From positions 1 through 64,000 of the forward strand of contig JACDGP010000007.1 in assembly GCA_013821605.1 (NCBI GenBank): a DNA stretch of 64,000 bases, in the 5' to 3' direction. Shown here piece by piece: positions 1 to 64,000 of the stretch (positions within the stretch are counted from its first letter, which is position 1; every line of letters begins with the position of its first letter). Source of the DNA: Herpetosiphonaceae bacterium. GTDB lineage: Bacteria; Chloroflexota; Chloroflexia; Chloroflexales; Kallotenuaceae. Under the pieces are notes generated by a model. That model did no database searches, was not told the DNA's origin, and saw only the letters and a list, made by a program, of their open reading frames with translations. Made by a program: the position numbers and the translations under genes.

Positions 1-593
1 CCTCGTATGATGCCATCGACCATATTCGTAATGGTCCCGACTGGCAAAAGAATGTCGTCAATTACTCAAACTTCCTTCAGGATGCCCAAGCTGGCACGTT
101 GCCGGCAGTCAGTTGGTTGGTTCAGCCGACCAGTGTGAGCGATCATGCACCCCAAAGTGTCTGTGCCGGTGAGAATTGGACGGTACAGCAGATCGATGCC
201 ATCATGAACAATCCTACCTTATGGGCCAACACCGCCATTATTCTGGTCTGGGATGATTTCGGCGGCTTTTATGACCATGTCGTCCCGCCCAAAGGTCCGA
301 ATGGTCAGATCATGTATGGACTACGCGTGCCCGGGATTGTGATTTCGCCCTACTCGAAATCTACATTGGTCCATGGGGTCAACCACGTCATGTATAGTTT
401 CTCATCAATGTTGAAGATGGTGGAAGACAACTGGACGCTGCCGCCCTTGACCGACATGGACGGAACCGCCAACAGCTTGATGCTCACACAGGACTTCAAT
501 CAAACGCCGTTGCCACCCCTGCCGCTGGACAGGCGCGTCTGCCCTCGAACCCCTGGGCCAGCGCCCGCACCCGATGCCGGAGCTGGCGACTAA
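1..593 (+). CDS. Secreted phosphoesterase (phospholipase C / acid phosphatase family), 5' part outside window
   Basis: Only the C-terminal ~197 residues are present; the reading frame is already open at base 3 and ends at TAA 591-593. It is a close paralogue of the next gene and aligns to it at a constant offset of 1477 bases from the first base on. It carries the conserved DDFGGFYDH segment (metal or phosphate site region in the PF04185 phosphoesterase family) and the HGVNHVMYSF segment near the C-terminus. The family hydrolyses phospholipids or phosphomonoesters outside the membrane; the true substrate cannot be told. The ORF-track start at 99 is an internal Met, not a real start. Family call is sure; substrate is not. 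Confidence 0.85.
   Translation, partial: SYDAIDHIRNGPDWQKNVVNYSNFLQDAQAGTLPAVSWLVQPTSVSDHAPQSVCAGENWTVQQIDAIMNNPTLWANTAIILVWDDFGGFYDHVVPPKGPNGQIMYGLRVPGIVISPYSKSTLVHGVNHVMYSFSSMLKMVEDNWTLPPLTDMDGTANSLMLTQDFNQTPLPPLPLDRRVCPRTPGPAPAPDAGAGD
294..497 (+). repeat. Near-identical tract shared by the tandem phosphoesterase genes (second copy 1771-1974)
   Basis: By eye, bases 294-497 and 1771-1974 (204 bp) differ at one position only (CAC versus CAT in the NHV codons), whereas the flanking homologous stretches of the same two genes differ at many positions. This mosaic pattern points to recent gene conversion between the copies. Confidence 0.8.
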
Positions 594-651
594 TGGCAGA
601 GTACCCGACCAACCCGCATTCGAACCGAGCGTTCACGGCTTAACTACCACT

Positions 652-668
652 ATAGGACATTATCCTAT
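652..668. promoter_or_regulatory. Inverted repeat ATAGGA-N5-TCCTAT upstream of the second phosphoesterase
   Basis: ATAGGACATTATCCTAT is a 6-bp perfect inverted repeat with a 5-base spacer, 20 bases before the chosen ATG at 688. It could be an operator or a small 5'UTR hairpin. No regulator is identified. Confidence 0.35.
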
Positions 669-687
669 GAAACTGGGAGCGAAAGTT

Positions 688-2070
688 ATGGAGCATTCCC
701 CCATCCACGTCCGTCCGGTATCTCGTCTCATGGTCGTGCTCGTCCTGCTCCTGGTCGTCGTTGTGAGTCTGCTAGGGTGGTCGCCCACCGCTGCACGGCC
801 TGCCCTACCTACTACACCAATGCTGACCACTGGAGCGGTGCAGCCGCCTGCCAGCACCACACCAATCCAGCATATCGTGATTATGGATAAGGAAAATCGC
901 ACCTTTGATAACTACTTCGGCACCTTCCCAGGGGCTAATGGGACCACCACCTATACCGGCACCGATGGCCTCCGCCATACCCTCAACCACCAGCCGGACC
1001 ACTTGTCTGGCGACATTTCGCATTCTCATCCTGACTTCATTAACGCAATCGATAATGGCAAAATGGATAAGTTCTCGCAAATACTGGGAGCCATTCAGAA
1101 TGGCGTCGATGAGGCTGACTCCCAGCTGTATCAGGAGGACCTCCCCAAATACTGGAAGTATGCCCAGAACTTCACCTTAACCGATAATTTCTATTCGAGT
1201 GTTCAGGGTGCGAGCTTCGCCAACCATCTCTGGTCGATCGCGGCAGAAGCTGACGATGTCGACGGTGTTCCAAAATGTACCTTACCGTGCAGGCTTGCGC
1301 AGCGCTGGGGCTGTGACTCGGTAGCGAGCACGCTGGTAGAAGAGCGTCACGCGGACGGTACGATCGACAAGGTGTTTCCATGTTTCAACTTCCCCACGCT
1401 TGGTGATTCGCTGGACGCTGCTGGTCTCTCGTGGAAGTATTACACGCCCGACTACAACAAGCCCGGCTATATCTGGTCCTCGTATGATGCCATCGACCAT
1501 ATTCGTAATGGTCCCGACTGGCAAACCAACATCGTCAACTACGCAAACTTCCTTCAGGATGCCCAAAACGGGACGCTACCAGCCGTCAGTTGGTTGGTTC
1601 AGCCCACCAGCGTGAGCGATCATGCACCCCAAAGTGTCTGTGCCGGTGAGAACTGGACGGTGCAGCAGATCAACGCCATCATGAACAACCCCACCTTGTG
1701 GCCTAACACGGCGATTATCCTGACCTGGGATGATTTCGGCGGTTTCTATGATCACGTCCTCCCACCGCCCGGTCCGAATGGTCAGATCATGTATGGACTA
1801 CGCGTGCCCGGGATTGTGATTTCGCCCTACTCGAAATCTACATTGGTCCATGGGGTCAACCATGTCATGTATAGTTTCTCATCAATGTTGAAGATGGTGG
1901 AAGACAACTGGACGCTGCCGCCCTTGACCGACATGGACGGAACCGCCAACAGCTTGATGCTCACACAGGACTTCCGTCAAACACCGTTGCCACCCCTACC
2001 ACTCAACAAGCGCGTCTGCCCTCGAACCCCCGGTCCAGCGCCGGCACCCGACGCTGGAGATGGCGACTGA
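688..2070 (+). CDS. Secreted phosphoesterase (phospholipase C / acid phosphatase family)
   Basis: A 460-residue protein when started at ATG 688, which has GGGAG eight bases upstream; ATG 667 and the track start 574 are alternatives, but 574 overlaps the previous gene. The N-terminus has a long hydrophobic stretch (VVLVLLLVVVVSLLGW) acting as signal peptide or anchor. Near residue 69 is the family hallmark ENRTFDNYFGTFPG (ligand of the metal/phosphate centre, usually ENRSFDHYFG), near residue 348 DDFGGFYDH, and later a histidine-containing HGVNHVMYSF. This is the PF04185 phosphoesterase family, secreted enzymes that remove phosphate or head groups from phospholipids or phosphomonoesters. It lies in tandem with a paralogue and may serve phosphate scavenging; substrate unknown. 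Confidence 0.88.
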   Translation: MEHSPIHVRPVSRLMVVLVLLLVVVVSLLGWSPTAARPALPTTPMLTTGAVQPPASTTPIQHIVIMDKENRTFDNYFGTFPGANGTTTYTGTDGLRHTLNHQPDHLSGDISHSHPDFINAIDNGKMDKFSQILGAIQNGVDEADSQLYQEDLPKYWKYAQNFTLTDNFYSSVQGASFANHLWSIAAEADDVDGVPKCTLPCRLAQRWGCDSVASTLVEERHADGTIDKVFPCFNFPTLGDSLDAAGLSWKYYTPDYNKPGYIWSSYDAIDHIRNGPDWQTNIVNYANFLQDAQNGTLPAVSWLVQPTSVSDHAPQSVCAGENWTVQQINAIMNNPTLWPNTAIILTWDDFGGFYDHVLPPPGPNGQIMYGLRVPGIVISPYSKSTLVHGVNHVMYSFSSMLKMVEDNWTLPPLTDMDGTANSLMLTQDFRQTPLPPLPLNKRVCPRTPGPAPAPDAGDGD

Positions 2071-2075
2071 GGATT

Positions 2076-3305
2076 ATGTCGAATACCACCACTGATAACG
2101 ATCTAGCAACCATTGATGGAATGGCAGCGGTACAAACGATTCTCCGGGTGCTCCAGCGGATTACAGGCATGCGCATCGCGCTGGTGGCACGGGTCACAGA
2201 GGACGCATGGACCGCCTATGCCGTCCTAGACGAAGCCAATTTTGGGCTAAAGCCCGGCGACCAGTTAGAGCTGCAAACCACCTATTGAAGTGAAGTTCAG
2301 GGTGCGGTCGCACCCCTTCGTGTTAATCAAGCGAGCCAGGATCCGCGTTTTCGCGAGCATCCTGGCTTGCTACTGCACGGCATCGAAAGCTATATTGGCG
2401 TACCCTTGAATCGTCGGGACGGCAGCTACTTCGGCACCCTATGCGCCCTTGATCCTCAGGCGATGAACCTGTCTGATGCAGATTTCGAGGTCTTTCAGCT
2501 TTTATCACAGCTCATTTCGTTCGAGTTGGAAGCAGACGAGCAGCGGCGCAAGCGGGAGGCTGAAAAGCGTGCCTTGGAAGACATCATTGCCATCGCAGCT
2601 CACGATTTGCGGCAACCACTTGCCGTCCTTTCGGGGCGAGCAGAGCTACTGACGCGCCAAGTCCGGCGGGGGGCCACGACCGAGCAACTGCTCGACGGTC
2701 TCAACGGCATCGTGGCACAGGTGCGGCGTGCAACACGCCTCAGCGAAGCACTCCTTGATGTCGCCCAGATCGAGATGGGCGGTTTTACCGTGTCGGCGGC
2801 GCACTTCGATCTCATTGAGATGGTACGGCAGGCAGTTGAGGATGCTCAAACCTCAGCGCCGGCCCATACATTTTTATTGGATACTCCGGCAACCCTGCTC
2901 ATCTGGGGCGACGAGCGGCGGCTTGGTGAGGTCGTGCATAATCTGCTCGATAACGCCGCGAAATACACAGCCCCCGACTCGGGTCCTGTCGTGTTATCAA
3001 TCGCCGTGCTTGATACGCCGGAGCGGCCGCAGCGCACACGCCTGTGTGTGCGTGATCATGGTCGCGGCGTAGGGGACGATGCGCTGGGTCGCCTCTTTGA
3101 GCGCCAGTATCGCGCCCCTGACGCGACGAGGCAGGGTGTCAGAGGGACGGGGCTGGGCTTATATATCGTGCGCCAAATTGTGGAGGCACACGGTGGTAGT
3201 GTCTGGGCTGAACATGTGGATGGAGGCGGACTGAGGGTTTGTCTTGACCTACCCATGAACGTAGATACAGAGGGTGGCAATGCACATCATCGACCTGCGG
3301 CCTGA
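2076..3305 (+). CDS. GAF-domain sensor histidine kinase with one in-frame TGA (candidate selenocysteine codon)
   Basis: The ORF track splits this gene (2076-2288 and 2367-3305), but both pieces are in the same frame and the sequence between them is fully open apart from TGA 2286-2288 at codon 71. Read through, residues ~20-150 form a GAF domain: LELQTTY-(TGA)-SEVQ, then DPRFREHP and SYIGVPLNRRDG. GAF kinases of this kind usually have Cys in 'TT.C.EI/VR', exactly at the TGA. The C-terminal half is a complete kinase: H-box AAHDLRQPLAVL, N-box LLDNAAKYT, G1 DHGRGVG, F-box LFERQYR, G2 GTGLGLYIVRQI. No membrane segment, so a cytosolic sensor. Either the TGA is decoded as selenocysteine (see the hairpin entry) or the gene is a nonsense pseudogene with otherwise intact domains. 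No response regulator is adjacent. Confidence 0.8.
2286..2315 (+). promoter_or_regulatory. Candidate bacterial SECIS: in-frame TGA plus hairpin with GGTC loop
   Basis: TGA is at 2286-2288. After 11 bases comes GGGTGC (2300-2305), tetraloop GGTC (2306-2309) and GCACCC (2310-2315), a perfect 6-bp stem. Bacterial SECIS elements lie inside the coding region just after the UGA, with a short apical loop containing conserved G and U. From memory, E. coli fdhF has GGUC in its loop at almost the same distance. The bulged U of the E. coli element is not seen. A chance GC-rich hairpin is the alternative. Confidence 0.5.
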
Positions 3306-3834
3306 AGACCTTGCCGCACGGGAACAAGTAGCACAGTTGTTGGTCGACATTTTCCCCCAAGCCTGGCCAGACATGGGTGCGGCGGGGGACGAGGTCAATG
3401 CGTCCCTCGCGCCAGATCGTGTAAGCCGGGTAGCCATGGATGGGCAACAAGCAGTTGTCGGTTGGATCGGCGGCATTCGGCAATACGATGGCCATGTTTG
3501 GGAACTGCATCCGCTCGTCGTACGGCAAGATCGGCGCGAGCAGGGTATCGGTCGAGCGTTAGTGGGCGATTTGGAGGAGCGCGTCCGTGAGCGCCATGGC
3601 CTGACGGTGTGGCTTGGCACAGACGACGATGCCGATCAAACCACCCTAAGCGGTGTTGATCTGTACTCCAACGTCGGTGCGCATATTGCCGGCATCCGGA
3701 ACCTCGCACGCCACCCCTACGAATTCTATCAAAAGCTAGGGTACGTGATTGTGGGCGTGCTGCCCGACGCCAACGGCATCGGCAGGCCTGACATCTACAT
3801 GGCCAAGCCGGTGTGGCGCTCGGGATCGACGTAG
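3280..3834 (+). CDS. GNAT acetyltransferase, aminoglycoside 6'-N-acetyltransferase type I-like
   Basis: About 184 residues starting at ATG 3280 with GAGGG six bases upstream, so it begins inside the last 26 bases of the kinase gene and is probably translationally coupled. The track start 3274 is a GTG. The N-acetyltransferase fold is seen in ELHPLVVRQDRREQGIGRAL (acetyl-CoA pyrophosphate loop, Q/R-x-x-G-x-G/A) and C-terminal YEFYQKLGYVIVGV. The overall pattern, including WIGGIRQYDGHVWELHPLVV, LGTDDD and PDANGIGRPDIYMAK, matches AAC(6')-I-like enzymes of Bacillus-type genomes as I remember them. Such enzymes transfer acetyl from acetyl-CoA to the 6'-amine of aminoglycosides, but chromosomal relatives may have other amine substrates. 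Its 3' end overlaps the convergent WYL gene by 40 bases. Confidence 0.75.
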   Translation: MHIIDLRPEDLAAREQVAQLLVDIFPQAWPDMGAAGDEVNASLAPDRVSRVAMDGQQAVVGWIGGIRQYDGHVWELHPLVVRQDRREQGIGRALVGDLEERVRERHGLTVWLGTDDDADQTTLSGVDLYSNVGAHIAGIRNLARHPYEFYQKLGYVIVGVLPDANGIGRPDIYMAKPVWRSGST

Positions 3835-4772
3835 AGCTGCTGCAAACGCTTCACCTCATCCACCACCATCTGACGCAGGGTCGCTGGCTCTAAGACCTGC
3901 GCCGAGGCACCCCAACCGAGCACCCATTGCAGGACCTCGCGCTCCTGACGAACGTGCAAGGTCAGGAGTAAACCATCGGTCCGCTCTTCTTCACCAACCA
4001 CAAAAAAGGAACGTGCCTCCCGGACCCAGCGCGCCACAGCCGGCGAGAAAAGTACGCGCACCACGACGCTACGTGCCGGGTCAATACTGCTTTGCTCGAG
4101 CTCAAGCTGCTCCGGTGGCTCGAAGGTACGGGTGAGGAGCGTGAGCTGCTGCATGCGCTCTAAGCGAAAATTGCGCCTGTCTTGTCGCAGGTGACAGTAC
4201 GCCACCAAATGCCAGACCCCACTCACCTGGACCAGAGCATATGGGTCGGCCTCACGAATAGGAGGACCCGTCGTATCGTCCGCACCAAAGCGTGCTGTGT
4301 AGCGGAAGCGCACCGTGCGCCGCTCGTTGATGGCCCGCCGCAAGTCGGCCAGCACTGCGACCGTCGCAGTTTGCAGCGCGGTAGGGGGGATGATAAAGCG
4401 GATCTGCTCGCGCAGTGCATCGACCTGCTCACGCAGTCGCTCCGGCACGACGGCTCGAATCTTACGTTCAGCCGACTGGGCCGCCAGGCGGTAGGCAGCG
4501 TCAAAGTTTTGGGCCATAACGTCACTGCCCAACAGCAGCATCATCGCCTCATCGCTCGTGAAGCGTAACGGTGGTAAAAAGTAGCCTTCAACCAGCGAGT
4601 AGCCCTGGCCGGGCGCAGCCACCACCGGTACTCCAGCCTCACACAGGGCCTGAATATCACGATAAACGGTCCGCTTACTGATCTCGAAGGTGGCGGCGAG
4701 GTCTTCGGCGCGCTGCCGCCGCTTGGCCTGTAATTCGAGCACGATTGCCAGGAGCCGGTCGGTGCGATTCAT
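3795..4772 (-). CDS. HTH (DeoR-like) plus WYL-domain transcriptional regulator
   Basis: From the Met of MNRTDRLLAIV the protein is 325 residues; the longer track start (4826) would place the start region inside a palindrome and is less likely. Residues ~1-60 form an HTH_11 winged helix (RAEDLAATFEISKRTVYRDI). Residues ~135-220 are the WYL domain (RFRYTARFG, EADPYALVQVSGVWHLVAYC), an Sm-like ligand or nucleic-acid sensing fold, followed by a WCX-like C-terminal part (ARSFFVVGEEE). WYL regulators commonly control defence, stress or catabolic genes in response to ssDNA or small ligands. The neighbouring catalase lies upstream on the same strand. A perfect 14-bp inverted repeat lies just upstream of the start. 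Confidence 0.85.
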   Translation of the reverse strand: MNRTDRLLAIVLELQAKRRQRAEDLAATFEISKRTVYRDIQALCEAGVPVVAAPGQGYSLVEGYFLPPLRFTSDEAMMLLLGSDVMAQNFDAAYRLAAQSAERKIRAVVPERLREQVDALREQIRFIIPPTALQTATVAVLADLRRAINERRTVRFRYTARFGADDTTGPPIREADPYALVQVSGVWHLVAYCHLRQDRRNFRLERMQQLTLLTRTFEPPEQLELEQSSIDPARSVVVRVLFSPAVARWVREARSFFVVGEEERTDGLLLTLHVRQEREVLQWVLGWGASAQVLEPATLRQMVVDEVKRLQQLYVDPERHTGLAM

Positions 4773-4787
4773 GGTCCATCCATTGAA

Positions 4788-4823
4788 ATGGCGACACAGG
4801 TTTAATGCTACCTGTGTCGCCAT
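4788..4823. promoter_or_regulatory. Perfect 14-bp inverted repeat between katE and the WYL regulator
   Basis: ATGGCGACACAGGT (4788-4801), 8-base loop, ACCTGTGTCGCCAT (4810-4823). On the minus strand it lies just after the catalase stop and ~16 bases before the WYL start codon. It could be the katE terminator (the following T-run is weak, TTTCAATGG) or an operator for WYL autoregulation. Confidence 0.6.
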
Positions 4824-4845
4824 CACTGGGAGAGCTGGCTTTAAG

Positions 4846-6993
4846 CTAGGCCGGAATCAGCTCTTTAAGACGATTCCAGTCGCGATGCTGGGCTACCGCC
4901 GCAATGAACTGCTTGATCACCGCCTGGACATCAGCAGCCGATGGCTCGGGCGTATGAGCCGCCGTTGCTTGGAGACTCGCTTCAGCCGCTGGTGTCGGGA
5001 TCTGCGTCGCCGCCAACAGGTTAGCACCGGCCCCGGTCGCACCGATGGCTTTGCCATGCTTATAGGCTTCGTTGAGAAAATGAACTGCATCACCTTGCCG
5101 CTTCAGCGCATCCGCATTTTCCGCACCGCCCGGCACAATCACCGCATCGTACATGATCGAGCCGCCACTGGTAATAAACGTTGCGTCAGGGACGATATCC
5201 TTACCGTCGCTGCTCTTAATCGGGCTCAGGAACTTCGACACGATTTGTGAACGTGCTCCCGCAGCTTTGAGGGCTGCTTGAATCTCCGTCAACTCGGCCA
5301 AATCAACGCCGTCCATGGCGAGGATCGCAATACGGCGCGTCTTAATCGTATCCTTGACGGTATCCAGCATGCTGAGACCCGGCGCTTTGCGGATATTGCT
5401 CGGATCGGTGGGCGGAGGGCTATCGAAGGTAGCTGCGACACCGATGCCATACGCCACTTGCACCGCTAGGTCGCGATTGATCCTGGCGAGCAAAGCAATC
5501 ATGCGCTCGCGAATCGCTATGACTTGAACCTTGCCCAACTCGAACTGGAGCGCTTCAGCGATATGCTCCTGTTCCACCGTCGACATGCTGTTCCAGAACA
5601 AGGTTGCCTGACTGAAATGATCACCAAAGGTCTCGCTACGCACACGCACTTTCGGTCCTTCGACCTGTGCTGGATAGCTGACATAGCCCCGCAAATTCTC
5701 CGGCGATTGCATGGGACAGCCACCGCCCAGTGAGTTTGGCTCGTAGGCCACCCGGCCCTTGTTGATCTCGTACCGCATCTTGCCATCACGCTGGTTGTTA
5801 TGCACCGGCGCCACCGGCTTGTTGATCGGCAATTCGGCGAAGTTTTGCCCAATGCGCGTAATCTGCGTATCAATGTACGAGAATAAGCGGCCCTGCAGCA
5901 GCGGATCATTACTAAAGTCAATCCCAGGAACGACATGGCCCGGATGAAATGCCACCTGCTCCGTTTCTGCAAAGAAGTTGTCTGGATTACGATTCAACGT
6001 CAGCTTACCGATGCGCTGGGCCGGTACCAGGTCTTCTGGCCAGATTTTCGTTGCATCCAGGATATCGAAATCAAACTTGAACTCATCCTCCTCTGCCAGC
6101 AGTTGCACCCCAAATTCGTACTCGGGGTAGTCACCGTTTTCGATCGCTTCCCACAGATCGCGGCGATGGAAATCAGGATCCTTGCCAGCGATCTTCTGAG
6201 CCTCGTCCCAGGCCAGTCCATGCACGCCAAGCAAGGGCTTCCAGTGGAACTTAACGAAGGTCGATTTACCCTGATCGTTGACGAAGCGGAAGGTATGAAT
6301 GCCGAAGCCTTCCATCATCCGCAGGCTGCGCGGGATCGCGCGGTCCGACATAACCCACATCATCATATGCATCGACTCTGGCACCAGCGAGATGAAGTCG
6401 TAGAAGGTATCGTGCGCCGAAGAGGCCTGGGGGATTTCGTTATGCGGTTCCGGCTTGACGGCATGGATCAGATCGGGAAATTTGATCGCATCCTGAATGA
6501 AAAAGACCGGAATGTTGTTGCCGACGAGGTCAAAGTTACCGTCTGCCGTATAGAAGCGTGTCGCCCAGCCTCGCACGTCGCGTGCTGTATCGGCCGAGCC
6601 ACGGAAGCCGGCGACGGTCGAGAAGCGCACAAACACCGGCGTTTTGACCGCCGGATCTTGCAAAAAGGCTGCCTTGGTATACGGTGCCATCGATTCATAG
6701 ACCTGGAAAAAGCCATGTGCGCCCGAGCCACGCGCGTGGACGACGCGCTCTGGAATGCGCTCGTGATCAAAGTGGGTAATCTTTTCCCGAAACACGAAGT
6801 CTTCCAGCAAGGTTGGCCCGCGCGCACCTGCCCGCAGCGAATTCTGATTATCGCTGATGCGAGTACCATGATTCGTCGTTAGATGCTCACCTGGTTCGAC
6901 ACGTGCAGCATCTAGTTGCTGGTCTTTACTTTGCTCGTTTATGCTAACGTGCCCATCTTCCTGATGCCCGTTTGTAGCGTTATGCCCATCCAT
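4846..6993 (-). CDS. katE: Large-subunit heme catalase (HPII type) with C-terminal DJ-1/GATase-like domain
   Basis: A 715-residue protein, the length of the HPII/KatE clade. It converts hydrogen peroxide to water and oxygen in the cytoplasm. Catalytic His is in [12 protein letters not shown] (about residue 86), distal Asn in [14 protein letters not shown] (about 160), and the heme-ligating Tyr in RLFSYIDTQ (about 373). From about residue 550 a flavodoxin/DJ-1-like domain ([27 protein letters not shown]) follows, typical of large-subunit catalases. The N-terminus has a polar His/Gln-rich extension. Start ATG 6991-6993 has AAGGA seven bases upstream. It is divergent from gnd; NADPH made by Gnd would suit oxidative-stress defence, although no common regulator site was identified. 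Confidence 0.95.
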
Positions 6994-7262
6994 AATGTGA
7001 TCCTTAGCTTACGATTTGAAATCATCCTCCGTCCAATGTTCTCCTGGTAGAGTATGTTGCTCCTTTCGTTACGCTTACGTCACTACACCACCATGGAGCG
7101 TGGCGGGGTACTCAGGCAAAAGACACCCTGAGCAACTTTCACACCAAAAGAAGGGCGTCGTTGAACGCCTCTAACTGATAATTAGGTGATACGCCGGTTC
7201 CGCTCCATTTGCACCGGTACGCTACACTCCTAGCACACGTCCCCGCATAACTTGAGGTAGCT
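6994..7262. other. Divergent intergenic region katE / gnd
   Basis: 269 bases hold the start regions of both divergent genes. Ribosome sites are AAGGA for katE (minus strand) and GAGGT for gnd (plus strand). I could not assign a convincing -35/-10 pair on either strand, and saw no small ORF or strong palindrome. Confidence 0.4.
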
Positions 7263-8687
7263 ATGGAACAGAATGATGTTGGGTTGATCGGACTAGCAGT
7301 GATGGGCCAAAATTTGGCGCGCAACATTGCCAGCCGCGGCTTTCATGTCGCGGTCTATAATCGCACCACGTCCAAAACCACGGATTTTGTGGCAGCCCAT
7401 CCCGATCCTGGGATAACGCCAACCACCGACCTTAAAGAGTTCGTTGGCGCACTTAAATCACCCCGCCGGATCCTGCTAATGGTTCAAGCCGGTGATGCGG
7501 TGGATGCCACCATCGCGCAACTGCAGCCACTGCTTGATCCAGGCGACATTATCATCGATGGCGGCAACTCGCTTTTCCGCGATACGGAGCGGCGTACCAC
7601 CGCATTAGCAGACACCGGATTTAACTTCATGGGCGTTGGCGTGTCCGGCGGCGAAGAAGGCGCGTTGCATGGCCCCAGTATTATGCCCGGCGGTCCGCGC
7701 GAAGCGTACACACCGATGGAACCAATCCTAACGGCGATTGCGGCCCATGCACCTGATGGCACACCGTGTGTGGCCTACCTGGGACCACGTGGCGCTGGTC
7801 ATTATGTCAAAATGGTCCATAACGGCATCGAGTATGGCGACATGCAGCTGATTGCTGAAGCATATGATCTGCTTGCACATGGTGCCGGTCTGGACGCCCA
7901 AGCGCTGGCCGAAGTCTTTAACGAGTGGAACCAGGGCGAGCTTCAGTCCTTTTTGATCGAGATCACGGCGCATATCTTTACCACTGCCGATACTGAAACG
8001 GGGCGGCCGCTGGTAGATATGATTCTGGATACGGCTCAGCAAAAAGGCACGGGCAAATGGACCTCGCAAAATAGCTTCGACCTGGGCATCCCCATCCCCA
8101 CGATCAACGCCGCCGTTGAGGCGCGTATGATCTCGGCTCTTAAAGAGGAGCGGGTGGCTGCTGCCAAGAGTCTGACGCAACCGGAGCGCCACTTTAAGGG
8201 CGATCAACAAGCCCTTGTCGCAGCGGTACGAGCCGCCTTGTATGCCTCGAAGATCTGTGCCTATGCGCAGGGCATGGCACTATTGCGCGGTGCATCCAAC
8301 GAGTACCAGTACGATCTTGATCTCGGGATCGTGGCCTCCTTGTGGCGTGCCGGCTGTATTATCCGCGCCCGTTTTCTCGACGATGTCACTGCCGCCTTCC
8401 GTCGCCAGGCAGATCTACCCAATTTACTGCTTGACCACACCTTCGCGACGGCTATCGCGGAGCGGGATGCCCAATGGCGCTCGGCCCTTCAGACCGCAAC
8501 CGAGCTCGCCATCCCCACCCCGGCGATGAGTTCGGCGCTGGCCTACTACGATGCCTACCGTAGTGCTCGATTGCCGGCGAACTTGATTCAGGCCCAGCGT
8601 GATTATTTCGGAGCCCATACCTACCAACGTGTCGACAAGCCAGGCACCTTCCACACGGAATGGGCCGCCAACAACCAGGAGCACTAA
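7263..8687 (+). CDS. gnd: 6-phosphogluconate dehydrogenase (decarboxylating)
   Basis: 474 residues, the normal length of the dimeric enzyme. It oxidises 6-phosphogluconate to ribulose 5-phosphate plus CO2 with NADP+, the third step of the oxidative pentose phosphate pathway. Seen: Rossmann GLIGLAVMGQNLARN at the N-terminus with VYNRTTSK after strand 2 (NADP 2'-phosphate contact), DGGNSLFRDTERR, substrate loop GVSGGEEGALHGPS, and catalytic Lys in KMVHNGIEYGDMQ (about residue 182). The C-terminal KGTGKWTS and IRARFL-type segments are also present. GAGGT precedes ATG 7263 at good distance. The secreted BNR protein begins three bases after its stop, so the two may share a transcript although their functions are unrelated. 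Confidence 0.96.
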   Translation: MEQNDVGLIGLAVMGQNLARNIASRGFHVAVYNRTTSKTTDFVAAHPDPGITPTTDLKEFVGALKSPRRILLMVQAGDAVDATIAQLQPLLDPGDIIIDGGNSLFRDTERRTTALADTGFNFMGVGVSGGEEGALHGPSIMPGGPREAYTPMEPILTAIAAHAPDGTPCVAYLGPRGAGHYVKMVHNGIEYGDMQLIAEAYDLLAHGAGLDAQALAEVFNEWNQGELQSFLIEITAHIFTTADTETGRPLVDMILDTAQQKGTGKWTSQNSFDLGIPIPTINAAVEARMISALKEERVAAAKSLTQPERHFKGDQQALVAAVRAALYASKICAYAQGMALLRGASNEYQYDLDLGIVASLWRAGCIIRARFLDDVTAAFRRQADLPNLLLDHTFATAIAERDAQWRSALQTATELAIPTPAMSSALAYYDAYRSARLPANLIQAQRDYFGAHTYQRVDKPGTFHTEWAANNQEH

Positions 8688-8690
8688 CTC

Positions 8691-10142
8691 ATGGGTTTCG
8701 CTCATCTTCACAGTCGTCGTTTGCCGGCGCTTACGCTGGCCTTGGTCCTCGCCCTATCATCGACCATGGTGGCCTTTGCCAACGTGGCGTTGAACACGCT
8801 CAGCACGGATCCGTTTACCAATACATCCAGCCAGCACCGTACCGAAGTTGAGCCCGACTCCTTTGCCTTTGGCTCCACCATCGTCGCCGCCACCCAGACG
8901 GGTCGTTTTACCGACGGCGGCTCGTCCGACATTGGCTGGGCTACCTCAACCAACGGCGGTCTCTCCTGGACGCACGGTTTTCTGCCCGGTGTCACCATCT
9001 ACCAAGGTGGCGGTACCTATCAGCGCGTCAGTGACCCCTCGGTCGCCTATGATCCCAAAGACAATGTCTGGCTCATTTCTTCCCTCGCGATCGGTAGCGG
9101 TAGCACCACTGCTGTCTTAGTCAACCGCTCGACCGACGGTGGCCTCACCTGGAGCAATCCCGTAACGGTCACACCCCATAGCGGCCTGGACAAGGATTGG
9201 ATCGCCTGTGATACAACGGCGAGCAGCCCATTTTATGGCCATTGCTACACCGAGTGGGATGATAACGGCGCCGGCAACGTCATCAAAATGAGCACCTCCA
9301 GTGATGGTGGCTTGTCCTGGGGTCCGGCCCTTAACACCGCCAACACCGGCCATGGGCTGGGTGGCCAACCACTCGTCCAGCCGAATGGAACCGTCGTCGT
9401 ACCGATCAGCAACGGCTTCAACGCAATCCTGGCTTTTACATCGACCAACGGTGGCGCAAGCTGGAGTATCACTGTAACAGTCGCGCAGGTCCAGGCCCAT
9501 ACCCCGGCCGCCGGCATTCGCAGTGACTTCTTACCATCGGCGGAGATCGATGGGGCCGGCAAGGTCTTCGTGGCTTGGCAAGATTGTCGCTTCCGCACCT
9601 CTTGCTCTTCGAATGATATTGTGTATAGCACCTCGACCGATGGTACTAACTGGTCGGCTGTCACCCGCGTGCCGATCGACAGCACGACCAGTGGCGTCGA
9701 TCACTTTATCCCCGGCATTGGCGTTGACCGCACGACTGCTGGCGCTAGTGCCCACCTGGGCCTCGCATATTACTATTACCCAGTAGCGCAGTGCACAGTT
9801 TCGACCTGCCAACTCGATGTCGGCTTCATTTCGTCAACGAATGGTGGCGCAAGCTGGAGTACGGCAACCCAACTGGCCGGCCCGATGAAGATCAATTGGC
9901 TGGCAAGCACTACGGGGGGCCGGATGGTGGGTGATTATATTTCGACCTCCTTCATTGGTACAAAAGCCTATCCGGTCTTTGCGGTTGCTAAGGCCAAGTC
10001 CGGCACGACCTTCAATGAAGCGTTGACGACCGTCATAAGTGGCTTAGCTGTTCGAGGCGGAAGTGCGGTGGCGACCGGCGCCGGCGCTGCCTCACTACCG
10101 GCCACGACAGCTGAACCACGAGTACCACGGACCGCCCAATAA
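8691..10142 (+). CDS. Secreted BNR/Asp-box beta-propeller protein (sialidase-like)
   Basis: 483 residues with a signal peptide (LTLALVLALSSTMVAFA, cleavage near residue 26). The mature part has repeated Asp-box motifs S-x-N/D-G-G-x-S/T-W, for example STNGGLSWT, STDGGLTWS, SSDGGLSWG and STNGGASWS, which mark a six-bladed propeller of the sialidase superfamily. I did not find the arginine triad of a true sialidase with confidence, so catalytic activity is open; it may be an exo-glycosidase or a binding protein. Cys pairs such as WQDCRFRTSC suggest disulfides. GGAG lies before ATG 8691. A paralogue follows directly downstream. Confidence 0.8.
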   Translation: MGFAHLHSRRLPALTLALVLALSSTMVAFANVALNTLSTDPFTNTSSQHRTEVEPDSFAFGSTIVAATQTGRFTDGGSSDIGWATSTNGGLSWTHGFLPGVTIYQGGGTYQRVSDPSVAYDPKDNVWLISSLAIGSGSTTAVLVNRSTDGGLTWSNPVTVTPHSGLDKDWIACDTTASSPFYGHCYTEWDDNGAGNVIKMSTSSDGGLSWGPALNTANTGHGLGGQPLVQPNGTVVVPISNGFNAILAFTSTNGGASWSITVTVAQVQAHTPAAGIRSDFLPSAEIDGAGKVFVAWQDCRFRTSCSSNDIVYSTSTDGTNWSAVTRVPIDSTTSGVDHFIPGIGVDRTTAGASAHLGLAYYYYPVAQCTVSTCQLDVGFISSTNGGASWSTATQLAGPMKINWLASTTGGRMVGDYISTSFIGTKAYPVFAVAKAKSGTTFNEALTTVISGLAVRGGSAVATGAGAASLPATTAEPRVPRTAQ

Positions 10143-10158
10143 GGCCAGCCGCTAACAG

Positions 10159-10187
10159 TAGACATTAAGTGGCGCCGGGTATACACT
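10159..10187 (+). promoter_or_regulatory. Sigma70-type promoter for the second BNR protein
   Basis: TAGACA, exactly 17 bases, TACACT (10182-10187). It is placed ~90 bases before the start of the downstream gene and just before a near-perfect palindrome. Confidence 0.5.
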
Positions 10188-10193
10188 AGGTGG

Positions 10194-10214
10194 GCGACAT
10201 GAAGTTCATGTCGC
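10194..10214. promoter_or_regulatory. Palindrome GCGACATGAA-G-TTCATGTCGC, candidate operator
   Basis: Ten-base perfect arms around a single central base, starting 7 bases after the -10 box, that is over the expected transcription start. This is a normal position for a repressor site; a 5'UTR hairpin is the alternative. Confidence 0.5.
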
Positions 10215-10275
10215 TTGGAGGATGCCTAATGTGAGGTTGGCAAACGGCGCCGCTGTATTACAGGAGAACAAATCC

Positions 10276-11745
10276 ATGCATGTTTCGTCTCGTCTTGGAA
10301 GGCACGTGCGTGCCTTGCCGGCCCTTATGCTGGCACTCGTCCTCGCTTTCTCATCAACGATGGTTGCCTTTGCTAACGTTGCACTAACCACATTAAGCAC
10401 AGATCCATACACCAATACCACCAGCGAGCACCAAACCGAAGTTGAGCCTGACTCCTTCTCGTATGGCTCAACCCTTGTCTCAGTAACCCAGGTCGGTCGT
10501 TTTACGGATGGCGGCGCCTCTAATATTGGCTGGGCGACCTCAACCAACGGCGGTACCTCCTGGACGCATGGCTTTCTGCCCGGTATCACCATCTATCAAG
10601 GTGGCACCTATGACCGGGTCAGCGACCCAGCGGTTTCTTATGATCCAAAAGACAATGTTTGGCTAGCTGTTTCACTGGCACTCGCAGGAGGCACGAGCCC
10701 GCATGGTGATGCAGTACTGGTCAACCGCTCGACGGATGGTGGCCTCACCTGGAGTAATCCCGTTCCTGTTAAGCCATCACCGAATACATTTCTTGATAAA
10801 ACCTGGATTGTCTGTGACACCACCTCGACCAGCCCGTTTTATGGTCATTGCTACGCCGAATGGGACGACAATGCAGCCGGCAATCTCGTCCATATGAGCA
10901 CCTCGACTGACGGCGGACTGAGTTGGAGCGTGCAACGGAGCCCCGCCGACAATGCGAGTGGTCTGGGCGGGCAGCCCGTGGTGCAGCCTAACGGTACGGT
11001 CATCGTTCCGTTCAGCGCCAATCAGAGCGCCAACAAGGCCTTCCGTTCAACGGATGGCGGCGCAACCTGGAGCAGGTCGGTCACAATTTCTACGGTACAG
11101 TCTCACAGCGTTGTCATTCTGCGCACTCCGCCACTGCCGTCAGCCGAGATTGATGGTGCCGGAAAAGTGTTCGTCGCCTGGGAAGACTGCCGCTTCCGCA
11201 GCTCGTGCAGTTCGAATGACATCGTGTATAGCAGCTCCACCAACGGGGTAACCTGGACGGCACCGAGCCGCGTGCCGATCGATGCTACGACCAGCACGGT
11301 CGATCACTTTATTCCCGGTCTCGGGGTCGATAAATCTTCCTCCGGATCGACTGCTCACGTTGGCCTGGCCTACTACTACTACCCAGTTGCGAACTGCACC
11401 ATGGCTACCTGTGAACTCAATGTAGGCTTCATTTCATCGACCGATGGTGGCGCAACGTGGAGCGCACCGACACAACTGACGGGGCCGATAAAGTTAGCTT
11501 GGATAGCGAACACCACGCAAGGTCGCATGGTGGGTGACTATATTTCGACTTCCTTCTCCCGTGGCAAAGCGTATCCTGTGTTTTCGGTTGGCAAAGCCAC
11601 GCTTGGTGGGAACTTCCGCCAATCGCTGACGACCGTAGCGAACGGCCTCACCATTCAAGGCGGCACTGCTGCGGCTACCTCTACTGGTGCAGGTGCCATA
11701 CCGAACGTAGCACCGGAGCATGGAATCCTGCCCACGGCCAACTAA
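10276..11745 (+). CDS. Secreted BNR/Asp-box beta-propeller protein (sialidase-like), paralogue of the previous gene
   Basis: 489 residues from ATG 10276, which has AGGAGA eight bases upstream; the track start 10222 lacks a ribosome site. Signal peptide LMLALVLAFSSTMVAFA, then the same propeller with Asp boxes STNGGTSWT, STDGGLTWS, STDGGLSWS, STDGGATWS. It is collinear with the upstream copy throughout (for example TEVEPDSF, GRFTDGG, AGKVFVAWEDCRF), so the pair arose by tandem duplication. The paralogue differs in having its own promoter and operator-like palindrome, which suggests separate control. A long perfect palindrome acts as terminator downstream. Function as for its neighbour: extracellular glycan-related, unproven. 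Confidence 0.8.
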   Translation: MHVSSRLGRHVRALPALMLALVLAFSSTMVAFANVALTTLSTDPYTNTTSEHQTEVEPDSFSYGSTLVSVTQVGRFTDGGASNIGWATSTNGGTSWTHGFLPGITIYQGGTYDRVSDPAVSYDPKDNVWLAVSLALAGGTSPHGDAVLVNRSTDGGLTWSNPVPVKPSPNTFLDKTWIVCDTTSTSPFYGHCYAEWDDNAAGNLVHMSTSTDGGLSWSVQRSPADNASGLGGQPVVQPNGTVIVPFSANQSANKAFRSTDGGATWSRSVTISTVQSHSVVILRTPPLPSAEIDGAGKVFVAWEDCRFRSSCSSNDIVYSSSTNGVTWTAPSRVPIDATTSTVDHFIPGLGVDKSSSGSTAHVGLAYYYYPVANCTMATCELNVGFISSTDGGATWSAPTQLTGPIKLAWIANTTQGRMVGDYISTSFSRGKAYPVFSVGKATLGGNFRQSLTTVANGLTIQGGTAAATSTGAGAIPNVAPEHGILPTAN

Positions 11746-11769
11746 CCCGTATACTGGTTTGAACTGGCG

Positions 11770-11801
11770 AAGCCGGAGATACGCATGCGTATCTCCGGCT
11801 T
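11770..11801. terminator. 32-bp perfect palindrome, bidirectional terminator
   Basis: AAGCCGGAGATACGCA is followed directly by its reverse complement. It lies between the convergent BNR gene (+) and MaoC gene (-), with A/T runs at both ends, as for a terminator serving both strands. Confidence 0.75.
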
Positions 11802-11832
11802 TCAGTGCACTGCTTCTACCCTAGCCATCGTC

Positions 11833-12270
11833 TCAAGCAGGTTCCCGCGCCACCGCCATCTTGGTTGTGGCGACGATGACATCCTCGTCACGCTGGTTCT
11901 TAACGATCAACGTATGGCTGACGACTCCCACCGTGTCGTTGCGCAACTGCTTAGCAAACACCTCTGTTTCCACATGAATCGTGTCACCGATCTTGACAGG
12001 ATTGACAAAGCGTAGCCAGTCAATGCCATAAAAGGCGACTACATATGGCGGCGCTAGCGTGATCAACCCGGTGGCAATCGTCAACACCAGCATGCCATGT
12101 GCGATGCGTTCACCGTACGCCGTCGTTGCAGCATACTCGGTGTCAATATGCAGCGGAAACCAGTCACCGCTGAGCATCGCAAATTGAACAATATCTGTTT
12201 CGGTAATCGTTCTGGCAGTTGTGCGTGTCCGCTCGCCGATCTCGATCCGGTCGAACCATGTCGTTATCAT
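11833..12270 (-). CDS. MaoC-like acyl-CoA hydratase/dehydratase (hot-dog fold)
   Basis: 145 residues. The hydratase-2 motif is clear: FAMLSGDWFPLHIDTEYA supplies the catalytic Asp and His, and ERIAHGMLVL completes the active-site loop. MaoC proteins hydrate 2-enoyl-CoA to (R)-3-hydroxyacyl-CoA, or serve as mesaconyl/other acyl-CoA dehydratases. No partner fatty-acid gene is beside it, so the acyl chain is unknown. It lies 18 bases downstream of the cNMP-DUF1003 gene on the same strand and is probably cotranscribed with it. Confidence 0.88.
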   Translation of the reverse strand: MITTWFDRIEIGERTRTTARTITETDIVQFAMLSGDWFPLHIDTEYAATTAYGERIAHGMLVLTIATGLITLAPPYVVAFYGIDWLRFVNPVKIGDTIHVETEVFAKQLRNDTVGVVSHTLIVKNQRDEDVIVATTKMAVAREPA

Positions 12271-12288
12271 TCCGGTTTCAACCTTATT

Positions 12289-13140
12289 TTAAGAACTGGC
12301 AGGACCACCGTTGGCATCATGGTGTATTGCCGTAGTACGTTGCTGCTGAACCAGCTGCGTCAGGAAATCCAGACGTTGAATCACCATACCCACCTCCAAC
12401 TCCGCTTTCGTATTAACTTCGTGATCGATGTCGGAGGCCAAGCGGTCCTTGTCCGACTGGCGATTTTGACTCATCATGATGATCGGGGCCGAGTAGGCCG
12501 CCTGGAATGAAAGCACGAGGTTAAGTAGAATAAAAGGATACGGGTCCCATCTGTTGATCCAGGCCGTGACGTTGAGCGTGATCCAGGTCGCCAAAATGCA
12601 GGTTTGAATGATAATGAAGCGCCAGCTCCCCATAGTCGCAGCCACCCTATCTGCGATCCGTTGACCAAATGTCAACCGGTCATCCTCGACCTCGTTAACA
12701 TTGCGGCTAACACTAAGCCGCAGGAGTGCGTCGGTGCGGTGCAGGCGCTGCCCCAGAGTTTGCAGCACATCAAGCGCCGCAGGCGGATGCGCTTCGAGGA
12801 AGGAAAAGAACTCGCCCCGGTCGAGCGAGAGTGTTGTTACCTCCTCTACAGCTTGCACACGCGCGGAGCGTGGCTCGCCCGTCAGCATCGATAACTCACC
12901 AAAAAAGCCGCCAGGGCCGACTTCGTCCACGACAAGGTCGTGATTGCTAGCATCCTTGACCATAAATTTGACATGGCCCTGTAGAAGCACGTTAAAATAG
13001 TTATTCGACTCACCCTGCACGCTTATCACGGTCCCGGCCGGATAGGTTTTCGCGTCCATGATCTGACGAATAGCGCCAATTTCCTGATCGTCCATGAAGC
13101 AAAAGAGCGGCACTTGCTTGAGCGCGGCGATCTCGTCCAT
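12289..13140 (-). CDS. Cyclic-nucleotide-binding domain fused to DUF1003 membrane protein
   Basis: 283 residues. Residues ~10-120 form a cNMP-binding (CRP-like) beta-barrel (GTVISVQGESNNYFNVLLQG, GGFFGELSMLTGEPRSARVQA; the phosphate-binding cassette has GELSML..PRSA, close to the CAP pattern GELGL...RSA). Residues ~165-250 are DUF1003, with two membrane segments (FIIIQTCILATWITLNV and PYPFILLNLVLSFQAAY) and the hallmark APIIMMSQNRQSDKDR. DUF1003 proteins have been linked to membrane transport or phage/ion functions but have no settled role. The fusion suggests a membrane device gated by cAMP or a similar nucleotide. The 5' region is shared with the divergent leader-controlled ABC operon. Confidence 0.85.
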   Translation of the reverse strand: MDEIAALKQVPLFCFMDDQEIGAIRQIMDAKTYPAGTVISVQGESNNYFNVLLQGHVKFMVKDASNHDLVVDEVGPGGFFGELSMLTGEPRSARVQAVEEVTTLSLDRGEFFSFLEAHPPAALDVLQTLGQRLHRTDALLRLSVSRNVNEVEDDRLTFGQRIADRVAATMGSWRFIIIQTCILATWITLNVTAWINRWDPYPFILLNLVLSFQAAYSAPIIMMSQNRQSDKDRLASDIDHEVNTKAELEVGMVIQRLDFLTQLVQQQRTTAIHHDANGGPASS

Positions 13141-13265
13141 TGTTAGGTTCCTTAGCTAGTGAGCTAACACAGCATGCCAGCGATTACGGGGGCTGTCAAA
13201 CCCTGATGGTCACTTCAAGGTAGCTTGATAGTCACCCATTCGAACAAAATAGCAAAATTGACCCC

Positions 13266-13294
13266 TTGACGCCAGCGGGCCAATACACTACACT
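13266..13294 (+). promoter_or_regulatory. Strong sigma70-type promoter of the ABC exporter operon
   Basis: TTGACG, exactly 17 bases, TACACT (13289-13294). It lies ~17 bases before the Shine-Dalgarno of the leader peptide, giving a very short 5'UTR. Confidence 0.75.
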
Positions 13295-13323
13295 CTCCCT
13301 AACTTGCATAAGGAGGCGCACTC

Positions 13324-13395
13324 ATGACATCGGCTACCAACAATTTGATTGGACTCGACAACGCAGTTCCATGCGTGGTCGGGTGCCTTGTATAG
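13324..13395 (+). CDS. 23-residue leader peptide of the ABC exporter operon
   Basis: This ORF is too short for the supplied track. ATG 13324 has AGGAGG seven bases upstream, the best ribosome site in the window. The peptide is MTSATNNLIGLDNAVP followed by CVVGCLV and TAG 13393-13395. Downstream of its stop lie two mutually exclusive hairpins and a terminator, then the ABC genes, so the likely role is a ribosome-stalling leader peptide rather than a functional product. B. subtilis BmrB, which controls the heterodimeric exporter BmrCD, is a known precedent for this arrangement. A secreted or modified small peptide (it has two Cys near the C-terminus) is an alternative, but no modification enzyme is nearby. 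Confidence 0.7.
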   Translation: MTSATNNLIGLDNAVPCVVGCLV

Positions 13396-13448
13396 GTGCG
13401 CCTAACACCAAGACCTTCCTAACGAACAACTAACACTTCTGCGTCTTG

Positions 13449-13524
13449 TGGTCACGGGCCTCCTATGCCCCGTGGCCAACATATGTTAAACGGCCTCGGG
13501 GCGATCTACCCGGTGGCCTTTTTT
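13449..13524 (+). terminator. Transcription attenuator: terminator with competing antiterminator
   Basis: Four segments: 1, TGGTCACGGG (13449-13458); 2, GCCCCGTGGCC (13467-13477); 3, GGCCTCGGGGC (13492-13502); 4, CCCGGTGGCC (13509-13518) followed by six T (13519-13524). 1:2 pair over 10 bp (one G-U). 3:4 form an intrinsic terminator with one bulge. 2:3 can instead pair over 10 bp with one mismatch and would destroy the terminator. This is the classic layout of leader-peptide attenuation. Confidence 0.8.
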
Positions 13525-13580
13525 GATTCCGGCGACCACCGGTTTCCGCTGGCCGTTGTTTCATTATGCAAGGATTTCTT

Positions 13581-15377
13581 GTGAACGTTTCGTTGACTCA
13601 ATCACGGGGCTTGCTTGGAAGCTACATCAAGCCCCAACGCACGCGGATCATCTTACTCACGCTTGGGCTGTTTGCCAGCTTAAGTTTGCAACTGCTCAAC
13701 CCGCAAATCATTCGCTATTTTATCGATACCACGCAACATGCCGGGACGATGCCGGGCGCACAGCGTGGCCTCCTCGTTGCGGCAGCAATCTTTATCGCGC
13801 TCGGCTTGACACAACATGCGGTCGCCCTGGTGACGCTGTACCTGAGCGAAATGGTCGGATGGAACGCGACAAATGCGCTACGGGCCGACCTTACCCGCCA
13901 CTGTCTCGACCTCGATATGTCGTTTCATAAGCAGCACACGCCCGGAGAACTGATCCAACGGGTCGATGGCGATGTGACGGCCCTGGCGAACTTTTTTTCG
14001 CAGTTAGTCATACGCGTCGTCGGTAATCTGTTGCTGATCGTCGCCGTCCTGCTGCTCCTCTTCCGCGAAGATTGGCGCTTAGGGCTCGGGCTAACGCTCT
14101 ATAGCCTGATTACGCTGGTCATCTTGGGTAGCCTACAGCAACTCGGTGTCAGCCAATGGGCCGGCGAGCGCCAGGCTCATGCCGAGATGTTAGGCTTCCT
14201 CGAGGAGCGGATGGGGGGTATGGAGGACATCCGGGCGAGCGGTGCGGAGCGCTACGTTATGGGCCGCCTCGAGTCTATCATGACCGATCTGCTCCGCAAA
14301 AGCCGCGTGGCTCAACTCGTCAGCAACCTGACCTTTGTGGCAACCAATTTCCTGCTCGTGACCGGCTATGCGCTCGGTCTTGGGTTAGGTGCCTACCTGT
14401 ACCTGCATGGCGGCATTAGTATTGGCACCGCTTATTTGATCGTGTTTTATATCGGCATGCTGGCGGACCCCTTACAAAACATTCGGGAGCAAGTCCAGGA
14501 TGTCCAACAAGCAACTGCCAGTATTCAACGCATCCAAGCTTTGTTCCATACGTCGTCGCAGTTAGAGCAAGCGGGACAAGGACGGTTGCCAACTGGCGCA
14601 CTCGCGGTCACACTTGACCACGTTTCGTTTGCCTACGGCGAACAACCATCATCCGTTGAGGAGCCCAGGGACGAAGCACAGGAGCATGCTGTACTGCACG
14701 CTATTTCGTTGTCCCTCCAGCCAGGTAAGGTGCTGGGGCTGTTGGGCCGCACCGGCAGTGGCAAAACAACGCTCACACGCTTGCTGTTCCGCTTGTACGA
14801 CCCGTCCCACGGTGAGTTGCGGCTAGCAACCACCGATCTGCGGGATGTGGCCAGTGCTGAACTTCAAGCGCGAGTTGGCATGGTCACACAAGATGTGCAG
14901 CTGTTCGCGGCGAGCATCCGTGACAACCTACGTTTTTTCAACCCACGCATTGGTGACGACCAAATCCGCCGAGCGCTCGCGCAGCTAGGACTGGAGCAAT
15001 GGGTTGACGCGCTACCCGCCGGTCTTGATACGATGCTAGCTGGCGGCGGGCAAGGTCTTTCGGCCGGCGAAGCACAGCTGCTGGCCTTCACGCGCGTCCT
15101 CCTCAAAGACCCGGGGCTCGTGATCCTGGACGAAGCTTCGTCGCGCCTCGATCCCGTGACCGAGCACCTCTTGGAGCAAGCAATCAATAACTTGCTGGCC
15201 GGTCGCACGGGCATCATCATTGCCCATCGCTTACGCACGGTGCAACGGGCCGACGAAATTTTGATCCTGGACCGTGGGCAGGTCGCCGAATACGGTCCCC
15301 GTGAAGCACTCGCCAACGACCCACACTCTCGCTTTTATAGCCTGCTGCAAACCGGGCTAGAGGAGGCTCTGGTATGA
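13581..15377 (+). CDS. ABC exporter half-transporter, catalytic-Glu subunit of a heterodimer
   Basis: About 598 residues from GTG 13581 (AAGGA six bases upstream; the track's ATG 13566 lacks a spaced site). The N-terminal ~310 residues are a six-helix exporter domain, followed by the ATPase: Walker [13 protein letters not shown], Walker B LVILDEAS with the catalytic Glu, and H-loop IIAHRLRTV. The signature is degenerate (LSAGE in place of LSGGQ). The partner gene has the complementary defects, so the pair builds one consensus and one degenerate ATP site, as in BmrCD, LmrCD or TM287/288. These inner-membrane pumps export drugs or lipids. Expression is predicted to depend on the upstream attenuator. 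Confidence 0.92.
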
Positions 15378-17206
15378 CGACCACCCAAGAACAACAAGGA
15401 GCCAGACGGCTCAAAACATGGCCATTTAACTGGCAACTCATTACGTATCAACCGTGGCCCTTCACCGTTCACTGCCTGTTTCATACCTTGTTTTTCATGG
15501 TGCCGGTGGCCTTGGGACTGATCGAAAAACGAGTATTCGATACACTTACCGGTGCCCAACCTGCCAGCCTGGGACTAGCGGGTCTGATCGCATTGTATGT
15601 CTCGCTTGCCCTGGCGCGCCTGATAACCTCGTTCGGCGACATCTGGGGTGGTGTGACCTTTCGTCGTGCTGTGGCTGGGCTGCTGCGTCGCAACGTATTC
15701 GCCACCCTGCTACGGCGACCCGGCGCAACGGCGCTTCCACTATCAACCGGCGAGGCGCTCAGCCGCTACGACGTCGATGTCGCCGAGGTCAGTGATTTTC
15801 CCACGTGGTTACCCGAGGTCGGCGGACAGCTAATTGCGTTCGTGATCGCGATCATAATTATGGCACGCATTAACCTCAAAGTCACGCTGGTGATCTTTGT
15901 GCCATTAATGTGTACGATCCTCATAACCCGCCTGGCTTGGGCACGCTTCCTGTTTTACAACCGGGCTGAACGCGTGGCCAGCGATCACGTCATCGGCTTT
16001 CTAGGCGAGCTGTTTGACGCAGTGCAAGCCGTCAAGGTCGCAAACGCCGGTAGCGACATGGTCGATCATCTAGCCACCCTTAATGAGACGCGACGCGTCG
16101 TAACGATACGCGAACAAGTGCTGTACGCCAGCATCCGGTCGGTGTCCAGCGGCGCTGTCACCTTTGGTGTCGGTGTAACCCTGTTGCTCGCTGGCCAAGC
16201 CATGAGCGCTGGCACCTTCAGCGTCGGCGACTTCAGCTTGTTCGTGTATTATCTGTGGTTCACAACCGAACTACCCCAACTGCTCGGCACCTTCGTCGGC
16301 GATTATAATCAACAAGCCGTCTCGATTGATCGCTTGGTGGCGCTGATCCCTGATGAACCGGCGCAGGTGCTGGTAGAGCATCATGCCGTTAGCGACCAGG
16401 CCGATCTGCCATCTACCCCCGAACTGGTGCTAGGGAGCGATGACCGGCTACGCAAGCTGGAAGTACGCTCACTCCACTACCACCACCCCGGCACAGCCAA
16501 AGGCATCACGGATATCAACTTCGCTCTCCTGCGTGGCTCGTTTACGGTTATTACCGGGCGCATCGGCTCCGGCAAAACAACGCTGTTGCGTACGCTTATG
16601 GGCCTGCTCCCGCAAAGTGGGGGCGAGACGCGCTGGAACGGCACCCTCATTGCCGAGCCCGGCACCTTTTGGAGGCCGCCGCGCTGTGCCTATACGGCGC
16701 AAGTGCCCCGCTTATGGAGCGATACGTTGCGCAACAACATCCTGCTAGGACTACCGGAAGATCAGGTCGATCTGCCGGCAGCCATCCACGACGCCGTGTT
16801 TGAGCAAGACGTCATGGAACTTAGTGCGGGGCTGGAGACGATCGTCGGACCGCGTGGCGTGCGGCTTTCTGGCGGTCAGGTTCAACGCGCAGCCGCCACG
16901 CGCATGTTCGTACGCCGCCCCGAACTGCTGATCTTTGATGACCTATCAAGTGCCCTTGATGTCGAAACTGAGCGAACATTGTGGGAACGCTTAGATCAGC
17001 GGATCAAGGCAAATCAGCAAGACGCGCCGACCTGTTTGGTCGTTTCACACCGGCGCGCTGCCTTGCGTCGAGCGGACCAAATTATTGTCCTGAAGGATGG
17101 CCGGATCGAAGCTAGGGGTATGCTAGACGAACTCCTCGTTACATCCAAGGAAATGCAACAGCTCTGGCAAAGTGATCAGGACCGGCAGATGGATGTTGTC
17201 ACATAA
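15374..17206 (+). CDS. ABC exporter half-transporter, degenerate-site subunit of a heterodimer
   Basis: 610 residues; ATG 15374 overlaps the previous stop (ATGA), so synthesis of the two subunits is coupled. Transmembrane domain over residues ~25-330, ATPase after ~350: Walker [13 protein letters not shown], canonical signature [12 protein letters not shown], and H-loop VVSHRRA. Walker B reads LLIFDDLSS, with Asp in place of the catalytic Glu. Together with LSAGE in the first subunit this gives the typical asymmetric heterodimer: its LSGGQ completes the active site of the partner, while its own Walker motifs form the inactive site. The partner subunit and leader suggest antibiotic or toxic-peptide export. 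Substrate not determinable. Confidence 0.92.
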
Positions 17207-17270
17207 ATCGGTGATCGTCCGGTTGTGTCAGGCTTCAGTCACAAACAGTCGCTGCCGACCAAGGGCGGTA

Positions 17271-18089
17271 TTATATAACCGAACGAATCGTGCCCCCATC
17301 GACTCGGATAGTTGCGCCACTCACATAGTCAGCGAGCGGGCTGGCCAGATATGCTACGGCTGCGGCGATCTCCTCTGGTCGACCGAGGCGACCCACGTCA
17401 TTTGGAGCCATGGCCTGCGTTGCGTTGTGCTCGATTTCCTCCCACGTCTCGCCCCAGCCATGAGCCTGTGCCATATGTGCAAGCATTGGCCGAGCTGCCT
17501 CTGCCAGGATCGCGCCGGGAGCCACGACGTTTGATGTCACGCCGGTGTCCTTCAGTTCACGTGCGAGGGACACCGCAAGGTTGTGGCGAGCTGCCAACGA
17601 TGCATTATAGTTCGGCCCACCAGCCTGAGGCTGCTGCGACAGACCACCGCCAATCTGGATCACCCGACCCCAGTGTCGCTCGCGCATCTGCGGCACTAGG
17701 CGCTGGATCATCCGCACGCCAGAAATCACGTTGCTGTTGTATATCTGAGCCCAGTCCGTAGCCGTCGCCTCCGTCCATGAGAGGAAGCCGATGACTCCGG
17801 CATTGTTGAAGACTCCGGCATTGTTGACCAGAATATCAATCGGTCCGCTAGCAAGCCCCGCGACGGCAACCGCGTCAGCTCCGGCGTCGGTTGTGAGATC
17901 ACCAAGAGCGACCTCGGCTTTCCCTCCTCCGGCGCGGATCGCCTCGGCTACAGCGTTGGCTCGGCTTTCGTTGCGACCATGCACCACGACAGCAACGCCC
18001 TCCGCAGCGAGCAGCTTCACGATCGCCTCGCCTATCCCGGAACTCGACCCGGTCACTAGTGCCCTCTTCCCTGACAGTCTTAAATCCAT
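17271..18089 (-). CDS. SDR-fold protein lacking the canonical catalytic Ser and Lys
   Basis: 272 residues with a clear SDR Rossmann fold: TGSSSGIG cofactor loop, HGRNES after strand 2 (suits NADP), LGDLTT, NNAG, and C-terminal YVSGATIRVDGG. The active-site stretch is GPNYNASLAARHN: the Tyr is kept, but the Lys of YxxxK is Leu. Thirteen residues before the Tyr is Gly (IQIGGGLS) rather than the usual Ser. It may therefore be a binding or sensing protein, or use altered chemistry. It is divergent from a MmyB-type regulator, a pairing known for the MmyB/MltR family and SDR genes. Product and substrate unknown. Confidence 0.8.
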   Translation of the reverse strand: MDLRLSGKRALVTGSSSGIGEAIVKLLAAEGVAVVVHGRNESRANAVAEAIRAGGGKAEVALGDLTTDAGADAVAVAGLASGPIDILVNNAGVFNNAGVIGFLSWTEATATDWAQIYNSNVISGVRMIQRLVPQMRERHWGRVIQIGGGLSQQPQAGGPNYNASLAARHNLAVSLARELKDTGVTSNVVAPGAILAEAARPMLAHMAQAHGWGETWEEIEHNATQAMAPNDVGRLGRPEEIAAAVAYLASPLADYVSGATIRVDGGTIRSVI

Positions 18090-18141
18090 TGTGTCATCCC
18101 TTGCCTTTCACCTGACTTTTGCAGGCACTTCACCCGCGTAT

Positions 18142-18158
18142 CTATCGTATACTGATAG
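18142..18158. promoter_or_regulatory. Operator-like inverted repeat over a -10 box in the SDR / regulator intergenic region
   Basis: CTATC-gtatact-GATAG encloses TATACT (18148-18153), a good -10 element for the plus-strand regulator gene. A 5-bp inverted repeat exactly around the -10 is suited to autorepression and control of the divergent SDR. Confidence 0.4.
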
Positions 18159-18251
18159 AAATCCTAGAACAAGATGAGCAATGATCATAGGAATTCTACT
18201 TCTCTGTTTCAAGGGGTGCTCTTTTCAGATACCAGGACGAACGAGGTTGGA

Positions 18252-19460
18252 ATGGTACGTCAGCGGCAACCACAAGCATATCGTTTACAGGAGCTTGGAG
18301 ATTTTCTGCGTACGCGCAGGGCAAGGCTTACGCCTGAAGCTGTGGGATTGCCGCGAGGAAGCAGGCGCAAAACGCCTGGCCTCAGACGAGCGGAAGTGGC
18401 ACAGATGGTGGGTGTAAGCGTGGATTGGTACACCTGGTTAGAACAGGGACGTGCTATTACGCCTTCAACGCAAGTCTTAGAGCGCCTGGTGCAGGCGTTA
18501 CGTCTGGATGCGAATGAAAGAACCCATCTCTTCCTCTTAGCCCAGCAACAGGCACCTCCGGCGCTTTTGCAGGAAACCGAGATCGTGAGTCCAGCGTTAC
18601 AACATTTCCTTGATCAGTTTGGCACTCGTCCTGCCTTTGTGTCAGGAAGAAGATGCGATATCCTAGCGTGGAATGATGCTGGATGCGCTGTCTTTGGTGA
18701 TTTTCGTCTGAGGACCACCCGCGAACGCAATACGATCTGGGGCATCTTCACCAATCCCTTATCTCGGCAATTTATCGTCGATTGGGAAGAAGATGCGCGA
18801 CAGCTCTTAGCACAATTCCGGAGCAGTTGTGGTCGTTATCCTGGAGACGCCCAATTGACTGAGTTGATCCATGATCTCATGCTCTCTAGTCCTGAATTTC
18901 GCGCCTGGTGGCCTGATCATGAAGTACGTAGTGGGCAAGAAGGGCGGAAAGCGCTCAACCATCCACAGGTGGGGTATCTGCTGTTTGAACGTCTCACCTT
19001 TCAAGTCTTTGATACACCAGATCTCAAAGTCACTGTGTATACACCGTTAGAGGAAGCAGATACGCCTCGCAAGATGGAGCAGCTTCGGGATCAGTGGTAT
19101 CAACACGAAGGGCAGGGGCCTCATCCTCCTAAAGCGGTCTACGAGCTTACACAGACACAGATATCAGGACAAGATACTGTTGAATTGTGGCTAGCAGAAT
19201 GCTGTAAAAGAGAGGAAGGGGCATGGGTAGCGAACAGCGACGTCATGAGCTCCTATGCACATTGGTGCGAAGCACACGGATACGAACCAAAGAAGGCGAA
19301 AGGATTATCTCAATCGTTAGCTGCACATGGCCTGGAAGTTGGTGTTCGACAATGGGTCTACGCAGGTCCGGGGATACGCACAAAAACACGGGGAGTTCGA
19401 GGTCTAAGTGTGCAAGATTGCTATCAGACATCAAAGACACGTGGGGACAGATTGTCATAA
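18252..19460 (+). CDS. XRE/MmyB-type regulator fused to a phage-primase-like C-terminal domain
   Basis: About 402 residues from ATG 18252 (GAGGTTGGA upstream; the track start 18174 adds 26 unusual residues). Residues ~10-75 are an XRE HTH of the MmyB kind (RRKTPGLRRAEVAQMVGVS, WYTWLEQGR). Residues ~100-275 are the MmyB-like ligand pocket (RRCDILAWNDAGCAVFGD, HPQVGYLLFERLTFQV). Normal family members end there. Here ~110 more residues follow, containing VELWLAECCKREEGAWVANS, YAHWCEAHGYEPKK and LSQSLAAHGLEV, which resemble the winged-helix tail of P4-type phage/plasmid primases. The join is in one open frame. Codon use is AT-richer than neighbours. The last codons lie inside a long inverted repeat. 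Probably a chimera made by a mobile element; whether functional is unknown. Confidence 0.75.
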   Translation: MVRQRQPQAYRLQELGDFLRTRRARLTPEAVGLPRGSRRKTPGLRRAEVAQMVGVSVDWYTWLEQGRAITPSTQVLERLVQALRLDANERTHLFLLAQQQAPPALLQETEIVSPALQHFLDQFGTRPAFVSGRRCDILAWNDAGCAVFGDFRLRTTRERNTIWGIFTNPLSRQFIVDWEEDARQLLAQFRSSCGRYPGDAQLTELIHDLMLSSPEFRAWWPDHEVRSGQEGRKALNHPQVGYLLFERLTFQVFDTPDLKVTVYTPLEEADTPRKMEQLRDQWYQHEGQGPHPPKAVYELTQTQISGQDTVELWLAECCKREEGAWVANSDVMSSYAHWCEAHGYEPKKAKGLSQSLAAHGLEVGVRQWVYAGPGIRTKTRGVRGLSVQDCYQTSKTRGDRLS

Positions 19461-19483
19461 TTTCTAATCTGTCCCCACGTGTC
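19436..19483. repeat. Perfect 18-bp inverted repeat with 12-base loop at the end of the chimeric regulator
   Basis: GACACGTGGGGACAGATT (19436-19453) and AATCTGTCCCCACGTGTC (19466-19483); the stop codon TAA of the chimeric gene sits in the loop. A further ATCTGTCCCCA lies at ~19568. There is no T-run, so it is more like a mobile-element end or REP-type hairpin than a plain terminator. Confidence 0.65.
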
Positions 19484-19661
19484 AATCGTCTTCTCAAGCG
19501 AGCTTACTGCATTGCATATTACTTCCTCTCTTTTTTATTGACACTTTGTCGGTTTTCCTGGCCCTCATCTGTCCCCAGTCGCTGAATAAATGGTGCTCGA
19601 TATCCTCATCCACAGCCGCCGCACTAAACAGTCGGCCAAGAAGTTCTTTTGCAAATTGAGG
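19484..19661. other. Intergenic stretch after the inverted repeat
   Basis: AT-rich (for example CTTCCTCTCTTTTTTATTGAC) with a second copy of ATCTGTCCCCA. No gene recognised; probably remnant mobile-element flank. Confidence 0.3.
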
Positions 19662-20090
19662 TTAGCGTGCGGATGACACCGACAGCTTCGTCTGCCGGTA
19701 GCGATTGCTCACCACGGCAAACACGGTGCGCCAGCCCAACAAGAAGATGCCCGTAAAAATCAGCGTGATCACGGCAAAGGTCGGCGGCACCAGGTCACGG
19801 AACAGGAACCTACGCAACACCAAGCCGAAGCCGATCCCGAGCAGCCAAGTCAAAGCCGAACGCCGCAACCACAGTCCTCGGCGCGGCGGTGGCAATTGGT
19901 AAGCACCCGTGAAGGGGGCGACCGCGAACCAGCCGAGCAAAAAAGGGCTGCCGATGCGCGCCAGGTTGAACAACCAGCTGCCGTCCTCGTGATGGCTGGC
20001 ACGGCCAACGACGACAAATAGGAGCACAGCGAGCACATCGCCGGCAACCAGCACCGGCAACGACTGCTTGCTGGGAGTAGGAGGCTTCAT
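19662..20090 (-). CDS. DUF3054 family membrane protein
   Basis: 142 residues with four predicted membrane segments (LPVLVAGDVLAVLLFVVVG, PFLLGWFAVAPFTGAY, LTWLLGIGFGLVLRRF, FAVITLIFTGIFLLGWRTVF). The motif GRASHHE after helix 1 and the RIGSPFLLGW and VPPTFAVI.L segments match the DUF3054 family of small bacterial and archaeal membrane proteins. No function is established for the family. It stands alone between a mobile-element scar and a transposase remnant. Confidence 0.8.
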   Translation of the reverse strand: MKPPTPSKQSLPVLVAGDVLAVLLFVVVGRASHHEDGSWLFNLARIGSPFLLGWFAVAPFTGAYQLPPPRRGLWLRRSALTWLLGIGFGLVLRRFLFRDLVPPTFAVITLIFTGIFLLGWRTVFAVVSNRYRQTKLSVSSAR

Positions 20091-20113
20091 AAAATATCCT
20101 TTACGTAGATTGG

Positions 20114-20419
20114 CTACGCTACAACACCATTATACGCTTCACTACACACCTCGCCACAACGCCGGCCCGTTTGGTAGGTCAGAGCCGCCATGAAGCCTGT
20201 GCGGCGGTCCACATCCAGCAAAAGGTCGGACAGGTGGATGGGCTCGATGAGCCCTATGATTCCCGCGCGGGCCGATCTCGTCGCCGCTTTCGACCGACAG
20301 GCCGGCGCAATCACCCATGCCGCGTGCCCACGTCGAATGTACGGAAATAGGCGAACGCGCCAGATCCAATACTTTGCGGCTGGCCGCAGCGATGTTGCGT
20401 TTGGGCCTACCAGGGTCAC
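20114..20419 (-). pseudogene. Remnant of a Tn3-family transposase
   Basis: The minus-strand frame contains GLIEPIHLSDLLLDVDRRTG, close to the conserved '(L)EP(L).(I/V)TDLLLEV..WTGF' segment of Tn3-family transposases (recalled family pattern). Sequence on either side in this frame (IWRVRLFPYIRRGHAAW) makes no domain sense, so only a short stretch survives, possibly with frameshifts. No terminal repeats were identified. Confidence rests on one motif. Confidence 0.45.
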
Positions 20420-21093
20420 GCCTTTGACTTCTGATGCACCCTCATTTTCTCGATATCAGTCGCTGCGTCTGGAGTTTTGCAGTTTGTTGCTCCATGATCC
20501 ACGATGACTTTTCCAATTACCTTGGCGACGGCTAGCGCTTTTTCCTCAAGCTGCGGGTTTCGGCCCCCAATGGTGATAAGCGCACTATTCATGGCGTAAC
20601 GGACGCGATTTTTCCGATTATGAAGGTCGCGCTCAATGGTCATGAGATAACGCTCGAAATAATCGTCCGGCAGGTTCTTATCATTTGTGGCAAGGTCACG
20701 TAATATGTTCCAACCAGTCGTCCCTATCCACTCACTGTCAGATTGGGTCCACTGCTCCATCTTTTCGCCGGCAAGTGCTGTTTGTGCTACGTATCGGGAG
20801 AACGCATCGGATAAAGGGTAGTTTTCCAGATCATCAGCCCACGAATCCAGAAGAACGCTATCCGCATCTTGCGGATCAGCGATCATTAAAGCCAGAATGC
20901 GAGCATCGTGGATACCTGATGACCACAATTGCTTCGCGAGATCATGATTAACCTTGATGTTTTTCTTCAGGTTCTTCAGCTCGGCATAACTAACGCCATA
21001 TTGATCGCCACTCACACCATGCTTACGATAGGTTTTACGAGCTTGTTCGGTTCCAAGCGCCTTCAATTGATCAAGAATTGGAAGTGTGGACAT
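20416..21093 (-). CDS. AlkD-like DNA alkylation repair protein (HEAT-like)
   Basis: 225 residues if started at MSTLPILDQLKALGTEQ; the longer track ORF adds 82 residues of unlikely composition. ATG 21126 is an alternative with a GGAAGGAG directly before it. All-alpha repeats with SYAELKNLKKNIKVNHDLAKQLW, IHDARILALMIADPQ and YVAQTALAGEKMEQW fit the PF08713 DNA-alkylation-repair family, in which AlkC/AlkD glycosylases excise 3-methyladenine or 7-methylguanine without base flipping. The C-terminal ITIGGRNPQLEEKALAVAKVIGKV also fits. Base composition is AT-richer than the region average, in keeping with acquisition together with its scarred neighbourhood. Confidence 0.75.
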   Translation of the reverse strand: MSTLPILDQLKALGTEQARKTYRKHGVSGDQYGVSYAELKNLKKNIKVNHDLAKQLWSSGIHDARILALMIADPQDADSVLLDSWADDLENYPLSDAFSRYVAQTALAGEKMEQWTQSDSEWIGTTGWNILRDLATNDKNLPDDYFERYLMTIERDLHNRKNRVRYAMNSALITIGGRNPQLEEKALAVAKVIGKVIVDHGATNCKTPDAATDIEKMRVHQKSKA

Positions 21094-21422
21094 CGTAATA
21101 GGCTGATTGCGGGTCAAATTCCTCATCTCCTTCCTAACAAACGCCGTTCCACACAGGATGGTGAGTTGACGAAAGGCTCTGACATCTACGAAGCACTTCT
21201 CTACAATGGAGACATGAAAAGCATACCATATCTTGAAGAGAAAACCAACCCTGAGCATCCTTATATCCCAGGGCAATCGCATCTTATGTAAAACGCAGAT
21301 CATCGAGTTGGCCGTGCGGGCCGGGGTGCAGCGGTTCAAAATGGCTCCGTCGTTTGTCTTTCACCGAGAGTGACGAAGGGCCACTAGGTTGTGGCGAGGT
21401 GTGCTTTAGACCCCGCAGTATC

Positions 21423-23162
21423 TTACTGTTTCAGAAGCTGCTCAATTGCCGTATACGCAGGACGCGGGCTCCAGTCACCGTTGAGAATACCATACGAGGC
21501 CATCTGGTGCAGGGGATTGCCTGCAGCACTCCATGTGACAGCGAAGTTGAGGTTCCACACAAACAGCGCCCCTAGCCAGGGCGTGTATTGGCTTCGACCC
21601 AGTTCCAACGCCCGTACCAGATAGGCCGCTTGCTGGTCGAAGCTCACATTGTTGCCAAACTCATGGCCGGGCGTCGTATTCGTAGTCGCCCACCCGAACT
21701 CCGTAACCCAGATTTGCCGGTTGCCATGCCCACTATCCACGACCAACTGGCGCATATCTTCAAGGTACCGAAAATAAAACTCACGACTATTCGTCCAGCC
21801 CGGTCCCGGTCCCGGCTGAGCCGGCCACAACGTATCCGGCGGATTCGAGCAACCGAAGAGATGCACGCCGACGACGTCCAAATGGTCCCAAAAACGCTGA
21901 TCGGCAAACAGCGCCTTGTAATAGACGATATCGCTGATCGCCACATGTGGATCGCCGGACCATTCGGTCGGTGCCAGCGGTCCAGATATGACCAGTGCCT
22001 GTGGATCGGCAGCCTTAATTGTCACGTATGATTGCGCTAGCAGATCCACGTAGTCAGACGGCATTGGGATCGCTTGCGGTGCGTCTTCAATCCCCAGATT
22101 AACCTCGTTCCAAATTTCATACGCCTGCACCCGCCCTTGATAGCGCTGGGCCATCGCGCCCACAAAGGCGGCATAATCGGCATAATGTGCCCGATCCGGC
22201 AACCCCGAGGTCCCCGGTACGCCGGTTGCCCAGTCGGGCGCCTGATCGATCGACAACAAAAGCTTTAAGCCCTCCTGCTGCGCCGCCGCAACCACCACAT
22301 CCAATTCATTCCACGCAAGCCGGTGATCCAGCGAACCTTGTAGATCACGCCAACGCACTTGCTGGCGAATCCAACCGAAGCCCGCCGCCTGAGCGAGGCC
22401 CAAGACACGCGCGTGATCGGTATAAAACAAGGCAGCGTTCACGCCGTAGACCAAGTGCGCAGGCACGCTCGGCGTAGAATTGGATGCCGTAAACGCGGTC
22501 GGATCGATCTGGTCGGGGTGCGCCAGCCTATATTCATCGCCCAAGCGACCCAGCATCACCTGAAACAATGGCTCGGCATCTGGATGCCATTCCAGCCGTT
22601 GGCGCTCGAAATATTGGACCCAGTAGGTGGCACCGGTATCAGCGTTACGCTCCAGGAATTGCTCGGAGATCGGGCGACCGAAGATCGGTAGACCACCCTG
22701 TTGTGCATAGAAGGATTTGAATGGCGCGGGCGTATCGACTAACGCATGCTGGGTGACGGCATCCCAGTTTGCTACACTCGCAGGCTGAGCGACCGGTTGA
22801 AACGGCTCCTCGCTGCGCCGGTCGGCAACCAGCTCATCGCCCAGCAAGCGTCCAAGTATCAGCATGTGCTGATCGGCGCCAGGATGCTCTTCCAGCACAG
22901 CTCGCTCAAAATATTGCACGCGCAGAAAGGTAGCGGGCTCGGTCACACTTGCTTGCAAAAAAGGGCGCGAAATCGGATAGCCCAACGTCTGGAGCGGATG
23001 GGGCGTCGCCTGCCAGTATTGGTACATTTCATCCGTAATAGTTTGACCTGTCTCCGGGAAAAACAGCAGCTGTGCGTCCGCCTGGGCGGGATTAAGCTGG
23101 GCACATAGGATGGCAACCAGCATCACTACGAGCAGCAGGCGGCGTCGGGGCATGGGCGGCAA
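21423..23162 (-). CDS. Secreted glycoside hydrolase (GH-A clan, GH39/GH5-like) with N-terminal repeat module
   Basis: 579 residues. Signal peptide RLLLVVMLVAILCAQLNPAQA. Residues ~30-215 contain a duplicated module (LFFPETGQTI, LGYPISRPF, VQYFERAVLEEHP and then LPIFGRPIS, VQYFERQRLEWHP, VMLGRLGDE), a repeat frequent in Chloroflexota secreted proteins. From ~235 an (alpha/beta)8 glycosidase domain follows: acid/base Glu in YEIWNEVNL, nucleophile Glu in IWVTEFGWAT, and FVWNLNFAV near the end. This is the clan GH-A arrangement of two glutamates after strands 4 and 7. It probably cleaves beta-linked polysaccharides outside the cell. Exact GH family uncertain. Confidence 0.85.
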   Translation of the reverse strand: MPPMPRRRLLLVVMLVAILCAQLNPAQADAQLLFFPETGQTITDEMYQYWQATPHPLQTLGYPISRPFLQASVTEPATFLRVQYFERAVLEEHPGADQHMLILGRLLGDELVADRRSEEPFQPVAQPASVANWDAVTQHALVDTPAPFKSFYAQQGGLPIFGRPISEQFLERNADTGATYWVQYFERQRLEWHPDAEPLFQVMLGRLGDEYRLAHPDQIDPTAFTASNSTPSVPAHLVYGVNAALFYTDHARVLGLAQAAGFGWIRQQVRWRDLQGSLDHRLAWNELDVVVAAAQQEGLKLLLSIDQAPDWATGVPGTSGLPDRAHYADYAAFVGAMAQRYQGRVQAYEIWNEVNLGIEDAPQAIPMPSDYVDLLAQSYVTIKAADPQALVISGPLAPTEWSGDPHVAISDIVYYKALFADQRFWDHLDVVGVHLFGCSNPPDTLWPAQPGPGPGWTNSREFYFRYLEDMRQLVVDSGHGNRQIWVTEFGWATTNTTPGHEFGNNVSFDQQAAYLVRALELGRSQYTPWLGALFVWNLNFAVTWSAAGNPLHQMASYGILNGDWSPRPAYTAIEQLLKQ

Positions 23163-23736
23163 AGCTCCTAAGCGTTAATTATGAGTAGCCGTGGTGCAGC
23201 CCGTATGCTACGCGATACTCCCTACGTGCGTCAAGCAGAGCATAGAATGAGGAGCGGCCTCCAGTTACACCAACTCCAATGGCGCAGTGGTAATAAAGAT
23301 GATCAAGCCAGCGAGTGGATGCGGCGGATGCAATGTTCGCACGGCACGGGTATTGACATCCTGCCATAATGTGTGTAATGTAGGGCTACACCTTTTGCTC
23401 GCACGTCCCACCCACCTGCGCAACACCAATGGCCAATACCGGTCCATGGATCAACCCTTACCTACCTCGGCATGCGGCTGCCTATTCACGAGCTTGGTCA
23501 TTTGCAGCCACCTACTGAGCGTCGTGACGATGACTCTCGAGATGACCATGATAAAAAGCTCCACAACTGCATTCATCAAGCAAAGCACCTTATACATAGG
23601 TGGAAGGAGCTCGTGACCATGACATAATACGCACCAGTTGGTTGACCTCCGGTAGAGACTGACGGTAGACCCCTTATTCGTCTCGCAGCAATGATGACAG
23701 CATCATCTGCGGCATTATGCATGCAGGAGAATACGT
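23163..23736. other. 574-base intergenic region with a promoter but no clear gene
   Basis: The ORFs listed here (for example 23287-23616) lack ribosome sites and have no recognisable protein pattern. A strong promoter (23353-23381) is present, so a small RNA or a long 5'UTR for the esterase is possible. Confidence 0.4.
23353..23381 (+). promoter_or_regulatory. Sigma70-type promoter TTGACA-N17-TAATGT
   Basis: Perfect -35 TTGACA (23353-23358), 17-base spacer, TAATGT -10. The next annotated start is 356 bases downstream. It may drive the esterase gene with a long leader or an unannotated small RNA. Confidence 0.55.
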
Positions 23737-24603
23737 ATGGGAACGTACACGGACTTGACCCTCAACCAGCCCGAAGGACCACGCACGTATCACGTGTATG
23801 CTCCTGACAACCTGACCAACCGGGCACCGGTGGTGATCGTGCTACACGGCACCGGAGGGTCCGCCCAGGGCATGATCGGCAGGCAGGGCGAGAGCGGTCT
23901 CACCCATTTCGGAGACGTTGCCGATGCCAACGGCTTTTTAGTTGTCGCACCGGATGCTGGGAACATCCAGTGGAACCCGGATCCCACCGCTCAACCGAAT
24001 GATATCGACTTTATTGTTGCGATGCTCAATGATGTCGCCAACCAGCACCCGATCGACCGCACGCACTGCTACGTGACGGGCATGTCGGACGGGGCAGAGA
24101 TGACCGTCGCCCTTGGGCTCCTTCATAGTGAGCTGTTTGCGGCGATTGCCCCGGTCGCAGGCGGCCTGACCTCCATAACGCAACCACACGCGCCGCCCGC
24201 CCATCCGTTGCCGATCCTCGCCTTTCAAGGTGATGCCGACCCGATCTGGCCCTTTGATGGGGGGCCATTGGGTCATCCGTCAGTCAACTACCTGCCAGCG
24301 ACGGAGAACCTGAGTTCTTGGAAAAGCTTTAATCAATGCACATCGGGACCACATCAAGGTCCGGTGCAGACGGATGATGCGAATGGCACAAGCCTGCAGG
24401 ACACCTTTTTCACCAATGGCAAGCGTGGCGCAGAAGTCCATCTCAACATCGTGCATGGAGGAGGGCATACCTGGCCGGGCGGGCCGCAATACAAACCCGA
24501 AAATGTCATTGGCAAGGTGATGAGCACTGTGGACGCCAGCACGGTCATCTGGCAATTTTTTAGTCACTTTCAACGCGACTTTGCAAACATCATTCCCCAC
24601 TAA
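23737..24603 (+). CDS. PHB-depolymerase/LpqC-type esterase (alpha/beta hydrolase)
   Basis: 288 residues, no signal peptide. Oxyanion-hole VIVLHGTGGSAQG near residue 30, nucleophile elbow VTGMSDGAEMT (Ser near residue 113), Asp in FQGDADPIWPF, and catalytic His in HGGGHTWPGG. This order and the GGGHTWPG ending are those of the esterase family that includes poly(3-hydroxybutyrate) depolymerases and LpqC-like feruloyl/acetyl esterases. Without a signal peptide it should act inside the cell, although these enzymes are commonly secreted. AGGAG lies before ATG 23737. Substrate unknown. Confidence 0.85.
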   Translation: MGTYTDLTLNQPEGPRTYHVYAPDNLTNRAPVVIVLHGTGGSAQGMIGRQGESGLTHFGDVADANGFLVVAPDAGNIQWNPDPTAQPNDIDFIVAMLNDVANQHPIDRTHCYVTGMSDGAEMTVALGLLHSELFAAIAPVAGGLTSITQPHAPPAHPLPILAFQGDADPIWPFDGGPLGHPSVNYLPATENLSSWKSFNQCTSGPHQGPVQTDDANGTSLQDTFFTNGKRGAEVHLNIVHGGGHTWPGGPQYKPENVIGKVMSTVDASTVIWQFFSHFQRDFANIIPH

Positions 24604-24629
24604 GGAATCATAAGCGAACCGTCCTTTCA

Positions 24630-24699
24630 CCCTATGCTAGCTACTTAGCGTATCCGTACTAAAAAATACCTACGGATGTCGCAAGTAGCTAGTATGGGG
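24630..24699. repeat. Long imperfect palindrome (about 70 bases), hairpin or MITE-like element
   Basis: Outer arms CCCTATGCTAGCTACTT (24630-24646) and AAGTAGCTAGTATGGGG (24683-24699) pair over 17 positions with two G-U; inner arms ATCCGTA (24652-24658) and TACGGAT (24671-24677) pair perfectly around an A-rich loop. It sits 27 bases after the esterase stop and may end its transcript. Confidence 0.6.
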
Positions 24700-24828
24700 G
24701 ATGGCTGATCGCTCCACAGTGCTGATGTAGCGTTACCCCGCTGCTGTACCCGCAGCCGTTTGTTCGGCGCACGCCGTTCACGATAATGCGCACATGGGCC
24801 ACATGGGATGCTGGGGGCATTTTTATGG

Positions 24829-24858
24829 TTGGCACGCCTCGCAGTTATGCCCTATAAA
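24829..24858 (+). promoter_or_regulatory. Promoter of the EEP-family gene
   Basis: TTGGCA, 18 bases, TATAAA (24853-24858), about 60 bases before the start at 24917. Confidence 0.4.
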
Positions 24859-24916
24859 GTAGACAAGCTCTTTAGCAGCGTGTTACTCACGCGTGTTGAC
24901 CCACATCAGGACGAAC

Positions 24917-25735
24917 ATGAAGCTCGTAACGTACAACCTTTGGAATACCCACATTCACCGGCTGGAGCGGCTTAACGCTGCATGTGAGGAACTGTCCCAT
25001 GTGGCCGCTGATATTGTAGCCCTCCAAGAGGTGGCAGCACGTGTGGATGCAGCCGATGAACGCACCGCTGCTCGCTATATCGGTGACAGATGTGGCTATG
25101 AGCACATAGTAACGCGGCTCTACCCAGATGACCCCGACGAAGGGCTAAGCATTCTCAGCAAGCGCCCATTCTCGGCAGATGAGGTGGGATGGGATACATC
25201 CTTCGGACCACTGAAGAACTGTGGCCTACGCGTGTGTCTCACTATCGACCAAACCAATGTTGCGATCACCAACGTGCACCTTGACTATGACAGTATCGCC
25301 CATCGGGAGGCTCAGATCGTCGCGGTCTTAGAATGGATCGAGTCGCGAGCAGGGGCGGAATGTTACGAAATCCTGTGTGGTGATTTCAACGCCCCCCCCG
25401 ACTCGAGTGTCTACCGCTTCCTTATGGGTCAGCAGACCCTCCTCGGCAAAGGCGTGCAGCCATGGCATGATGTGGCGCGCTACCATGCCGAGAAGGCCGG
25501 TCGAACGCCGGCCCCTACGTTGGACTTCTGGAACAACCCGCGGTGGCGGGACGTCGCCACACTGTCGATCCCGGCCCGTGTCGACTGGATCTTCTTGCAG
25601 GATCTCTTCAACAGCGGCCTCCCGTACCCGCATGTGATGAATGCCGACGTATTTGGTACCGAACCAACGCCCCTCGCTCGCCTTGTTCCTAGTGATCACT
25701 ACGGTGTATACGCCGAGCTCGCTTTCGATACCTAG
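24917..25735 (+). CDS. Endonuclease/exonuclease/phosphatase (EEP) superfamily protein
   Basis: 272 residues from ATG 24917 (AGGA six bases upstream; the track start adds eight residues without a ribosome site). The metal-dependent phosphoesterase motifs are complete: TYNLWN (Asn), IVALQEV (Glu), ITNVHLDYDS (His), CGDFNAPPDS (Asp/Asn) and final PSDHYGVYAEL (Asp-His). The family covers DNase I, ExoIII, sphingomyelinases and inositol-phosphate phosphatases; SDH..V and HLDY fit the phosphodiesterase/sphingomyelinase-like group better than AP endonucleases. No signal peptide. A transposase fragment begins immediately after the stop. Confidence 0.85.
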   Translation: MKLVTYNLWNTHIHRLERLNAACEELSHVAADIVALQEVAARVDAADERTAARYIGDRCGYEHIVTRLYPDDPDEGLSILSKRPFSADEVGWDTSFGPLKNCGLRVCLTIDQTNVAITNVHLDYDSIAHREAQIVAVLEWIESRAGAECYEILCGDFNAPPDSSVYRFLMGQQTLLGKGVQPWHDVARYHAEKAGRTPAPTLDFWNNPRWRDVATLSIPARVDWIFLQDLFNSGLPYPHVMNADVFGTEPTPLARLVPSDHYGVYAELAFDT

Positions 25736-25737
25736 TG

Positions 25738-25881
25738 CGTGCTGCTAATGCACTCATACTGCTGTGTCATATTGCGCTCAACTTGCTGAAAGAAGAACGG
25801 ACCGCGAAAGTTGGGGTCAAGGCCAAACGGCTCAAAGCTAGCTGGGATGACGACTATCTGCTCAAAGTCCTAGCTCAATAA
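25738..25881 (+). pseudogene. C-terminal fragment of an ISAs1-family transposase
   Basis: A short frame, missing from the track for lack of a start, reads HIALNLLKEERTAKVGVKAK and then RLKASWDDDYLLKVLAQ with TAA at 25879-25881. This is the conserved C-terminal end of ISAs1-type transposases as I know them ('ALNLLKQE...GIKAKRLKA..D..YLLKVL'). It begins two bases after the EEP stop, so the insertion or its deletion scar abuts that gene. No inverted repeats or target duplication could be placed. Confidence 0.7.
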
Positions 25882-26148
25882 GACGCGATTGTCCTGCCTG
25901 ACGACTGTACACACTTGCAAATGATGGGACTAGGCCGGGCTAGCACTCTCAAATAGAAGAGCACATATGCAGGACACCTTGAAGGGGTTGGTATGCGCTG
26001 CACCGTCCAAGCTTAGGAACAACGAATCGCCCGTTGTTTTCGCTTGTTCCTGAATCGCCTTTTGACGCATTGGAAAGCGAAAAACCCAAAAACCGATGTT
26101 CGCCCCGGATCAACGGGAACAATAAATGGCCACCGGTAGGAGAACCAA
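25882..26148. other. Intergenic region with a small terminator-like hairpin
   Basis: Contains AACAACG (26018-26024), 7 bases, CGTTGTT (26032-26038) followed by TT, with outer AGGAACAA / TTGTTCCT partly matching. No gene recognised. AGGAG precedes the peptidase start. Confidence 0.4.
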
Positions 26149-27363
26149 ATGGTTGCGACCGAGCCGATGATCATCGCCCGAAGCTATGCCGACCGCGCGC
26201 TCGAACATATCCGCTATTTAACGGAAACGATTGGTCCGCGCCCTTCCACCCAAGAAGGCGAGCGCCTCGGGGCAGAATACGCCGCAGCGGTGCTGGAGCA
26301 AGCGGGCTTGGTCGTCCAGGTCGAAGGCTTCATGAGTGGTCGCTCGACCTACCGACCCTATGCCCTGGCCTTCGGTACCGGGCTTATGGGCAGCCTGATC
26401 CATGCTCTATGGCCAACCCGCACGACTGCCCTCGCCGCTGCACTGCTGAATGGTGCGGGTGCATGGGCCTTTGCTTGTGAAGCCGAGCTACGGCCCCATT
26501 GGGCTCGCCGTCTATTACCGGCCGGTCCCAGCCAAAACGTGGTCGCCATCATTCCACCGGCGGCTACAGTTCGTCATCGCGTGGTCTTGTATGGACACCT
26601 CGATACCCACCGCACACCCATCTTTTACAGTAATGCTGCGTGGGTCTCCGCCTTCTCATCGCTGGTCGGTGCGAGTTTCGCCGGTCTGATCGCCAGCAGC
26701 ATCAATGATGGCTGGGCAGCACTGCGCGGGCGCAAGCCCCTCCAACTGCCGAACATGATCGCCGCCGGCCTCCAGTTCTTTGGGCTCACAATGAGCCTCC
26801 ATGGTGACCGTACTCCCTATACGCCCGGTGCAAATGATAATGCGAGTGGTGCGTCGAGTGCTCTGGCATTAGGCGAACGGCTGGCCCAACAGCCTTTACA
26901 ACATACCGAAGTATGGATTGTGGCCAACGGCTGTGAAGAGCTAGGAGCCTACGGCATCGGGGCTCTGCTCACAGGTCACACTGCGGCCTTACAAGACGCC
27001 GATCTCATCTCGTTGGACATGGTCGGCATCGGTGCACCAACCCTTTTGTTGCGCGAAGGTTTACTGTTACCTAGCCATCCCGATCAGTCGCTGCTTGAGC
27101 GCGCTCGTGCAGTTGCAGCTGCCCACCCTGGTCTCCTTGCTGGGGAACATAAGGGCGGGGCCTATACCGACACCGGCATAGTCACCCGCCGTGGCTTTCG
27201 CGGTCTGACCATCGACACGCAGATCGCTGCCGACGATCCCGCAGCCGCCGGCATGGGCCACTGGCATCAACTGAGCGATACCGCAGACAAGATCGACGTG
27301 AACTGCCTGGCACGTACCCACGCCTTTGTCTGGGAGTTTCTGCAAGCGACGGACGCACAATAG
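26149..27363 (+). CDS. M28-family zinc aminopeptidase with membrane segments
   Basis: 404 residues. The co-catalytic dizinc ligands of the M28 family are seen in order: YGHLDTHR (His, catalytic Asp), PGANDNASG (bridging Asp), VANGCEELG (catalytic Glu-Glu), SLDMVG (Asp) and GHWHQLSDT (His). Between the first strand region and the metal site lie hydrophobic stretches (YALAFGTGLMGSLIHAL, TTALAAALLNGAGAWAFA, SAFSSLVGASFAGLIASS) that look like two to three membrane helices, so the enzyme is probably membrane-bound. It would remove N-terminal amino acids from peptides. It ends nine bases from the convergent MFS gene. Confidence 0.85.
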   Translation: MVATEPMIIARSYADRALEHIRYLTETIGPRPSTQEGERLGAEYAAAVLEQAGLVVQVEGFMSGRSTYRPYALAFGTGLMGSLIHALWPTRTTALAAALLNGAGAWAFACEAELRPHWARRLLPAGPSQNVVAIIPPAATVRHRVVLYGHLDTHRTPIFYSNAAWVSAFSSLVGASFAGLIASSINDGWAALRGRKPLQLPNMIAAGLQFFGLTMSLHGDRTPYTPGANDNASGASSALALGERLAQQPLQHTEVWIVANGCEELGAYGIGALLTGHTAALQDADLISLDMVGIGAPTLLLREGLLLPSHPDQSLLERARAVAAAHPGLLAGEHKGGAYTDTGIVTRRGFRGLTIDTQIAADDPAAAGMGHWHQLSDTADKIDVNCLARTHAFVWEFLQATDAQ

Positions 27364-27372
27364 CGCTTTAGG

Positions 27373-28926
27373 TCATGCAGTCGGGGCAAGCCGTTCGGAT
27401 GGATCGGCGAGTTGACCATCCGGTTTAGCTGCTGGGGCAGGATTACGGATCATGAATGCCGAGACAATGCCGCCTAGAGCACTCAGCGCCGCACAGATCA
27501 GCATCGCGCGGTGAAAGGCAAAGGTATAGGCTTCCGCAATCACCCGCGCCGCCTCAGCGGGCATCTTGGTGGGATCGTGCGCGCCGGTCGGATCTTGCGC
27601 CGCCTGTTGTAGCGCAGGCCGGGCCGCCGCTGGCACACTACCAGCTCGTGACGCCAGCGCAGTAGTGAACGTTAGGGCGACAATGGCACCGAGCCCCGCC
27701 ACCGCCAGCAAGCCCGCGACGCGCGACACAACATTATTAATCGCCGAGGCGATGCCCGCATTATGCGCTGGCACTGCCGCCATTACCGCCGTCGTAAGCG
27801 GGGCCACCGTTACAACCAGACCGAGACCGATGATGATCGCGGCAGGCAGTAGCACCGCCCAAAACCCACTGGTGGGTTGCAGGCGCAGCAAAAGCAAGAA
27901 ACCGGCGGCACAAATCAAAGGTCCGATCGTCATAAAGAGCCGTGACCCATACTTGCCCGCCTGCTTGCCTGCAACACCCGATAGGCTCATCATGATCAAG
28001 GTCACGGGCAACAGTGCGAGTCCGGCACGGAGGGCTGAGTAGCCCGCCACGTTTTGCAAAAACAAAATCACAAAAAAGGACATGCCCGACAACGCCGTAT
28101 AGATGCCCAACGTCGCCAGATTCGCACCGCTAAAGGTCACCGAGCGGAAAAGCACCAGCGGCACCATCGGATGGCGCACACGCCGCTCGACCACCACAAA
28201 CAGCAGCAGCGCAACGACACCACCGATCAGCCCACCCAGCACCAGGGGCGAACTCCACCCCGCGACTGGTCCCTGGATCAGCCCATAGGTAACGCCACCC
28301 AGTGTCAGACAAACCAGGAGCGCACCCAGCCAGTCCAACTGACCACTCGCCGTTTCGTCACGCGTCTCGGGCACATAGCGCGAAAGCAAGCCCACCGTCA
28401 CCACGATCAGGGGCACATTAATAAAGAAAACCCAGCGCCATGAGACAGTATCAACCAACCATCCCCCGAGCAAAGGGCCCAGCAGCGTCGTAATACCGGC
28501 CCAGCCGGCCCAACTGCCGATGGCTTTACCACGTTCCTCGCCGGCTGGGTAAACCGCGGTAATGATCGCCAGCGAACCGGGCACCAGCAGTGCGCCCGCC
28601 ACCCCTTGGAGCATGCGTGCCACGACCAGCCAGCTCGTCGCAGGTGCTAGGCCGCACGCTACCGACGCTACACCAAAGGCGGACAACCCAACGACCATCA
28701 GCCGCCGCCGCCCATAACGATCTCCCAGCGCGCCACCCACAATTAATAAGGCGGCCAGTGTCACCAAATACCCATCAACGATCCACTGCAAGCCCGACAG
28801 CCCCGCGTGGAGGTTGCGATCAATCGTGGGCAGCGCGACGTTCACCACCGTCCCATCCAAGAACACAATCCCCGATGCCAGCACCATCGTGATCAGCGTC
28901 CAGCGTTTGGTTAGGGTCGCACTCAT
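27373..28926 (-). CDS. MFS drug transporter, DHA2 (14-helix, EmrB/QacA) type
   Basis: 517 residues from the Met of MSATLTKRWTLITMVLA; this ATG overlaps the stop of the upstream MFS gene (ATGA), so the track start at 29100 is too long. Helix-1 motif IVFLDGTVVNVALPTID is the DHA2 hallmark; loop 2-3 has GGALGDRYGRRRL, and motif C lies in helix 5 (LGPLLGGWLVD). Fourteen hydrophobic segments can be counted. Members expel cationic drugs, dyes or antibiotics by proton antiport. Translational coupling to a second, unrelated MFS pump is notable. Confidence 0.9.
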   Translation of the reverse strand: MSATLTKRWTLITMVLASGIVFLDGTVVNVALPTIDRNLHAGLSGLQWIVDGYLVTLAALLIVGGALGDRYGRRRLMVVGLSAFGVASVACGLAPATSWLVVARMLQGVAGALLVPGSLAIITAVYPAGEERGKAIGSWAGWAGITTLLGPLLGGWLVDTVSWRWVFFINVPLIVVTVGLLSRYVPETRDETASGQLDWLGALLVCLTLGGVTYGLIQGPVAGWSSPLVLGGLIGGVVALLLFVVVERRVRHPMVPLVLFRSVTFSGANLATLGIYTALSGMSFFVILFLQNVAGYSALRAGLALLPVTLIMMSLSGVAGKQAGKYGSRLFMTIGPLICAAGFLLLLRLQPTSGFWAVLLPAAIIIGLGLVVTVAPLTTAVMAAVPAHNAGIASAINNVVSRVAGLLAVAGLGAIVALTFTTALASRAGSVPAAARPALQQAAQDPTGAHDPTKMPAEAARVIAEAYTFAFHRAMLICAALSALGGIVSAFMIRNPAPAAKPDGQLADPSERLAPTA

Positions 28927-30269
28927 CTTAGTGCACCTGTCGCTTGTCGTGGCGCCATCACCACCCGGCGCAACGCAGGAGCTGAAAGCACCAGCACGAC
29001 CGTCAGCAGAATTGCGCTCAGTGTAATCGCACGTGGACCACCCGCCGCCTTGCCTAGATGTTCGGTCAAGGACTGCACGCCGACCAGACGCAACGGCCAA
29101 TCAAATATGCGCGCCCAGGTGCCCATCTGGTCGCTGCTCAACCCGTCGGCAACTGCGGCGATCCCGAGTGAGCCAAGGCTTGGAATACCGATCAAGGTAA
29201 TTGCGTACAAGCTAAGCACACGACCTCGCAGCTCACTGGGCACATCAAGCTGCAGCATGGTTGCGATCATCGTCCCAAAAACGCTGACCGCGATGCCAAC
29301 GATCGCCAGCAACACCAGCCCAGGGATAAACTGCGGGCTAAGCGCGAAGGCTGCCAGCGCCAAGCACGTAATCAAGCCCGAGCCCAACAACACCAACCCC
29401 TGGCGTTTGATCTCGCGAATCGATGACATGATGAAGGCTCCGATTAAAGCCCCTGCTCCGCCGGCCGACAACAAGGCCCCATACCCACCCGGTCCAGTAT
29501 GCCAGACATCATCTGCAAAGATCGGCAATAACTGCTGGTACGAGCGCCCAAAAAGTGAAGCCGTGATCGACAAGAGCAACAGCCCAAGCAGCAATTTATG
29601 CTGCCAGACGTACCGAAAGCCACCGAACAAGGCGTTGGCCAGCGACGTATTGCGGGGCGGATTTGTCGGCACGTTGCGCATCGCGAACAAGGCCCCGATC
29701 ACCGCGAGATAGCTGAGGGCGTTGATCATGAACAGCCACCCTGCCCCGACAATATTCAACAGCAAGCCGGCGATCGCCGGGCCAATGAGAGCGGCCCCCG
29801 TATAGGTTGCCGAGTTAAGCGAAACCGCGTTCATCAAGTCTTCACGCGGAACCAATCCGGGGATTAGGGCCTGGCGGGTCGGATTATCAAAGGCCAGCAA
29901 CAGCGAGCCCGCGAAGGTGATGACGAGAATATGCAGCGGTTGCACCGTGCCACTCCAGGTCAACACGGCCAGCAGCACCGCCAGCAACAGCGAGCCTGTT
30001 TGGGTAATGTACAAGAGCTTCACGCGATTAACGCGGTCAGCTATCGCGCCTCCCACCGGCGGTACCACGATCATCGGGATCGCAAAACTCAAGCCAAGGT
30101 AGCCCAGATAGATCGGATTGTTATTGGTCACCTTGTAAATCAACCAATTCTGACCGACATTCTGCATCCAGGTGCCCATGTTCGACACCAGTAACCCGGC
30201 CCAGATCAAGGTGAAGTTACGATGATGGAGCGCAGGGTAGCGGCTCCGCGCCGTGGTGCTTGGTACCAC
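28923..30269 (-). CDS. MFS transporter, MFS_3/DHA3 (EntS-like) type
   Basis: 448 residues from GTG 30269 with AAGGAG five bases upstream. Twelve membrane segments; features of the MFS_3/enterobactin-exporter-like group are YPALHHRNFTLIWAGLLVSN at the N-terminus, MGTWMQNVGQNWLIY in helix 1, GGAIADRVNRVKLL in loop 2-3, and LAFDNPTRQALIPGLV. Substrates of this group include siderophores and macrolides. It forms an operon with the overlapping DHA2 pump downstream. A TATACT -10 box is visible on the minus strand at 30321-30326, upstream of the start. Confidence 0.88.
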   Translation of the reverse strand: MVPSTTARSRYPALHHRNFTLIWAGLLVSNMGTWMQNVGQNWLIYKVTNNNPIYLGYLGLSFAIPMIVVPPVGGAIADRVNRVKLLYITQTGSLLLAVLLAVLTWSGTVQPLHILVITFAGSLLLAFDNPTRQALIPGLVPREDLMNAVSLNSATYTGAALIGPAIAGLLLNIVGAGWLFMINALSYLAVIGALFAMRNVPTNPPRNTSLANALFGGFRYVWQHKLLLGLLLLSITASLFGRSYQQLLPIFADDVWHTGPGGYGALLSAGGAGALIGAFIMSSIREIKRQGLVLLGSGLITCLALAAFALSPQFIPGLVLLAIVGIAVSVFGTMIATMLQLDVPSELRGRVLSLYAITLIGIPSLGSLGIAAVADGLSSDQMGTWARIFDWPLRLVGVQSLTEHLGKAAGGPRAITLSAILLTVVLVLSAPALRRVVMAPRQATGALR

Positions 30270-30423
30270 GCATACTCCTTAACAAGGTACCGGCGCACCA
30301 TCGTGTACGCCGTCTAGCTCAGTATACTCCAATCTGATCGAGCACCCAGCCTACATCCAGGGCGCGCAGTTTGCTGGTACAACTGTGTTGAGAGGATCTC
30401 GGCATCGATCTTCGTATCTGTAG

Positions 30424-30444
30424 GGGCAGGGCTTGCTCCTGCCC
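30424..30444. repeat. Short palindromic element GGGCAGG-N7-CCTGCCC
   Basis: A 7-bp perfect stem in 'taggggcagggcttgctcc', 15 bases before the TerC start. It resembles GC-rich dispersed intergenic repeats found in such genomes; it does not show the conserved core of the yybP-ykoY manganese riboswitch. Confidence 0.4.
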
Positions 30445-30458
30445 GTAGGTTAGAAATA

Positions 30459-31346
30459 ATGTATACAGCCGTCGTTTTGACCATTTTACAGGTAATTTTT
30501 CTTGAGGGTATTTTATCCGTCGATAACGCTGCAGTAATTGGCACACTGGTCATGCCGTTACCAAACAACCGGCCGGTACCTTGGCCCTCGCCACTCCGTC
30601 GCTTCGGGGCACGTGTTAACCGCCTACTCGGACCGCAACGCTCGGCGGCTTTGAAAGTGGGACTCCTCGGTGCCTACGTGGGGCGAGCCCTGATGCTGGC
30701 CGTGGCGACGCTCGTGATCCAACAACCGGTGCTACGCTTGATCGGCGGATTCTACCTGCTCTTCCTGGCGATCGATTATCTCGGTGCCCAAGAGGAAGAG
30801 CAGATTACGGATGCCCCCCGCGTACGACGCCGGCGGCGCACCAACTTTTGGGGCGTTGTCCTGACCATTGAACTCGTTGACCTAGCGTTTAGCCTCGATA
30901 ATGTCGTCGCGGTTGTTTCTTTGTCGCAGGAATATTGGGTGGTACTAACCGGCGTGGCGATTGGCATCGTCCTGATGCGTTTTGCAGCCGGCCTTTTTAG
31001 TCGCATGATTGCTTGGGAACCACGCCTTGCCATCGCCGGCTATCTCTTAATCGCAGCCATCAGCATCCAACTCCTGCTGAATGAGTTCTGGGGCATTCGT
31101 TTCGTACCGCTCCATGTCGCCGGTGCGACCATTAATGCCGATATGGAGCAGTTTGCCTTATCGCTGCTCATCCTGGTGGCGACGCTCGCCTGTGCCCGCT
31201 TGCCGTGGCTCGCTCCGCTCAGCGTGATCTGGCGACCAGCCCTCCGTATCTGTGCCGGCTTACGCGCTGCTTTTCATTGGCTGGCTTGGCCCTTTCGGGC
31301 GCTCGTCCACTCGGTCAAGGGGATGGCGAGCGAACAAACTGGCTAG
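30459..31346 (+). CDS. TerC-family integral membrane protein
   Basis: 295 residues. The two family hallmarks, each an acidic segment inside a helix, are present: FLEGILSVDNAAVIGTLV near the N-terminus and IELVDLAFSLDNVVAVVSLS in the middle. Helices include LMLAVATLVIQQPVLRLIGG and IAGYLLIAAISIQLLL. TerC/YceF/YkoY proteins export manganese or support metallation of secreted enzymes, and some are linked to tellurite resistance. The N-terminal half has an unusually long basic loop (RRFGARVNRLLGPQRS). No clear Shine-Dalgarno before ATG 30459. Metal specificity is not visible. Confidence 0.85.
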   Translation: MYTAVVLTILQVIFLEGILSVDNAAVIGTLVMPLPNNRPVPWPSPLRRFGARVNRLLGPQRSAALKVGLLGAYVGRALMLAVATLVIQQPVLRLIGGFYLLFLAIDYLGAQEEEQITDAPRVRRRRRTNFWGVVLTIELVDLAFSLDNVVAVVSLSQEYWVVLTGVAIGIVLMRFAAGLFSRMIAWEPRLAIAGYLLIAAISIQLLLNEFWGIRFVPLHVAGATINADMEQFALSLLILVATLACARLPWLAPLSVIWRPALRICAGLRAAFHWLAWPFRALVHSVKGMASEQTG

Positions 31347-31395
31347 CATCCTGGTCATTTGACACGCGATACTGCGCTCGTTATGGTGTAACCCT

Positions 31396-32928
31396 ATGAC
31401 GGTGCGGCAAAAAAAGCTGATCGTGCTGGTCCTGGTGCTCCTGCAGTGCGTGGGCTATGCCGGATTGTGGGCCTTGCTGCACCTCCCCGACGTGCTGCCG
31501 CCGGTCGACAACGGCTGGTTTACACCGGGGTCGGCCTACATGGACTCCGTAGACCGCCTGCCGCTCGTTGCTATGCTAGCGGCAAAGCCCTGGACGGCCG
31601 GCGGGCTGTTACTACTTGACTTTGCGCTGCTGTGCTCCTTATACACCTTGAGCATTGGATTGGTATACCGCTGGGCACTAGCAATATCACAGCGCGCATT
31701 GCTTAGCTACACGGTCTGCCTTGCGCTACCCCTCTTGTTTTTGCCCCATCTGTTCTCTTCGGATGTGTATAGCTATGCCATGTTTGGACGGATACCGCTG
31801 CTCTACGGCGGCAACCCATTTACGGATCCGCCGGCACGCTTCGCGACCGATCAACTGCTCCCCCACATCTATTGGAAAACCACGGCTTCGGTCTATGGTC
31901 CGGCCTGGATCATCCTATCATTGCCCATCACCGCCCTCGCACAAGTGTTGGGAGGCGGTGCGGGTATCTATGTGCTCCTGTACAAGCTCGTTGGCTTCGG
32001 TTCATACCTCGCCAGCCTAACGGTCATCCGGCGCTTGCTCACGGACTGGATGCCACAACGCGCCACATGGGGAGTGCTGATGTACGCCTGGCATCCGCTG
32101 GTGCTGATCGAGTTCACCGGCAGCGGTCATAACGACAGCCTGATGGTGTTACTGATCCTCTTAGCCCTGCTCTTTGCTCACCGTCAATGGCACATAGTGG
32201 CCGTAGGGCTATTGGTACTGGCGGGGCTGGTGAAACCCGTGGCCCTTGCACTCGTACCGTTGTATCTCCTGTATACACTGCGGACGACGACCAAAGGACG
32301 AATTGCCCTCCTCGCCAAGCAAATAGCCGTGGGATGTGCCATCGTCATTGCCCTCTACGCCCCCTTCTGGAGTGGTCCTGCAACGCTTGCCATCCTGCAA
32401 ACAGCACCACCCCTGACCTTGCTCCATGATAGTCCGGCAGATTGGGTCGCAGCCCAACTCACAAGCAAAGCATGCATACCAGTGTCCCGTGCGTCCCCCA
32501 ACGACGGTCGCGAGCCACGAACTGTGCCAGCTCTCACCTGTGCTGACGATATCCAGGCCCAGGTGCGCATTGCAAGTCTCGCACTATTCATGCTCGCTTT
32601 CGTGGGGTTGCTGTTGTGGCCGGTGGCAAGCTTCAACCAATTGAGCGAGCGATCTGCCCAGCTATTCTTAGCATATGTGTTGCTTGCCGCACTCCATTTT
32701 GAGCCATGGTACATCACCTGGCTGCTGGCTCTCACACCCCTGCTCCGCCGGCCACAGATCATGCTTCTGCTAGGGGGCTGCACCATCCTCCTCCTCTATA
32801 GCACTTTGCCAGTTGGCGGACGCCTCCTGCTCGCTTATGCCCCAATCGGTGTCGAACTTCTGCGGCTTACCCTCCGGCGGATAAGCATACTATCCGCATC
32901 TCGAAGATTGCGTACCAGAGTCGGATAA
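31396..32928 (+). CDS. GT-C membrane glycosyltransferase (MptB/GT87-like mannosyltransferase)
   Basis: 510 residues with about twelve membrane helices. The first large extracytoplasmic region carries FSSDVYSYAMFGRIPLLYGG and NPF, followed by WKTTASVYGPAWIIL, and later HNDSLMVLL and LAGLVKPVALALVPLYLLY. This pattern is typical of polyprenol-phosphate-mannose-dependent transferases of Actinobacteria and Chloroflexota, in which the acidic residues after helix 1 or 2 are catalytic. It would add mannose or another sugar to a cell-envelope glycolipid on the outer face of the membrane. Sugar and acceptor unknown. It starts 49 bases after terC, possibly on the same transcript. Confidence 0.75.
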   Translation: MTVRQKKLIVLVLVLLQCVGYAGLWALLHLPDVLPPVDNGWFTPGSAYMDSVDRLPLVAMLAAKPWTAGGLLLLDFALLCSLYTLSIGLVYRWALAISQRALLSYTVCLALPLLFLPHLFSSDVYSYAMFGRIPLLYGGNPFTDPPARFATDQLLPHIYWKTTASVYGPAWIILSLPITALAQVLGGGAGIYVLLYKLVGFGSYLASLTVIRRLLTDWMPQRATWGVLMYAWHPLVLIEFTGSGHNDSLMVLLILLALLFAHRQWHIVAVGLLVLAGLVKPVALALVPLYLLYTLRTTTKGRIALLAKQIAVGCAIVIALYAPFWSGPATLAILQTAPPLTLLHDSPADWVAAQLTSKACIPVSRASPNDGREPRTVPALTCADDIQAQVRIASLALFMLAFVGLLLWPVASFNQLSERSAQLFLAYVLLAALHFEPWYITWLLALTPLLRRPQIMLLLGGCTILLLYSTLPVGGRLLLAYAPIGVELLRLTLRRISILSASRRLRTRVG

Positions 32929-33187
32929 TAGATGTACAGGCACATCTTATGCTACATTATAAGGAGTGCTGTTTGTTTTGCCGACGAGTATTGCTGTGTC
33001 CCGCACCAGGCTGTTCGTCATGCGAAGCAAACATGCTTTTCGTGCCGATGCCGTGGAGCAGCTCCCCGACGCATCTAGCAGCGAAGGAGGTGCTGATAGC
33101 GCGACACGTAGGACTGGGACCATTGACGGGGATGGATCACACCGGTATGTGCCGGGTGAACGTAACATCACAAGGATGGAGACACGC
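32929..33187. other. Intergenic region upstream of the CHRD protein
   Basis: 259 bases. The 80-codon ORF 32949-33191 ends in an ATGA overlap with the CHRD start and has several Cys, but its start codon comes before, not after, the only good ribosome site (AAGGAG ~32961). I treat it as unproven. No structured RNA recognised. Confidence 0.3.
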
Positions 33188-33775
33188 ATGAACAAGCGAT
33201 CTTTTTCACTCATGGGATTGGTAATGGCGGTGATATTCCTGGCAGCCGCAACTGCTAGCTTTGCGGCACCAAGTCGAGCCGTAACGCAACTAACGGCTAC
33301 GCTCAAGGGCACGGACGAAACCAAGGGCGGCGAACCAAATGGGACCGGTACGGCGACCCTCTCCATCGACTCAACCGCTAACTCAATCAGCTACACCATT
33401 AAGGTCACCGGAGCCACCTTGCCGATGAAGGCCGGCCATATCCATGAAGGTGCGGCTGGGGTCGCGGGTCCGGTCGTTCAGCCCCTCGGCGCACCTGATG
33501 CCAGTGGTACGGCCACGGGCACGGTTACCAGCACGGCAGACTTGATCCAAAAGATCCTGGCGAACCCGGCTGGCTACTATGTCAACGTCCACAATGCGCC
33601 TTACCCCGATGGCGCGATGCGCGGTCAGCTCATGATGGCATCGGCGGGTGGTCTACCCAATACCGGCGCGTCATCCCACTCCGGGTTGTTGGTCGTGTTG
33701 GCCCTTGCGGTGTTACTGGTCGGCATGGGCTTGATCTACGTTGCCTTGCGTCGTGACGACGCTCCAGCAGTGTAA
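33188..33775 (+). CDS. Secreted CHRD-domain protein with LPxTG-like C-terminal anchor
   Basis: 195 residues from ATG 33188 (GGAG upstream; the track start is far too early). Signal peptide LMGLVMAVIFLAAATASFA. Residues ~35-150 are a CHRD domain (LTATLKGTDETKGGEPNGTG, MKAGHIHEGAAGVAGPV, YYVNVHNAPYPDGAMRGQL), an extracellular module named after chordin. The C-terminus reads LPNTG, then a hydrophobic helix (LLVVLALAVLLVGMGLIYVAL) and RRDD, the layout of a sortase substrate. This would place it on the cell surface. CHRD proteins have no firm enzymatic role. A terminator lies directly downstream. Confidence 0.85.
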   Translation: MNKRSFSLMGLVMAVIFLAAATASFAAPSRAVTQLTATLKGTDETKGGEPNGTGTATLSIDSTANSISYTIKVTGATLPMKAGHIHEGAAGVAGPVVQPLGAPDASGTATGTVTSTADLIQKILANPAGYYVNVHNAPYPDGAMRGQLMMASAGGLPNTGASSHSGLLVVLALAVLLVGMGLIYVALRRDDAPAV

Positions 33776-33821
33776 TTTACCTAAGCGGCATCATCCAGGT
33801 TCCACGGATGCAGCTCCTACG

Positions 33822-33851
33822 CAGCCCATTGTTTGTCTAAACAGTGGGCTG
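33822..33851. terminator. Bidirectional terminator between convergent genes
   Basis: CAGCCCATTGTTT, loop GTCT, AAACAGTGGGCTG: a 13-position stem with one T/G wobble, 46 bases after the CHRD stop and just before the minus-strand ATP-grasp stop. Confidence 0.75.
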
Positions 33852-33854
33852 TGG

Positions 33855-35333
33855 TTATGCTGGCCTCAACCGTTCGAGAGCTGCTTGGTAAGCACCACCC
33901 CGCCATTTCGCCAGTGTTAAGATATGCGGGGCAAGAGCAAAGGACTCCGTCGCCGTGATATGGTCCGCATCGGGCCGCGCCTCACGATGGTATAAGAGTT
34001 CATAGTCACGCATACCACCGGACGCAAAATCGTTGATCTCATTAAGGTAGACTGCGTACGTGCCGCTTCGCGCTGGATCGGGTGCAATCATGAAGTCAAG
34101 TGCCAGCAGATCGGCCGACAAATTCGACCCTAAGCCATGATAAAGCTGCTCGGTAGCCCCCCAGTGACGCACCAGATAGGCTTCGAGACTGTGGAGCACC
34201 GCAACCGCCAAGGCATCCGTCGATTGGAGGGCTGCTTCAAAGGCGCGGAGTTGCTCCGGCTCAAGCGCGAGATCCTCCAGCAACGTACTCGTCGTGCTAC
34301 TACCGGCACCGCGCGTGATATTAATCACACCATGGCCGATCCGCACCCTCTTCCACGGTGCTAGCACCGCTTCCGGACCATTACGTAACACATACTGCCG
34401 TAGATTCCACTCCCGCCCGCTCCGTGTCGGTACGGGACGAATGCGCCCTTGCACCAGGATCATGGGTGTAGTGGCAAACGCTTCACGCAGCCAAGCGATG
34501 AGCGCGGGACGATCCTGCGGATAGCGCCAGAACTCAACTCCACTACCGCCAAACCCATCAACCGGCTTGGTAACAAGCTCCGCCAACTGGTATCGTGCTG
34601 AAAAGTCATCAAGTGCCATGATCCAGGCAGTTTCACCGGTCGTTGGCGCTAGCTGTAGTTCGTGGGCCAGATGAAGTCCAGGAATGCCGCTGACAATATC
34701 GACCAGAAGCAATTTATTCTCGCAGACCTCGCGGATCAGTTGTGAGCCCGGCATCGGCACACGCCACTGCCCATACTCCCCCACCAGCCGAAATTTATCG
34801 CGGTAATAATTATCGACCGGGAACAGGTAATGCACCGGCACCGGTTCCTCGAATTGGCGCCAAACCAGTCCATCCTCATCCAGCATCAAGGCAGCTTGGA
34901 GCTGTACTCGCTGATGGCCAAGGGAAGACACGGCTTCGATCCAAGAAGCATCACCGAGAGGTTGCGGTGAAACCACAAACACTGCCACATCCTCGCGCCC
35001 AAGCCCTGCTTCTAATAAGCTGAGAGCGTTAGGGTAAAAGTAGCTGGTCGAAACAGCGAGATTAATCGTACGCGTCTGCCACGCACTACCGGATACCTGC
35101 TCCACGCGCGGCGGCATGTAGCCATGGAGCAGCAGATGCTTCAGAAATCGAATACGGCGCTCTTCGCGATCTGGCGCGTTCCGAAAGGAAAGTGCTTCAG
35201 CTGGCAGAAAAGCCCCGAACTCACCTGGGTGCTCATCGATCCAGCCGCTGAGCGTAGTGGAAAGACCAACGTCGAGAGGATCACGCCGCACCGCAGCAAG
35301 CAATGACCGCAAACGGCTTTCAAAATCGTGCAT
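33855..35333 (-). CDS. ATP-grasp-like protein of unknown function
   Basis: 492 residues from the Met of MHDFESRLRSL, which has GAGGT eight bases upstream; the track start 35417 adds 28 residues. The N-terminal third is unrecognised (FLKHLLLHGYMPPRVEQV). The C-terminal half shows an ATP-grasp pattern: VTKPVDGFGGSGVEFWR (ATP-binding Lys and glycine loop), EWNLRQYVL (Arg), and DFMIAPDP...YLNEINDF with the metal-binding E-x-N near residue 450. ATP-grasp enzymes ligate carboxylates to amines or thiols, for example in peptide or natural-product synthesis. No substrate clue comes from the neighbours. Isolated, minus strand, convergent with CHRD. Confidence 0.6.
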   Translation of the reverse strand: MHDFESRLRSLLAAVRRDPLDVGLSTTLSGWIDEHPGEFGAFLPAEALSFRNAPDREERRIRFLKHLLLHGYMPPRVEQVSGSAWQTRTINLAVSTSYFYPNALSLLEAGLGREDVAVFVVSPQPLGDASWIEAVSSLGHQRVQLQAALMLDEDGLVWRQFEEPVPVHYLFPVDNYYRDKFRLVGEYGQWRVPMPGSQLIREVCENKLLLVDIVSGIPGLHLAHELQLAPTTGETAWIMALDDFSARYQLAELVTKPVDGFGGSGVEFWRYPQDRPALIAWLREAFATTPMILVQGRIRPVPTRSGREWNLRQYVLRNGPEAVLAPWKRVRIGHGVINITRGAGSSTTSTLLEDLALEPEQLRAFEAALQSTDALAVAVLHSLEAYLVRHWGATEQLYHGLGSNLSADLLALDFMIAPDPARSGTYAVYLNEINDFASGGMRDYELLYHREARPDADHITATESFALAPHILTLAKWRGGAYQAALERLRPA

Positions 35334-35617
35334 CCCAGACACCTCAGCGTGATCACGAGCATTAGCGGACAGCTCAAGCGGATACCTGTTATTGTAAGCT
35401 CCGAGGCCATGGTCCATCTATACTATAACATCAGCCGCTGGATGCTTCCACCAACTTTTGATCGTAAGTTGATAAGACAGTACCTATGTGCTAGACTATG
35501 AACCTTATACGGCGTATTGCCATATTCGTTTGTCAGGGCTTGATCATCACGACAGAAAAGCATAGACTGTTTAGGATGGTTGAGGCGCTCATCTAACACA
35601 AGGAAGCATATCGCTGT
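35334..35617. other. Divergent intergenic region, ATP-grasp gene / opu operon
   Basis: About 284 bases with no recognised gene. AAGGAAGC precedes the permease start at 35618. No strong palindrome or confident promoter identified. Confidence 0.3.
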
Positions 35618-36259
35618 ATGAGTGAACTGCGAGCAGCTTATCCCTACCTGCTGGAACATCGCAATGAGTTCTGGCAAGCATTAGCCATCCATCTTGAACT
35701 AAGTGGGGCAGCCTTAATAATTGCCCTGCTGATTTCATTACCTTTGGGGCTATGGGCCGCCAAGCGCCGGCAAGCCGCCGAGCCCATTATTAATAGCGCA
35801 AATGCGCTCAGGGTCATCCCGAGTCTGGCGATCCTATTTCTGGCTGAGCCCTATCTAGGACTAGGTTTTAGACCGTCCCTGGTGGCACTAACGATCTTGG
35901 CTTGTCCACCCTTGATCATTAACACCTATGCCGGATTTCGGGCGGTGGATCGGGCGGTGGTCGAGGCGGCCTATGGGATGGGCATGGCAGCGCGGCAAGT
36001 CCTGCGTGGCGTCGAATTTCCGCTGGCGTTACCCGTGCTACTCGCTGGAGTCCGTATTGCTACAGTAGAAGTGATCGCTAGTGCTGCTCTTGCAGCGTTT
36101 ATTGCCGGAGGTGGCCTGGGGGACTTTATTCAACGCGGATTTTCGGTCGGTCGGCCAAGCATCATGCTGGTCGGAACTATACCAATTGCTCTGCTGGCAC
36201 TGGTTGCCGATCTTGTATTAGCAACGGCACAGCGGATGGTCACACCTGAGGGCCAGTAG
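35618..36259 (+). CDS. Glycine betaine/carnitine/choline-type ABC permease (OpuBB/OpuCB-like)
   Basis: 213 residues with five to six membrane helices. The binding-protein-dependent permease (EAA) loop is EAAYGMGMAARQVLRGVEFPLALP, ahead of VLLAGVRIATVEVIASAALAAFIAGGGLG. The early helix-loop segment LRVIPSLAILFLAEPYLGLG is typical of OpuB/OpuC/ProW permeases for compatible solutes. It is the first gene of a permease-binding protein-ATPase-permease operon. The substrates of the group are quaternary amines used for osmotic protection. Confidence 0.88.
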   Translation: MSELRAAYPYLLEHRNEFWQALAIHLELSGAALIIALLISLPLGLWAAKRRQAAEPIINSANALRVIPSLAILFLAEPYLGLGFRPSLVALTILACPPLIINTYAGFRAVDRAVVEAAYGMGMAARQVLRGVEFPLALPVLLAGVRIATVEVIASAALAAFIAGGGLGDFIQRGFSVGRPSIMLVGTIPIALLALVADLVLATAQRMVTPEGQ

Positions 36260-36296
36260 CATCCATCTCAGGACATGTTACAAGGAAGGTAGGCGT

Positions 36297-37526
36297 ATGC
36301 AAAACAGAACAGGATTGGGGCGCATTGCCGCGCTGCTCACGTTGATCATCGTTATGACTGCTTGCGGAAGCAGCACGACGACCAGTTCCGGGGGTGCGAC
36401 CACAACCGGCGCTGCGACAACGACTGCTGGCAGTGCCACGATGGCAACCACGCCGATGAGTGATGCTTCAACGGCTGCTACGATGGCAGCCACGATGGCG
36501 AGTGATACCTCGACAGCCGCTGCGATGACCACCATGACGGCGAGTGATACCTCAACGGCTGCTGGAACGATGTCCGGTACAAGCATGGCTACCACCGCCA
36601 CAAGTGATGCCACGATGTCCGGTACGACTATGGCTACCACAGCAACAAGTAATGCCACGATGTCCGGTACGACTATGGCTACCACAGTGGGTCCGACCGG
36701 TAGTGGTGCGACGATCAAAGTTGGCTCCAAGAACTTCACCGAAGAATTCATTCTTGGCGAAATGTATGCACAACTGCTGGAAGCTAACGGCTTCAAGGTC
36801 GAGCGCAAATTCAACCTAGGCTCGGAGCAGATCGCACAGCAAGCGCTCGTCAACAAGGACATCGATTTGTATCCCGAGTACACCAGTACGGGTCTGCTGA
36901 CGATCCTCAAGCTGCCGGCGATCACAGATCCCCAAAAGATCCTGGATACGGTTAAGAGTGAGTATGAAAAGCGCTACCAGCTGACTTGGTTGAAGCCCGC
37001 GCCCTTCAATGACACAAACGCTTTGGCCATGACCAAGAAGCGCGCCGACGAGCTGGGGATCAAGACGTACACCGATTTGTCGAAGAAGGCCGACCAGCTG
37101 ATCGCCGGTGGTCCGCCAGAATTTTTTGCCCGTGAGGATGGTGTACCTGGGCTCGTAAAGGCGTACGGCGGCTTCAACTTCAAGGCGACCAAGCAACTTG
37201 ATCCGGGTCTGCGTTACCCGGCCCTCACCAGTGGCCAGATCGATGTCGTCCGAGCCTTCAGCACGGACGGTCAGCTCGCCAGCCCCGATCTCGTCGTGAT
37301 TCAGGACGACAAAACCTTCTATCCGATTTACCAGGCCGCGCCCGTCGTCCGCATGGACACGCTGCAGGCCAATCCGCAGATTGCGGACATCTTAAATAAG
37401 CTGGCTGCACCGGCGTTGGATGACAAAACGATGGCTGGCCTCAACCTCATGGTTGATGGACCCGACAAAAAAGATCCGGCCGCTGTTGCTAAGGACTGGT
37501 TGACGCAGCAAGGGTTGTTGAAATAA
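36297..37526 (+). CDS. Osmoprotectant ABC substrate-binding lipoprotein (OpuBC/OpuCC-like)
   Basis: 409 residues. Lipoprotein signal LLTLIIVMTAC with lipid-attachment Cys near residue 22. Residues ~23-140 are a Thr/Ala/Ser/Met-rich low-complexity linker with a 15-residue tandem repeat, much longer than usual for the family. From ~140 the OpuAC-type domain begins: IKVGSKNFTEEFILGEMYAQ, NKDIDLYPEYTSTGLL, FNDTNALAMTKKRADELGI, SGQIDVVRAFSTDGQL. It captures betaine, choline or carnitine outside the membrane and delivers it to the permeases. The linker may span cell-wall layers. Second gene of the operon. Confidence 0.9.
   Translation: MQNRTGLGRIAALLTLIIVMTACGSSTTTSSGGATTTGAATTTAGSATMATTPMSDASTAATMAATMASDTSTAAAMTTMTASDTSTAAGTMSGTSMATTATSDATMSGTTMATTATSNATMSGTTMATTVGPTGSGATIKVGSKNFTEEFILGEMYAQLLEANGFKVERKFNLGSEQIAQQALVNKDIDLYPEYTSTGLLTILKLPAITDPQKILDTVKSEYEKRYQLTWLKPAPFNDTNALAMTKKRADELGIKTYTDLSKKADQLIAGGPPEFFAREDGVPGLVKAYGGFNFKATKQLDPGLRYPALTSGQIDVVRAFSTDGQLASPDLVVIQDDKTFYPIYQAAPVVRMDTLQANPQIADILNKLAAPALDDKTMAGLNLMVDGPDKKDPAAVAKDWLTQQGLLK
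36564..36689 (+). repeat. 45-bp in-frame tandem repeat in the binding-protein linker
   Basis: Units 36564-36608, 36609-36653 and a partial third copy encode GTMSGTSMATTATSD, ATMSGTTMATTATSN and ATMSGTTMATTVG. Copies two and three are almost identical at DNA level, so copy number is likely to vary. Confidence 0.8.
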
Positions 37527-37581
37527 GCAAGGCGCAGCAAGCAGGGAGTCATGCACTCCCTGCTCCTTTTTTGGAAATTGT

Positions 37582-38565
37582 ATGAGTGACGCACCCGCGC
37601 TCATTGCCGACCATGTTTCCAAGCAGTTCCCAGGTGGACAGCGACCCGCTGTGGACGATTGCTCGTTTACGGTGAACGCCGGCGAGTTGATCATCCTACT
37701 CGGAACCTCCGGCTGTGGCAAAACAACGCTGTTGAAAATGGTTAACCGCCTGTATGAGCCGACCGGGGGGCGAATATTATTTCATGGCACCGATATTACG
37801 CAGTTGCCTGCCACAGCCTTACGCCGGCAGATCGGCTATGTAATTCAGCAGACCGGGTTGTTCCCACACATGCGCATCGCCGACAATATCGCGGTCGTTC
37901 CGCGCTTGCTCGGCTGGCAACCAAGCCGTACCGATGCTCGTATTGACGAGTTGCTCACGCTGGTTGGCCTACCAATCGACTATCGTCAGCGCTACCCGCG
38001 TCAGCTTTCCGGTGGTGAGCAGCAACGGGTTGGAATTGCCCGAGCGCTAGCGGCCGATCCGGCGGTGATGCTCATGGATGAACCGTTCGGCGCGATTGAT
38101 GCGATCACACGCACCCGGCTGCAAGGGGAACTCCTCCAGCTGCAAGAGAAACTTCACAAAACTATTCTCTTCGTCACACACGATGTAGAAGAGGCACTGC
38201 GCCTCGCCGACCGCATTATTGTTATGCGCGACGGCAAGATCCTACAATTTGACACGCCACTACGCGTCCTGACCGAACCGGTCGACGATTTCGTCGCCCA
38301 ATTGATCGGCGCAGATGACCTGCTACGGCAACTGAGTTTGCTTAAGGTAGGAACGCTCACCACTGCCCCAGTTTCACCAACAGATGTTGGTGACGGAAGC
38401 CCGCAAGTGCGAGCCAACGATGACGTGCGCCACGCACTCGCACTTCTCCTAGGTACAGGGGCACAACGGGTGCTCGTGATAGACGACGCGGGGCATGTCA
38501 CCGGTCAACTCGGTTTTGGGGACGTGCAACGCGCGCTGCATCATGACCTGGCGGTCGGGAGTTAA
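37582..38565 (+). CDS. Osmoprotectant ABC transporter ATPase (OpuBA/OpuCA-like)
   Basis: 327 residues. Walker A LLGTSGCGKTTLLKMVNRLY, Q-loop GYVIQQTGLFPHM, signature LSGGEQQRVGIARAL, Walker B VMLMDEPFGAIDAI, H-loop FVTHDVEEAL. VIQQTGLFPH and MVNRL are signatures of the OpuCA/ProV group. The C-terminal ~80 residues contain one recognisable CBS-like unit (RHALALLLGTGAQRVLVIDD, GHVTGQLGFGDVQ) where relatives have two; this part senses ionic strength in OpuA. Third gene of the operon. It energises import through the two permeases. Confidence 0.92.
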   Translation: MSDAPALIADHVSKQFPGGQRPAVDDCSFTVNAGELIILLGTSGCGKTTLLKMVNRLYEPTGGRILFHGTDITQLPATALRRQIGYVIQQTGLFPHMRIADNIAVVPRLLGWQPSRTDARIDELLTLVGLPIDYRQRYPRQLSGGEQQRVGIARALAADPAVMLMDEPFGAIDAITRTRLQGELLQLQEKLHKTILFVTHDVEEALRLADRIIVMRDGKILQFDTPLRVLTEPVDDFVAQLIGADDLLRQLSLLKVGTLTTAPVSPTDVGDGSPQVRANDDVRHALALLLGTGAQRVLVIDDAGHVTGQLGFGDVQRALHHDLAVGS

Positions 38566-38568
38566 GCA

Positions 38569-39198
38569 ATGAGCTATTTGCTCGGTCACTGGAGCGTCGT
38601 CGCCCAGCGCTTCAGCCAACATCTCCGGCTGACACTGCTGGCATTAGCTATTGCCCTCATTATCGCCGTACCGATCGGCATTCTCGTGACCCGTTTCAAG
38701 CGTTTGGAGGGGCCAGTACTAGGCCTCTTCGGTGTGCTATATACCATTCCCAGCTTGGCGTTGCTTGTATTACTGATCCCATTGGTGCACCTTGGGATAA
38801 CCAACGCGTTGATCGTCCTCGTGACCTATGCCCAAGTCATCCTGGTGCGAAATATCGTGGTTGGGCTGAACGGTGTGAGCCCGGCCTTACTTGAAGCTGC
38901 GCGCGGTATGGGCATGAACAATTGGCAGCGCCTGATCAAGATCGAATTGCCACTGGCGTTGCCCGTGATCATCGCAGGCGTTCGTATTGCGGTCGTAGCA
39001 ATCATTGGCATCGGCACCGTAGCAGCCCTTGTGAATGCCGGTGGTCTCGGGGCGCTCCTCTTCGAAGGCGTAGCGCGTAACTATCCGCAAGAGATTCTGG
39101 TCGGCGGCGTTGGCGTGGCCCTGCTTGCGGGCCTAGCGAATCTCCTACTCCGCATTGCTGAGCAGCGCGTTACCCGCAACATCTATGGTGACACTTAA
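38569..39198 (+). CDS. Osmoprotectant ABC permease, second subunit (OpuBD/OpuCD-like)
   Basis: 209 residues, about six helices. Segment FGVLYTIPSLALLVLLIPLV and EAA loop EAARGMGMNNWQRLIKIELPLALP match the OpuB/OpuC permeases, followed by VIIAGVRIAVVAIIGIGTVAALVNAGGLG. It starts three bases after the ATPase stop. Together with the first permease it would form a heterodimeric channel. Confidence 0.9.
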   Translation: MSYLLGHWSVVAQRFSQHLRLTLLALAIALIIAVPIGILVTRFKRLEGPVLGLFGVLYTIPSLALLVLLIPLVHLGITNALIVLVTYAQVILVRNIVVGLNGVSPALLEAARGMGMNNWQRLIKIELPLALPVIIAGVRIAVVAIIGIGTVAALVNAGGLGALLFEGVARNYPQEILVGGVGVALLAGLANLLLRIAEQRVTRNIYGDT

Positions 39199-39871
39199 GG
39201 TGGACAACCCCGGGCTGCCTGAACAACTCGCGCTGGTCGACTACCGTCGCTGCGTCGCCGAACTATATGCAAGTGTACGGGAAGGTCCGGGCGATCCGGA
39301 GGTCCGTTGGCAGCACTACCGTGCCGGACGTGAGCACCTCTTCGCCAGTCACCCGCAATCACCGCTTTCACCGGCGCAACAAGCCCATTTTCATGGACTC
39401 GAATACTTCCCCTACGACCCAGCACTCCGTTTTGCCGTCCCACTCGACACGGCGGTGGATGCTGCCGACTTCACCCTTGAATTGCGTGACGACGGTCCGG
39501 TGCGCATGCGTCGCTGTGGCCGCGTCAATATCAACATTGAAAATCAGCCAGTGAGCCTCTCGCTCTTCTGGATTTTAGGCTACGGTGGAGGGCTGTTCCT
39601 CCCGTTTCGTGATCAAACCAACTCCCACGAGACATATGGTGGGGGTCGCTATCTGCTAGATACCATTAAGCATGCCGACCTGGGCCAGGAAGGCGACCGG
39701 CTGGTGCTTGACTTCAATTATGCGTACAATCCGTCCTGCGCCTATAACGAGCGCTGGCAGTGTCCGCTGGCGCCCGTCGAAAACCGGCTTCCAGTTGCGG
39801 TCCGGGCCGGGGAACATGCCTATCCGAGTGAGACCGCGCGAGGGAGCCCGGGGACGCCCCCTGCGAGGTAG
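39185..39871 (+). CDS. DUF1684 family protein
   Basis: 228 residues from ATG 39185, overlapping the permease gene by 14 bases, so part of the same transcript; the track start 39155 is deeper in the permease. Hallmarks of DUF1684: FLPFRDQTNSHETYGGGRYL, and C-terminal LVLDFNYAYNPSCAYNERWQ with CPLAPVENRLPVAVRAGE. The family is widespread in aerobic bacteria and uncharacterised; the conserved Tyr/Cys/Asn cluster suggests a ligand pocket. The tail after RAGE (PSETARGSPGTPPAR) is probably disordered. Location in the osmoprotectant operon is suggestive but not proof of a link. Confidence 0.85.
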   Translation: MVTLKVDNPGLPEQLALVDYRRCVAELYASVREGPGDPEVRWQHYRAGREHLFASHPQSPLSPAQQAHFHGLEYFPYDPALRFAVPLDTAVDAADFTLELRDDGPVRMRRCGRVNINIENQPVSLSLFWILGYGGGLFLPFRDQTNSHETYGGGRYLLDTIKHADLGQEGDRLVLDFNYAYNPSCAYNERWQCPLAPVENRLPVAVRAGEHAYPSETARGSPGTPPAR

Positions 39872-39973
39872 CCAATTGAGCAGTGCTGTTTGTCGCTCGT
39901 GAGTCGCATGGGACAGGCGGCATGGTCTTTGCTGATAACGAGTCTATATGACTTAGCAAAGGAGCAACAGGTT

Positions 39974-40276
39974 ATGAGCGATGCACCTCTCTTCCAAAAC
40001 ACCGACGACCAAGAAGCGGCATATGCACCGGATGAACTCCCCCGAGGCACAAGTGGAGAAACCCGTGCTGAGGTAGACGACGCCGGCACCCGCAACAGTG
40101 ATGCTGCTGCCGGTACCACAGGGCCCGTGGTACCACTGGGAGCGGGAGCTCTTGCCGGTGGCTCTGGCAGCAGTGGCTTGTCGAGTGGGCTAGGTGGTGG
40201 CAACCCTGCAGCAGGCGTCATAGCCATTGACGCTGCTACGGATGCTCGGGCGAATCCGCGCGATCGTGACGTGTAG
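39974..40276 (+). CDS. Small Gly/Ala-rich hypothetical protein
   Basis: 100 residues from ATG 39974 with AAGGAG about nine bases upstream; the track start 39890 lacks a ribosome site. The N-terminal half is acidic (MSDAPLFQNTDDQEAAYAPDE), the second half is a glycine-rich stretch (AGALAGGSGSSGLSSGLGGG) ending in DARANPRDRDV. No known domain, no signal peptide. Likely disordered. A convergent terminator follows. Confidence 0.55.
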   Translation: MSDAPLFQNTDDQEAAYAPDELPRGTSGETRAEVDDAGTRNSDAAAGTTGPVVPLGAGALAGGSGSSGLSSGLGGGNPAAGVIAIDAATDARANPRDRDV

Positions 40277-40302
40277 GCAGTTCGTGCCTGAGCAATGAGC
40301 TA

Positions 40303-40341
40303 GCTCGGCAGGTAACTCACAATAGGTATAGCCTGCCGAGC
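40303..40341. terminator. Terminator hairpin between convergent genes
   Basis: GCTCGGCAGG (40303-40312), 19-base loop, CCTGCCGAGC (40332-40341): a perfect 10-bp stem located three bases before the minus-strand SDR stop. Confidence 0.65.
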
Positions 40342-40344
40342 CGT

Positions 40345-41391
40345 CTAGCGTTCCCCGTTTTGGTTCAGACGCTGTGCGGTCGGCTGATTAAGTTGTGCTA
40401 AGGCATGCAGCAGTGGTCCCTCCGCCTGGCCTTCAAGCGCTTTACCATTCACATGTTCCGCCCAGCCTTGCGGAGCCGCAGGCAAGCCAAACCGATTGAC
40501 CAGACCTAGCAAATCTGTGACGAAGCCCGGCAAGATACCGTGCACAAGTGCCCCGAGTTGCGCCGGGAACGACAGGATGCGTTCCGCACTACCACGTACA
40601 GTCGCATGCAGGATCGCCCGCGCCGCCCTGGACGGATGAATCGCTGTCAGCGGGGCTAGCTCGCCGGTGGTGAACCACTTGTATTCACCTGTGGCGTCAC
40701 CGGCGTAGGTCGCATGCACATGCGCACCCGTTCGCATCAGTCCGGGCACAATTGTTGTCACCGTAATGCCCGTTCCCGCCAACTCAGCCCGCAGCCCCTC
40801 AGAAAAGGAGATCGCCGCCGCCTTGGCCGTACTGTACGGCAGCAGGTGCGGTACACTCAACTTGCCACCGATCGAAGTAACGTTCACGATTCGCCCGCTC
40901 CGCCGCTCGCGCATCTGTGGCAGCACGGTCAAGGTTGCGTACACCATGCCCCAAAAGATAATGTGTTGCGCCTCCTCGAAGTCGGCCACACCCAACGTCT
41001 GCAATGGTCCGACGGTGATCGTTGCTGCATTATTGACCAGAATATCAATCTGCCCAAAGTGCTGGGTCGTAGCCGCTATCATCGCTTCTACCTGCGCCAA
41101 ATCAGACACGTCGCATGGCATAGCAAAGACATCTACACCACGGTCTTGCAACGCTTGTCGCGCCCGCTCTAGGGTCTCGGCACCACGCGCACAGATCGCA
41201 ATCCGGCAGCCAGCATCGGCGAATTGTGTCGCAAGCTCAAACCCAAGCCCACGTGAACTGCCCATGATCAGGACAACCTGCCCTCGTAGCTCCGCCAGCC
41301 GGCGATTGTCCATAATTGCTTGACCTAAGATGGTGGCTCCCAACCCGGCGGCAACCATCCCCCGTAAGCGCCTCTGTTTCTTGCTGCGCAT
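40345..41391 (-). CDS. Short-chain dehydrogenase/reductase with N-terminal hydrophobic segment
   Basis: 348 residues. After a basic, hydrophobic N-terminus (KKQRRLRGMVAAGLGATILG) that may anchor it to the membrane, a complete SDR follows: VVLIMGSSRGLGFELA, CARGAET (NADP type), CDVSD, ILVNNAA, catalytic Ser in IVNVTSIGGK, YSTAKAAAISFSEGL with Tyr and Lys, and PGLMRTG. The C-terminal ~90 residues (LPGFVTDLLGLVNRFGLP) are longer than in classical SDRs. This arrangement is common among lipid- or steroid-type SDRs, but the substrate is not known. Unlike the SDR at 17.3 kb, this one has an intact active site. Confidence 0.88.
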   Translation of the reverse strand: MRSKKQRRLRGMVAAGLGATILGQAIMDNRRLAELRGQVVLIMGSSRGLGFELATQFADAGCRIAICARGAETLERARQALQDRGVDVFAMPCDVSDLAQVEAMIAATTQHFGQIDILVNNAATITVGPLQTLGVADFEEAQHIIFWGMVYATLTVLPQMRERRSGRIVNVTSIGGKLSVPHLLPYSTAKAAAISFSEGLRAELAGTGITVTTIVPGLMRTGAHVHATYAGDATGEYKWFTTGELAPLTAIHPSRAARAILHATVRGSAERILSFPAQLGALVHGILPGFVTDLLGLVNRFGLPAAPQGWAEHVNGKALEGQAEGPLLHALAQLNQPTAQRLNQNGER

Positions 41392-41649
41392 GCACTCCTA
41401 CTCCTCATCTATACGGAGCAAGACGGCAGGAAGTGTGCCAGACATCGCGCAGCCAGCTCTACGGAAACTCAAAGCTACTAACTGAGCCGCACCAGCAACA
41501 CCGTCAGTATCCTACAGTAGCTGTTTATCAGTTATTCATATACGAATCTGTGGTACACATAACTTTGCCGCCTATGGTATACTGGCAGCACTCTCTGCGA
41601 ATCAACTATCCTTTGAACTGTACCATAACGTGTTTAAGGGCTTTTCCAT
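41392..41649. other. Divergent intergenic region, SDR / NurA
   Basis: 258 AT-rich bases with the NurA promoter near its right end. No gene or strong palindrome recognised. Confidence 0.35.
41575..41583 (+). promoter_or_regulatory. Extended -10 promoter for the NurA-HerA-methyltransferase operon
   Basis: TGGTATACT combines the TG extension with a near-consensus -10. No good -35 at 17 bases, as is allowed with an extended -10. It is 66 bases before the nurA start. Confidence 0.5.
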
Positions 41650-42795
41650 ATGATCGAGCCGCAAAGCTACGAGCAGTTGAAGCAAGAAATTGCAGCTCGT
41701 ATGCTGGAAGACAAAGGACTTCTTGACAAGCTAAGGTCAGAAATCCGACCACTGAGGACCGAGTCCCGACGTATTCAACCTCGTACTACGACTGCCGTAT
41801 CTCTTGTGGGTACCGATGGTGGCAACAACAGTCTCCAATTTGATCCTTTCCTTGTACAGCTTATCCGCGTAGTCGACTCTAGCAACAATGAGTACTGCCT
41901 TGAAGCGATTACCCCGACCACAAATGTATTAAGACTAAGTGCTAGTCAGTTTGATAGTGACGGATCACCTAGAACAGCACTAGGACGGATGATGGCATAT
42001 TTAGGTGTCAAGGATTTGTCACAGATTAGTCATATGATTCGTCCAAGCAATGATAGCTATCCTGCCAGTCCAAGCTGGGTTCAGGTATATCGCGAACTTG
42101 TGGAATGGTCTATTTTGTTTTCTATTATTAGGGAAAAAGATTTCGGGACAGATACTCTGATCGTTTTTGATGGCTTGCTTCGTAGTAAAGTTTTTGCAGG
42201 AGACTTGTTCAAAAAGTATTTGCAGGGTCTTCTAGAAGGTATTGAACAGCAGAAGCGGAAAAACCGCCGCAAAATCTACCTTGCAGGAGTAGCAAAACAC
42301 AGTAAGGTTCTTTCACGTTACCGACTGGCAATGGCACTAGAACAAGTACTTACTACGAATTATCCAGCATATGTGCAAATTCCCCGCGACTTAGAGGAAA
42401 AGTCTTACGTTTGGGCTGAGTACGCGCGTGGAGATGATCGAGTGATAGGAGGCGCGGAGGCTAACAAGTACGTAGGCGGTAAGTTGTTCTTCGTCAAATT
42501 TGGTTCTGGGTCGCGTGACCATGTATGGCCGATTGATATTTTCCTGCCTCAAGTTGTGGATGCACAAACTGTCATTGGTTACATGCTAGCTGACGCGCTT
42601 AATGGTTTTCCCGTCCCTTGCTATCCTCAATGTCTTCAAAAAGCACACGAGAATGCAGCATTAGTCGATTTTGACTTGGATATACTACAAGATCAAATCT
42701 ACGATGCAATCCGCTCAGTGCTCAAAGATGAAGCGCCATCGCTTGACGCATTCCGGTTACAAGACGCTGATCCATCTCAAAGACGATATTCGTGA
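41650..42795 (+). CDS. nurA: NurA-domain nuclease
   Basis: 381 residues. NurA-fold motifs: SLVGTDGGNNSLQFD (metal-binding Asp near residue 54), TLIVFDGLLRSKVF (second Asp near 175), and GVAKHSKVLSRYRL, the 'K.S..L' element of the family. The C-terminal DIFLPQVVDAQTVIGYMLAD and PVPCYPQCLQKAHENAAL also match. NurA forms a ring nuclease that resects DNA ends when bound to the HerA translocase, whose gene follows 12 bases downstream. Base composition is clearly AT-richer than flanking genes, as for the two next genes, which points to common acquisition. In archaea the pair serves recombination; beside a methyltransferase, a restriction-like role is more likely. Confidence 0.82.
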   Translation: MIEPQSYEQLKQEIAARMLEDKGLLDKLRSEIRPLRTESRRIQPRTTTAVSLVGTDGGNNSLQFDPFLVQLIRVVDSSNNEYCLEAITPTTNVLRLSASQFDSDGSPRTALGRMMAYLGVKDLSQISHMIRPSNDSYPASPSWVQVYRELVEWSILFSIIREKDFGTDTLIVFDGLLRSKVFAGDLFKKYLQGLLEGIEQQKRKNRRKIYLAGVAKHSKVLSRYRLAMALEQVLTTNYPAYVQIPRDLEEKSYVWAEYARGDDRVIGGAEANKYVGGKLFFVKFGSGSRDHVWPIDIFLPQVVDAQTVIGYMLADALNGFPVPCYPQCLQKAHENAALVDFDLDILQDQIYDAIRSVLKDEAPSLDAFRLQDADPSQRRYS

Positions 42796-42807
42796 AAGCG
42801 ATTCTTA

Positions 42808-45018
42808 ATGACCGGAATTGAACTTTTTCCCCGGGATCAGGTTATAGGCGTATTTCGCGGTTTTCGAGAGGGCGGCTTAGAGTTTCACGCCGACCTCGTT
42901 CTTCCGTATCGAAATGATTTTCAAAGCTTGCCGATGCACGGGCAATTTTTGCTCGTTCAACTTGAGACTCCTCAGGAAGCTGTCCTTGGGAGAATAGCAT
43001 CGTTCTCATCTGAGGGAAAATTATCGGTAGGGTCAGGTGAGGAGTTTAACATACGTGCAGTTCGCGAGAACCGCACGATTCCTGAAGATTTACGAGAACA
43101 GTACTTGAAATACAAAGTAAATATCCGCGTTCTTGGTGTACTCAGAAATAACCTGAAGGGATCTCTAACTTTTGTTGCATCCCATCGTCGATTACCGCAT
43201 GTGGGGAGTTGCGTTGCATTCCCATCAGGGGAAGTATTGCGAGAAATAGCTGGGCATAACATCGAGAACGGGGCAGAGATTGGTCATTTCGCTCTCGGGG
43301 AGTATATTTACGCAGGTAGTAGTGATAAGTTGAAGATTGACGAGTGGATGCAGATTAAAAGTCCAGAAATACTTATCAAATTTCCGGTTGAGAGCCTTGT
43401 ATCGCGTCGGTCTTTCATCTTTGCGCGAGCGGGATTTGGGAAGTCAAATCTGAATAAGCTCCTTTTCAGCAAGCTCTATGAGAAAACACCGACCGTCGTA
43501 AAACGTGGAGACAAGCACGTTCCGGTTGGAACCATCATCTTTGATCCGGATGGTGAATATTTTTGGCCTGACGATAAGGGACGTCCTGGACTATGCGACG
43601 TTCCGGCCTTGCAAGGCAAGCTTGTAGTATTTACACCTCGCAAAGGGCCGAGCCCATTTTATCAATCCTTTGTAGCCGATGGTATCAGGCTTGATATCCG
43701 GCGGCTGCGCCCTAGCGATGTTATTGCGATCGCACTGCCACCAGAAAAACAAGATCAGCAAAATATTCGGAAGCTCAAGGGGTTAGACCAGGGTCGCTGG
43801 GAACAACTTGTAAACCTCATTGATAAGAGTCACAACCAAACGTCGCTGGATGCCATTGGAAAATTGCTTGATTTGTCCAAGGAGCAAGAGGTGGAGGGTG
43901 TAGCGGCTCGAGCTAACATGACGGTTATCGTTCGGGCACTGCACGACAAAAGTAGTCAGCTTATGGATAAGCTGATCAAGGCTCTCAAGGACGGCAAACT
44001 TTGTGTCGTTGACGTATCTCAAATGCGGGGAGGCCAATCGCTAATATTATCAGGTCTCATACTTCGCAAGATTTTTGACCGTAACCAGCAAGAATTCACA
44101 GCTGCCAATCCTGATACCATTCCCACCATTGCAGTCGTGGAAGAAGCTCAGTCTGTTCTCAACGAGAGAGCTACAGCAGCGGAGCCATACATTACTTGGG
44201 TAAAAGAGGGTAGGAAGTATGACCTGGGTGCATTATTAATTACACAGCAGCCCGGTAGCATTCCCGTGGATATTCTGAGTCAAGGTGACAACTGGTTTAT
44301 CTTTCATCTTCTATCGTCTGCAGATCTAGCAAGTGTCAAGAAAGCCAATGCACATTTCAGTGAAGACTTGTTAAGTGCACTCCTCAATGAGCCAATTCCA
44401 GGCCAAGGCGTGTTCTGGAGTTCTGTGGGTGGTAAACCTTACCCTGTCGCCATTCGCACTTTATCCTTCGAGGAACTGTTCAAAGTGCTGGACCCTCATT
44501 ACAATAAAGCTGCCTGCGAGACTTACGCCTCAAAACTAAAGGAAGAGTTTCAAACGACGCTTGAAGAGACAGTACAAGCTATGCAGCCGCCGCTTGCAGT
44601 GAATGGCAATGGTAATGGCTCAGCTCTGCAAAACGGTCAACCACCCCAGGTATCACCACGCAGATCTCAGAAAACAGACATTCCAGCGATGACTATCAGT
44701 ATGTTCGCAGACACATCTAGTGATGAAAATCCTGATGACGAATCAATTGATGTCCTTAAGGCATATGAAACCAGAGCTATTCAAGCACTTGGGGATGATC
44801 CGCAGTTTAGGAGTAAAGTAAAAGGCGAAGGAATCGCATGGGGCAGCATCAAGCACTTATTAAAGAGTAAACTGCCATCTACACTTGAAGATCAGGATGA
44901 CCGAGCGTACCAACTTGTTAGCAAAGCTCTTACGGAGATTTTAGGACCGCGTGGCGAAGGATGGCATTCATTCGTAAATGGACAAGGCAAAACATATGTG
45001 AAAGCAGGGAAGGGATAG
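42808..45018 (+). CDS. herA: HerA-type hexameric DNA translocase/helicase
   Basis: 736 residues. N-terminal HAS-barrel region, then the FtsK/HerA ATPase: Walker A FARAGFGKSNL near residue 207, TIIFDPDGEYFWPDD (a HerA hallmark after strand 2), Walker B IAVVEEAQSVL near 443, and GRKYDLGALLITQQPGSIP (sensor/arginine region). It pumps DNA through its ring and drives the NurA nuclease. Residues ~600-640 are a Gly/Asn/Gln linker (NGNGNGSALQNGQ) leading to an extra C-terminal domain (AWGSIKHLLKSKLPS, GWHSFVNGQGKTYV) not usual in archaeal HerA; it may bind DNA or the methyltransferase. Middle gene of the AT-rich cassette. Confidence 0.88.
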   Translation: MTGIELFPRDQVIGVFRGFREGGLEFHADLVLPYRNDFQSLPMHGQFLLVQLETPQEAVLGRIASFSSEGKLSVGSGEEFNIRAVRENRTIPEDLREQYLKYKVNIRVLGVLRNNLKGSLTFVASHRRLPHVGSCVAFPSGEVLREIAGHNIENGAEIGHFALGEYIYAGSSDKLKIDEWMQIKSPEILIKFPVESLVSRRSFIFARAGFGKSNLNKLLFSKLYEKTPTVVKRGDKHVPVGTIIFDPDGEYFWPDDKGRPGLCDVPALQGKLVVFTPRKGPSPFYQSFVADGIRLDIRRLRPSDVIAIALPPEKQDQQNIRKLKGLDQGRWEQLVNLIDKSHNQTSLDAIGKLLDLSKEQEVEGVAARANMTVIVRALHDKSSQLMDKLIKALKDGKLCVVDVSQMRGGQSLILSGLILRKIFDRNQQEFTAANPDTIPTIAVVEEAQSVLNERATAAEPYITWVKEGRKYDLGALLITQQPGSIPVDILSQGDNWFIFHLLSSADLASVKKANAHFSEDLLSALLNEPIPGQGVFWSSVGGKPYPVAIRTLSFEELFKVLDPHYNKAACETYASKLKEEFQTTLEETVQAMQPPLAVNGNGNGSALQNGQPPQVSPRRSQKTDIPAMTISMFADTSSDENPDDESIDVLKAYETRAIQALGDDPQFRSKVKGEGIAWGSIKHLLKSKLPSTLEDQDDRAYQLVSKALTEILGPRGEGWHSFVNGQGKTYVKAGKG

Positions 45019-45029
45019 AAGCTTTCAAA

Positions 45030-46139
45030 ATGTCTGACAAAATCATCAATATGTCTTTGAATGCTGTATGCCCGTATTTCACGATGTTCCCACTGAAATT
45101 CCCATATTCGATTCTCAGCCATCATGCTAACCCTGGTGATTGGATTATAGATCCATTTTGTGGCAGAGGAACAACAAATTATGCAGGTCGTCTTTTAGGG
45201 CTTCCGTCCATTGGAATTGATAGTAGTCCGGTCGCAGTCGCATCATCTGAGGCAAAATTAGCGAATGTGGCACCCGATGCTATTATTGAAGCAGCTGAAC
45301 AAATCTTGAGCGAAGTTAAAATCGCGCAGGATGTGCCAACAGGCGAATTTTGGGACTGGGCATTCGATCCCTCTGTGTTGAATACTATCTGCCGCTTACG
45401 TGAAGGATTGATGCGTTCGTGCCTCTTGGACTCTCACAAGGCATTACGAGCTATTCTTATGGGAGCACTGCATGGACCTCGCGGCAAAATACGGCAATCT
45501 TACTTCTCGAACCAATGCCAAAGAACATATGCACCCAAACCGAGATATGCTGTAAAATTCTGGAAAAGCCGAGAGCTACAGCCAGCCTTTGTCGATGTGT
45601 TAGAGATTATCGGGAACCGCGCACATCGATACTATCAACAATTACTACCTTCATGCGGAGGTTACATTCTTCATGGTGACAGTAGAGCACAAGAGACATA
45701 TCTTCACCTTAGCGATGGTCCTAAAATAAAGTGGGTCTTAACCTCCCCGCCCTATTACGGCATGTGTACTTATCTTCCCGATCAATGGCTCAGGCTGTGG
45801 TTCGTAGGTGGACCATCTAATGTTGAATATTCAACGAACGGGCAACTTGAACACTCAAGTGTTGCCGGTTTTTCCGACCAATTGAGAAAAGTCTGGAAAA
45901 ATGTGGGGACAATATGTCGACCAGATGCACGAATGATTATTAGATTTGGTGGAATAAATGTTAGAAATGTTGCACCCATGACTGTGCTGAAGGAATCGCT
46001 CAAAAACTCTGGATGGAAAATTCAGACTCTTAAATCAGCTGGCTTTGCTTCCGAAGGCCGAAGGCAAGCTGTACATTTTTCCAAATCTAGTAATAATGCA
46101 CTTGAAGAGTACGATGTTTGGGCGAAATGGGAAGGGTGA
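45030..46139 (+). CDS. DNA methyltransferase, N4-cytosine/N6-adenine type
   Basis: 369 residues from ATG 45030; the track start 44961 lies inside herA and is possible. Motif X/I region FPLKFPYSIL and WIIDPFCGRGTTNYAG (SAM binding, residues ~40-50) come first, motif IV TSPPYYGM (catalytic) is at ~238, so the order is I then IV with ~190 residues between. SPPY is typical of N4-cytosine methylases of the PF01555 group. C-terminal MIIRFGGINVRNV and GFASEGRRQAVHF fit motifs VI-VIII and the family end. Only 11 bases after herA, third gene of the cassette. It probably marks self DNA against the NurA-HerA machine. Confidence 0.85.
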   Translation: MSDKIINMSLNAVCPYFTMFPLKFPYSILSHHANPGDWIIDPFCGRGTTNYAGRLLGLPSIGIDSSPVAVASSEAKLANVAPDAIIEAAEQILSEVKIAQDVPTGEFWDWAFDPSVLNTICRLREGLMRSCLLDSHKALRAILMGALHGPRGKIRQSYFSNQCQRTYAPKPRYAVKFWKSRELQPAFVDVLEIIGNRAHRYYQQLLPSCGGYILHGDSRAQETYLHLSDGPKIKWVLTSPPYYGMCTYLPDQWLRLWFVGGPSNVEYSTNGQLEHSSVAGFSDQLRKVWKNVGTICRPDARMIIRFGGINVRNVAPMTVLKESLKNSGWKIQTLKSAGFASEGRRQAVHFSKSSNNALEEYDVWAKWEG

Positions 46140-46288
46140 AATTGAACACACTTTACTATGAACTACATGGGAGTGATAATTCGGGCATTATTTACCAGCC
46201 TGAAGGCTATAGACATTGAGAGCTACGTCATCATTCTACCCCTGATCTGTCTAAGCTTCACCTCTATGACCAGCAAGAATGACCAGCT

Positions 46289-47767
46289 ATGAATTTCCAA
46301 GAACTAGATGCCTTGATCGAACAGGCTATGACAGCGTGGCCGGCGCCCGGTCTTGCTGGAGCAATTGTTCACAACGAGGACATCTTCATGCGCGGCTACG
46401 GCGTGCGCAGCCTCGATGACCCGACCCGTGTCGATGAGCGCACCATCTTTGCCATCGCTTCGTGTACCAAAGCCTTTACAGCCTTGGCCCTTCAACTGCT
46501 TGCGGAAGAAGGCCGCCTCACGCTCGACGATCCAGTCACCGCCTACTTCCCGGAGTTTCAGCTATATGATCCGTATGTAACCCGCGAAATAACGGTTCGC
46601 GATCTTTTATGTCACCGTAGTGGGTTACAAACCTTTGGCGGTGACTTACTGGCATACGGCACAACCTACAGCCGTGATGAAATTCTGTGGCGCATACGCT
46701 ATCTAAAGCCCACCTCAAGCTTCCGGAGTCAATTCGGCTACCAAAACATCATGTATGTGTCTGCCGGTCACGTCGTCGAGGCGGTATCTGGCACGAGTTG
46801 GGATAGCTTCATCCGGGAGCGCATCCTTCTACCGCTCGGTATGACCTCGAGCACAACCAGTGTGTCTACGTTCACCGCCGACACCAATCTTGCACAGCCC
46901 CATATCCGGCGGCACGGCATGCTTCGGCAGATCCCTTATCTCAATGTTGACAACGAAGCGCCCGGCGGTGGCATCAATTCAAATGTACTAGACATGCTGC
47001 AATGGGTGCAGTTGCAACTGGGACAAGGCACATGGGAGGGCAAATCGCTGGTTAGCGCTGCACGTATACAAGAAATGTGGTCCCCCCACACCATCATTGC
47101 TCCCGATGAACAAAGCCTCCAGCTGTATCCCTCGCCGCACTTCCAAGCGTATGGCCTTGGCTGGTTCCTCCGTGACTACCAGGGCCGAAAAGTGATCGAG
47201 CATAGCGGTGGCTTGCCCGGCATGGTGTCGTTGGTCGTCCTCGTGCCCGAAGAGCAGCTTGGCTTCGTCCTATTGAGCAACGGTGAGACGGCATTCACGA
47301 CGGTGGTCCGCAACAGCATTCTCGACCATGTTTTTGGCGTTGCACCTACGGATTGGAGTGCCGTGTTGCTTGACGTTACGCATAAGCGGGAACTAGCGGA
47401 TCAAGAAGCAGTGCGCAAAACCGAGGCGCAACGGGTGCCGGATACCCATCCTTCGCTAGACATATCCCAGTACGTGGGTGACTATACCGGTCAACTGTAT
47501 GGCCCGGCGACCGTCGGTGAGGAAGAAGGCAAGCTCGTCGTGCGGTTGACCCCGGCACCCAGCTTGGTAGGCGAATTAGAACATTGGCACTATGACACAT
47601 TTCGTGTCACCTGGCGCGATCCGTATTTTCCAAAGGGCTTCGTCACATTTATCTTGGATGCACAGGCCAAGGTTACGGAGATGAAGATCGACACGCCCAA
47701 TCCGGATTTTGACTTTAAAGAATTAGAGCTACATCGTATCCGTCACGACCACATCGCGCAGTCGTAA
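46289..47767 (+). CDS. Serine hydrolase (class C beta-lactamase / DD-peptidase-like) with DUF3471 tail
   Basis: 492 residues, no signal peptide. Catalytic SxxK in IASCTKAFTALALQLL near residue 63, YxN in FGYQNIMYVSAGHVVEAV near 150, and HSGGLPGMVSLV (the KTG-equivalent HxG box) near 308. From ~390 a DUF3471-type beta domain follows (YVGDYTGQLYGPATV, FPKGFVTFILDAQAKVTEM). Enzymes of this build act as esterases, D-aminopeptidases or peptidases on peptidoglycan-like substrates; a true beta-lactamase is less likely without export. It overlaps the convergent uraD gene by 39 bases. Confidence 0.85.
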   Translation: MNFQELDALIEQAMTAWPAPGLAGAIVHNEDIFMRGYGVRSLDDPTRVDERTIFAIASCTKAFTALALQLLAEEGRLTLDDPVTAYFPEFQLYDPYVTREITVRDLLCHRSGLQTFGGDLLAYGTTYSRDEILWRIRYLKPTSSFRSQFGYQNIMYVSAGHVVEAVSGTSWDSFIRERILLPLGMTSSTTSVSTFTADTNLAQPHIRRHGMLRQIPYLNVDNEAPGGGINSNVLDMLQWVQLQLGQGTWEGKSLVSAARIQEMWSPHTIIAPDEQSLQLYPSPHFQAYGLGWFLRDYQGRKVIEHSGGLPGMVSLVVLVPEEQLGFVLLSNGETAFTTVVRNSILDHVFGVAPTDWSAVLLDVTHKRELADQEAVRKTEAQRVPDTHPSLDISQYVGDYTGQLYGPATVGEEEGKLVVRLTPAPSLVGELEHWHYDTFRVTWRDPYFPKGFVTFILDAQAKVTEMKIDTPNPDFDFKELELHRIRHDHIAQS

Positions 47768-48253
47768 CCAGGCAATCTTGGCGATTTCTGCGAGCGCGGT
47801 ACGCACCTCTTGCTCGTGACCGTTATGCAAGCGGGTGTTGAAACCGGCTAGGATGCTGTCTTTTTTGTTCTCCCGCGCACAGATCACAAACGGGAACTGG
47901 AACCGCTCATGGTAAGCCTGGTTAAGCTGCGTGAAGAGCGCGATCTCATCAGCAGAGAGTCGATCCAAACCGGCAGCAGCCTGCTCACCCGTGGACTGTG
48001 GCGTGAGGCTACCGGCCAACGCTGCTTTGCCAACCAGATCAGGATGCGCGCGAATCAGGGCTAGCTGTTGTTCTGGCGTTGCCGCATACATAACCTGGCA
48101 TAGTGCCTGATGAAGCTCTTCCAAGCTGCTCCAAGGATGGGTGCGCCAACCCTCAGCTACGATCCAAGGCGAGTCTTCAAAAACAAATCCCAGGCGTGCC
48201 ACGAATTGTGTCTCATCAAGGGTGTTAAGAACGGGCAGGGTCGTAGGTTCCAT
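47729..48253 (-). CDS. uraD: OHCU decarboxylase (ureidoimidazoline decarboxylase)
   Basis: 174 residues, the typical length. Converts 2-oxo-4-hydroxy-4-carboxy-5-ureidoimidazoline to (S)-allantoin in urate breakdown. Seen: FVFEDSPWIVAEGW near the N-terminus, LIRAHPDLVGKAA with the catalytic His (HPDL), STGEQAAAGLDRLS, and FPFVICARENKKDSIL, all signatures of the family. It directly follows the xanthine phosphoribosyltransferase gene (6 bases), so the pair handles purine salvage and breakdown. Confidence 0.92.
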   Translation of the reverse strand: MEPTTLPVLNTLDETQFVARLGFVFEDSPWIVAEGWRTHPWSSLEELHQALCQVMYAATPEQQLALIRAHPDLVGKAALAGSLTPQSTGEQAAAGLDRLSADEIALFTQLNQAYHERFQFPFVICARENKKDSILAGFNTRLHNGHEQEVRTALAEIAKIAWLRLRDVVVTDTM

Positions 48254-48259
48254 AGCCTT

Positions 48260-48880
48260 TCAGTCCGAAGCTTGCGCGGCGTGTTCGACCATCCAGGCCT
48301 TGCCGTCTGCCAGCCGTTCAACCTGAGCAAGGGTGGCAATCGGAATACCGCGTTCGACCAGCGGTCCGCGACCCGCTTGGAACAGTTTTTCGACCAGGAA
48401 ACCTGCAACAACTACGTGCGCACCCGCTTCGGCCACGATTTCGGCAAGTGCCAACGCTGTACGCCCATTGGCCAGAAAATCATCGATGAGCGCTACTCGC
48501 ATACCCGCTGCGAGATACCGAGATGCTACGACCAGCCGCGTATCGCCGCCTTTCGTAGGAGAAGGGACGATGCGTGACAAGGCCGGTGGTTCTACCACCG
48601 GAGCATACTTTTTCGCATAGACCATGGGCACGTTCAAAGCCAAAGCAGTCGCTAAGGTGGGCGCGATACCGCTCGCCTCGGCAGTCAGCAGCAGATCCGG
48701 CGCGCACGACCGAATACGATCAGCAAGCGCGGCACCCATCGCTGACATAAATTCTGGTTCGATCCGGTGATTGAGAAAGTGGTCGATTTTCAGGATGCGA
48801 TCGCCTTCGACGGTGGCCTCGCGTAAGATGCGCTCGACCAGAGGGGCAAAGGGTGTATCTAATGCAACCGATGCTGGCAT
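48260..48880 (-). CDS. xpt: Xanthine phosphoribosyltransferase
   Basis: 206 residues. Converts xanthine plus PRPP to XMP. The PRPP-binding loop is VALIDDFLANGRTA (B. subtilis Xpt has IDDFLANG), with upstream LLLTAEASGIAPTLATALAL and VYAKKYAP matching the same enzyme. AAGGA lies five to nine bases before ATG 48880. No purine riboswitch is evident in the short gap upstream, unlike in B. subtilis. First gene of the xpt-uraD pair. Confidence 0.9.
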   Translation of the reverse strand: MPASVALDTPFAPLVERILREATVEGDRILKIDHFLNHRIEPEFMSAMGAALADRIRSCAPDLLLTAEASGIAPTLATALALNVPMVYAKKYAPVVEPPALSRIVPSPTKGGDTRLVVASRYLAAGMRVALIDDFLANGRTALALAEIVAEAGAHVVVAGFLVEKLFQAGRGPLVERGIPIATLAQVERLADGKAWMVEHAAQASD

Positions 48881-48909
48881 CTTCTTCCTTTGCGACGGTG
48901 CACGGCTGC

Positions 48910-49929
48910 CTAATAGCCCAATTGCCGTTCAACGACATTGAGCAGCGGTTGTCCGTCCAGGTAGCGACGTAGGTTTTCAGTGAACAGATCGAGCACGCGT
49001 TCAGTATAGCTTTGGGTCATACCAGCGATATGTGGCGTGATGATGACGTTCGGCATTGACCACAGAGGGCTGGTAGGCGTCAGAGGTTCAGGATCAGTCA
49101 CATCCAGGGCAGCACCACCCAGGGTTTTATGTGCAAGAGCTTCCTCCAAGGCAGCCTGATCAATCAACCCACCCCGCCCAATATTAACGAGCAGCGCATC
49201 AGGTCGCATTGCGGCTAGCTCAGAGGTGCCGATGATATGCCGTGTTGTAGGAGTGAGGGGTAGGGCCAGCAGCACGACATCGCAGGCCTGTAAAAACGCA
49301 TGAAGCTCGGTCAAAGGGTAGTAGCGCTCAGGTAGGGAACCATCGGGATCACCGGTGCCCTGAGGCGTCCAGCCATTAAAATGCTGGGCCTCGGGCGTAC
49401 GTTGTGTCGCTAGGATGCGCATGCCGAAGCTCGCGCCAAGACGAGCTACTTCGCGACCAATCGCGCCATAGCCAATGATCCCTAGCACCGCGCCACGTAG
49501 CTCCGTTGGCATTAAGGCTGCACGTTGCTCAGCACGTGCCCAGGTCTTATCCCATTGTAGGCGCTGCATCTGGGGCAAACAGTGCATATGCGCCAGGATG
49601 GTCATCAAGACATACTCACCAATTTGGATCGCATGCACACCATTAGCACTGGTGATCTGTAGCGAACTTTGCCATATCGGCAGACGTTGCAGATTGTCGA
49701 CACCGGCAAAAGGAACCTGTAGCCAACGTAGACCGGGCGCACGTTGCGGATCGAAATCGACTTGGTCGGCATAAAGCACTTCAGTCTGCGGCGTGAAGAC
49801 TTGCTCCAACTCAGCACCCGTTTTCACCGGCCGTGCTTCCACCACCAACCGGTCAGATACCCCGCGTAACCGTGCCACTTGTGCCGCATCTAGCTGCTCG
49901 GCACACAAGACATGGACTTGTTCGCTCAT
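48910..49929 (-). CDS. D-2-hydroxyacid dehydrogenase (NAD-dependent)
   Basis: About 339 residues from the Met of MSEQVHVLCAEQLDAAQ; the track start adds eleven residues. Rossmann motif VLGIIGYGAIGREVARLG followed by MRILATQR (Arg suggests NADP acceptance). Catalytic Arg in LVNIGRGGLID, Glu in DVTDPEPLTP and His in ITPHIAGMTQ. It resembles glyoxylate/hydroxypyruvate reductase-like (GhrA-type) dehydrogenases. Adjacent to purine genes whose breakdown yields glyoxylate, so a role in glyoxylate reduction is plausible but unproven. It ends 29 bases before xpt and is likely cotranscribed. Confidence 0.88.
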   Translation of the reverse strand: MSEQVHVLCAEQLDAAQVARLRGVSDRLVVEARPVKTGAELEQVFTPQTEVLYADQVDFDPQRAPGLRWLQVPFAGVDNLQRLPIWQSSLQITSANGVHAIQIGEYVLMTILAHMHCLPQMQRLQWDKTWARAEQRAALMPTELRGAVLGIIGYGAIGREVARLGASFGMRILATQRTPEAQHFNGWTPQGTGDPDGSLPERYYPLTELHAFLQACDVVLLALPLTPTTRHIIGTSELAAMRPDALLVNIGRGGLIDQAALEEALAHKTLGGAALDVTDPEPLTPTSPLWSMPNVIITPHIAGMTQSYTERVLDLFTENLRRYLDGQPLLNVVERQLGY

Positions 49930-50023
49930 AATCACCCACAACTCACGGGCCGAGTATAGCATGTTTCAGCGGGGAGCTTCGAAGACGTCATGCTAAAATA
50001 CTCACTGCAAGGAGTTTAAGCAC

Positions 50024-50269
50024 ATGGCGCTTATTATCGAAGAAGAAGCAATCGATAGCTTGCCGATCACGATTGATCCCGAGATTGTCAGCGGCACGCC
50101 TGTGTTCGTGGGAACACGCGTCCCGGTTGAGGCGCTCCTAGATAACTTGGCAGCGGGCGTCGCACTCGACGAGTTTCTCGACAATTTTCCCACCGTAACC
50201 CATGATCAGGCGTTGGCAGTCCTCAAGTTTTCAAATCAGACACTCAAAAAGCTTGGACAGGCGAAGTGA
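50024..50269 (+). CDS. DUF433 protein, antitoxin-like
   Basis: 81 residues. ITIDPEIVSGTPVFVGTRVP and VEALLDNLAAGVALDEFLDN, then FPTVTHDQALAVL, form the DUF433 domain, a small HTH-like protein usually encoded just before a PIN-like (DUF5615) toxin. AAGGAG nine bases before ATG 50024; TGCTAAAAT upstream is a fair extended -10. The GTGA overlap with the next frame confirms the usual gene pair, but that partner is truncated. Confidence 0.85.
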   Translation: MALIIEEEAIDSLPITIDPEIVSGTPVFVGTRVPVEALLDNLAAGVALDEFLDNFPTVTHDQALAVLKFSNQTLKKLGQAK

Positions 50270-50355
50270 CGATCCTGCTCGATGAAGGGGTTCCAAGAAT
50301 TATCCAAAAACGCCTGCTCCATGCTATACTCAACCTTGTCATCATCTCACCATGA
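50266..50355 (+). pseudogene. Truncated PIN-like (DUF5615-type) toxin partner
   Basis: GTG 50266 overlaps the DUF433 stop. The frame reads MTILLDEGVPRIIQKRL, the N-terminus of DUF5615 PIN-like proteins ('ILLDE.LP...'), then LHAILNLVIISP and TGA at 50353-50355. The usual ~115 residues with the remaining acidic residues are missing. The break point falls in the promoter of the downstream drug-efflux leader, so insertion of that unit probably destroyed the toxin. Confidence 0.65.
50322..50330 (+). promoter_or_regulatory. Extended -10 promoter of the leader-controlled MFS gene
   Basis: TGCTATACT; transcription would begin near 50337, about 20 bases before the leader-peptide ribosome site. No strong -35 is seen. 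Confidence 0.55.
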
Positions 50356-50371
50356 AAGGAGGGCGACTCCC

Positions 50372-50413
50372 GTGACGGAATTGCTCTTCATCCCCACCGA
50401 CGCCGACCTCTAA
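50372..50413 (+). CDS. 13-residue leader peptide of the MFS exporter
   Basis: GTG 50372 follows AAAGGAGGG at about nine bases, a very strong ribosome site for an otherwise pointless mini-ORF. The peptide is MTELLFIPTDADL, stop TAA 50411-50413. The RNA that follows can fold in two exclusive ways and precedes a drug-efflux-type MFS gene by 192 bases. This matches leader peptides that sense ribosome-targeting antibiotics upstream of efflux or methylase genes. A frame starting at ATG 50352 (MKGGRLP) overlaps and may be a second mini-ORF. Confidence 0.6.
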   Translation: MTELLFIPTDADL

Positions 50414-50415
50414 CG

Positions 50416-50564
50416 TGCGTCCGGTGACTGCAAACTAACCCAAACCGCTACTTTTTCATTCATCCGAGCCGTGCGGCTAGGCGATTGCCTGCTCGTGCCG
50501 TGGCTGCTTGAACGCGGGTCCCGGACGCATACGGTCCCGTAGGTGCGCTTGCGTCTGCCTACGG
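50416..50564 (+). promoter_or_regulatory. Structured leader with competing hairpins upstream of the MFS gene
   Basis: TGCGTCCGG (50416-50424, immediately after the leader stop) can pair perfectly with CCGGACGCA (50521-50529). GACGCA within the latter can instead pair with TGCGTC (50550-50555). CCGTAGG (50537-50543) also pairs with CCTACGG (50558-50564). A ribosome stalled at the leader end would cover the first arm and switch the fold. No T-run follows, so control of translation or Rho action is more likely than intrinsic termination. Confidence 0.5.
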
Positions 50565-50605
50565 TTGTGATCGCTGTGTCGTCGTATTTGGGGGAGAGTA
50601 TCGCA

Positions 50606-51883
50606 ATGTTTGCACGTTTCACGGGCTTATGGCGGCACCGGGATTTTATGAAACTGTGGGCCGGACAAACCGTTTCGGTCTTCGGCTCATTGATTGGGGG
50701 TACCGCACTCCCTTTTACCGCAATTTTGGTCTTGAAGGCGACGCCGCTCGAAATGGGGCTGTTGGCCGCTGCCGGGCTTGCACCGGGCTTTGCCGCCGGA
50801 CTCTTCGCCGGCGTATGGGTTGACCGGCTCCGTCGTCGTCCAATTTTGATCGCGGCGGATCTAGGTCGTGCATTGCTGTTAGCGACCATTCCGCTGGCAG
50901 CCTTCATGCACCAATTGCACATCACGCAACTCTATAGCGTAGCCTTCCTGAACAGCATCCTAACGATCTTCTTCGATGTTGCCTACCAATCGTATCTGCC
51001 AACGTTGGTGGGACGCGAGGAAGTCATTGCGGGCAACAGCAAGCTTTCGGCAAGTGCGTCAGTGGCTGAGTTTAGCGGCTTTGGCATCGCTGGTTGGCTG
51101 ATCCAGATTTTTACTGCTCCGATCGCCGTGCTGATCGATGCCATCTCGTTCCTGGTCTCCGCTACAACGGTCGGCCTGATCCGCACGCCCGAAGCGCGCA
51201 CCGTCGCGCGGGAAGAGCGTCAAGGTATGTGGCATGAGATCATGGCAGGACTACGCGAGTTGCTCCAGAGCCCGATCCTGCGGGCATTAGCGAGTTGCAC
51301 ATTGATCAAACAACTCGGCGGCGGCATGATCGGGGCGGTGATTTTGCTCTACACCAACCGCGAATTAGGCTTTTCACCGGGGATTCTGGGGATGATTTTC
51401 GGTGTCGGCGGTATTAGTGCATTCTTCGGCGCTGTCATCGCACCCTACGTCACGCGGAAACTTGGAATTGGCCGAGCGAGTAGCTATAGTTTATTGGCTG
51501 CTTCCTGCCTGGGTTTTTTAATACCACTTGCACATGGAGCCACGCTATTGGCTGCACTGCTGCTGATTGTCCCGCAGCTTCTTGGCGACGGTTGTTACAC
51601 GATCTACGATATCAACACACTAAGCCTGCGGCAGGTCTTAGCCCCGGAGCGGCTACTTGGACGTGTGAATGCCAGCATGCAGTTTATTAGTCAGGGAGGA
51701 TTGCTGGCGGGATCGCTGCTTGGCGGAGTGTTGGGCAGTCTTGTTGGGCTACGGGCGACCCTGGTACTGGCCTTCTGCACCGGCCTTGTCGGAGCAGTAT
51801 GGCTGCTGCTATCGCCCGTACGTGGGGCTAGCATCCCAGCCGAGATGCTGGCCTCATCGGTGCCCGCGACATTGCAATCATAA
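50606..51883 (+). CDS. MFS efflux transporter (DHA3, macrolide-efflux/Tap-like)
   Basis: 425 residues from ATG 50606 with GGGGGAGAG seven to eight bases upstream; the track start lies in the structured leader. Twelve helices. GLWRHRDFMKLWAGQTVSVF at the N-terminus, GLFAGVWVDRLRRRPILI in loop 2-3, and LPTLVGREEVIAGNSKLSAS are typical of DHA3 pumps such as Mef and Tap. These export macrolides, tetracyclines or other drugs by proton antiport. The leader peptide and alternative RNA hairpins suggest induction by a translation inhibitor. It converges with a second pump gene 39 bases away. Confidence 0.85.
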   Translation: MFARFTGLWRHRDFMKLWAGQTVSVFGSLIGGTALPFTAILVLKATPLEMGLLAAAGLAPGFAAGLFAGVWVDRLRRRPILIAADLGRALLLATIPLAAFMHQLHITQLYSVAFLNSILTIFFDVAYQSYLPTLVGREEVIAGNSKLSASASVAEFSGFGIAGWLIQIFTAPIAVLIDAISFLVSATTVGLIRTPEARTVAREERQGMWHEIMAGLRELLQSPILRALASCTLIKQLGGGMIGAVILLYTNRELGFSPGILGMIFGVGGISAFFGAVIAPYVTRKLGIGRASSYSLLAASCLGFLIPLAHGATLLAALLLIVPQLLGDGCYTIYDINTLSLRQVLAPERLLGRVNASMQFISQGGLLAGSLLGGVLGSLVGLRATLVLAFCTGLVGAVWLLLSPVRGASIPAEMLASSVPATLQS

Positions 51884-51922
51884 AAGCGCAGGGAACCGCC
51901 CGATACATCAACCGGCTCCATC

Positions 51923-53200
51923 TCAGCCGTTTGCCGGCTCCGCTTCCATGATCGGGTGGCGTTTGTCGAGCTGTTGGGCGGCGAGCAAGATGGCACCGAT
52001 GCCCAACAGCAGCACCACCGCGCCAAGCCAGTAGGGCGTTTCGCCGCCCAAGCGGATGTAAAGCACGCCGGCCACGAGCGGGCCGGCGATGTTGGTCAGC
52101 GAGCGCAACGCCATGTTACCGCCCTGCACGGTGCCCTGTTCGCGCGGTCCCGTAGCCGCCGACGTTAGCCCATTCAGGGACGGTTCCAGCAGGCCGGAGC
52201 CAACGGCGAGGAAGATGATGCCGACCAGCATCAATACCGGCTGCGGTGTAAGGGCGACCGCGCCGACTAGCACATAGGCAATTGCCTCGCATATCAGGCC
52301 TGCGATGGTCAGCCGGAGCTCACCGAAGCGCGGGATGAGCCGCTCCGCCAGAAAGCCCTGCATAACGATGTCGATGCAGCCTATCAACAGCAGCAGCAGG
52401 CCGATCTTCTGTGGTGTCCAGGAGAGTTTATCGATTGCCAGCACCGCTAGTTCGGTGGTGAACATAGCAAACGGAAAGAAATAGCAGAGGCCGGTGACCA
52501 GCAGCCAGCGCAGGCGGGGCATGGCGAAGATGTTGCGGAGCTGCTTCAGCGGGTTCAGGTTGCTCAGGCTAACCTGTGTGGCGCGATGCTGGCGCTGCAA
52601 GCTTTCCGACATGGCGAAGTAGCCCCAAATGGTGTTCGCAAGCAAGACTACCGCAGCCAGGTAGAGGGGCGCTGAGTAGCCCCATTTGGCCGCGAAGCCG
52701 CCGATCACCGGGCCGACGATAAAGCCGACGCCGACGACACCCCCGATCTGCCCGAACAGCTTGCCGCGCTCCTCCGGCTTGCTCACGTCGCCGATATAGG
52801 CGGCCAGAATGCTATAGTTGGCTCCGGTCAATCCATCGATGATGCGGCTCAAAAACAGCACCCAGAGCGCCCCACCGATGCCGAAGATCACGTAGCCAAT
52901 GACCGATCCGAGCAGGCAGAGCAACAGCAGCGGGCGCCGGCCAAAGCGGTCACTGAGGACGCCCAGAGCGGGCGCCGCGACGAACTGGCAGATCGCATAG
53001 CTTGCCGTCAGCCAGCCAACCACCGTCGCCAGATTGTGTGGGTCGCCTACGTATTGCCGCACGATAAAAGGCAGTACCGGGCTGATAATGGTAAAGCCCA
53101 ACGAGTTCAAGAACGCCGTGGAAATCAAAAACAGGATCGTGAAGCGCGATGGGCCCGCCGGTTCTTGAGCGAGTCTGGCTTCGTTGGATGGTGTATTCAA
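51923..53200 (-). CDS. MFS efflux transporter, DHA1/TetA-like
   Basis: About 425 residues. I place the start at TTG 53200, which has AGGGAG seven bases upstream; the track ATG 53236 has none. Motif A in loop 2-3 is LGVLSDRFGRRPLLL, motif B in helix 4 SRIIDGLTGAN, and motif C in helix 5 FIVGPVIGGFAAKWGY, all as in TetA(A)-type proton/drug antiporters. YIGDVSKPEERGKLFGQIG is another TetA-like segment. Tetracycline or related drug export is likely. No TetR gene is adjacent; inverted repeats upstream could bind a distant repressor. Downstream of the MalT-like regulator gene on the same strand. Confidence 0.85.
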   Translation of the reverse strand: MNTPSNEARLAQEPAGPSRFTILFLISTAFLNSLGFTIISPVLPFIVRQYVGDPHNLATVVGWLTASYAICQFVAAPALGVLSDRFGRRPLLLLCLLGSVIGYVIFGIGGALWVLFLSRIIDGLTGANYSILAAYIGDVSKPEERGKLFGQIGGVVGVGFIVGPVIGGFAAKWGYSAPLYLAAVVLLANTIWGYFAMSESLQRQHRATQVSLSNLNPLKQLRNIFAMPRLRWLLVTGLCYFFPFAMFTTELAVLAIDKLSWTPQKIGLLLLLIGCIDIVMQGFLAERLIPRFGELRLTIAGLICEAIAYVLVGAVALTPQPVLMLVGIIFLAVGSGLLEPSLNGLTSAATGPREQGTVQGGNMALRSLTNIAGPLVAGVLYIRLGGETPYWLGAVVLLLGIGAILLAAQQLDKRHPIMEAEPANG

Positions 53201-53231
53201 TGGTATTCTCCCTGCTTGCTTCACTAGGAAG

Positions 53232-53244
53232 CACATGAAATGTG
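53232..53244. promoter_or_regulatory. Inverted repeat CACAT-GAA-ATGTG upstream of the TetA-like gene
   Basis: Perfect 5-bp arms; a second pair GTGGTG (53242-53247) and CACCAC (53262-53267) overlaps it. A minus-strand TACACT -10 box is at 53270-53275. Position between -10 and start suits a repressor site. Confidence 0.35.
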
Positions 53245-53332
53245 GTGTGATGTGTTCTCAGCACCACTAGTGTAGGGAGCAAAAGAGCATGCCGGTATCA
53301 TCCGGGCGGGTAGTCGGAGTGGGTGATTGTTG

Positions 53333-56300
53333 TTAGAGCAAGCCCAGTTCGCGGGCGGCACTCGCCGCTTCCAGACGGCTGTTCACGTTTAGCTTGCGGT
53401 AAATGCTTTTGACGTGGACCTTCACGGTGTTTACCGAAACAATCAGGTTGGTGGCGATCTGGGGATTGCTGCGCCCAGCGGCGACCAGGTGTAGCACGCG
53501 GCGCTCCTGTGGGCTCAGGAGTTCGATGTTCGCGCGCCCTCCGATAGCGGTGACGCCACCCAGGACGGTTTTGGCAAATGCCAGCAGGCCCTTGTCGGCC
53601 AATGTGGGCAAGGTGGCGCGCAACAAAGCGGCCAGTGCTTCGCCCTCAGCGACAAAAACGCGCTGGGCGTTGGCAGGTTGAGCACTGGCAAGGGCAGCGG
53701 CGAGTGTTTGCCGGGCGTTGTGTGGCTGGCCGATTGCGGTAAAGGCCAGCGCCAGCGGCAAGCGCATCTCCAGCGCGACGCGCCCGCGGCCATCAGACTC
53801 GGCAGCGGCAAGCAGCGGTTCGAGAAGTTGGACGGCAGCCTCGGGGTCACCCTCAGCCATGAGCAGGCGACCTAGGAGGATGGCCTGGCGATCATGCTGG
53901 ACGCGCGGCAATTCCAGTTCGGGGGCCTGTGTATATTGCCAGCGTTGGGCAGAGCTTAGATCGCCGGTGGCCAAGGCAATGCGCGCCTGCTCAAACGTGA
54001 TCCGGGCGACCAATTGCATTGCCGCTGGCAAGATGGCCCGCTCCTGCCTGACCAACAGCGCGGCACAGCGGGCCAGTGCGGCCTCACTTTGGCCATGGGC
54101 CTGCTCCACGCGGGCCAGGATCAGGGCTGCGTCAACGTGGGCAGACTCGTGCGGGTACTGACGCATAACGTCCACAACGTCCTCTGCCTTCGTCCAGGCC
54201 GCATCCAGGTCATTCTCGCAAAGAGCGATCTCGGCCAACCCATGCAACGCGTTGGCCATATCCTCAATGTCACCCATTGCCCTAGCTTCAGCCAGCATCT
54301 GGCGAAACAGCGGCGCGGCACGCTGCAACTCATTCTGCTCCAAGAGGATCCAGCTCAGCGCGATGGCATTGGCACGCGCGAACGGGCGGTTGCCGAGATG
54401 CTCGCACATCGCTCGCGCTTCCGCGAACCGGGCACCGGCGCGGTAGAGATGGCCTGCGCCTTGTTCGCCTAATCCTAGGGTGCCCACGCAGATACTGCGC
54501 CAGTTCAGTTCATGTGGCGGCAGCGCTTCCAGCGCAACTCTGGCGCAGTCCACCGCCGCCGCGATCTCGCTCCGTTCCCTAAACAAGAGCGCGCGAAAAG
54601 CGAACACCTGGCCCAGTCGATCCGTTTCGCCGGCGACACTGAAACCATGCAAGGCCTTGATGAGCAGGCGCTCGATTTCGTCGCCCACGATGCCGGTTGC
54701 TGGTCGCATTTTCACGATATGGCTAAAAAGCATCGCGATCGCCAGGGCAAGATTGAACAGCGGGCGTTCATCCATCACGCCCTGTGGCAGCCGGGTGAGC
54801 CAGCTTTGCAGGGTGTAGAACTCCGGTGGGCCGTGTAGCTCTGGGCGTTCGAGGCTGAATTGAGGCCCGACCACAAGCTCAATCAGGTCGACGGCGCGCT
54901 GCGAGTTATCCGCAACAAACGCTGCCTCGATCGCTTCGGGCAGCATGGCATGTTCTTCGTACCAGCGCCCGGCGCGTGCCAAAATGTTGCGCATAGCAGC
55001 CTCACCGAGGCGGCGACGTGCCTCTGCCTGCATAGCCGTGGCGAACAGCGCATGGTAGCGATACCAGAGGCCGGACCCGTCCAACGGTTCAATGAACAGG
55101 TTCGCCTGTTCCAGGAGTTCCAGAACCTCTTGGCTGTCGCTGCGCCCGGTCACGCTATCACACAGTGAGGTGGTCAGACGAACGAGGAAACTTGTTTGCA
55201 GCAGGAACAGTTGGAACGGAGCAGGCTGGTTATGGAGCACCTCGGCGACGAAATACTCGCCGATGCTACGGCGACCGGCGATGAAGTTTTCCAGAATGTG
55301 GTCGATGTCGCTCGCGTTATCCCGCCCTTCAACGGCCAGAGCCAGCAAACGTAGACCGGCAGCCCAGCCCTCCAGACGCGATTCAACAAGGGCGATTTCG
55401 TCCGGTTGTAGGGGAACCGGGATGATCTGCCTCAAGAAGGCCGCTGTTTCGGCATCCGAAAAGCGCAACTCGGGCGCCTCGATCTCGGTGAGTTCGCCGG
55501 TGGCGGCCAGGCGAGCCAGTGCCAGCGGCGGACGCGTGCGGGTAGTGATCAGCAGGCACAATTGTCGCGGCAGATGATCAAGCAGCAATCCGACCGCTTC
55601 GTGGATCTGTGGCGTCGTGATCCCGTGGTAGTCTTCCAGCACGAGGATGCCCTCGCACCGGATTTGCGCCAGTTCGTTAACGAACACTGTCAGGATCATG
55701 TCCAATGGCGACTTGATCGCGAGTGGCGCATCGAGCAGAGCCAGTGATTGCGCCCCCACGTCAGGACCAAAGGTGCGGCAAGCGGTGATCACATAGCGCC
55801 AAAAACGCAACGGGTCATTGTCGCCCTGGTCAAGCGCCAGCCAAGCAATGACGGGCGCGTTGTCCTGTTCGGCGGCTTCAGCCAACCACTGGCACACTAG
55901 CGTGGTTTTGCCGAAGCCAGCGGGGGCACTCAGCAGGGTTAGCTTACGTTCGCGTCCAGCGTCGAGCTGGGCCAGTAGCCGCTCACGCCTGACCAGCGAA
56001 TTGTGCAGGCGCGGCGGCTGGAGCTTAGGCACAAGCAGTATCTCCGCCGTGGCAAGCCCGGCGTGACCACCATCCTCCACTTCCCCAACTGCTGGTTGGG
56101 GAACAACCACCTGCTCGCCGTTCCCCTCAAGTGCCCACGCCAACTCTTCTAAACGCACAAACGTCAGCTCGCCCGAACGCCCGGCGTACCGTTTCGCAAC
56201 GCTCTCGCGCTGGCGGCGGTAGGCGTACCAGTAGCCAAGGCCGGCCTTGCGCCGTTCTTTCAGCAGACTCAGCCGCCCATTGCGCCCCCGGAACGAAAAT

Positions 56301-56431
56301 GAGCCGTGTTCATCAAGCCAGCGTGACCAGGCGTCGGCGTCGAGAACAGCCGAGGCTTGATCGCCTTCGCGCAGTTCATAAGCCTTCCATTTAGTGGACC
56401 AGGCTAGCGTAGAGCGAGCATGTTTCGGCAA
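53333..56431 (-). CDS. MalT-like LuxR-family ATP-dependent transcriptional activator with extra N-terminal domain
   Basis: About 1032 residues; TTG 56431 has GAGGG seven bases upstream, while the track start (TTG 56467) would add twelve. Residues ~1-100 are a small domain (AWSRWLDEHGSFSFRGRNGR, GLGYWYAYRRQRESVAKRYAG, LTFVRLEELAWAL) recurrent in Chloroflexota LuxR proteins. A STAND/NACHT-type ATPase follows (LSAPAGFGKTTLVCQWL, ILVLEDYHG, LLITTRTRPPL, GWAAGLRLLAL), then a TPR superhelix (~500-940), and a C-terminal LuxR HTH (LSPQERRVLHLVAAGRSNPQ, VSVNTVKVHVKSIYRKLNV). Binding of an inducer to the TPR part would trigger ATP-dependent assembly on DNA. Next to the TetA-like pump, a plausible target; inducer unknown. 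Confidence 0.9.
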   Translation of the reverse strand: MPKHARSTLAWSTKWKAYELREGDQASAVLDADAWSRWLDEHGSFSFRGRNGRLSLLKERRKAGLGYWYAYRRQRESVAKRYAGRSGELTFVRLEELAWALEGNGEQVVVPQPAVGEVEDGGHAGLATAEILLVPKLQPPRLHNSLVRRERLLAQLDAGRERKLTLLSAPAGFGKTTLVCQWLAEAAEQDNAPVIAWLALDQGDNDPLRFWRYVITACRTFGPDVGAQSLALLDAPLAIKSPLDMILTVFVNELAQIRCEGILVLEDYHGITTPQIHEAVGLLLDHLPRQLCLLITTRTRPPLALARLAATGELTEIEAPELRFSDAETAAFLRQIIPVPLQPDEIALVESRLEGWAAGLRLLALAVEGRDNASDIDHILENFIAGRRSIGEYFVAEVLHNQPAPFQLFLLQTSFLVRLTTSLCDSVTGRSDSQEVLELLEQANLFIEPLDGSGLWYRYHALFATAMQAEARRRLGEAAMRNILARAGRWYEEHAMLPEAIEAAFVADNSQRAVDLIELVVGPQFSLERPELHGPPEFYTLQSWLTRLPQGVMDERPLFNLALAIAMLFSHIVKMRPATGIVGDEIERLLIKALHGFSVAGETDRLGQVFAFRALLFRERSEIAAAVDCARVALEALPPHELNWRSICVGTLGLGEQGAGHLYRAGARFAEARAMCEHLGNRPFARANAIALSWILLEQNELQRAAPLFRQMLAEARAMGDIEDMANALHGLAEIALCENDLDAAWTKAEDVVDVMRQYPHESAHVDAALILARVEQAHGQSEAALARCAALLVRQERAILPAAMQLVARITFEQARIALATGDLSSAQRWQYTQAPELELPRVQHDRQAILLGRLLMAEGDPEAAVQLLEPLLAAAESDGRGRVALEMRLPLALAFTAIGQPHNARQTLAAALASAQPANAQRVFVAEGEALAALLRATLPTLADKGLLAFAKTVLGGVTAIGGRANIELLSPQERRVLHLVAAGRSNPQIATNLIVSVNTVKVHVKSIYRKLNVNSRLEAASAARELGLL

Positions 56432-56536
56432 GCGCTTACCCTCTAGGATACGTTGTCCCCCAACCAACAGGGATATTGTAGTCCGTGCGAGTCTCTACCG
56501 CAACTGTTCCCCAACCTAGCCGAGCAGTCATAGAAC

Positions 56537-56565
56537 TTGCCGTACATCTCGCAGACGTGTATTAT
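56537..56565 (+). promoter_or_regulatory. Sigma70-type promoter of the ccdA-nudix operon
   Basis: TTGCCG, 17 bases, TATTAT (56560-56565); a second -10-like TATACT is at 56569. AAGGAGGGGAG follows before ATG 56602. Confidence 0.55.
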
Positions 56566-56601
56566 GCGTATACTCTCCTAAGGAGGGGAGCGCACATAAC
56601 G

Positions 56602-57528
56602 ATGCAAGTAGCACAACCAACACCAGACCGCTCGCGGGGAAACCGGAGACTACTTATTGCCACTGCGGTGATTGCGGTGGGTATCTTGGTTGGGATCGGC
56701 CTGTTCCTTCCCCGCAGTGATGCTGGCGCACTTACGGGTGCGAGCGCCGGTACCAATAGCAGCGGTCAACTGCTGGTGCTCGCGCTCCCCGCCTTTCTCG
56801 CGGGCGTTTTCTCCTTTTTATCACCATGTACCCTGCCGATCCTACCGGCCTACTTCGCCTTTACCTTTGCCGCGCGTCGTCAGCAGGTAGCACTGATGAC
56901 GTTGGCCTTCTTCCTGGGCTTGGCGACCACCATGGTCATCCTAGGAGCCAGCCTCTCGTTGCTTGGGAGTGTCGTCCACCAGTTCCGCGATATCCTGACC
57001 GAAGTCGGCGGGGTGCTGATTATTGGCCTAGGAATTATGAGCATGCTGGGCAAGGGCTTCAGCGGTGTCAAGATGAGCGAACGGCCCGCAGCAACCTTTG
57101 CCGGGACCTACCTGTATGGTATGACCTTTGCCTTGGGATGGACGGCCTGCATTGGACCAATCCTAGGAGCCTTATTGACATTGCTCGTGACCCGCGGCGG
57201 ATCGGTGCTGGTTGGTGGGGCACTGGCCTTTATCTATGCTCTGGGACTGGCAGTTCCCTTGTTTATGGTCGCGGTATTTTTCGGGAAAGTCGGGGCTGGT
57301 ACACGCTTCTGGCAGCTCGCCAAAGGGCGGGGCTGGGAAGTCAAGCTGGCTGGGCGTAGCCTGTTTCTTCACTCAACGAGTCTTCTAAGCGGTTTGTTAC
57401 TGGTTGGCGTCGGGATTTTATTGGCAACAAACAGGATCGCCTACCTGAGCACCTGGGCTTCAGGCAACGGCGATCTGGGAGGACAGATTCAGGAATGGCT
57501 AGCACGAATCTTCCGGATCGGCAGCTGA
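56602..57528 (+). CDS. ccdA: CcdA/DsbD-type membrane thiol-disulfide transporter
   Basis: 308 residues from ATG 56602; the track start is upstream of the promoter and ribosome site. After a first helix (LLIATAVIAVGILVGIGLFL) come six more that carry the two conserved Cys: FSFLSPCTLPILPAYFAF and LGWTACIGPILGALLTLL. CcdA moves electrons from cytoplasmic thioredoxin across the membrane to reduce apocytochrome c or other extracytoplasmic thiols. No cytochrome c maturation genes are nearby, so the partner is unknown. First of four overlapping or adjoining genes. Confidence 0.88.
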   Translation: MQVAQPTPDRSRGNRRLLIATAVIAVGILVGIGLFLPRSDAGALTGASAGTNSSGQLLVLALPAFLAGVFSFLSPCTLPILPAYFAFTFAARRQQVALMTLAFFLGLATTMVILGASLSLLGSVVHQFRDILTEVGGVLIIGLGIMSMLGKGFSGVKMSERPAATFAGTYLYGMTFALGWTACIGPILGALLTLLVTRGGSVLVGGALAFIYALGLAVPLFMVAVFFGKVGAGTRFWQLAKGRGWEVKLAGRSLFLHSTSLLSGLLLVGVGILLATNRIAYLSTWASGNGDLGGQIQEWLARIFRIGS

Positions 57529-57953
57529 CAGGCAGCCTACCGTGTGATGAGTGTGCGGGCGGGGTAGTCATCCTGCGCACCAACGCGGGGGTACAACTCC
57601 TAATGATCGCCGATCGTTATGGCAATTGGACCTTACCCAAAGGTCATCTTGAGCCCGGTGAAACATCGGTGATGGCCGCGTTGCGCGAAATCCAGGAAGA
57701 GACCGGCATTACCGGCACGATTGTGGCACCACTCGGCTGCGTTAGCTATCCAATCGACCGAGGCGGTACGCGCTGTGGCAAAAATGTCCAATATTTCCTG
57801 GTCGAGACGACCTCCCCCACGCTCGTACCACAGCGAAGTGAGATTACTGCCGCTGCTTGGTTCTCGCCGACGGACGCACTGGCGGCCAACTTCTATGCGA
57901 ATAATCGTCCGATCCTAGAACGAGCGCTCCACGTCCTACGCTCACGCGCATGA
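57495..57953 (+). CDS. Nudix hydrolase
   Basis: 152 residues; overlaps the ccdA end by 34 bases. Nudix box GHLEPGETSVMAALREIQEE followed by TGI is complete (G-x5-E-x7-R-E-x2-E-E-x-G). N-terminal CAGGVVILRTNAGVQLLMIA and NWTLPKGHLEPGE resemble diadenosine-polyphosphate hydrolases or general sanitising Nudix enzymes that cleave nucleoside diphosphates linked to another group. Substrate unknown. It ends in an ATGA overlap with the next gene. Confidence 0.9.
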   Translation: MASTNLPDRQLTGSLPCDECAGGVVILRTNAGVQLLMIADRYGNWTLPKGHLEPGETSVMAALREIQEETGITGTIVAPLGCVSYPIDRGGTRCGKNVQYFLVETTSPTLVPQRSEITAAAWFSPTDALAANFYANNRPILERALHVLRSRA

Positions 57954-59032
57954 GGCCCAGACTCACCGGTTATCTCCGTTGGCTTGAGGAGCTGGCTCAC
58001 CAACCACTGGCAGGTTGGAATGGTTTTACGACGCCCCGCAGCGACAACATGAACTTCGGCCTACGCTTTCAGATCGCCTTCAGCGGCTATGCCCTGGGGG
58101 CGATTGCCATACGTGAGCCAGAGTTCCGCGCACGCTGTATCACGGCACTAGGTGCTTTGATTGAACGCTTCTTATCACCGCCGGTATGGGCCTACTGGGT
58201 GGCGGCGACAGGTAGTCATGACCCGGTCGCGTGCGCGAATATTCAGTACAGTGGTCATCTCGGCCATTTGCTTGGGCTGTATGAACTTCTCGGAGGCGAT
58301 GCACGCTTTGATCAGCCCTGGGACTTCGAGCACAATGGACAGCGCACCAGCTACACGCATACCGGAGTGATCGAGGCGATCCATCGCCAAATGCTGGCGA
58401 ATCCCTATCATGGGGTCGAGTGCGAGGCGGGTTGTACCTATGTATCGTGTAACGACCATGCGCTCTGGGCAACCTTGTTGCATGACCGCGTACACGGCAC
58501 CCACTTCGCCGACGCGAACGCGGCGTGGCTAGAGTTTCTACAGGAGCGCCTGATATTTAGCGGCCCACGGGTGCCAGGACGTGGTGCCGTTACGGCCATC
58601 TACTCGACGCGCCTCGGGCGAGCCGCACCCTTAGGCCTCAACTTCATGGATGCCTGGTCGTTGGCCTTACTCGCACCCCTCGCACCCGATCTGGTTCAAA
58701 CCCAGGCGCGGCGTTTATGGCCCCGGCTCCATTATGAAAGCGATGGTACAGCTTATTTACCATCAGCCAATATCTGGCAGCGGATGGAAGGCTCAGATGC
58801 GGCGGTCAATAGCGGCTTTGCCTTCGTGCTGGCCGTTGAGCTTGGCGAGACCGCAATCGCGGATGCACTCTTGGGCTATGCCGAGCAAAACTTCAAGCCA
58901 ACTACAACGGACGAGGCCTTTCGCTATGATGCGGGGATCGCACCGGCCTATACAACGGCCTTGTTTGCCATGGGTGAAGCGGGCGGACTGGGCCAACTCC
59001 TTCACCAGCCGGCCCATGCCATATGGTCCTGA
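57950..59032 (+). CDS. Linalool dehydratase/isomerase-like (alpha/alpha-barrel) protein
   Basis: 360 residues; the ATG overlaps the Nudix stop (ATGA). It resembles the Ldi domain family: YSGHLGHLLGLYELLGGDAR, FDQPWDF, and the CECxxxC-type segment GVECEAGCTYVSCNDHALWA where Ldi has its two active-site cysteines. Repeated helices in the rest of the chain fit an (alpha/alpha)6 barrel. Known Ldi of betaproteobacteria acts on monoterpenes; homologues in other bacteria have no assigned substrate. No signal peptide here, whereas Ldi is periplasmic. Placement between two Nudix genes is unusual and might reflect prenyl-diphosphate chemistry, which is inference only. Confidence 0.6.
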   Translation: MRPRLTGYLRWLEELAHQPLAGWNGFTTPRSDNMNFGLRFQIAFSGYALGAIAIREPEFRARCITALGALIERFLSPPVWAYWVAATGSHDPVACANIQYSGHLGHLLGLYELLGGDARFDQPWDFEHNGQRTSYTHTGVIEAIHRQMLANPYHGVECEAGCTYVSCNDHALWATLLHDRVHGTHFADANAAWLEFLQERLIFSGPRVPGRGAVTAIYSTRLGRAAPLGLNFMDAWSLALLAPLAPDLVQTQARRLWPRLHYESDGTAYLPSANIWQRMEGSDAAVNSGFAFVLAVELGETAIADALLGYAEQNFKPTTTDEAFRYDAGIAPAYTTALFAMGEAGGLGQLLHQPAHAIWS

Positions 59033-59034
59033 AT

Positions 59035-59655
59035 ATGGAAATCATGCCCCTGCTCGATGAACTGCGCACGGTCGCGCGTAACGGTCTAACATACAGCACC
59101 AATTCTTATGATCAAGAGCGCTATGAGCGGCTCTTAGAGCTTGCCAGCATCTACTATGGCCAAGCCGTCGATCTCCCGCCAGCAGATGTTCGCCAACGGT
59201 TAGCCGCTGAAATCGGCTATGTCACACCAAAGCTTGGCGCCGACGCGGCGATCTTTGATGATCAAGGCAAGATATTGCTAATGCTGCGCGCCGACGATGG
59301 TCGCTGGTGCGTACCGTGTGGCTGGGTCGAACCAAACGAATCACCCGCTCAAACCGCAGTCCGTGAGGCGCAGGAAGAAACGGGACTTGATGTGCAGGTC
59401 GTACAACTCGTTGACGTGCTCACGCGGCTGCCGAGCATGCACAACGGGCCTCACACAATGGTCTCGGTCGTGTATCTGTGCGAGATCATTGGCGGCACAC
59501 TTCAGCTATCACACGAAGGTCTGGAGTTGAGCTATTGGCGGATCGAGGATGTGCCGACCTGGCATCCCGAGCATCGTGAGCGGGCCGAAGCGAGTTATGC
59601 AGCGTGGCAAACGCGCCAGGCCACCAAGGTCCCATCCACAATTTCCCTACTCTAA
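59035..59655 (+). CDS. Nudix hydrolase with N-terminal Nudix_N-type domain (ADP-ribose pyrophosphatase-like)
   Basis: 206 residues from ATG 59035, just after the previous stop; ATG 59023 in the same frame overlaps that stop. Residues ~5-60 (LLDELRTVARNGLTYSTNSY, RYERLLELAS) are the helical N-terminal domain seen in a set of ADP-ribose pyrophosphatases. Nudix box GWVEPNESPAQTAVREAQEE followed by TGL is complete. Likely cleaves ADP-ribose or a related nucleoside diphosphate sugar. Last gene of the ccdA-nudix-ldi-nudix run. Confidence 0.88.
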   Translation: MEIMPLLDELRTVARNGLTYSTNSYDQERYERLLELASIYYGQAVDLPPADVRQRLAAEIGYVTPKLGADAAIFDDQGKILLMLRADDGRWCVPCGWVEPNESPAQTAVREAQEETGLDVQVVQLVDVLTRLPSMHNGPHTMVSVVYLCEIIGGTLQLSHEGLELSYWRIEDVPTWHPEHRERAEASYAAWQTRQATKVPSTISLL

Positions 59656-59666
59656 TCTACCATCAT

Positions 59667-59695
59667 TTGTTGCCGCCGCTGGCCTGTGCTACCAT
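59667..59695 (+). promoter_or_regulatory. Sigma70-type promoter of sucC
   Basis: TTGTTG, 17 bases, TACCAT (59690-59695), 47 bases before the GTG start. Confidence 0.45.
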
Positions 59696-59742
59696 AGCTG
59701 CGGCCCGGTTCACAACTAGGCCGGAACGAGAAGGAGCGAACG

Positions 59743-60912
59743 GTGAAACTCCACGAGTATCAAGCTCGCGATATTTTACAGCACTATGGCGTACCCGTCA
59801 CTGGCGGAGGTGTTGCCAGCACGCCTGAAGAAGTGCGCCGCCTGGCCGAGGAGGTTGGCGGCCATGTAGCGGTGAAGGCCCAGGTCTTGTTTGGTGGTCG
59901 TGGCAAGGCCGGCGGCATTAAGGTGGTCCAGACGGCCGACGAAGCTGAGGCCGCAGGCAAACAAATTCTGAAGATGCGCTTGATCTCGCCACAAACAGGT
60001 CCCGAAGGCGTGATTGTTGAAAAAGTGCTGGTTGCGGAAGCCATTACCTATGACCGTGAAGTGTATCTGTCGGTCATTCTGGACCGTGGCAGCAAACGGA
60101 TCGTCGTCCTCGCCTCCGCCGAAGGTGGTATGGAGATCGAAGAGGTCGCCCAAACACATCCGGATGCCATCAAAAAAGCAGTCGCCGATCCCGAACTGGG
60201 GCTACAGGAGTTCCAGGCGCGCGAGCTAGCCTTCTCCATTGGATTGACCGACGCAAAGCAGGCGCGCCAATTCGCCTCGATTGCGATGGCCCTGTATCGC
60301 ATCTTTGTCGAAACCGATGCCTCGCTGGTCGAAATTAATCCGCTGGTGATCAAACAAGATGGCTCGTTGTTGGCCCTGGACTCCAAAGTGCTGCTCGACG
60401 ACTCGGCCCTGTTTCGCCACAAAGATCTAGCGGCCATGCGCGACGACGCCGGTGAGCCGGAAGCGGAGCAAAAGGCCCGTGCGTCGGACCTCACGTTTAT
60501 CAAGCTTGACGGCGATATCGGCTGCATGGTGAACGGGGCCGGGCTCGCGATGGCAACCATGGATGTGGTCAACCTGTATGGCGGTAAGCCGGCGAACTTC
60601 CTTGACATCGGTGGCGGCGCGAATGCCAAGAAGGTAGCGGCGGCGCTCGACATTATTCTGGATGATGCCAACGTCAAGGCGGTGCTGATCAACATTTTTG
60701 GCGGTATCACCCGTGGCGACGAAGTCGCTAAGGGTATCGTTGCGGCATTGGATAACGTTCGGCGTAAAGTGCCGATGGTCGTGCGACTGGTCGGAACCAA
60801 TGCGGAAGAAGGAGCACGCATTCTCAAAGATGCCGCCTTGATCCCAGCGACCTCTCTCTCGGAAGCGGCGAAGAAGGTCGTCGCCGTGGCGAAGGGCGCA
60901 CCGCAGCCATAA
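59743..60912 (+). CDS. sucC: Succinyl-CoA ligase (ADP/GDP-forming) beta subunit
   Basis: 389 residues, normal length; GTG start with AAGGAG seven bases upstream. ATP-grasp domain: [57 protein letters not shown]-terminal CoA-ligase part: [52 protein letters not shown]. Works with SucD to convert succinyl-CoA to succinate with ATP or GTP synthesis in the TCA cycle. The partner gene sucD is not adjacent but 1.6 kb downstream, beyond xre and gmd. Confidence 0.96.
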
Positions 60913-60930
60913 AGGAACGATGGAGGTCCT

Positions 60931-61425
60931 TCAGCGATGAGAAAGGTGTGACTCCTCGCCGCACCGATGCCGCTCGCACATGTGGTTGAGCTTGTGGAGG
61001 GCAGCTTCCAGTATATGGCGTTCGCGTGTATCGTCCGTGCTGGCGTGCAAAGCGAGGAGCCTATCCTGCCAATGGAGCAGGGATGTCTGCCAACGGTGGT
61101 CGTTTGCCCCATCGAATTCAGCCACAATATTGAGGTCGTGCTCCAGCAAACAAAGCTCTTTCTCGACTTCAGTATAGCGGGCAGCAATAGCTGGCAGACG
61201 CTCAGACTTGGCAGCCGGGTAGTAGGTGTTCGCGACCAACGCATGCGGTTCACAGCGAAACAAACCGGCCAGCAGCACAATCGTCCGCTCCGAAGGCACG
61301 GCCAAATCCATCTCGAAGTGCGAAATGGCGGTGCGTGAGGCAGCGATACGGTCGGCCAACTCTTGTTGCGTCCATCCAAGGGCAGTACGGTAGTGCGCAA
61401 TGCGTGCGCCGAGCTTATCGAGCAT
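60931..61425 (-). CDS. XRE-family HTH regulator
   Basis: 164 residues. HTH_3 domain at the N-terminus (IAHYRTALGWTQQELADRIA, ASRTAISHFEMDLAVPSERT). The C-terminal ~95 residues are helical (EVEKELCLLEHDLNIVAEFD) and unassigned. It is divergent from gmd; three regularly spaced TTAGC/GCTAA half-sites lie between them and are the probable operator. Inserted between sucC and sucD, opposite to both. The long minus-strand ORF 60048-61400 overlapping it is a shadow. Confidence 0.85.
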   Translation of the reverse strand: MLDKLGARIAHYRTALGWTQQELADRIAASRTAISHFEMDLAVPSERTIVLLAGLFRCEPHALVANTYYPAAKSERLPAIAARYTEVEKELCLLEHDLNIVAEFDGANDHRWQTSLLHWQDRLLALHASTDDTRERHILEAALHKLNHMCERHRCGEESHLSHR

Positions 61426-61450
61426 ATACCAACAATACCATAATCCTCGC

Positions 61451-61474
61451 TTAGCGAGTGCTAAGTGAGTTAGC
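61451..61474. promoter_or_regulatory. Operator-like triple half-site TTAGC / GCTAA / TTAGC
   Basis: TTAGC (61451-61455), GCTAA (61460-61464), TTAGC (61470-61474), spaced about one helical turn; together they form overlapping inverted repeats (CTTAGC-GAGT-GCTAAG). They lie 26-49 bases upstream of the xre start and ~60 bases before gmd. Confidence 0.55.
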
Positions 61475-61485
61475 AGACACGGTGA

Positions 61486-62511
<1,026 letters not shown>

Positions 62512-62532
62512 GGACTGAAGAAAGGGGACATC

Positions 62533-63414
62533 GTGAGCGTTCTCGTCGACAAGAATACCCGGTTGCTGGTACAGGGCATTACCGGACGTGAGGGCGAATT
62601 TCATACACGCGCGATGCTCGGCTATGGCACCACTGTCGTGGCGGGGGTAGTGCCGGGACGCGGTGGACAGCGCGCCATCGACGACAAGGTGCCCGTTTTC
62701 AATACGGTGCGTGAGGCAGTCGAGCAAACACAGGCCAACGTGTCGATCATTTTCGTGCCCGCGCCTTTCGCCCCCGATGCGATGCGCGAGGCCGCCGATG
62801 CAGGTATTCCTTTCATTGTCTGCCTGACGGAGTACATCCCGGCTAACGATATGGTCCCGACCTACGAATATATTAAGCAGCGTGGCGCACGCCTCCTTGG
62901 GCCTAATTGTCCGGGCCTTCTGACACCTGGGGGGGCCAAGGTCGGAATTATCCCAGGTTCGATCGTCGCCGAAGGTCCGGTTGGAGTCGTCTCAAAGTCG
63001 GGCACGCTGACATATGAGGCTGTTGACGCGCTGACCAAGCTCGGTATCGGTCAGACAACGATCATTGGGATTGGCGGCGATCCAATCATTGGTACGAACT
63101 TCATCGACTGCTTGCAATTATTCCAGGACGATGCCGACACTAAGGCGATCGTTATGATCGGCGAAATCGGCGGTACAGCCGAGCAGGAAGCTGCAGCCTT
63201 TATCAAGGCGCATGTTACGAAGCCGGTCGTCAGCTTCATCGCAGGTCAGACAGCACCTGCGGGTAAGCGTATGGGCCATGCGGGAGCAATTATTTCAGGA
63301 GGCGAGGGCACGGCGGCCGAAAAGATCGCGGCTCTGGAAGCAGCGGGGGTCGCAGTAGCTAAGGAACCGGGCGAAATCGCCCAACTCGTCCAGCAGCGTC
63401 TGCACCAGAGATGA
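62533..63414 (+). CDS. sucD: Succinyl-CoA ligase alpha subunit
   Basis: 293 residues; GTG start after AGGGGAC. N-terminal CoA-binding Rossmann domain ([51 protein letters not shown]). Catalytic phospho-His in [17 protein letters not shown]; other landmarks are [12 protein letters not shown] and [13 protein letters not shown]. Pairs with SucC. It follows gmd by 21 bases and is probably cotranscribed with it, unlike the usual sucCD operon. Confidence 0.96.
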
Positions 63415-63487
63415 CGTCTACCTGCTACCAACTGCAACTTTTCCGTGTAGGTAACGTACAATCACTGCATAGCTTGTGGAGGCATAC

Positions 63488-63814
63488 ATGATCCTAGCGT
63501 TATTCGGTGGTTCGAAGGACCAGCGCCGGACACCCCTGGCAGAAGGCGAACAGTTGATCGCAGCCTTCGGCGGAATCGAAATGGATCTGACGGAGGCCCC
63601 GTTACAAGAACAAACCTACATGTCGGCGTTGGCCTTTTGCGGCGGGATTAAGCTGCTGGTACCGCGCGGCACCGATGTCGTTTTCTCTGGCTTTTCGCTG
63701 ATGGGAGGTCGCGAATACCGCCATGCTGACGACGAGCAGAACCAAGACCACTATGCCACCATTCACCTCAACTCGGTAGCAGTCATGGGCGGTATCGAAG
63801 TAGTCGAGGTCTAA
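63488..63814 (+). CDS. LiaF-like cell-wall-stress-response domain protein
   Basis: 108 residues from ATG 63488 with GGAGG seven bases upstream; the track start adds four residues. ILALFGGSKDQRRTPLAEGE, then IAAFGGIEMDLTEAPL, FCGGIKLLVPRGTDVVFSGF and VAVMGGIEVVEV form the repeated 'GG...V' beta-strand pattern of the LiaF C-terminal domain (PF09922-like). Membrane helices of full LiaF are absent, so this is the soluble domain alone. Such proteins modulate envelope-stress two-component systems or act as small scaffolds; no kinase is adjacent. Confidence 0.75.
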   Translation: MILALFGGSKDQRRTPLAEGEQLIAAFGGIEMDLTEAPLQEQTYMSALAFCGGIKLLVPRGTDVVFSGFSLMGGREYRHADDEQNQDHYATIHLNSVAVMGGIEVVEV

Positions 63815-63846
63815 GTTATCGCGCAACGTATGGCTGGCTCTATAAA

Positions 63847-63879
63847 GAACGAGGGGCAGGTGTGAACTGTCCCTCGTTC
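63847..63879 (+). terminator. Terminator after the LiaF-like gene
   Basis: GAACGAGGGGCAG (63847-63859), 7-base loop, CTGTCCCTCGTTC (63867-63879): 13-position stem with one G-U. The T-run after it is weak (CTCTGTT). Confidence 0.65.
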
Positions 63880-63901
63880 CTCTGTTGAAGAAGGCGGTTC
63901 C

Positions 63902-64000
63902 ATGCGTTGCTCCATCATTTTTGTTATGGTTGATGGTCTTGGACTCGCGCCGCCAGGAGCGCAGAATCTGGTCCTGGGGAATCTACCGCTGCTGACGCGA
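63902..64000 (+). CDS. Start of an alkaline-phosphatase-superfamily metalloenzyme, 3' part outside window
   Basis: 33 codons remain open at the window end: IIFVMVDGLGLAPPGAQNLV. The 'FVDGLGLG' beginning, with a metal-binding Asp right after the first strand, is typical of phosphoglycerate-mutase/phosphopentomutase-like metalloenzymes in the alkaline phosphatase superfamily. GAAGGCGG precedes ATG 63902. The product cannot be refined from so short a piece. Confidence 0.55.
   Translation, partial: MRCSIIFVMVDGLGLAPPGAQNLVLGNLPLLTR

Follow-up and report, generated by a model that had tools for sequence, protein, structure and literature searches.

Three adjoining genes on the forward strand of the window (the whole 64,000-nucleotide stretch of DNA analysed here) encode a NurA-like nuclease, a HerA-like DNA translocase and a DNA methyltransferase (MTase) of the N4/N6 type (Table 1). 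Their ORFs (41650-42795, 42808-45018 and 44961-46139) form a tightly spaced, same-strand operon, in agreement with the preliminary description of this locus. nurA and herA are 12 nucleotides apart, and herA and the MTase gene are 11 nucleotides apart when the latter is taken to start at position 45030. The true MTase start is probably this ATG, 11 nucleotides past the herA stop codon, because homologues start near the corresponding residue and a purine-rich stretch lies ahead of it.

The cassette has a GC content of 45%, with GC3 values of 38-43% for its three genes, versus 57 ± 1.6% (minimum 53.7%) in 4.5-kb windows outside it. It is therefore AT-richer than both flanks, as was previously noted, and the difference is far beyond local variation. 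The flanking genes encode a short-chain dehydrogenase and a beta-lactamase-fold hydrolase, and transport and metabolic genes lie farther out. No empty insertion site could be demonstrated, since the relatives in which the flanking genes are present have diverged too far (39-48% identity). The single promoter that had been proposed is plausible at most: there is a candidate sigma-70-type site, but promoter-like sites in this region show no excess over shuffled sequence in a consensus scan.

Table 1. Positions of the cassette and of related loci. Coordinates in the first five rows refer to the window; the others refer to the locus named.
Feature	Location	Strand	Length	Basis or setting
Possible sigma-70-type promoter	41554..41583	+		TACACA-18-TATACT, TG before second hexamer; consensus scan only
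nurA-like nuclease gene	41650..42795	+	381 aa	ORF call, family profile, fold match
herA-like DNA translocase gene	42808..45018	+	736 aa	Pfam DUF87, 1.5e-19
C-terminal winged-helix-like domain of HerA	44734..45018	+	~94 aa	65 homologues, AlphaFold
DNA methyltransferase gene, N4/N6 type	45030..46139	+		ORF open from 44961
Cassette on virus contig	L134:1079-11485			between terminase large subunit and portal genes
nurA-herA locus without the usual MTase, with other genes upstream	L094:10106-12660			window's phylum
Distant HerA relatives	L141:5879-9843; L142:5943-10074			window's phylum
SF1 helicase-MTase pairs	L143:3679-9077; L150, L151, L152, L153, L154, L155; L176:8986-14336; L177:8986-14345			prophages, conjugative plasmids
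GmrSD_N, HEPN and MTase operons	L145:4102-7628; L147:4794-8350			prophage contigs
GmrSD_N-HEPN pair, two MTases and truncated herA	L144:8007-12224			prophage contig

Features of the three proteins

The HerA protein has the Walker motifs of a HerA-type ATPase, as do members of the HerA-NurA complex family. Its Walker A sequence RAGFGKSN and the EEAQ of its VxEEAQ-type Walker B region are invariant among homologues, and WVKEGRKYDL is conserved. When the HerA family profile is compared with PDB sequences, the best match is TdpA (2.4e-26), which outranks archaeal HerA (4d2i, 1.8e-16) and also HerA-type proteins from other complexes of known structure. Scores against the NCBIfam anti-phage models are far below their cut-offs (48.3 bits against 800 for HerA_antiphage, and 20 against 850 for HerA_antiphage_2).

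The unusual C-terminal domain remarked on earlier is an additional domain that follows the ATPase core and a variable linker. It is conserved among 65 homologues, is modelled by AlphaFold at a mean pLDDT of 92.6 with the topology H-H-b-H-H-b-b, and appears winged-helix-like by this predicted topology alone; against the PDB, sequence comparison gave nothing better than E 0.008 and fold comparison nothing better than 0.1. This domain is the obvious candidate for a role in recognising DNA or in loading.

The window's NurA protein has no Pfam match at E<1, and Pfam NurA is matched by 12 of 41 homologues (best 6e-5). The family profile matches a single PDB sequence, TdpB (1.1e-5). Foldseek searches with the AlphaFold model (pLDDT 85.5) rank TdpB first (6.2e-12, TM 0.64) and NurA next (2.1e-4), with nothing besides TdpB and NurA entries below 1e-3. 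Residues D56, E152 and D174 are invariant in the 41 homologues, and their order is presumably that expected for the catalytic acidic residues of NurA. The protein thus resembles the HerA-NurA complex family in its NurA fold and its conserved acidic residues. Its earlier designation as a "ring nuclease NurA" holds with respect to NurA, by both profile and fold, but the wording is loose, as the ring in question is a ring-shaped dimer and the protein is not a cyclic-oligoadenylate ring nuclease.

Assignment of the methyltransferase (METHYLTRANSFERASE) to the N4/N6 type is borne out by a match to Pfam N6_N4_Mtase (1.6e-14) and by the motifs DPFCGRGTT (motif I) and TSPPYYG (motif IV), which occur in the opposite order to that of the Pfam model. 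SPPY motifs are more typical of N4-cytosine enzymes, and this one suggests that the product is N4-methylcytosine, with N6-methyladenine as the alternative. A target-recognition domain is expected between motifs I and IV. This region includes a conserved SNQxxRTYAPKP-type block, and residues 161-212 have 72% consensus identity among 78 enzymes, which places them among the best-conserved parts of the protein. By comparison, the central block of type III Mod proteins has ~20% pairwise identity at similar overall identity in a small control of only three sequences, and no interior variable block comparable to that of this control was found in the MTase family. The strong conservation between the motifs, unlike the Mod central block, suggests that the recognition sequence is fixed.

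Conservation, linkage and mobility

We compared 83 loci, consisting of 80 relatives (56-69% identity) in species-representative genomes and three from the window's phylum (L092, L094 and L095). The HerA tree names about 17 phyla. nurA adjoins herA at all loci where the contig reaches far enough, and 63 of the 83 have a directly linked MTase gene, usually only a few nucleotides away. It is downstream on the same strand in 38 cases, downstream on the opposite strand in 13, which form one clade (support 96), and upstream in 12. At least four further genomes contain a full-length MTase elsewhere, which in three of them shares the contig at a distance of 9-15 kb. At one locus (L079) the contig breaks off, and the genome concerned contains an MTase near a contig start; three others without a linked MTase are contig-edge cases. 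The three-gene neighbourhood is thus widely conserved, and the absence of the methylase from most genomes, named in the preliminary description as an argument against its own reading, was not found.

At the 12 remaining loci, nurA and herA are intact and there is no MTase of this family. Most of these loci are in draft MAGs, so some may be incomplete. The solo members that were aligned retain their active-site residues, and the HerA tree requires about eight changes of the solo state. These loci suggest that the MTase is not absolutely required: self-marking may sometimes be dispensable, or another mark may serve. At one locus without the usual MTase (L094), the genes directly upstream encode a HEAT-repeat protein and an N6_N4 methyltransferase of another kind, and it is possible that a non-homologous enzyme has replaced the usual MTase there.

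Evolutionary distances of the proteins are strongly correlated among loci with the common layout, both for HerA and NurA (0.93, null maximum 0.39) and for HerA and the MTase (0.89, null maximum 0.35). Across all layouts the HerA-MTase correlation is lower (0.52), as would fit exchange of the MTase. Within the window's phylum the distribution is patchy: HerA is found in six of 400 genomes (E<1e-200), three of which have a full-length MTase, versus none of the other 394 (P = 2e-6).

The HerA tree contains near-identical proteins from bacteria of different families and orders. Genes near the cassettes include type I and III R-M, SNF2 helicases, DISARM, BREX, Gabija-type UvrD, Hma and Mrr, according to a gene listing that has no random-region baseline. 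Other copies are near RepB/ParB-type and phage genes, and some islands have endolysin and tail genes next to them. On one virus contig, all three genes are located between phage genes (Table 1). The defence-island setting anticipated for the cassette is therefore observed, together with at least one phage-borne copy. The plasmid collection yielded no HerA relatives (E<1e-20), and the cultured-phage collection contained neither HerA (E<1e-10) nor MTase relatives. When viral sequences were scanned with the NurA profile, no relative could be confirmed, because the short patterns of this profile miss even the copy on the virus contig.

Two other arrangements were observed. At L128, L129 and L130, nurA-herA and a helicase-MTase pair bracket variable cargo (a sacsin-like ATPase and UvrD, or type I R-M), which suggests that there is a hotspot for defence cargo near prophage lysis and tail genes. 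Two genomes of the window's phylum contain distant (32% identity) HerA relatives with unrecognised genes of ~410 amino acids on both sides. The NurA and MTase profiles recognised none of the adjoining genes, and these loci, which may represent another HerA-based system, were set aside.

Proposed function and relation to known systems

Tdp systems pair a motor and nuclease with DNA modification, and their sulfur mark is thought to spare host DNA. TdpA and TdpB (structures 8wet, 8wfd and 8y1k) are the best solved relatives of the cassette's motor and nuclease, by profile for both and by fold for NurA, and their homologues are likewise adjacent in the cassette. However, the third gene encodes a base methyltransferase where Tdp has a phosphorothioate enzyme, and none of the ten neighbouring genes in the window, which have metabolic, transport, regulatory or unknown functions, is a sulfur-modification gene. 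In addition, TdpA stops where the C-terminal domain of the cassette's HerA starts. Because a phosphorothioate-modification gene is absent, we regard the cassette as related to Tdp but do not class it as a member.

Archaeal and Deinococcus HerA-NurA have been studied mainly in recombination and end resection. They are two-gene motor-nuclease pairs with the same folds, but lack both a methyltransferase and the C-terminal extension. The earlier comparison of the cassette with archaeal NurA-HerA was sound as to the missing methylase, but overlooked Tdp, which is the closer relative, and the other partners of the MTase. An antiviral role has been proposed for an archaeal HerA-NurA complex in a 2026 study (PMC12977600). 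HerA also acts with a nuclease or other effector partner in phage defence in HerA-SIR2 and HerA-DUF4297 (PMC11291478; PMC12977600), although these lack a methyltransferase and their effector has another fold. HerA/FtsK capture systems and DndFGH similarly recruit a HerA/FtsK motor to nuclease-based defence, but their gene sets differ and NurA is unmentioned in the papers on them (PMC10853773, PMC12839542).

As in type I, II and III R-M systems, a DNA methyltransferase is linked to a DNA-degrading partner, and PADLOC Type II MTase models match. Unlike these systems, the cassette has no REase, Res or HsdR, the nuclease role falls to NurA together with HerA, and the region between the MTase motifs is less variable than a typical target-recognition domain. 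PADLOC-listed systems include no model for NurA, and HerA and the MTase match generic models only. The NurA-HerA-methyltransferase cassette is undescribed in the literature searched; subscription papers, the Tdp papers and a 2004 HerA-FtsK survey were outside its scope, and an earlier mention is possible.

We consider it fairly likely that the cassette is a mobile R-M-like defence system whose translocating nuclease spares methyl-marked DNA. This reading, put forward in the preliminary description, draws support from comparative evidence, namely the linkage, the defence neighbours and the phage-borne copy. The MTase would mark a short fixed motif on host DNA. HerA, probably a hexamer, would load at a DNA end or with the aid of its C-terminal winged-helix domain and pump double-stranded DNA into a NurA dimer, so that invading DNA without the mark would be degraded. 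Methyl-marked host DNA might not be loaded or might stall translocation, as is thought for sulfur marks in Tdp. In this scheme we infer that the complex assembles, that it degrades phage DNA and that the methyl mark protects, and end resection by NurA-HerA is presumed by analogy with relatives. The main weakness of the scheme is the solo loci, where another mark may be used, or where NurA-HerA may act only on free ends, with the methyl mark merely sharpening discrimination.

The same 12 intact loci and their recurrence on the HerA tree favour a different, rather unlikely explanation, in which NurA-HerA alone is the whole defence, as a RecBCD-like end-dependent degrader of linear phage DNA or as a HerA-effector system like HerA-SIR2 and HerA-DUF4297. 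The MTase would then be an accessory, for example one that keeps other restriction systems from attacking the prophages or plasmids that carry it, and its family does also occur on prophages and plasmids without nurA-herA. However, the linkage survives three gene orders with tight co-inheritance, and most other MTase copies have an effector partner of their own.

It is improbable that the cassette functions in recombination end resection like archaeal and Deinococcus HerA-NurA, with the MTase marking DNA for repair. The fold and motifs common to NurA-HerA are compatible with this role, but patchy occurrence, foreign GC content, cross-phylum transfer, prophage and defence-island sites and the closer resemblance to TdpA/TdpB than to archaeal HerA/NurA argue against it, and a pure recombination role was rejected on distribution and linkage. 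R-M systems can act as addiction modules, and copies near RepB/ParB-type and phage genes fit a plasmid or prophage module in which MTase loss causes post-segregational killing and defence is a by-product; this seems slightly more improbable still, since many copies are chromosomal among defence genes and the solo loci speak against obligate toxicity.

If the restriction-like reading is correct, HerA-NurA, long viewed as recombination machinery, would be the effector of a widespread methylation-linked defence. Tdp would then be one case of a broader principle, in which a nuclease-coupled DNA pump checks DNA for a chemical mark, and the cassette would offer a case, open to experiment, in which base methylation licenses a translocating nuclease.

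Other partners of the MTase family

A search of viral contigs with the MTase family detected 16 long relatives, most of them without nurA-herA. Nine adjoin a gene, usually convergent, for a protein of ~1,416 amino acids with a C-terminal SF1 helicase (AAA_11/AAA_12) that is DpdJ-like by PADLOC. Conjugative plasmids of Rhizobium and Bradyrhizobium carry a similar helicase-MTase pair in which the gene ends overlap. This pair looks like a separate restriction-type system. In two other cases on viral contigs, the MTase gene belongs to an operon that also encodes a HEPN protein and a GmrSD_N (DUF262) protein.

In the MTase tree, the enzymes of one helicase pair (L143) and of both GmrSD-HEPN pairs are nested in the NurA-HerA group, and the nurA-herA loci L013 and L033 carry helicase-type MTases. 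The MTase family is thus paired with two unrelated effector types besides NurA-HerA, with swaps between modules, which is new here. These swaps imply that the MTase behaves as an exchangeable self-marking part. The hypothesis of an unrelated orphan MTase was rejected on distribution and linkage.

We tentatively suggest, with less confidence than for the defence role itself, that one fixed MTase self-mark is read by at least three unrelated effectors. The mark would be a shared currency that explains the exchanges, and an effector cassette would be able to enter any host that is already marked. If true, this would be an example of one self-mark serving several unrelated effectors.

Two further features were noted at these loci. 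The SF1-helicase protein has, by eye, a RecB/Cas4-like N-terminal signature, and on a prophage contig a related GmrSD_N-HEPN pair lies behind two MTases and a truncated herA.
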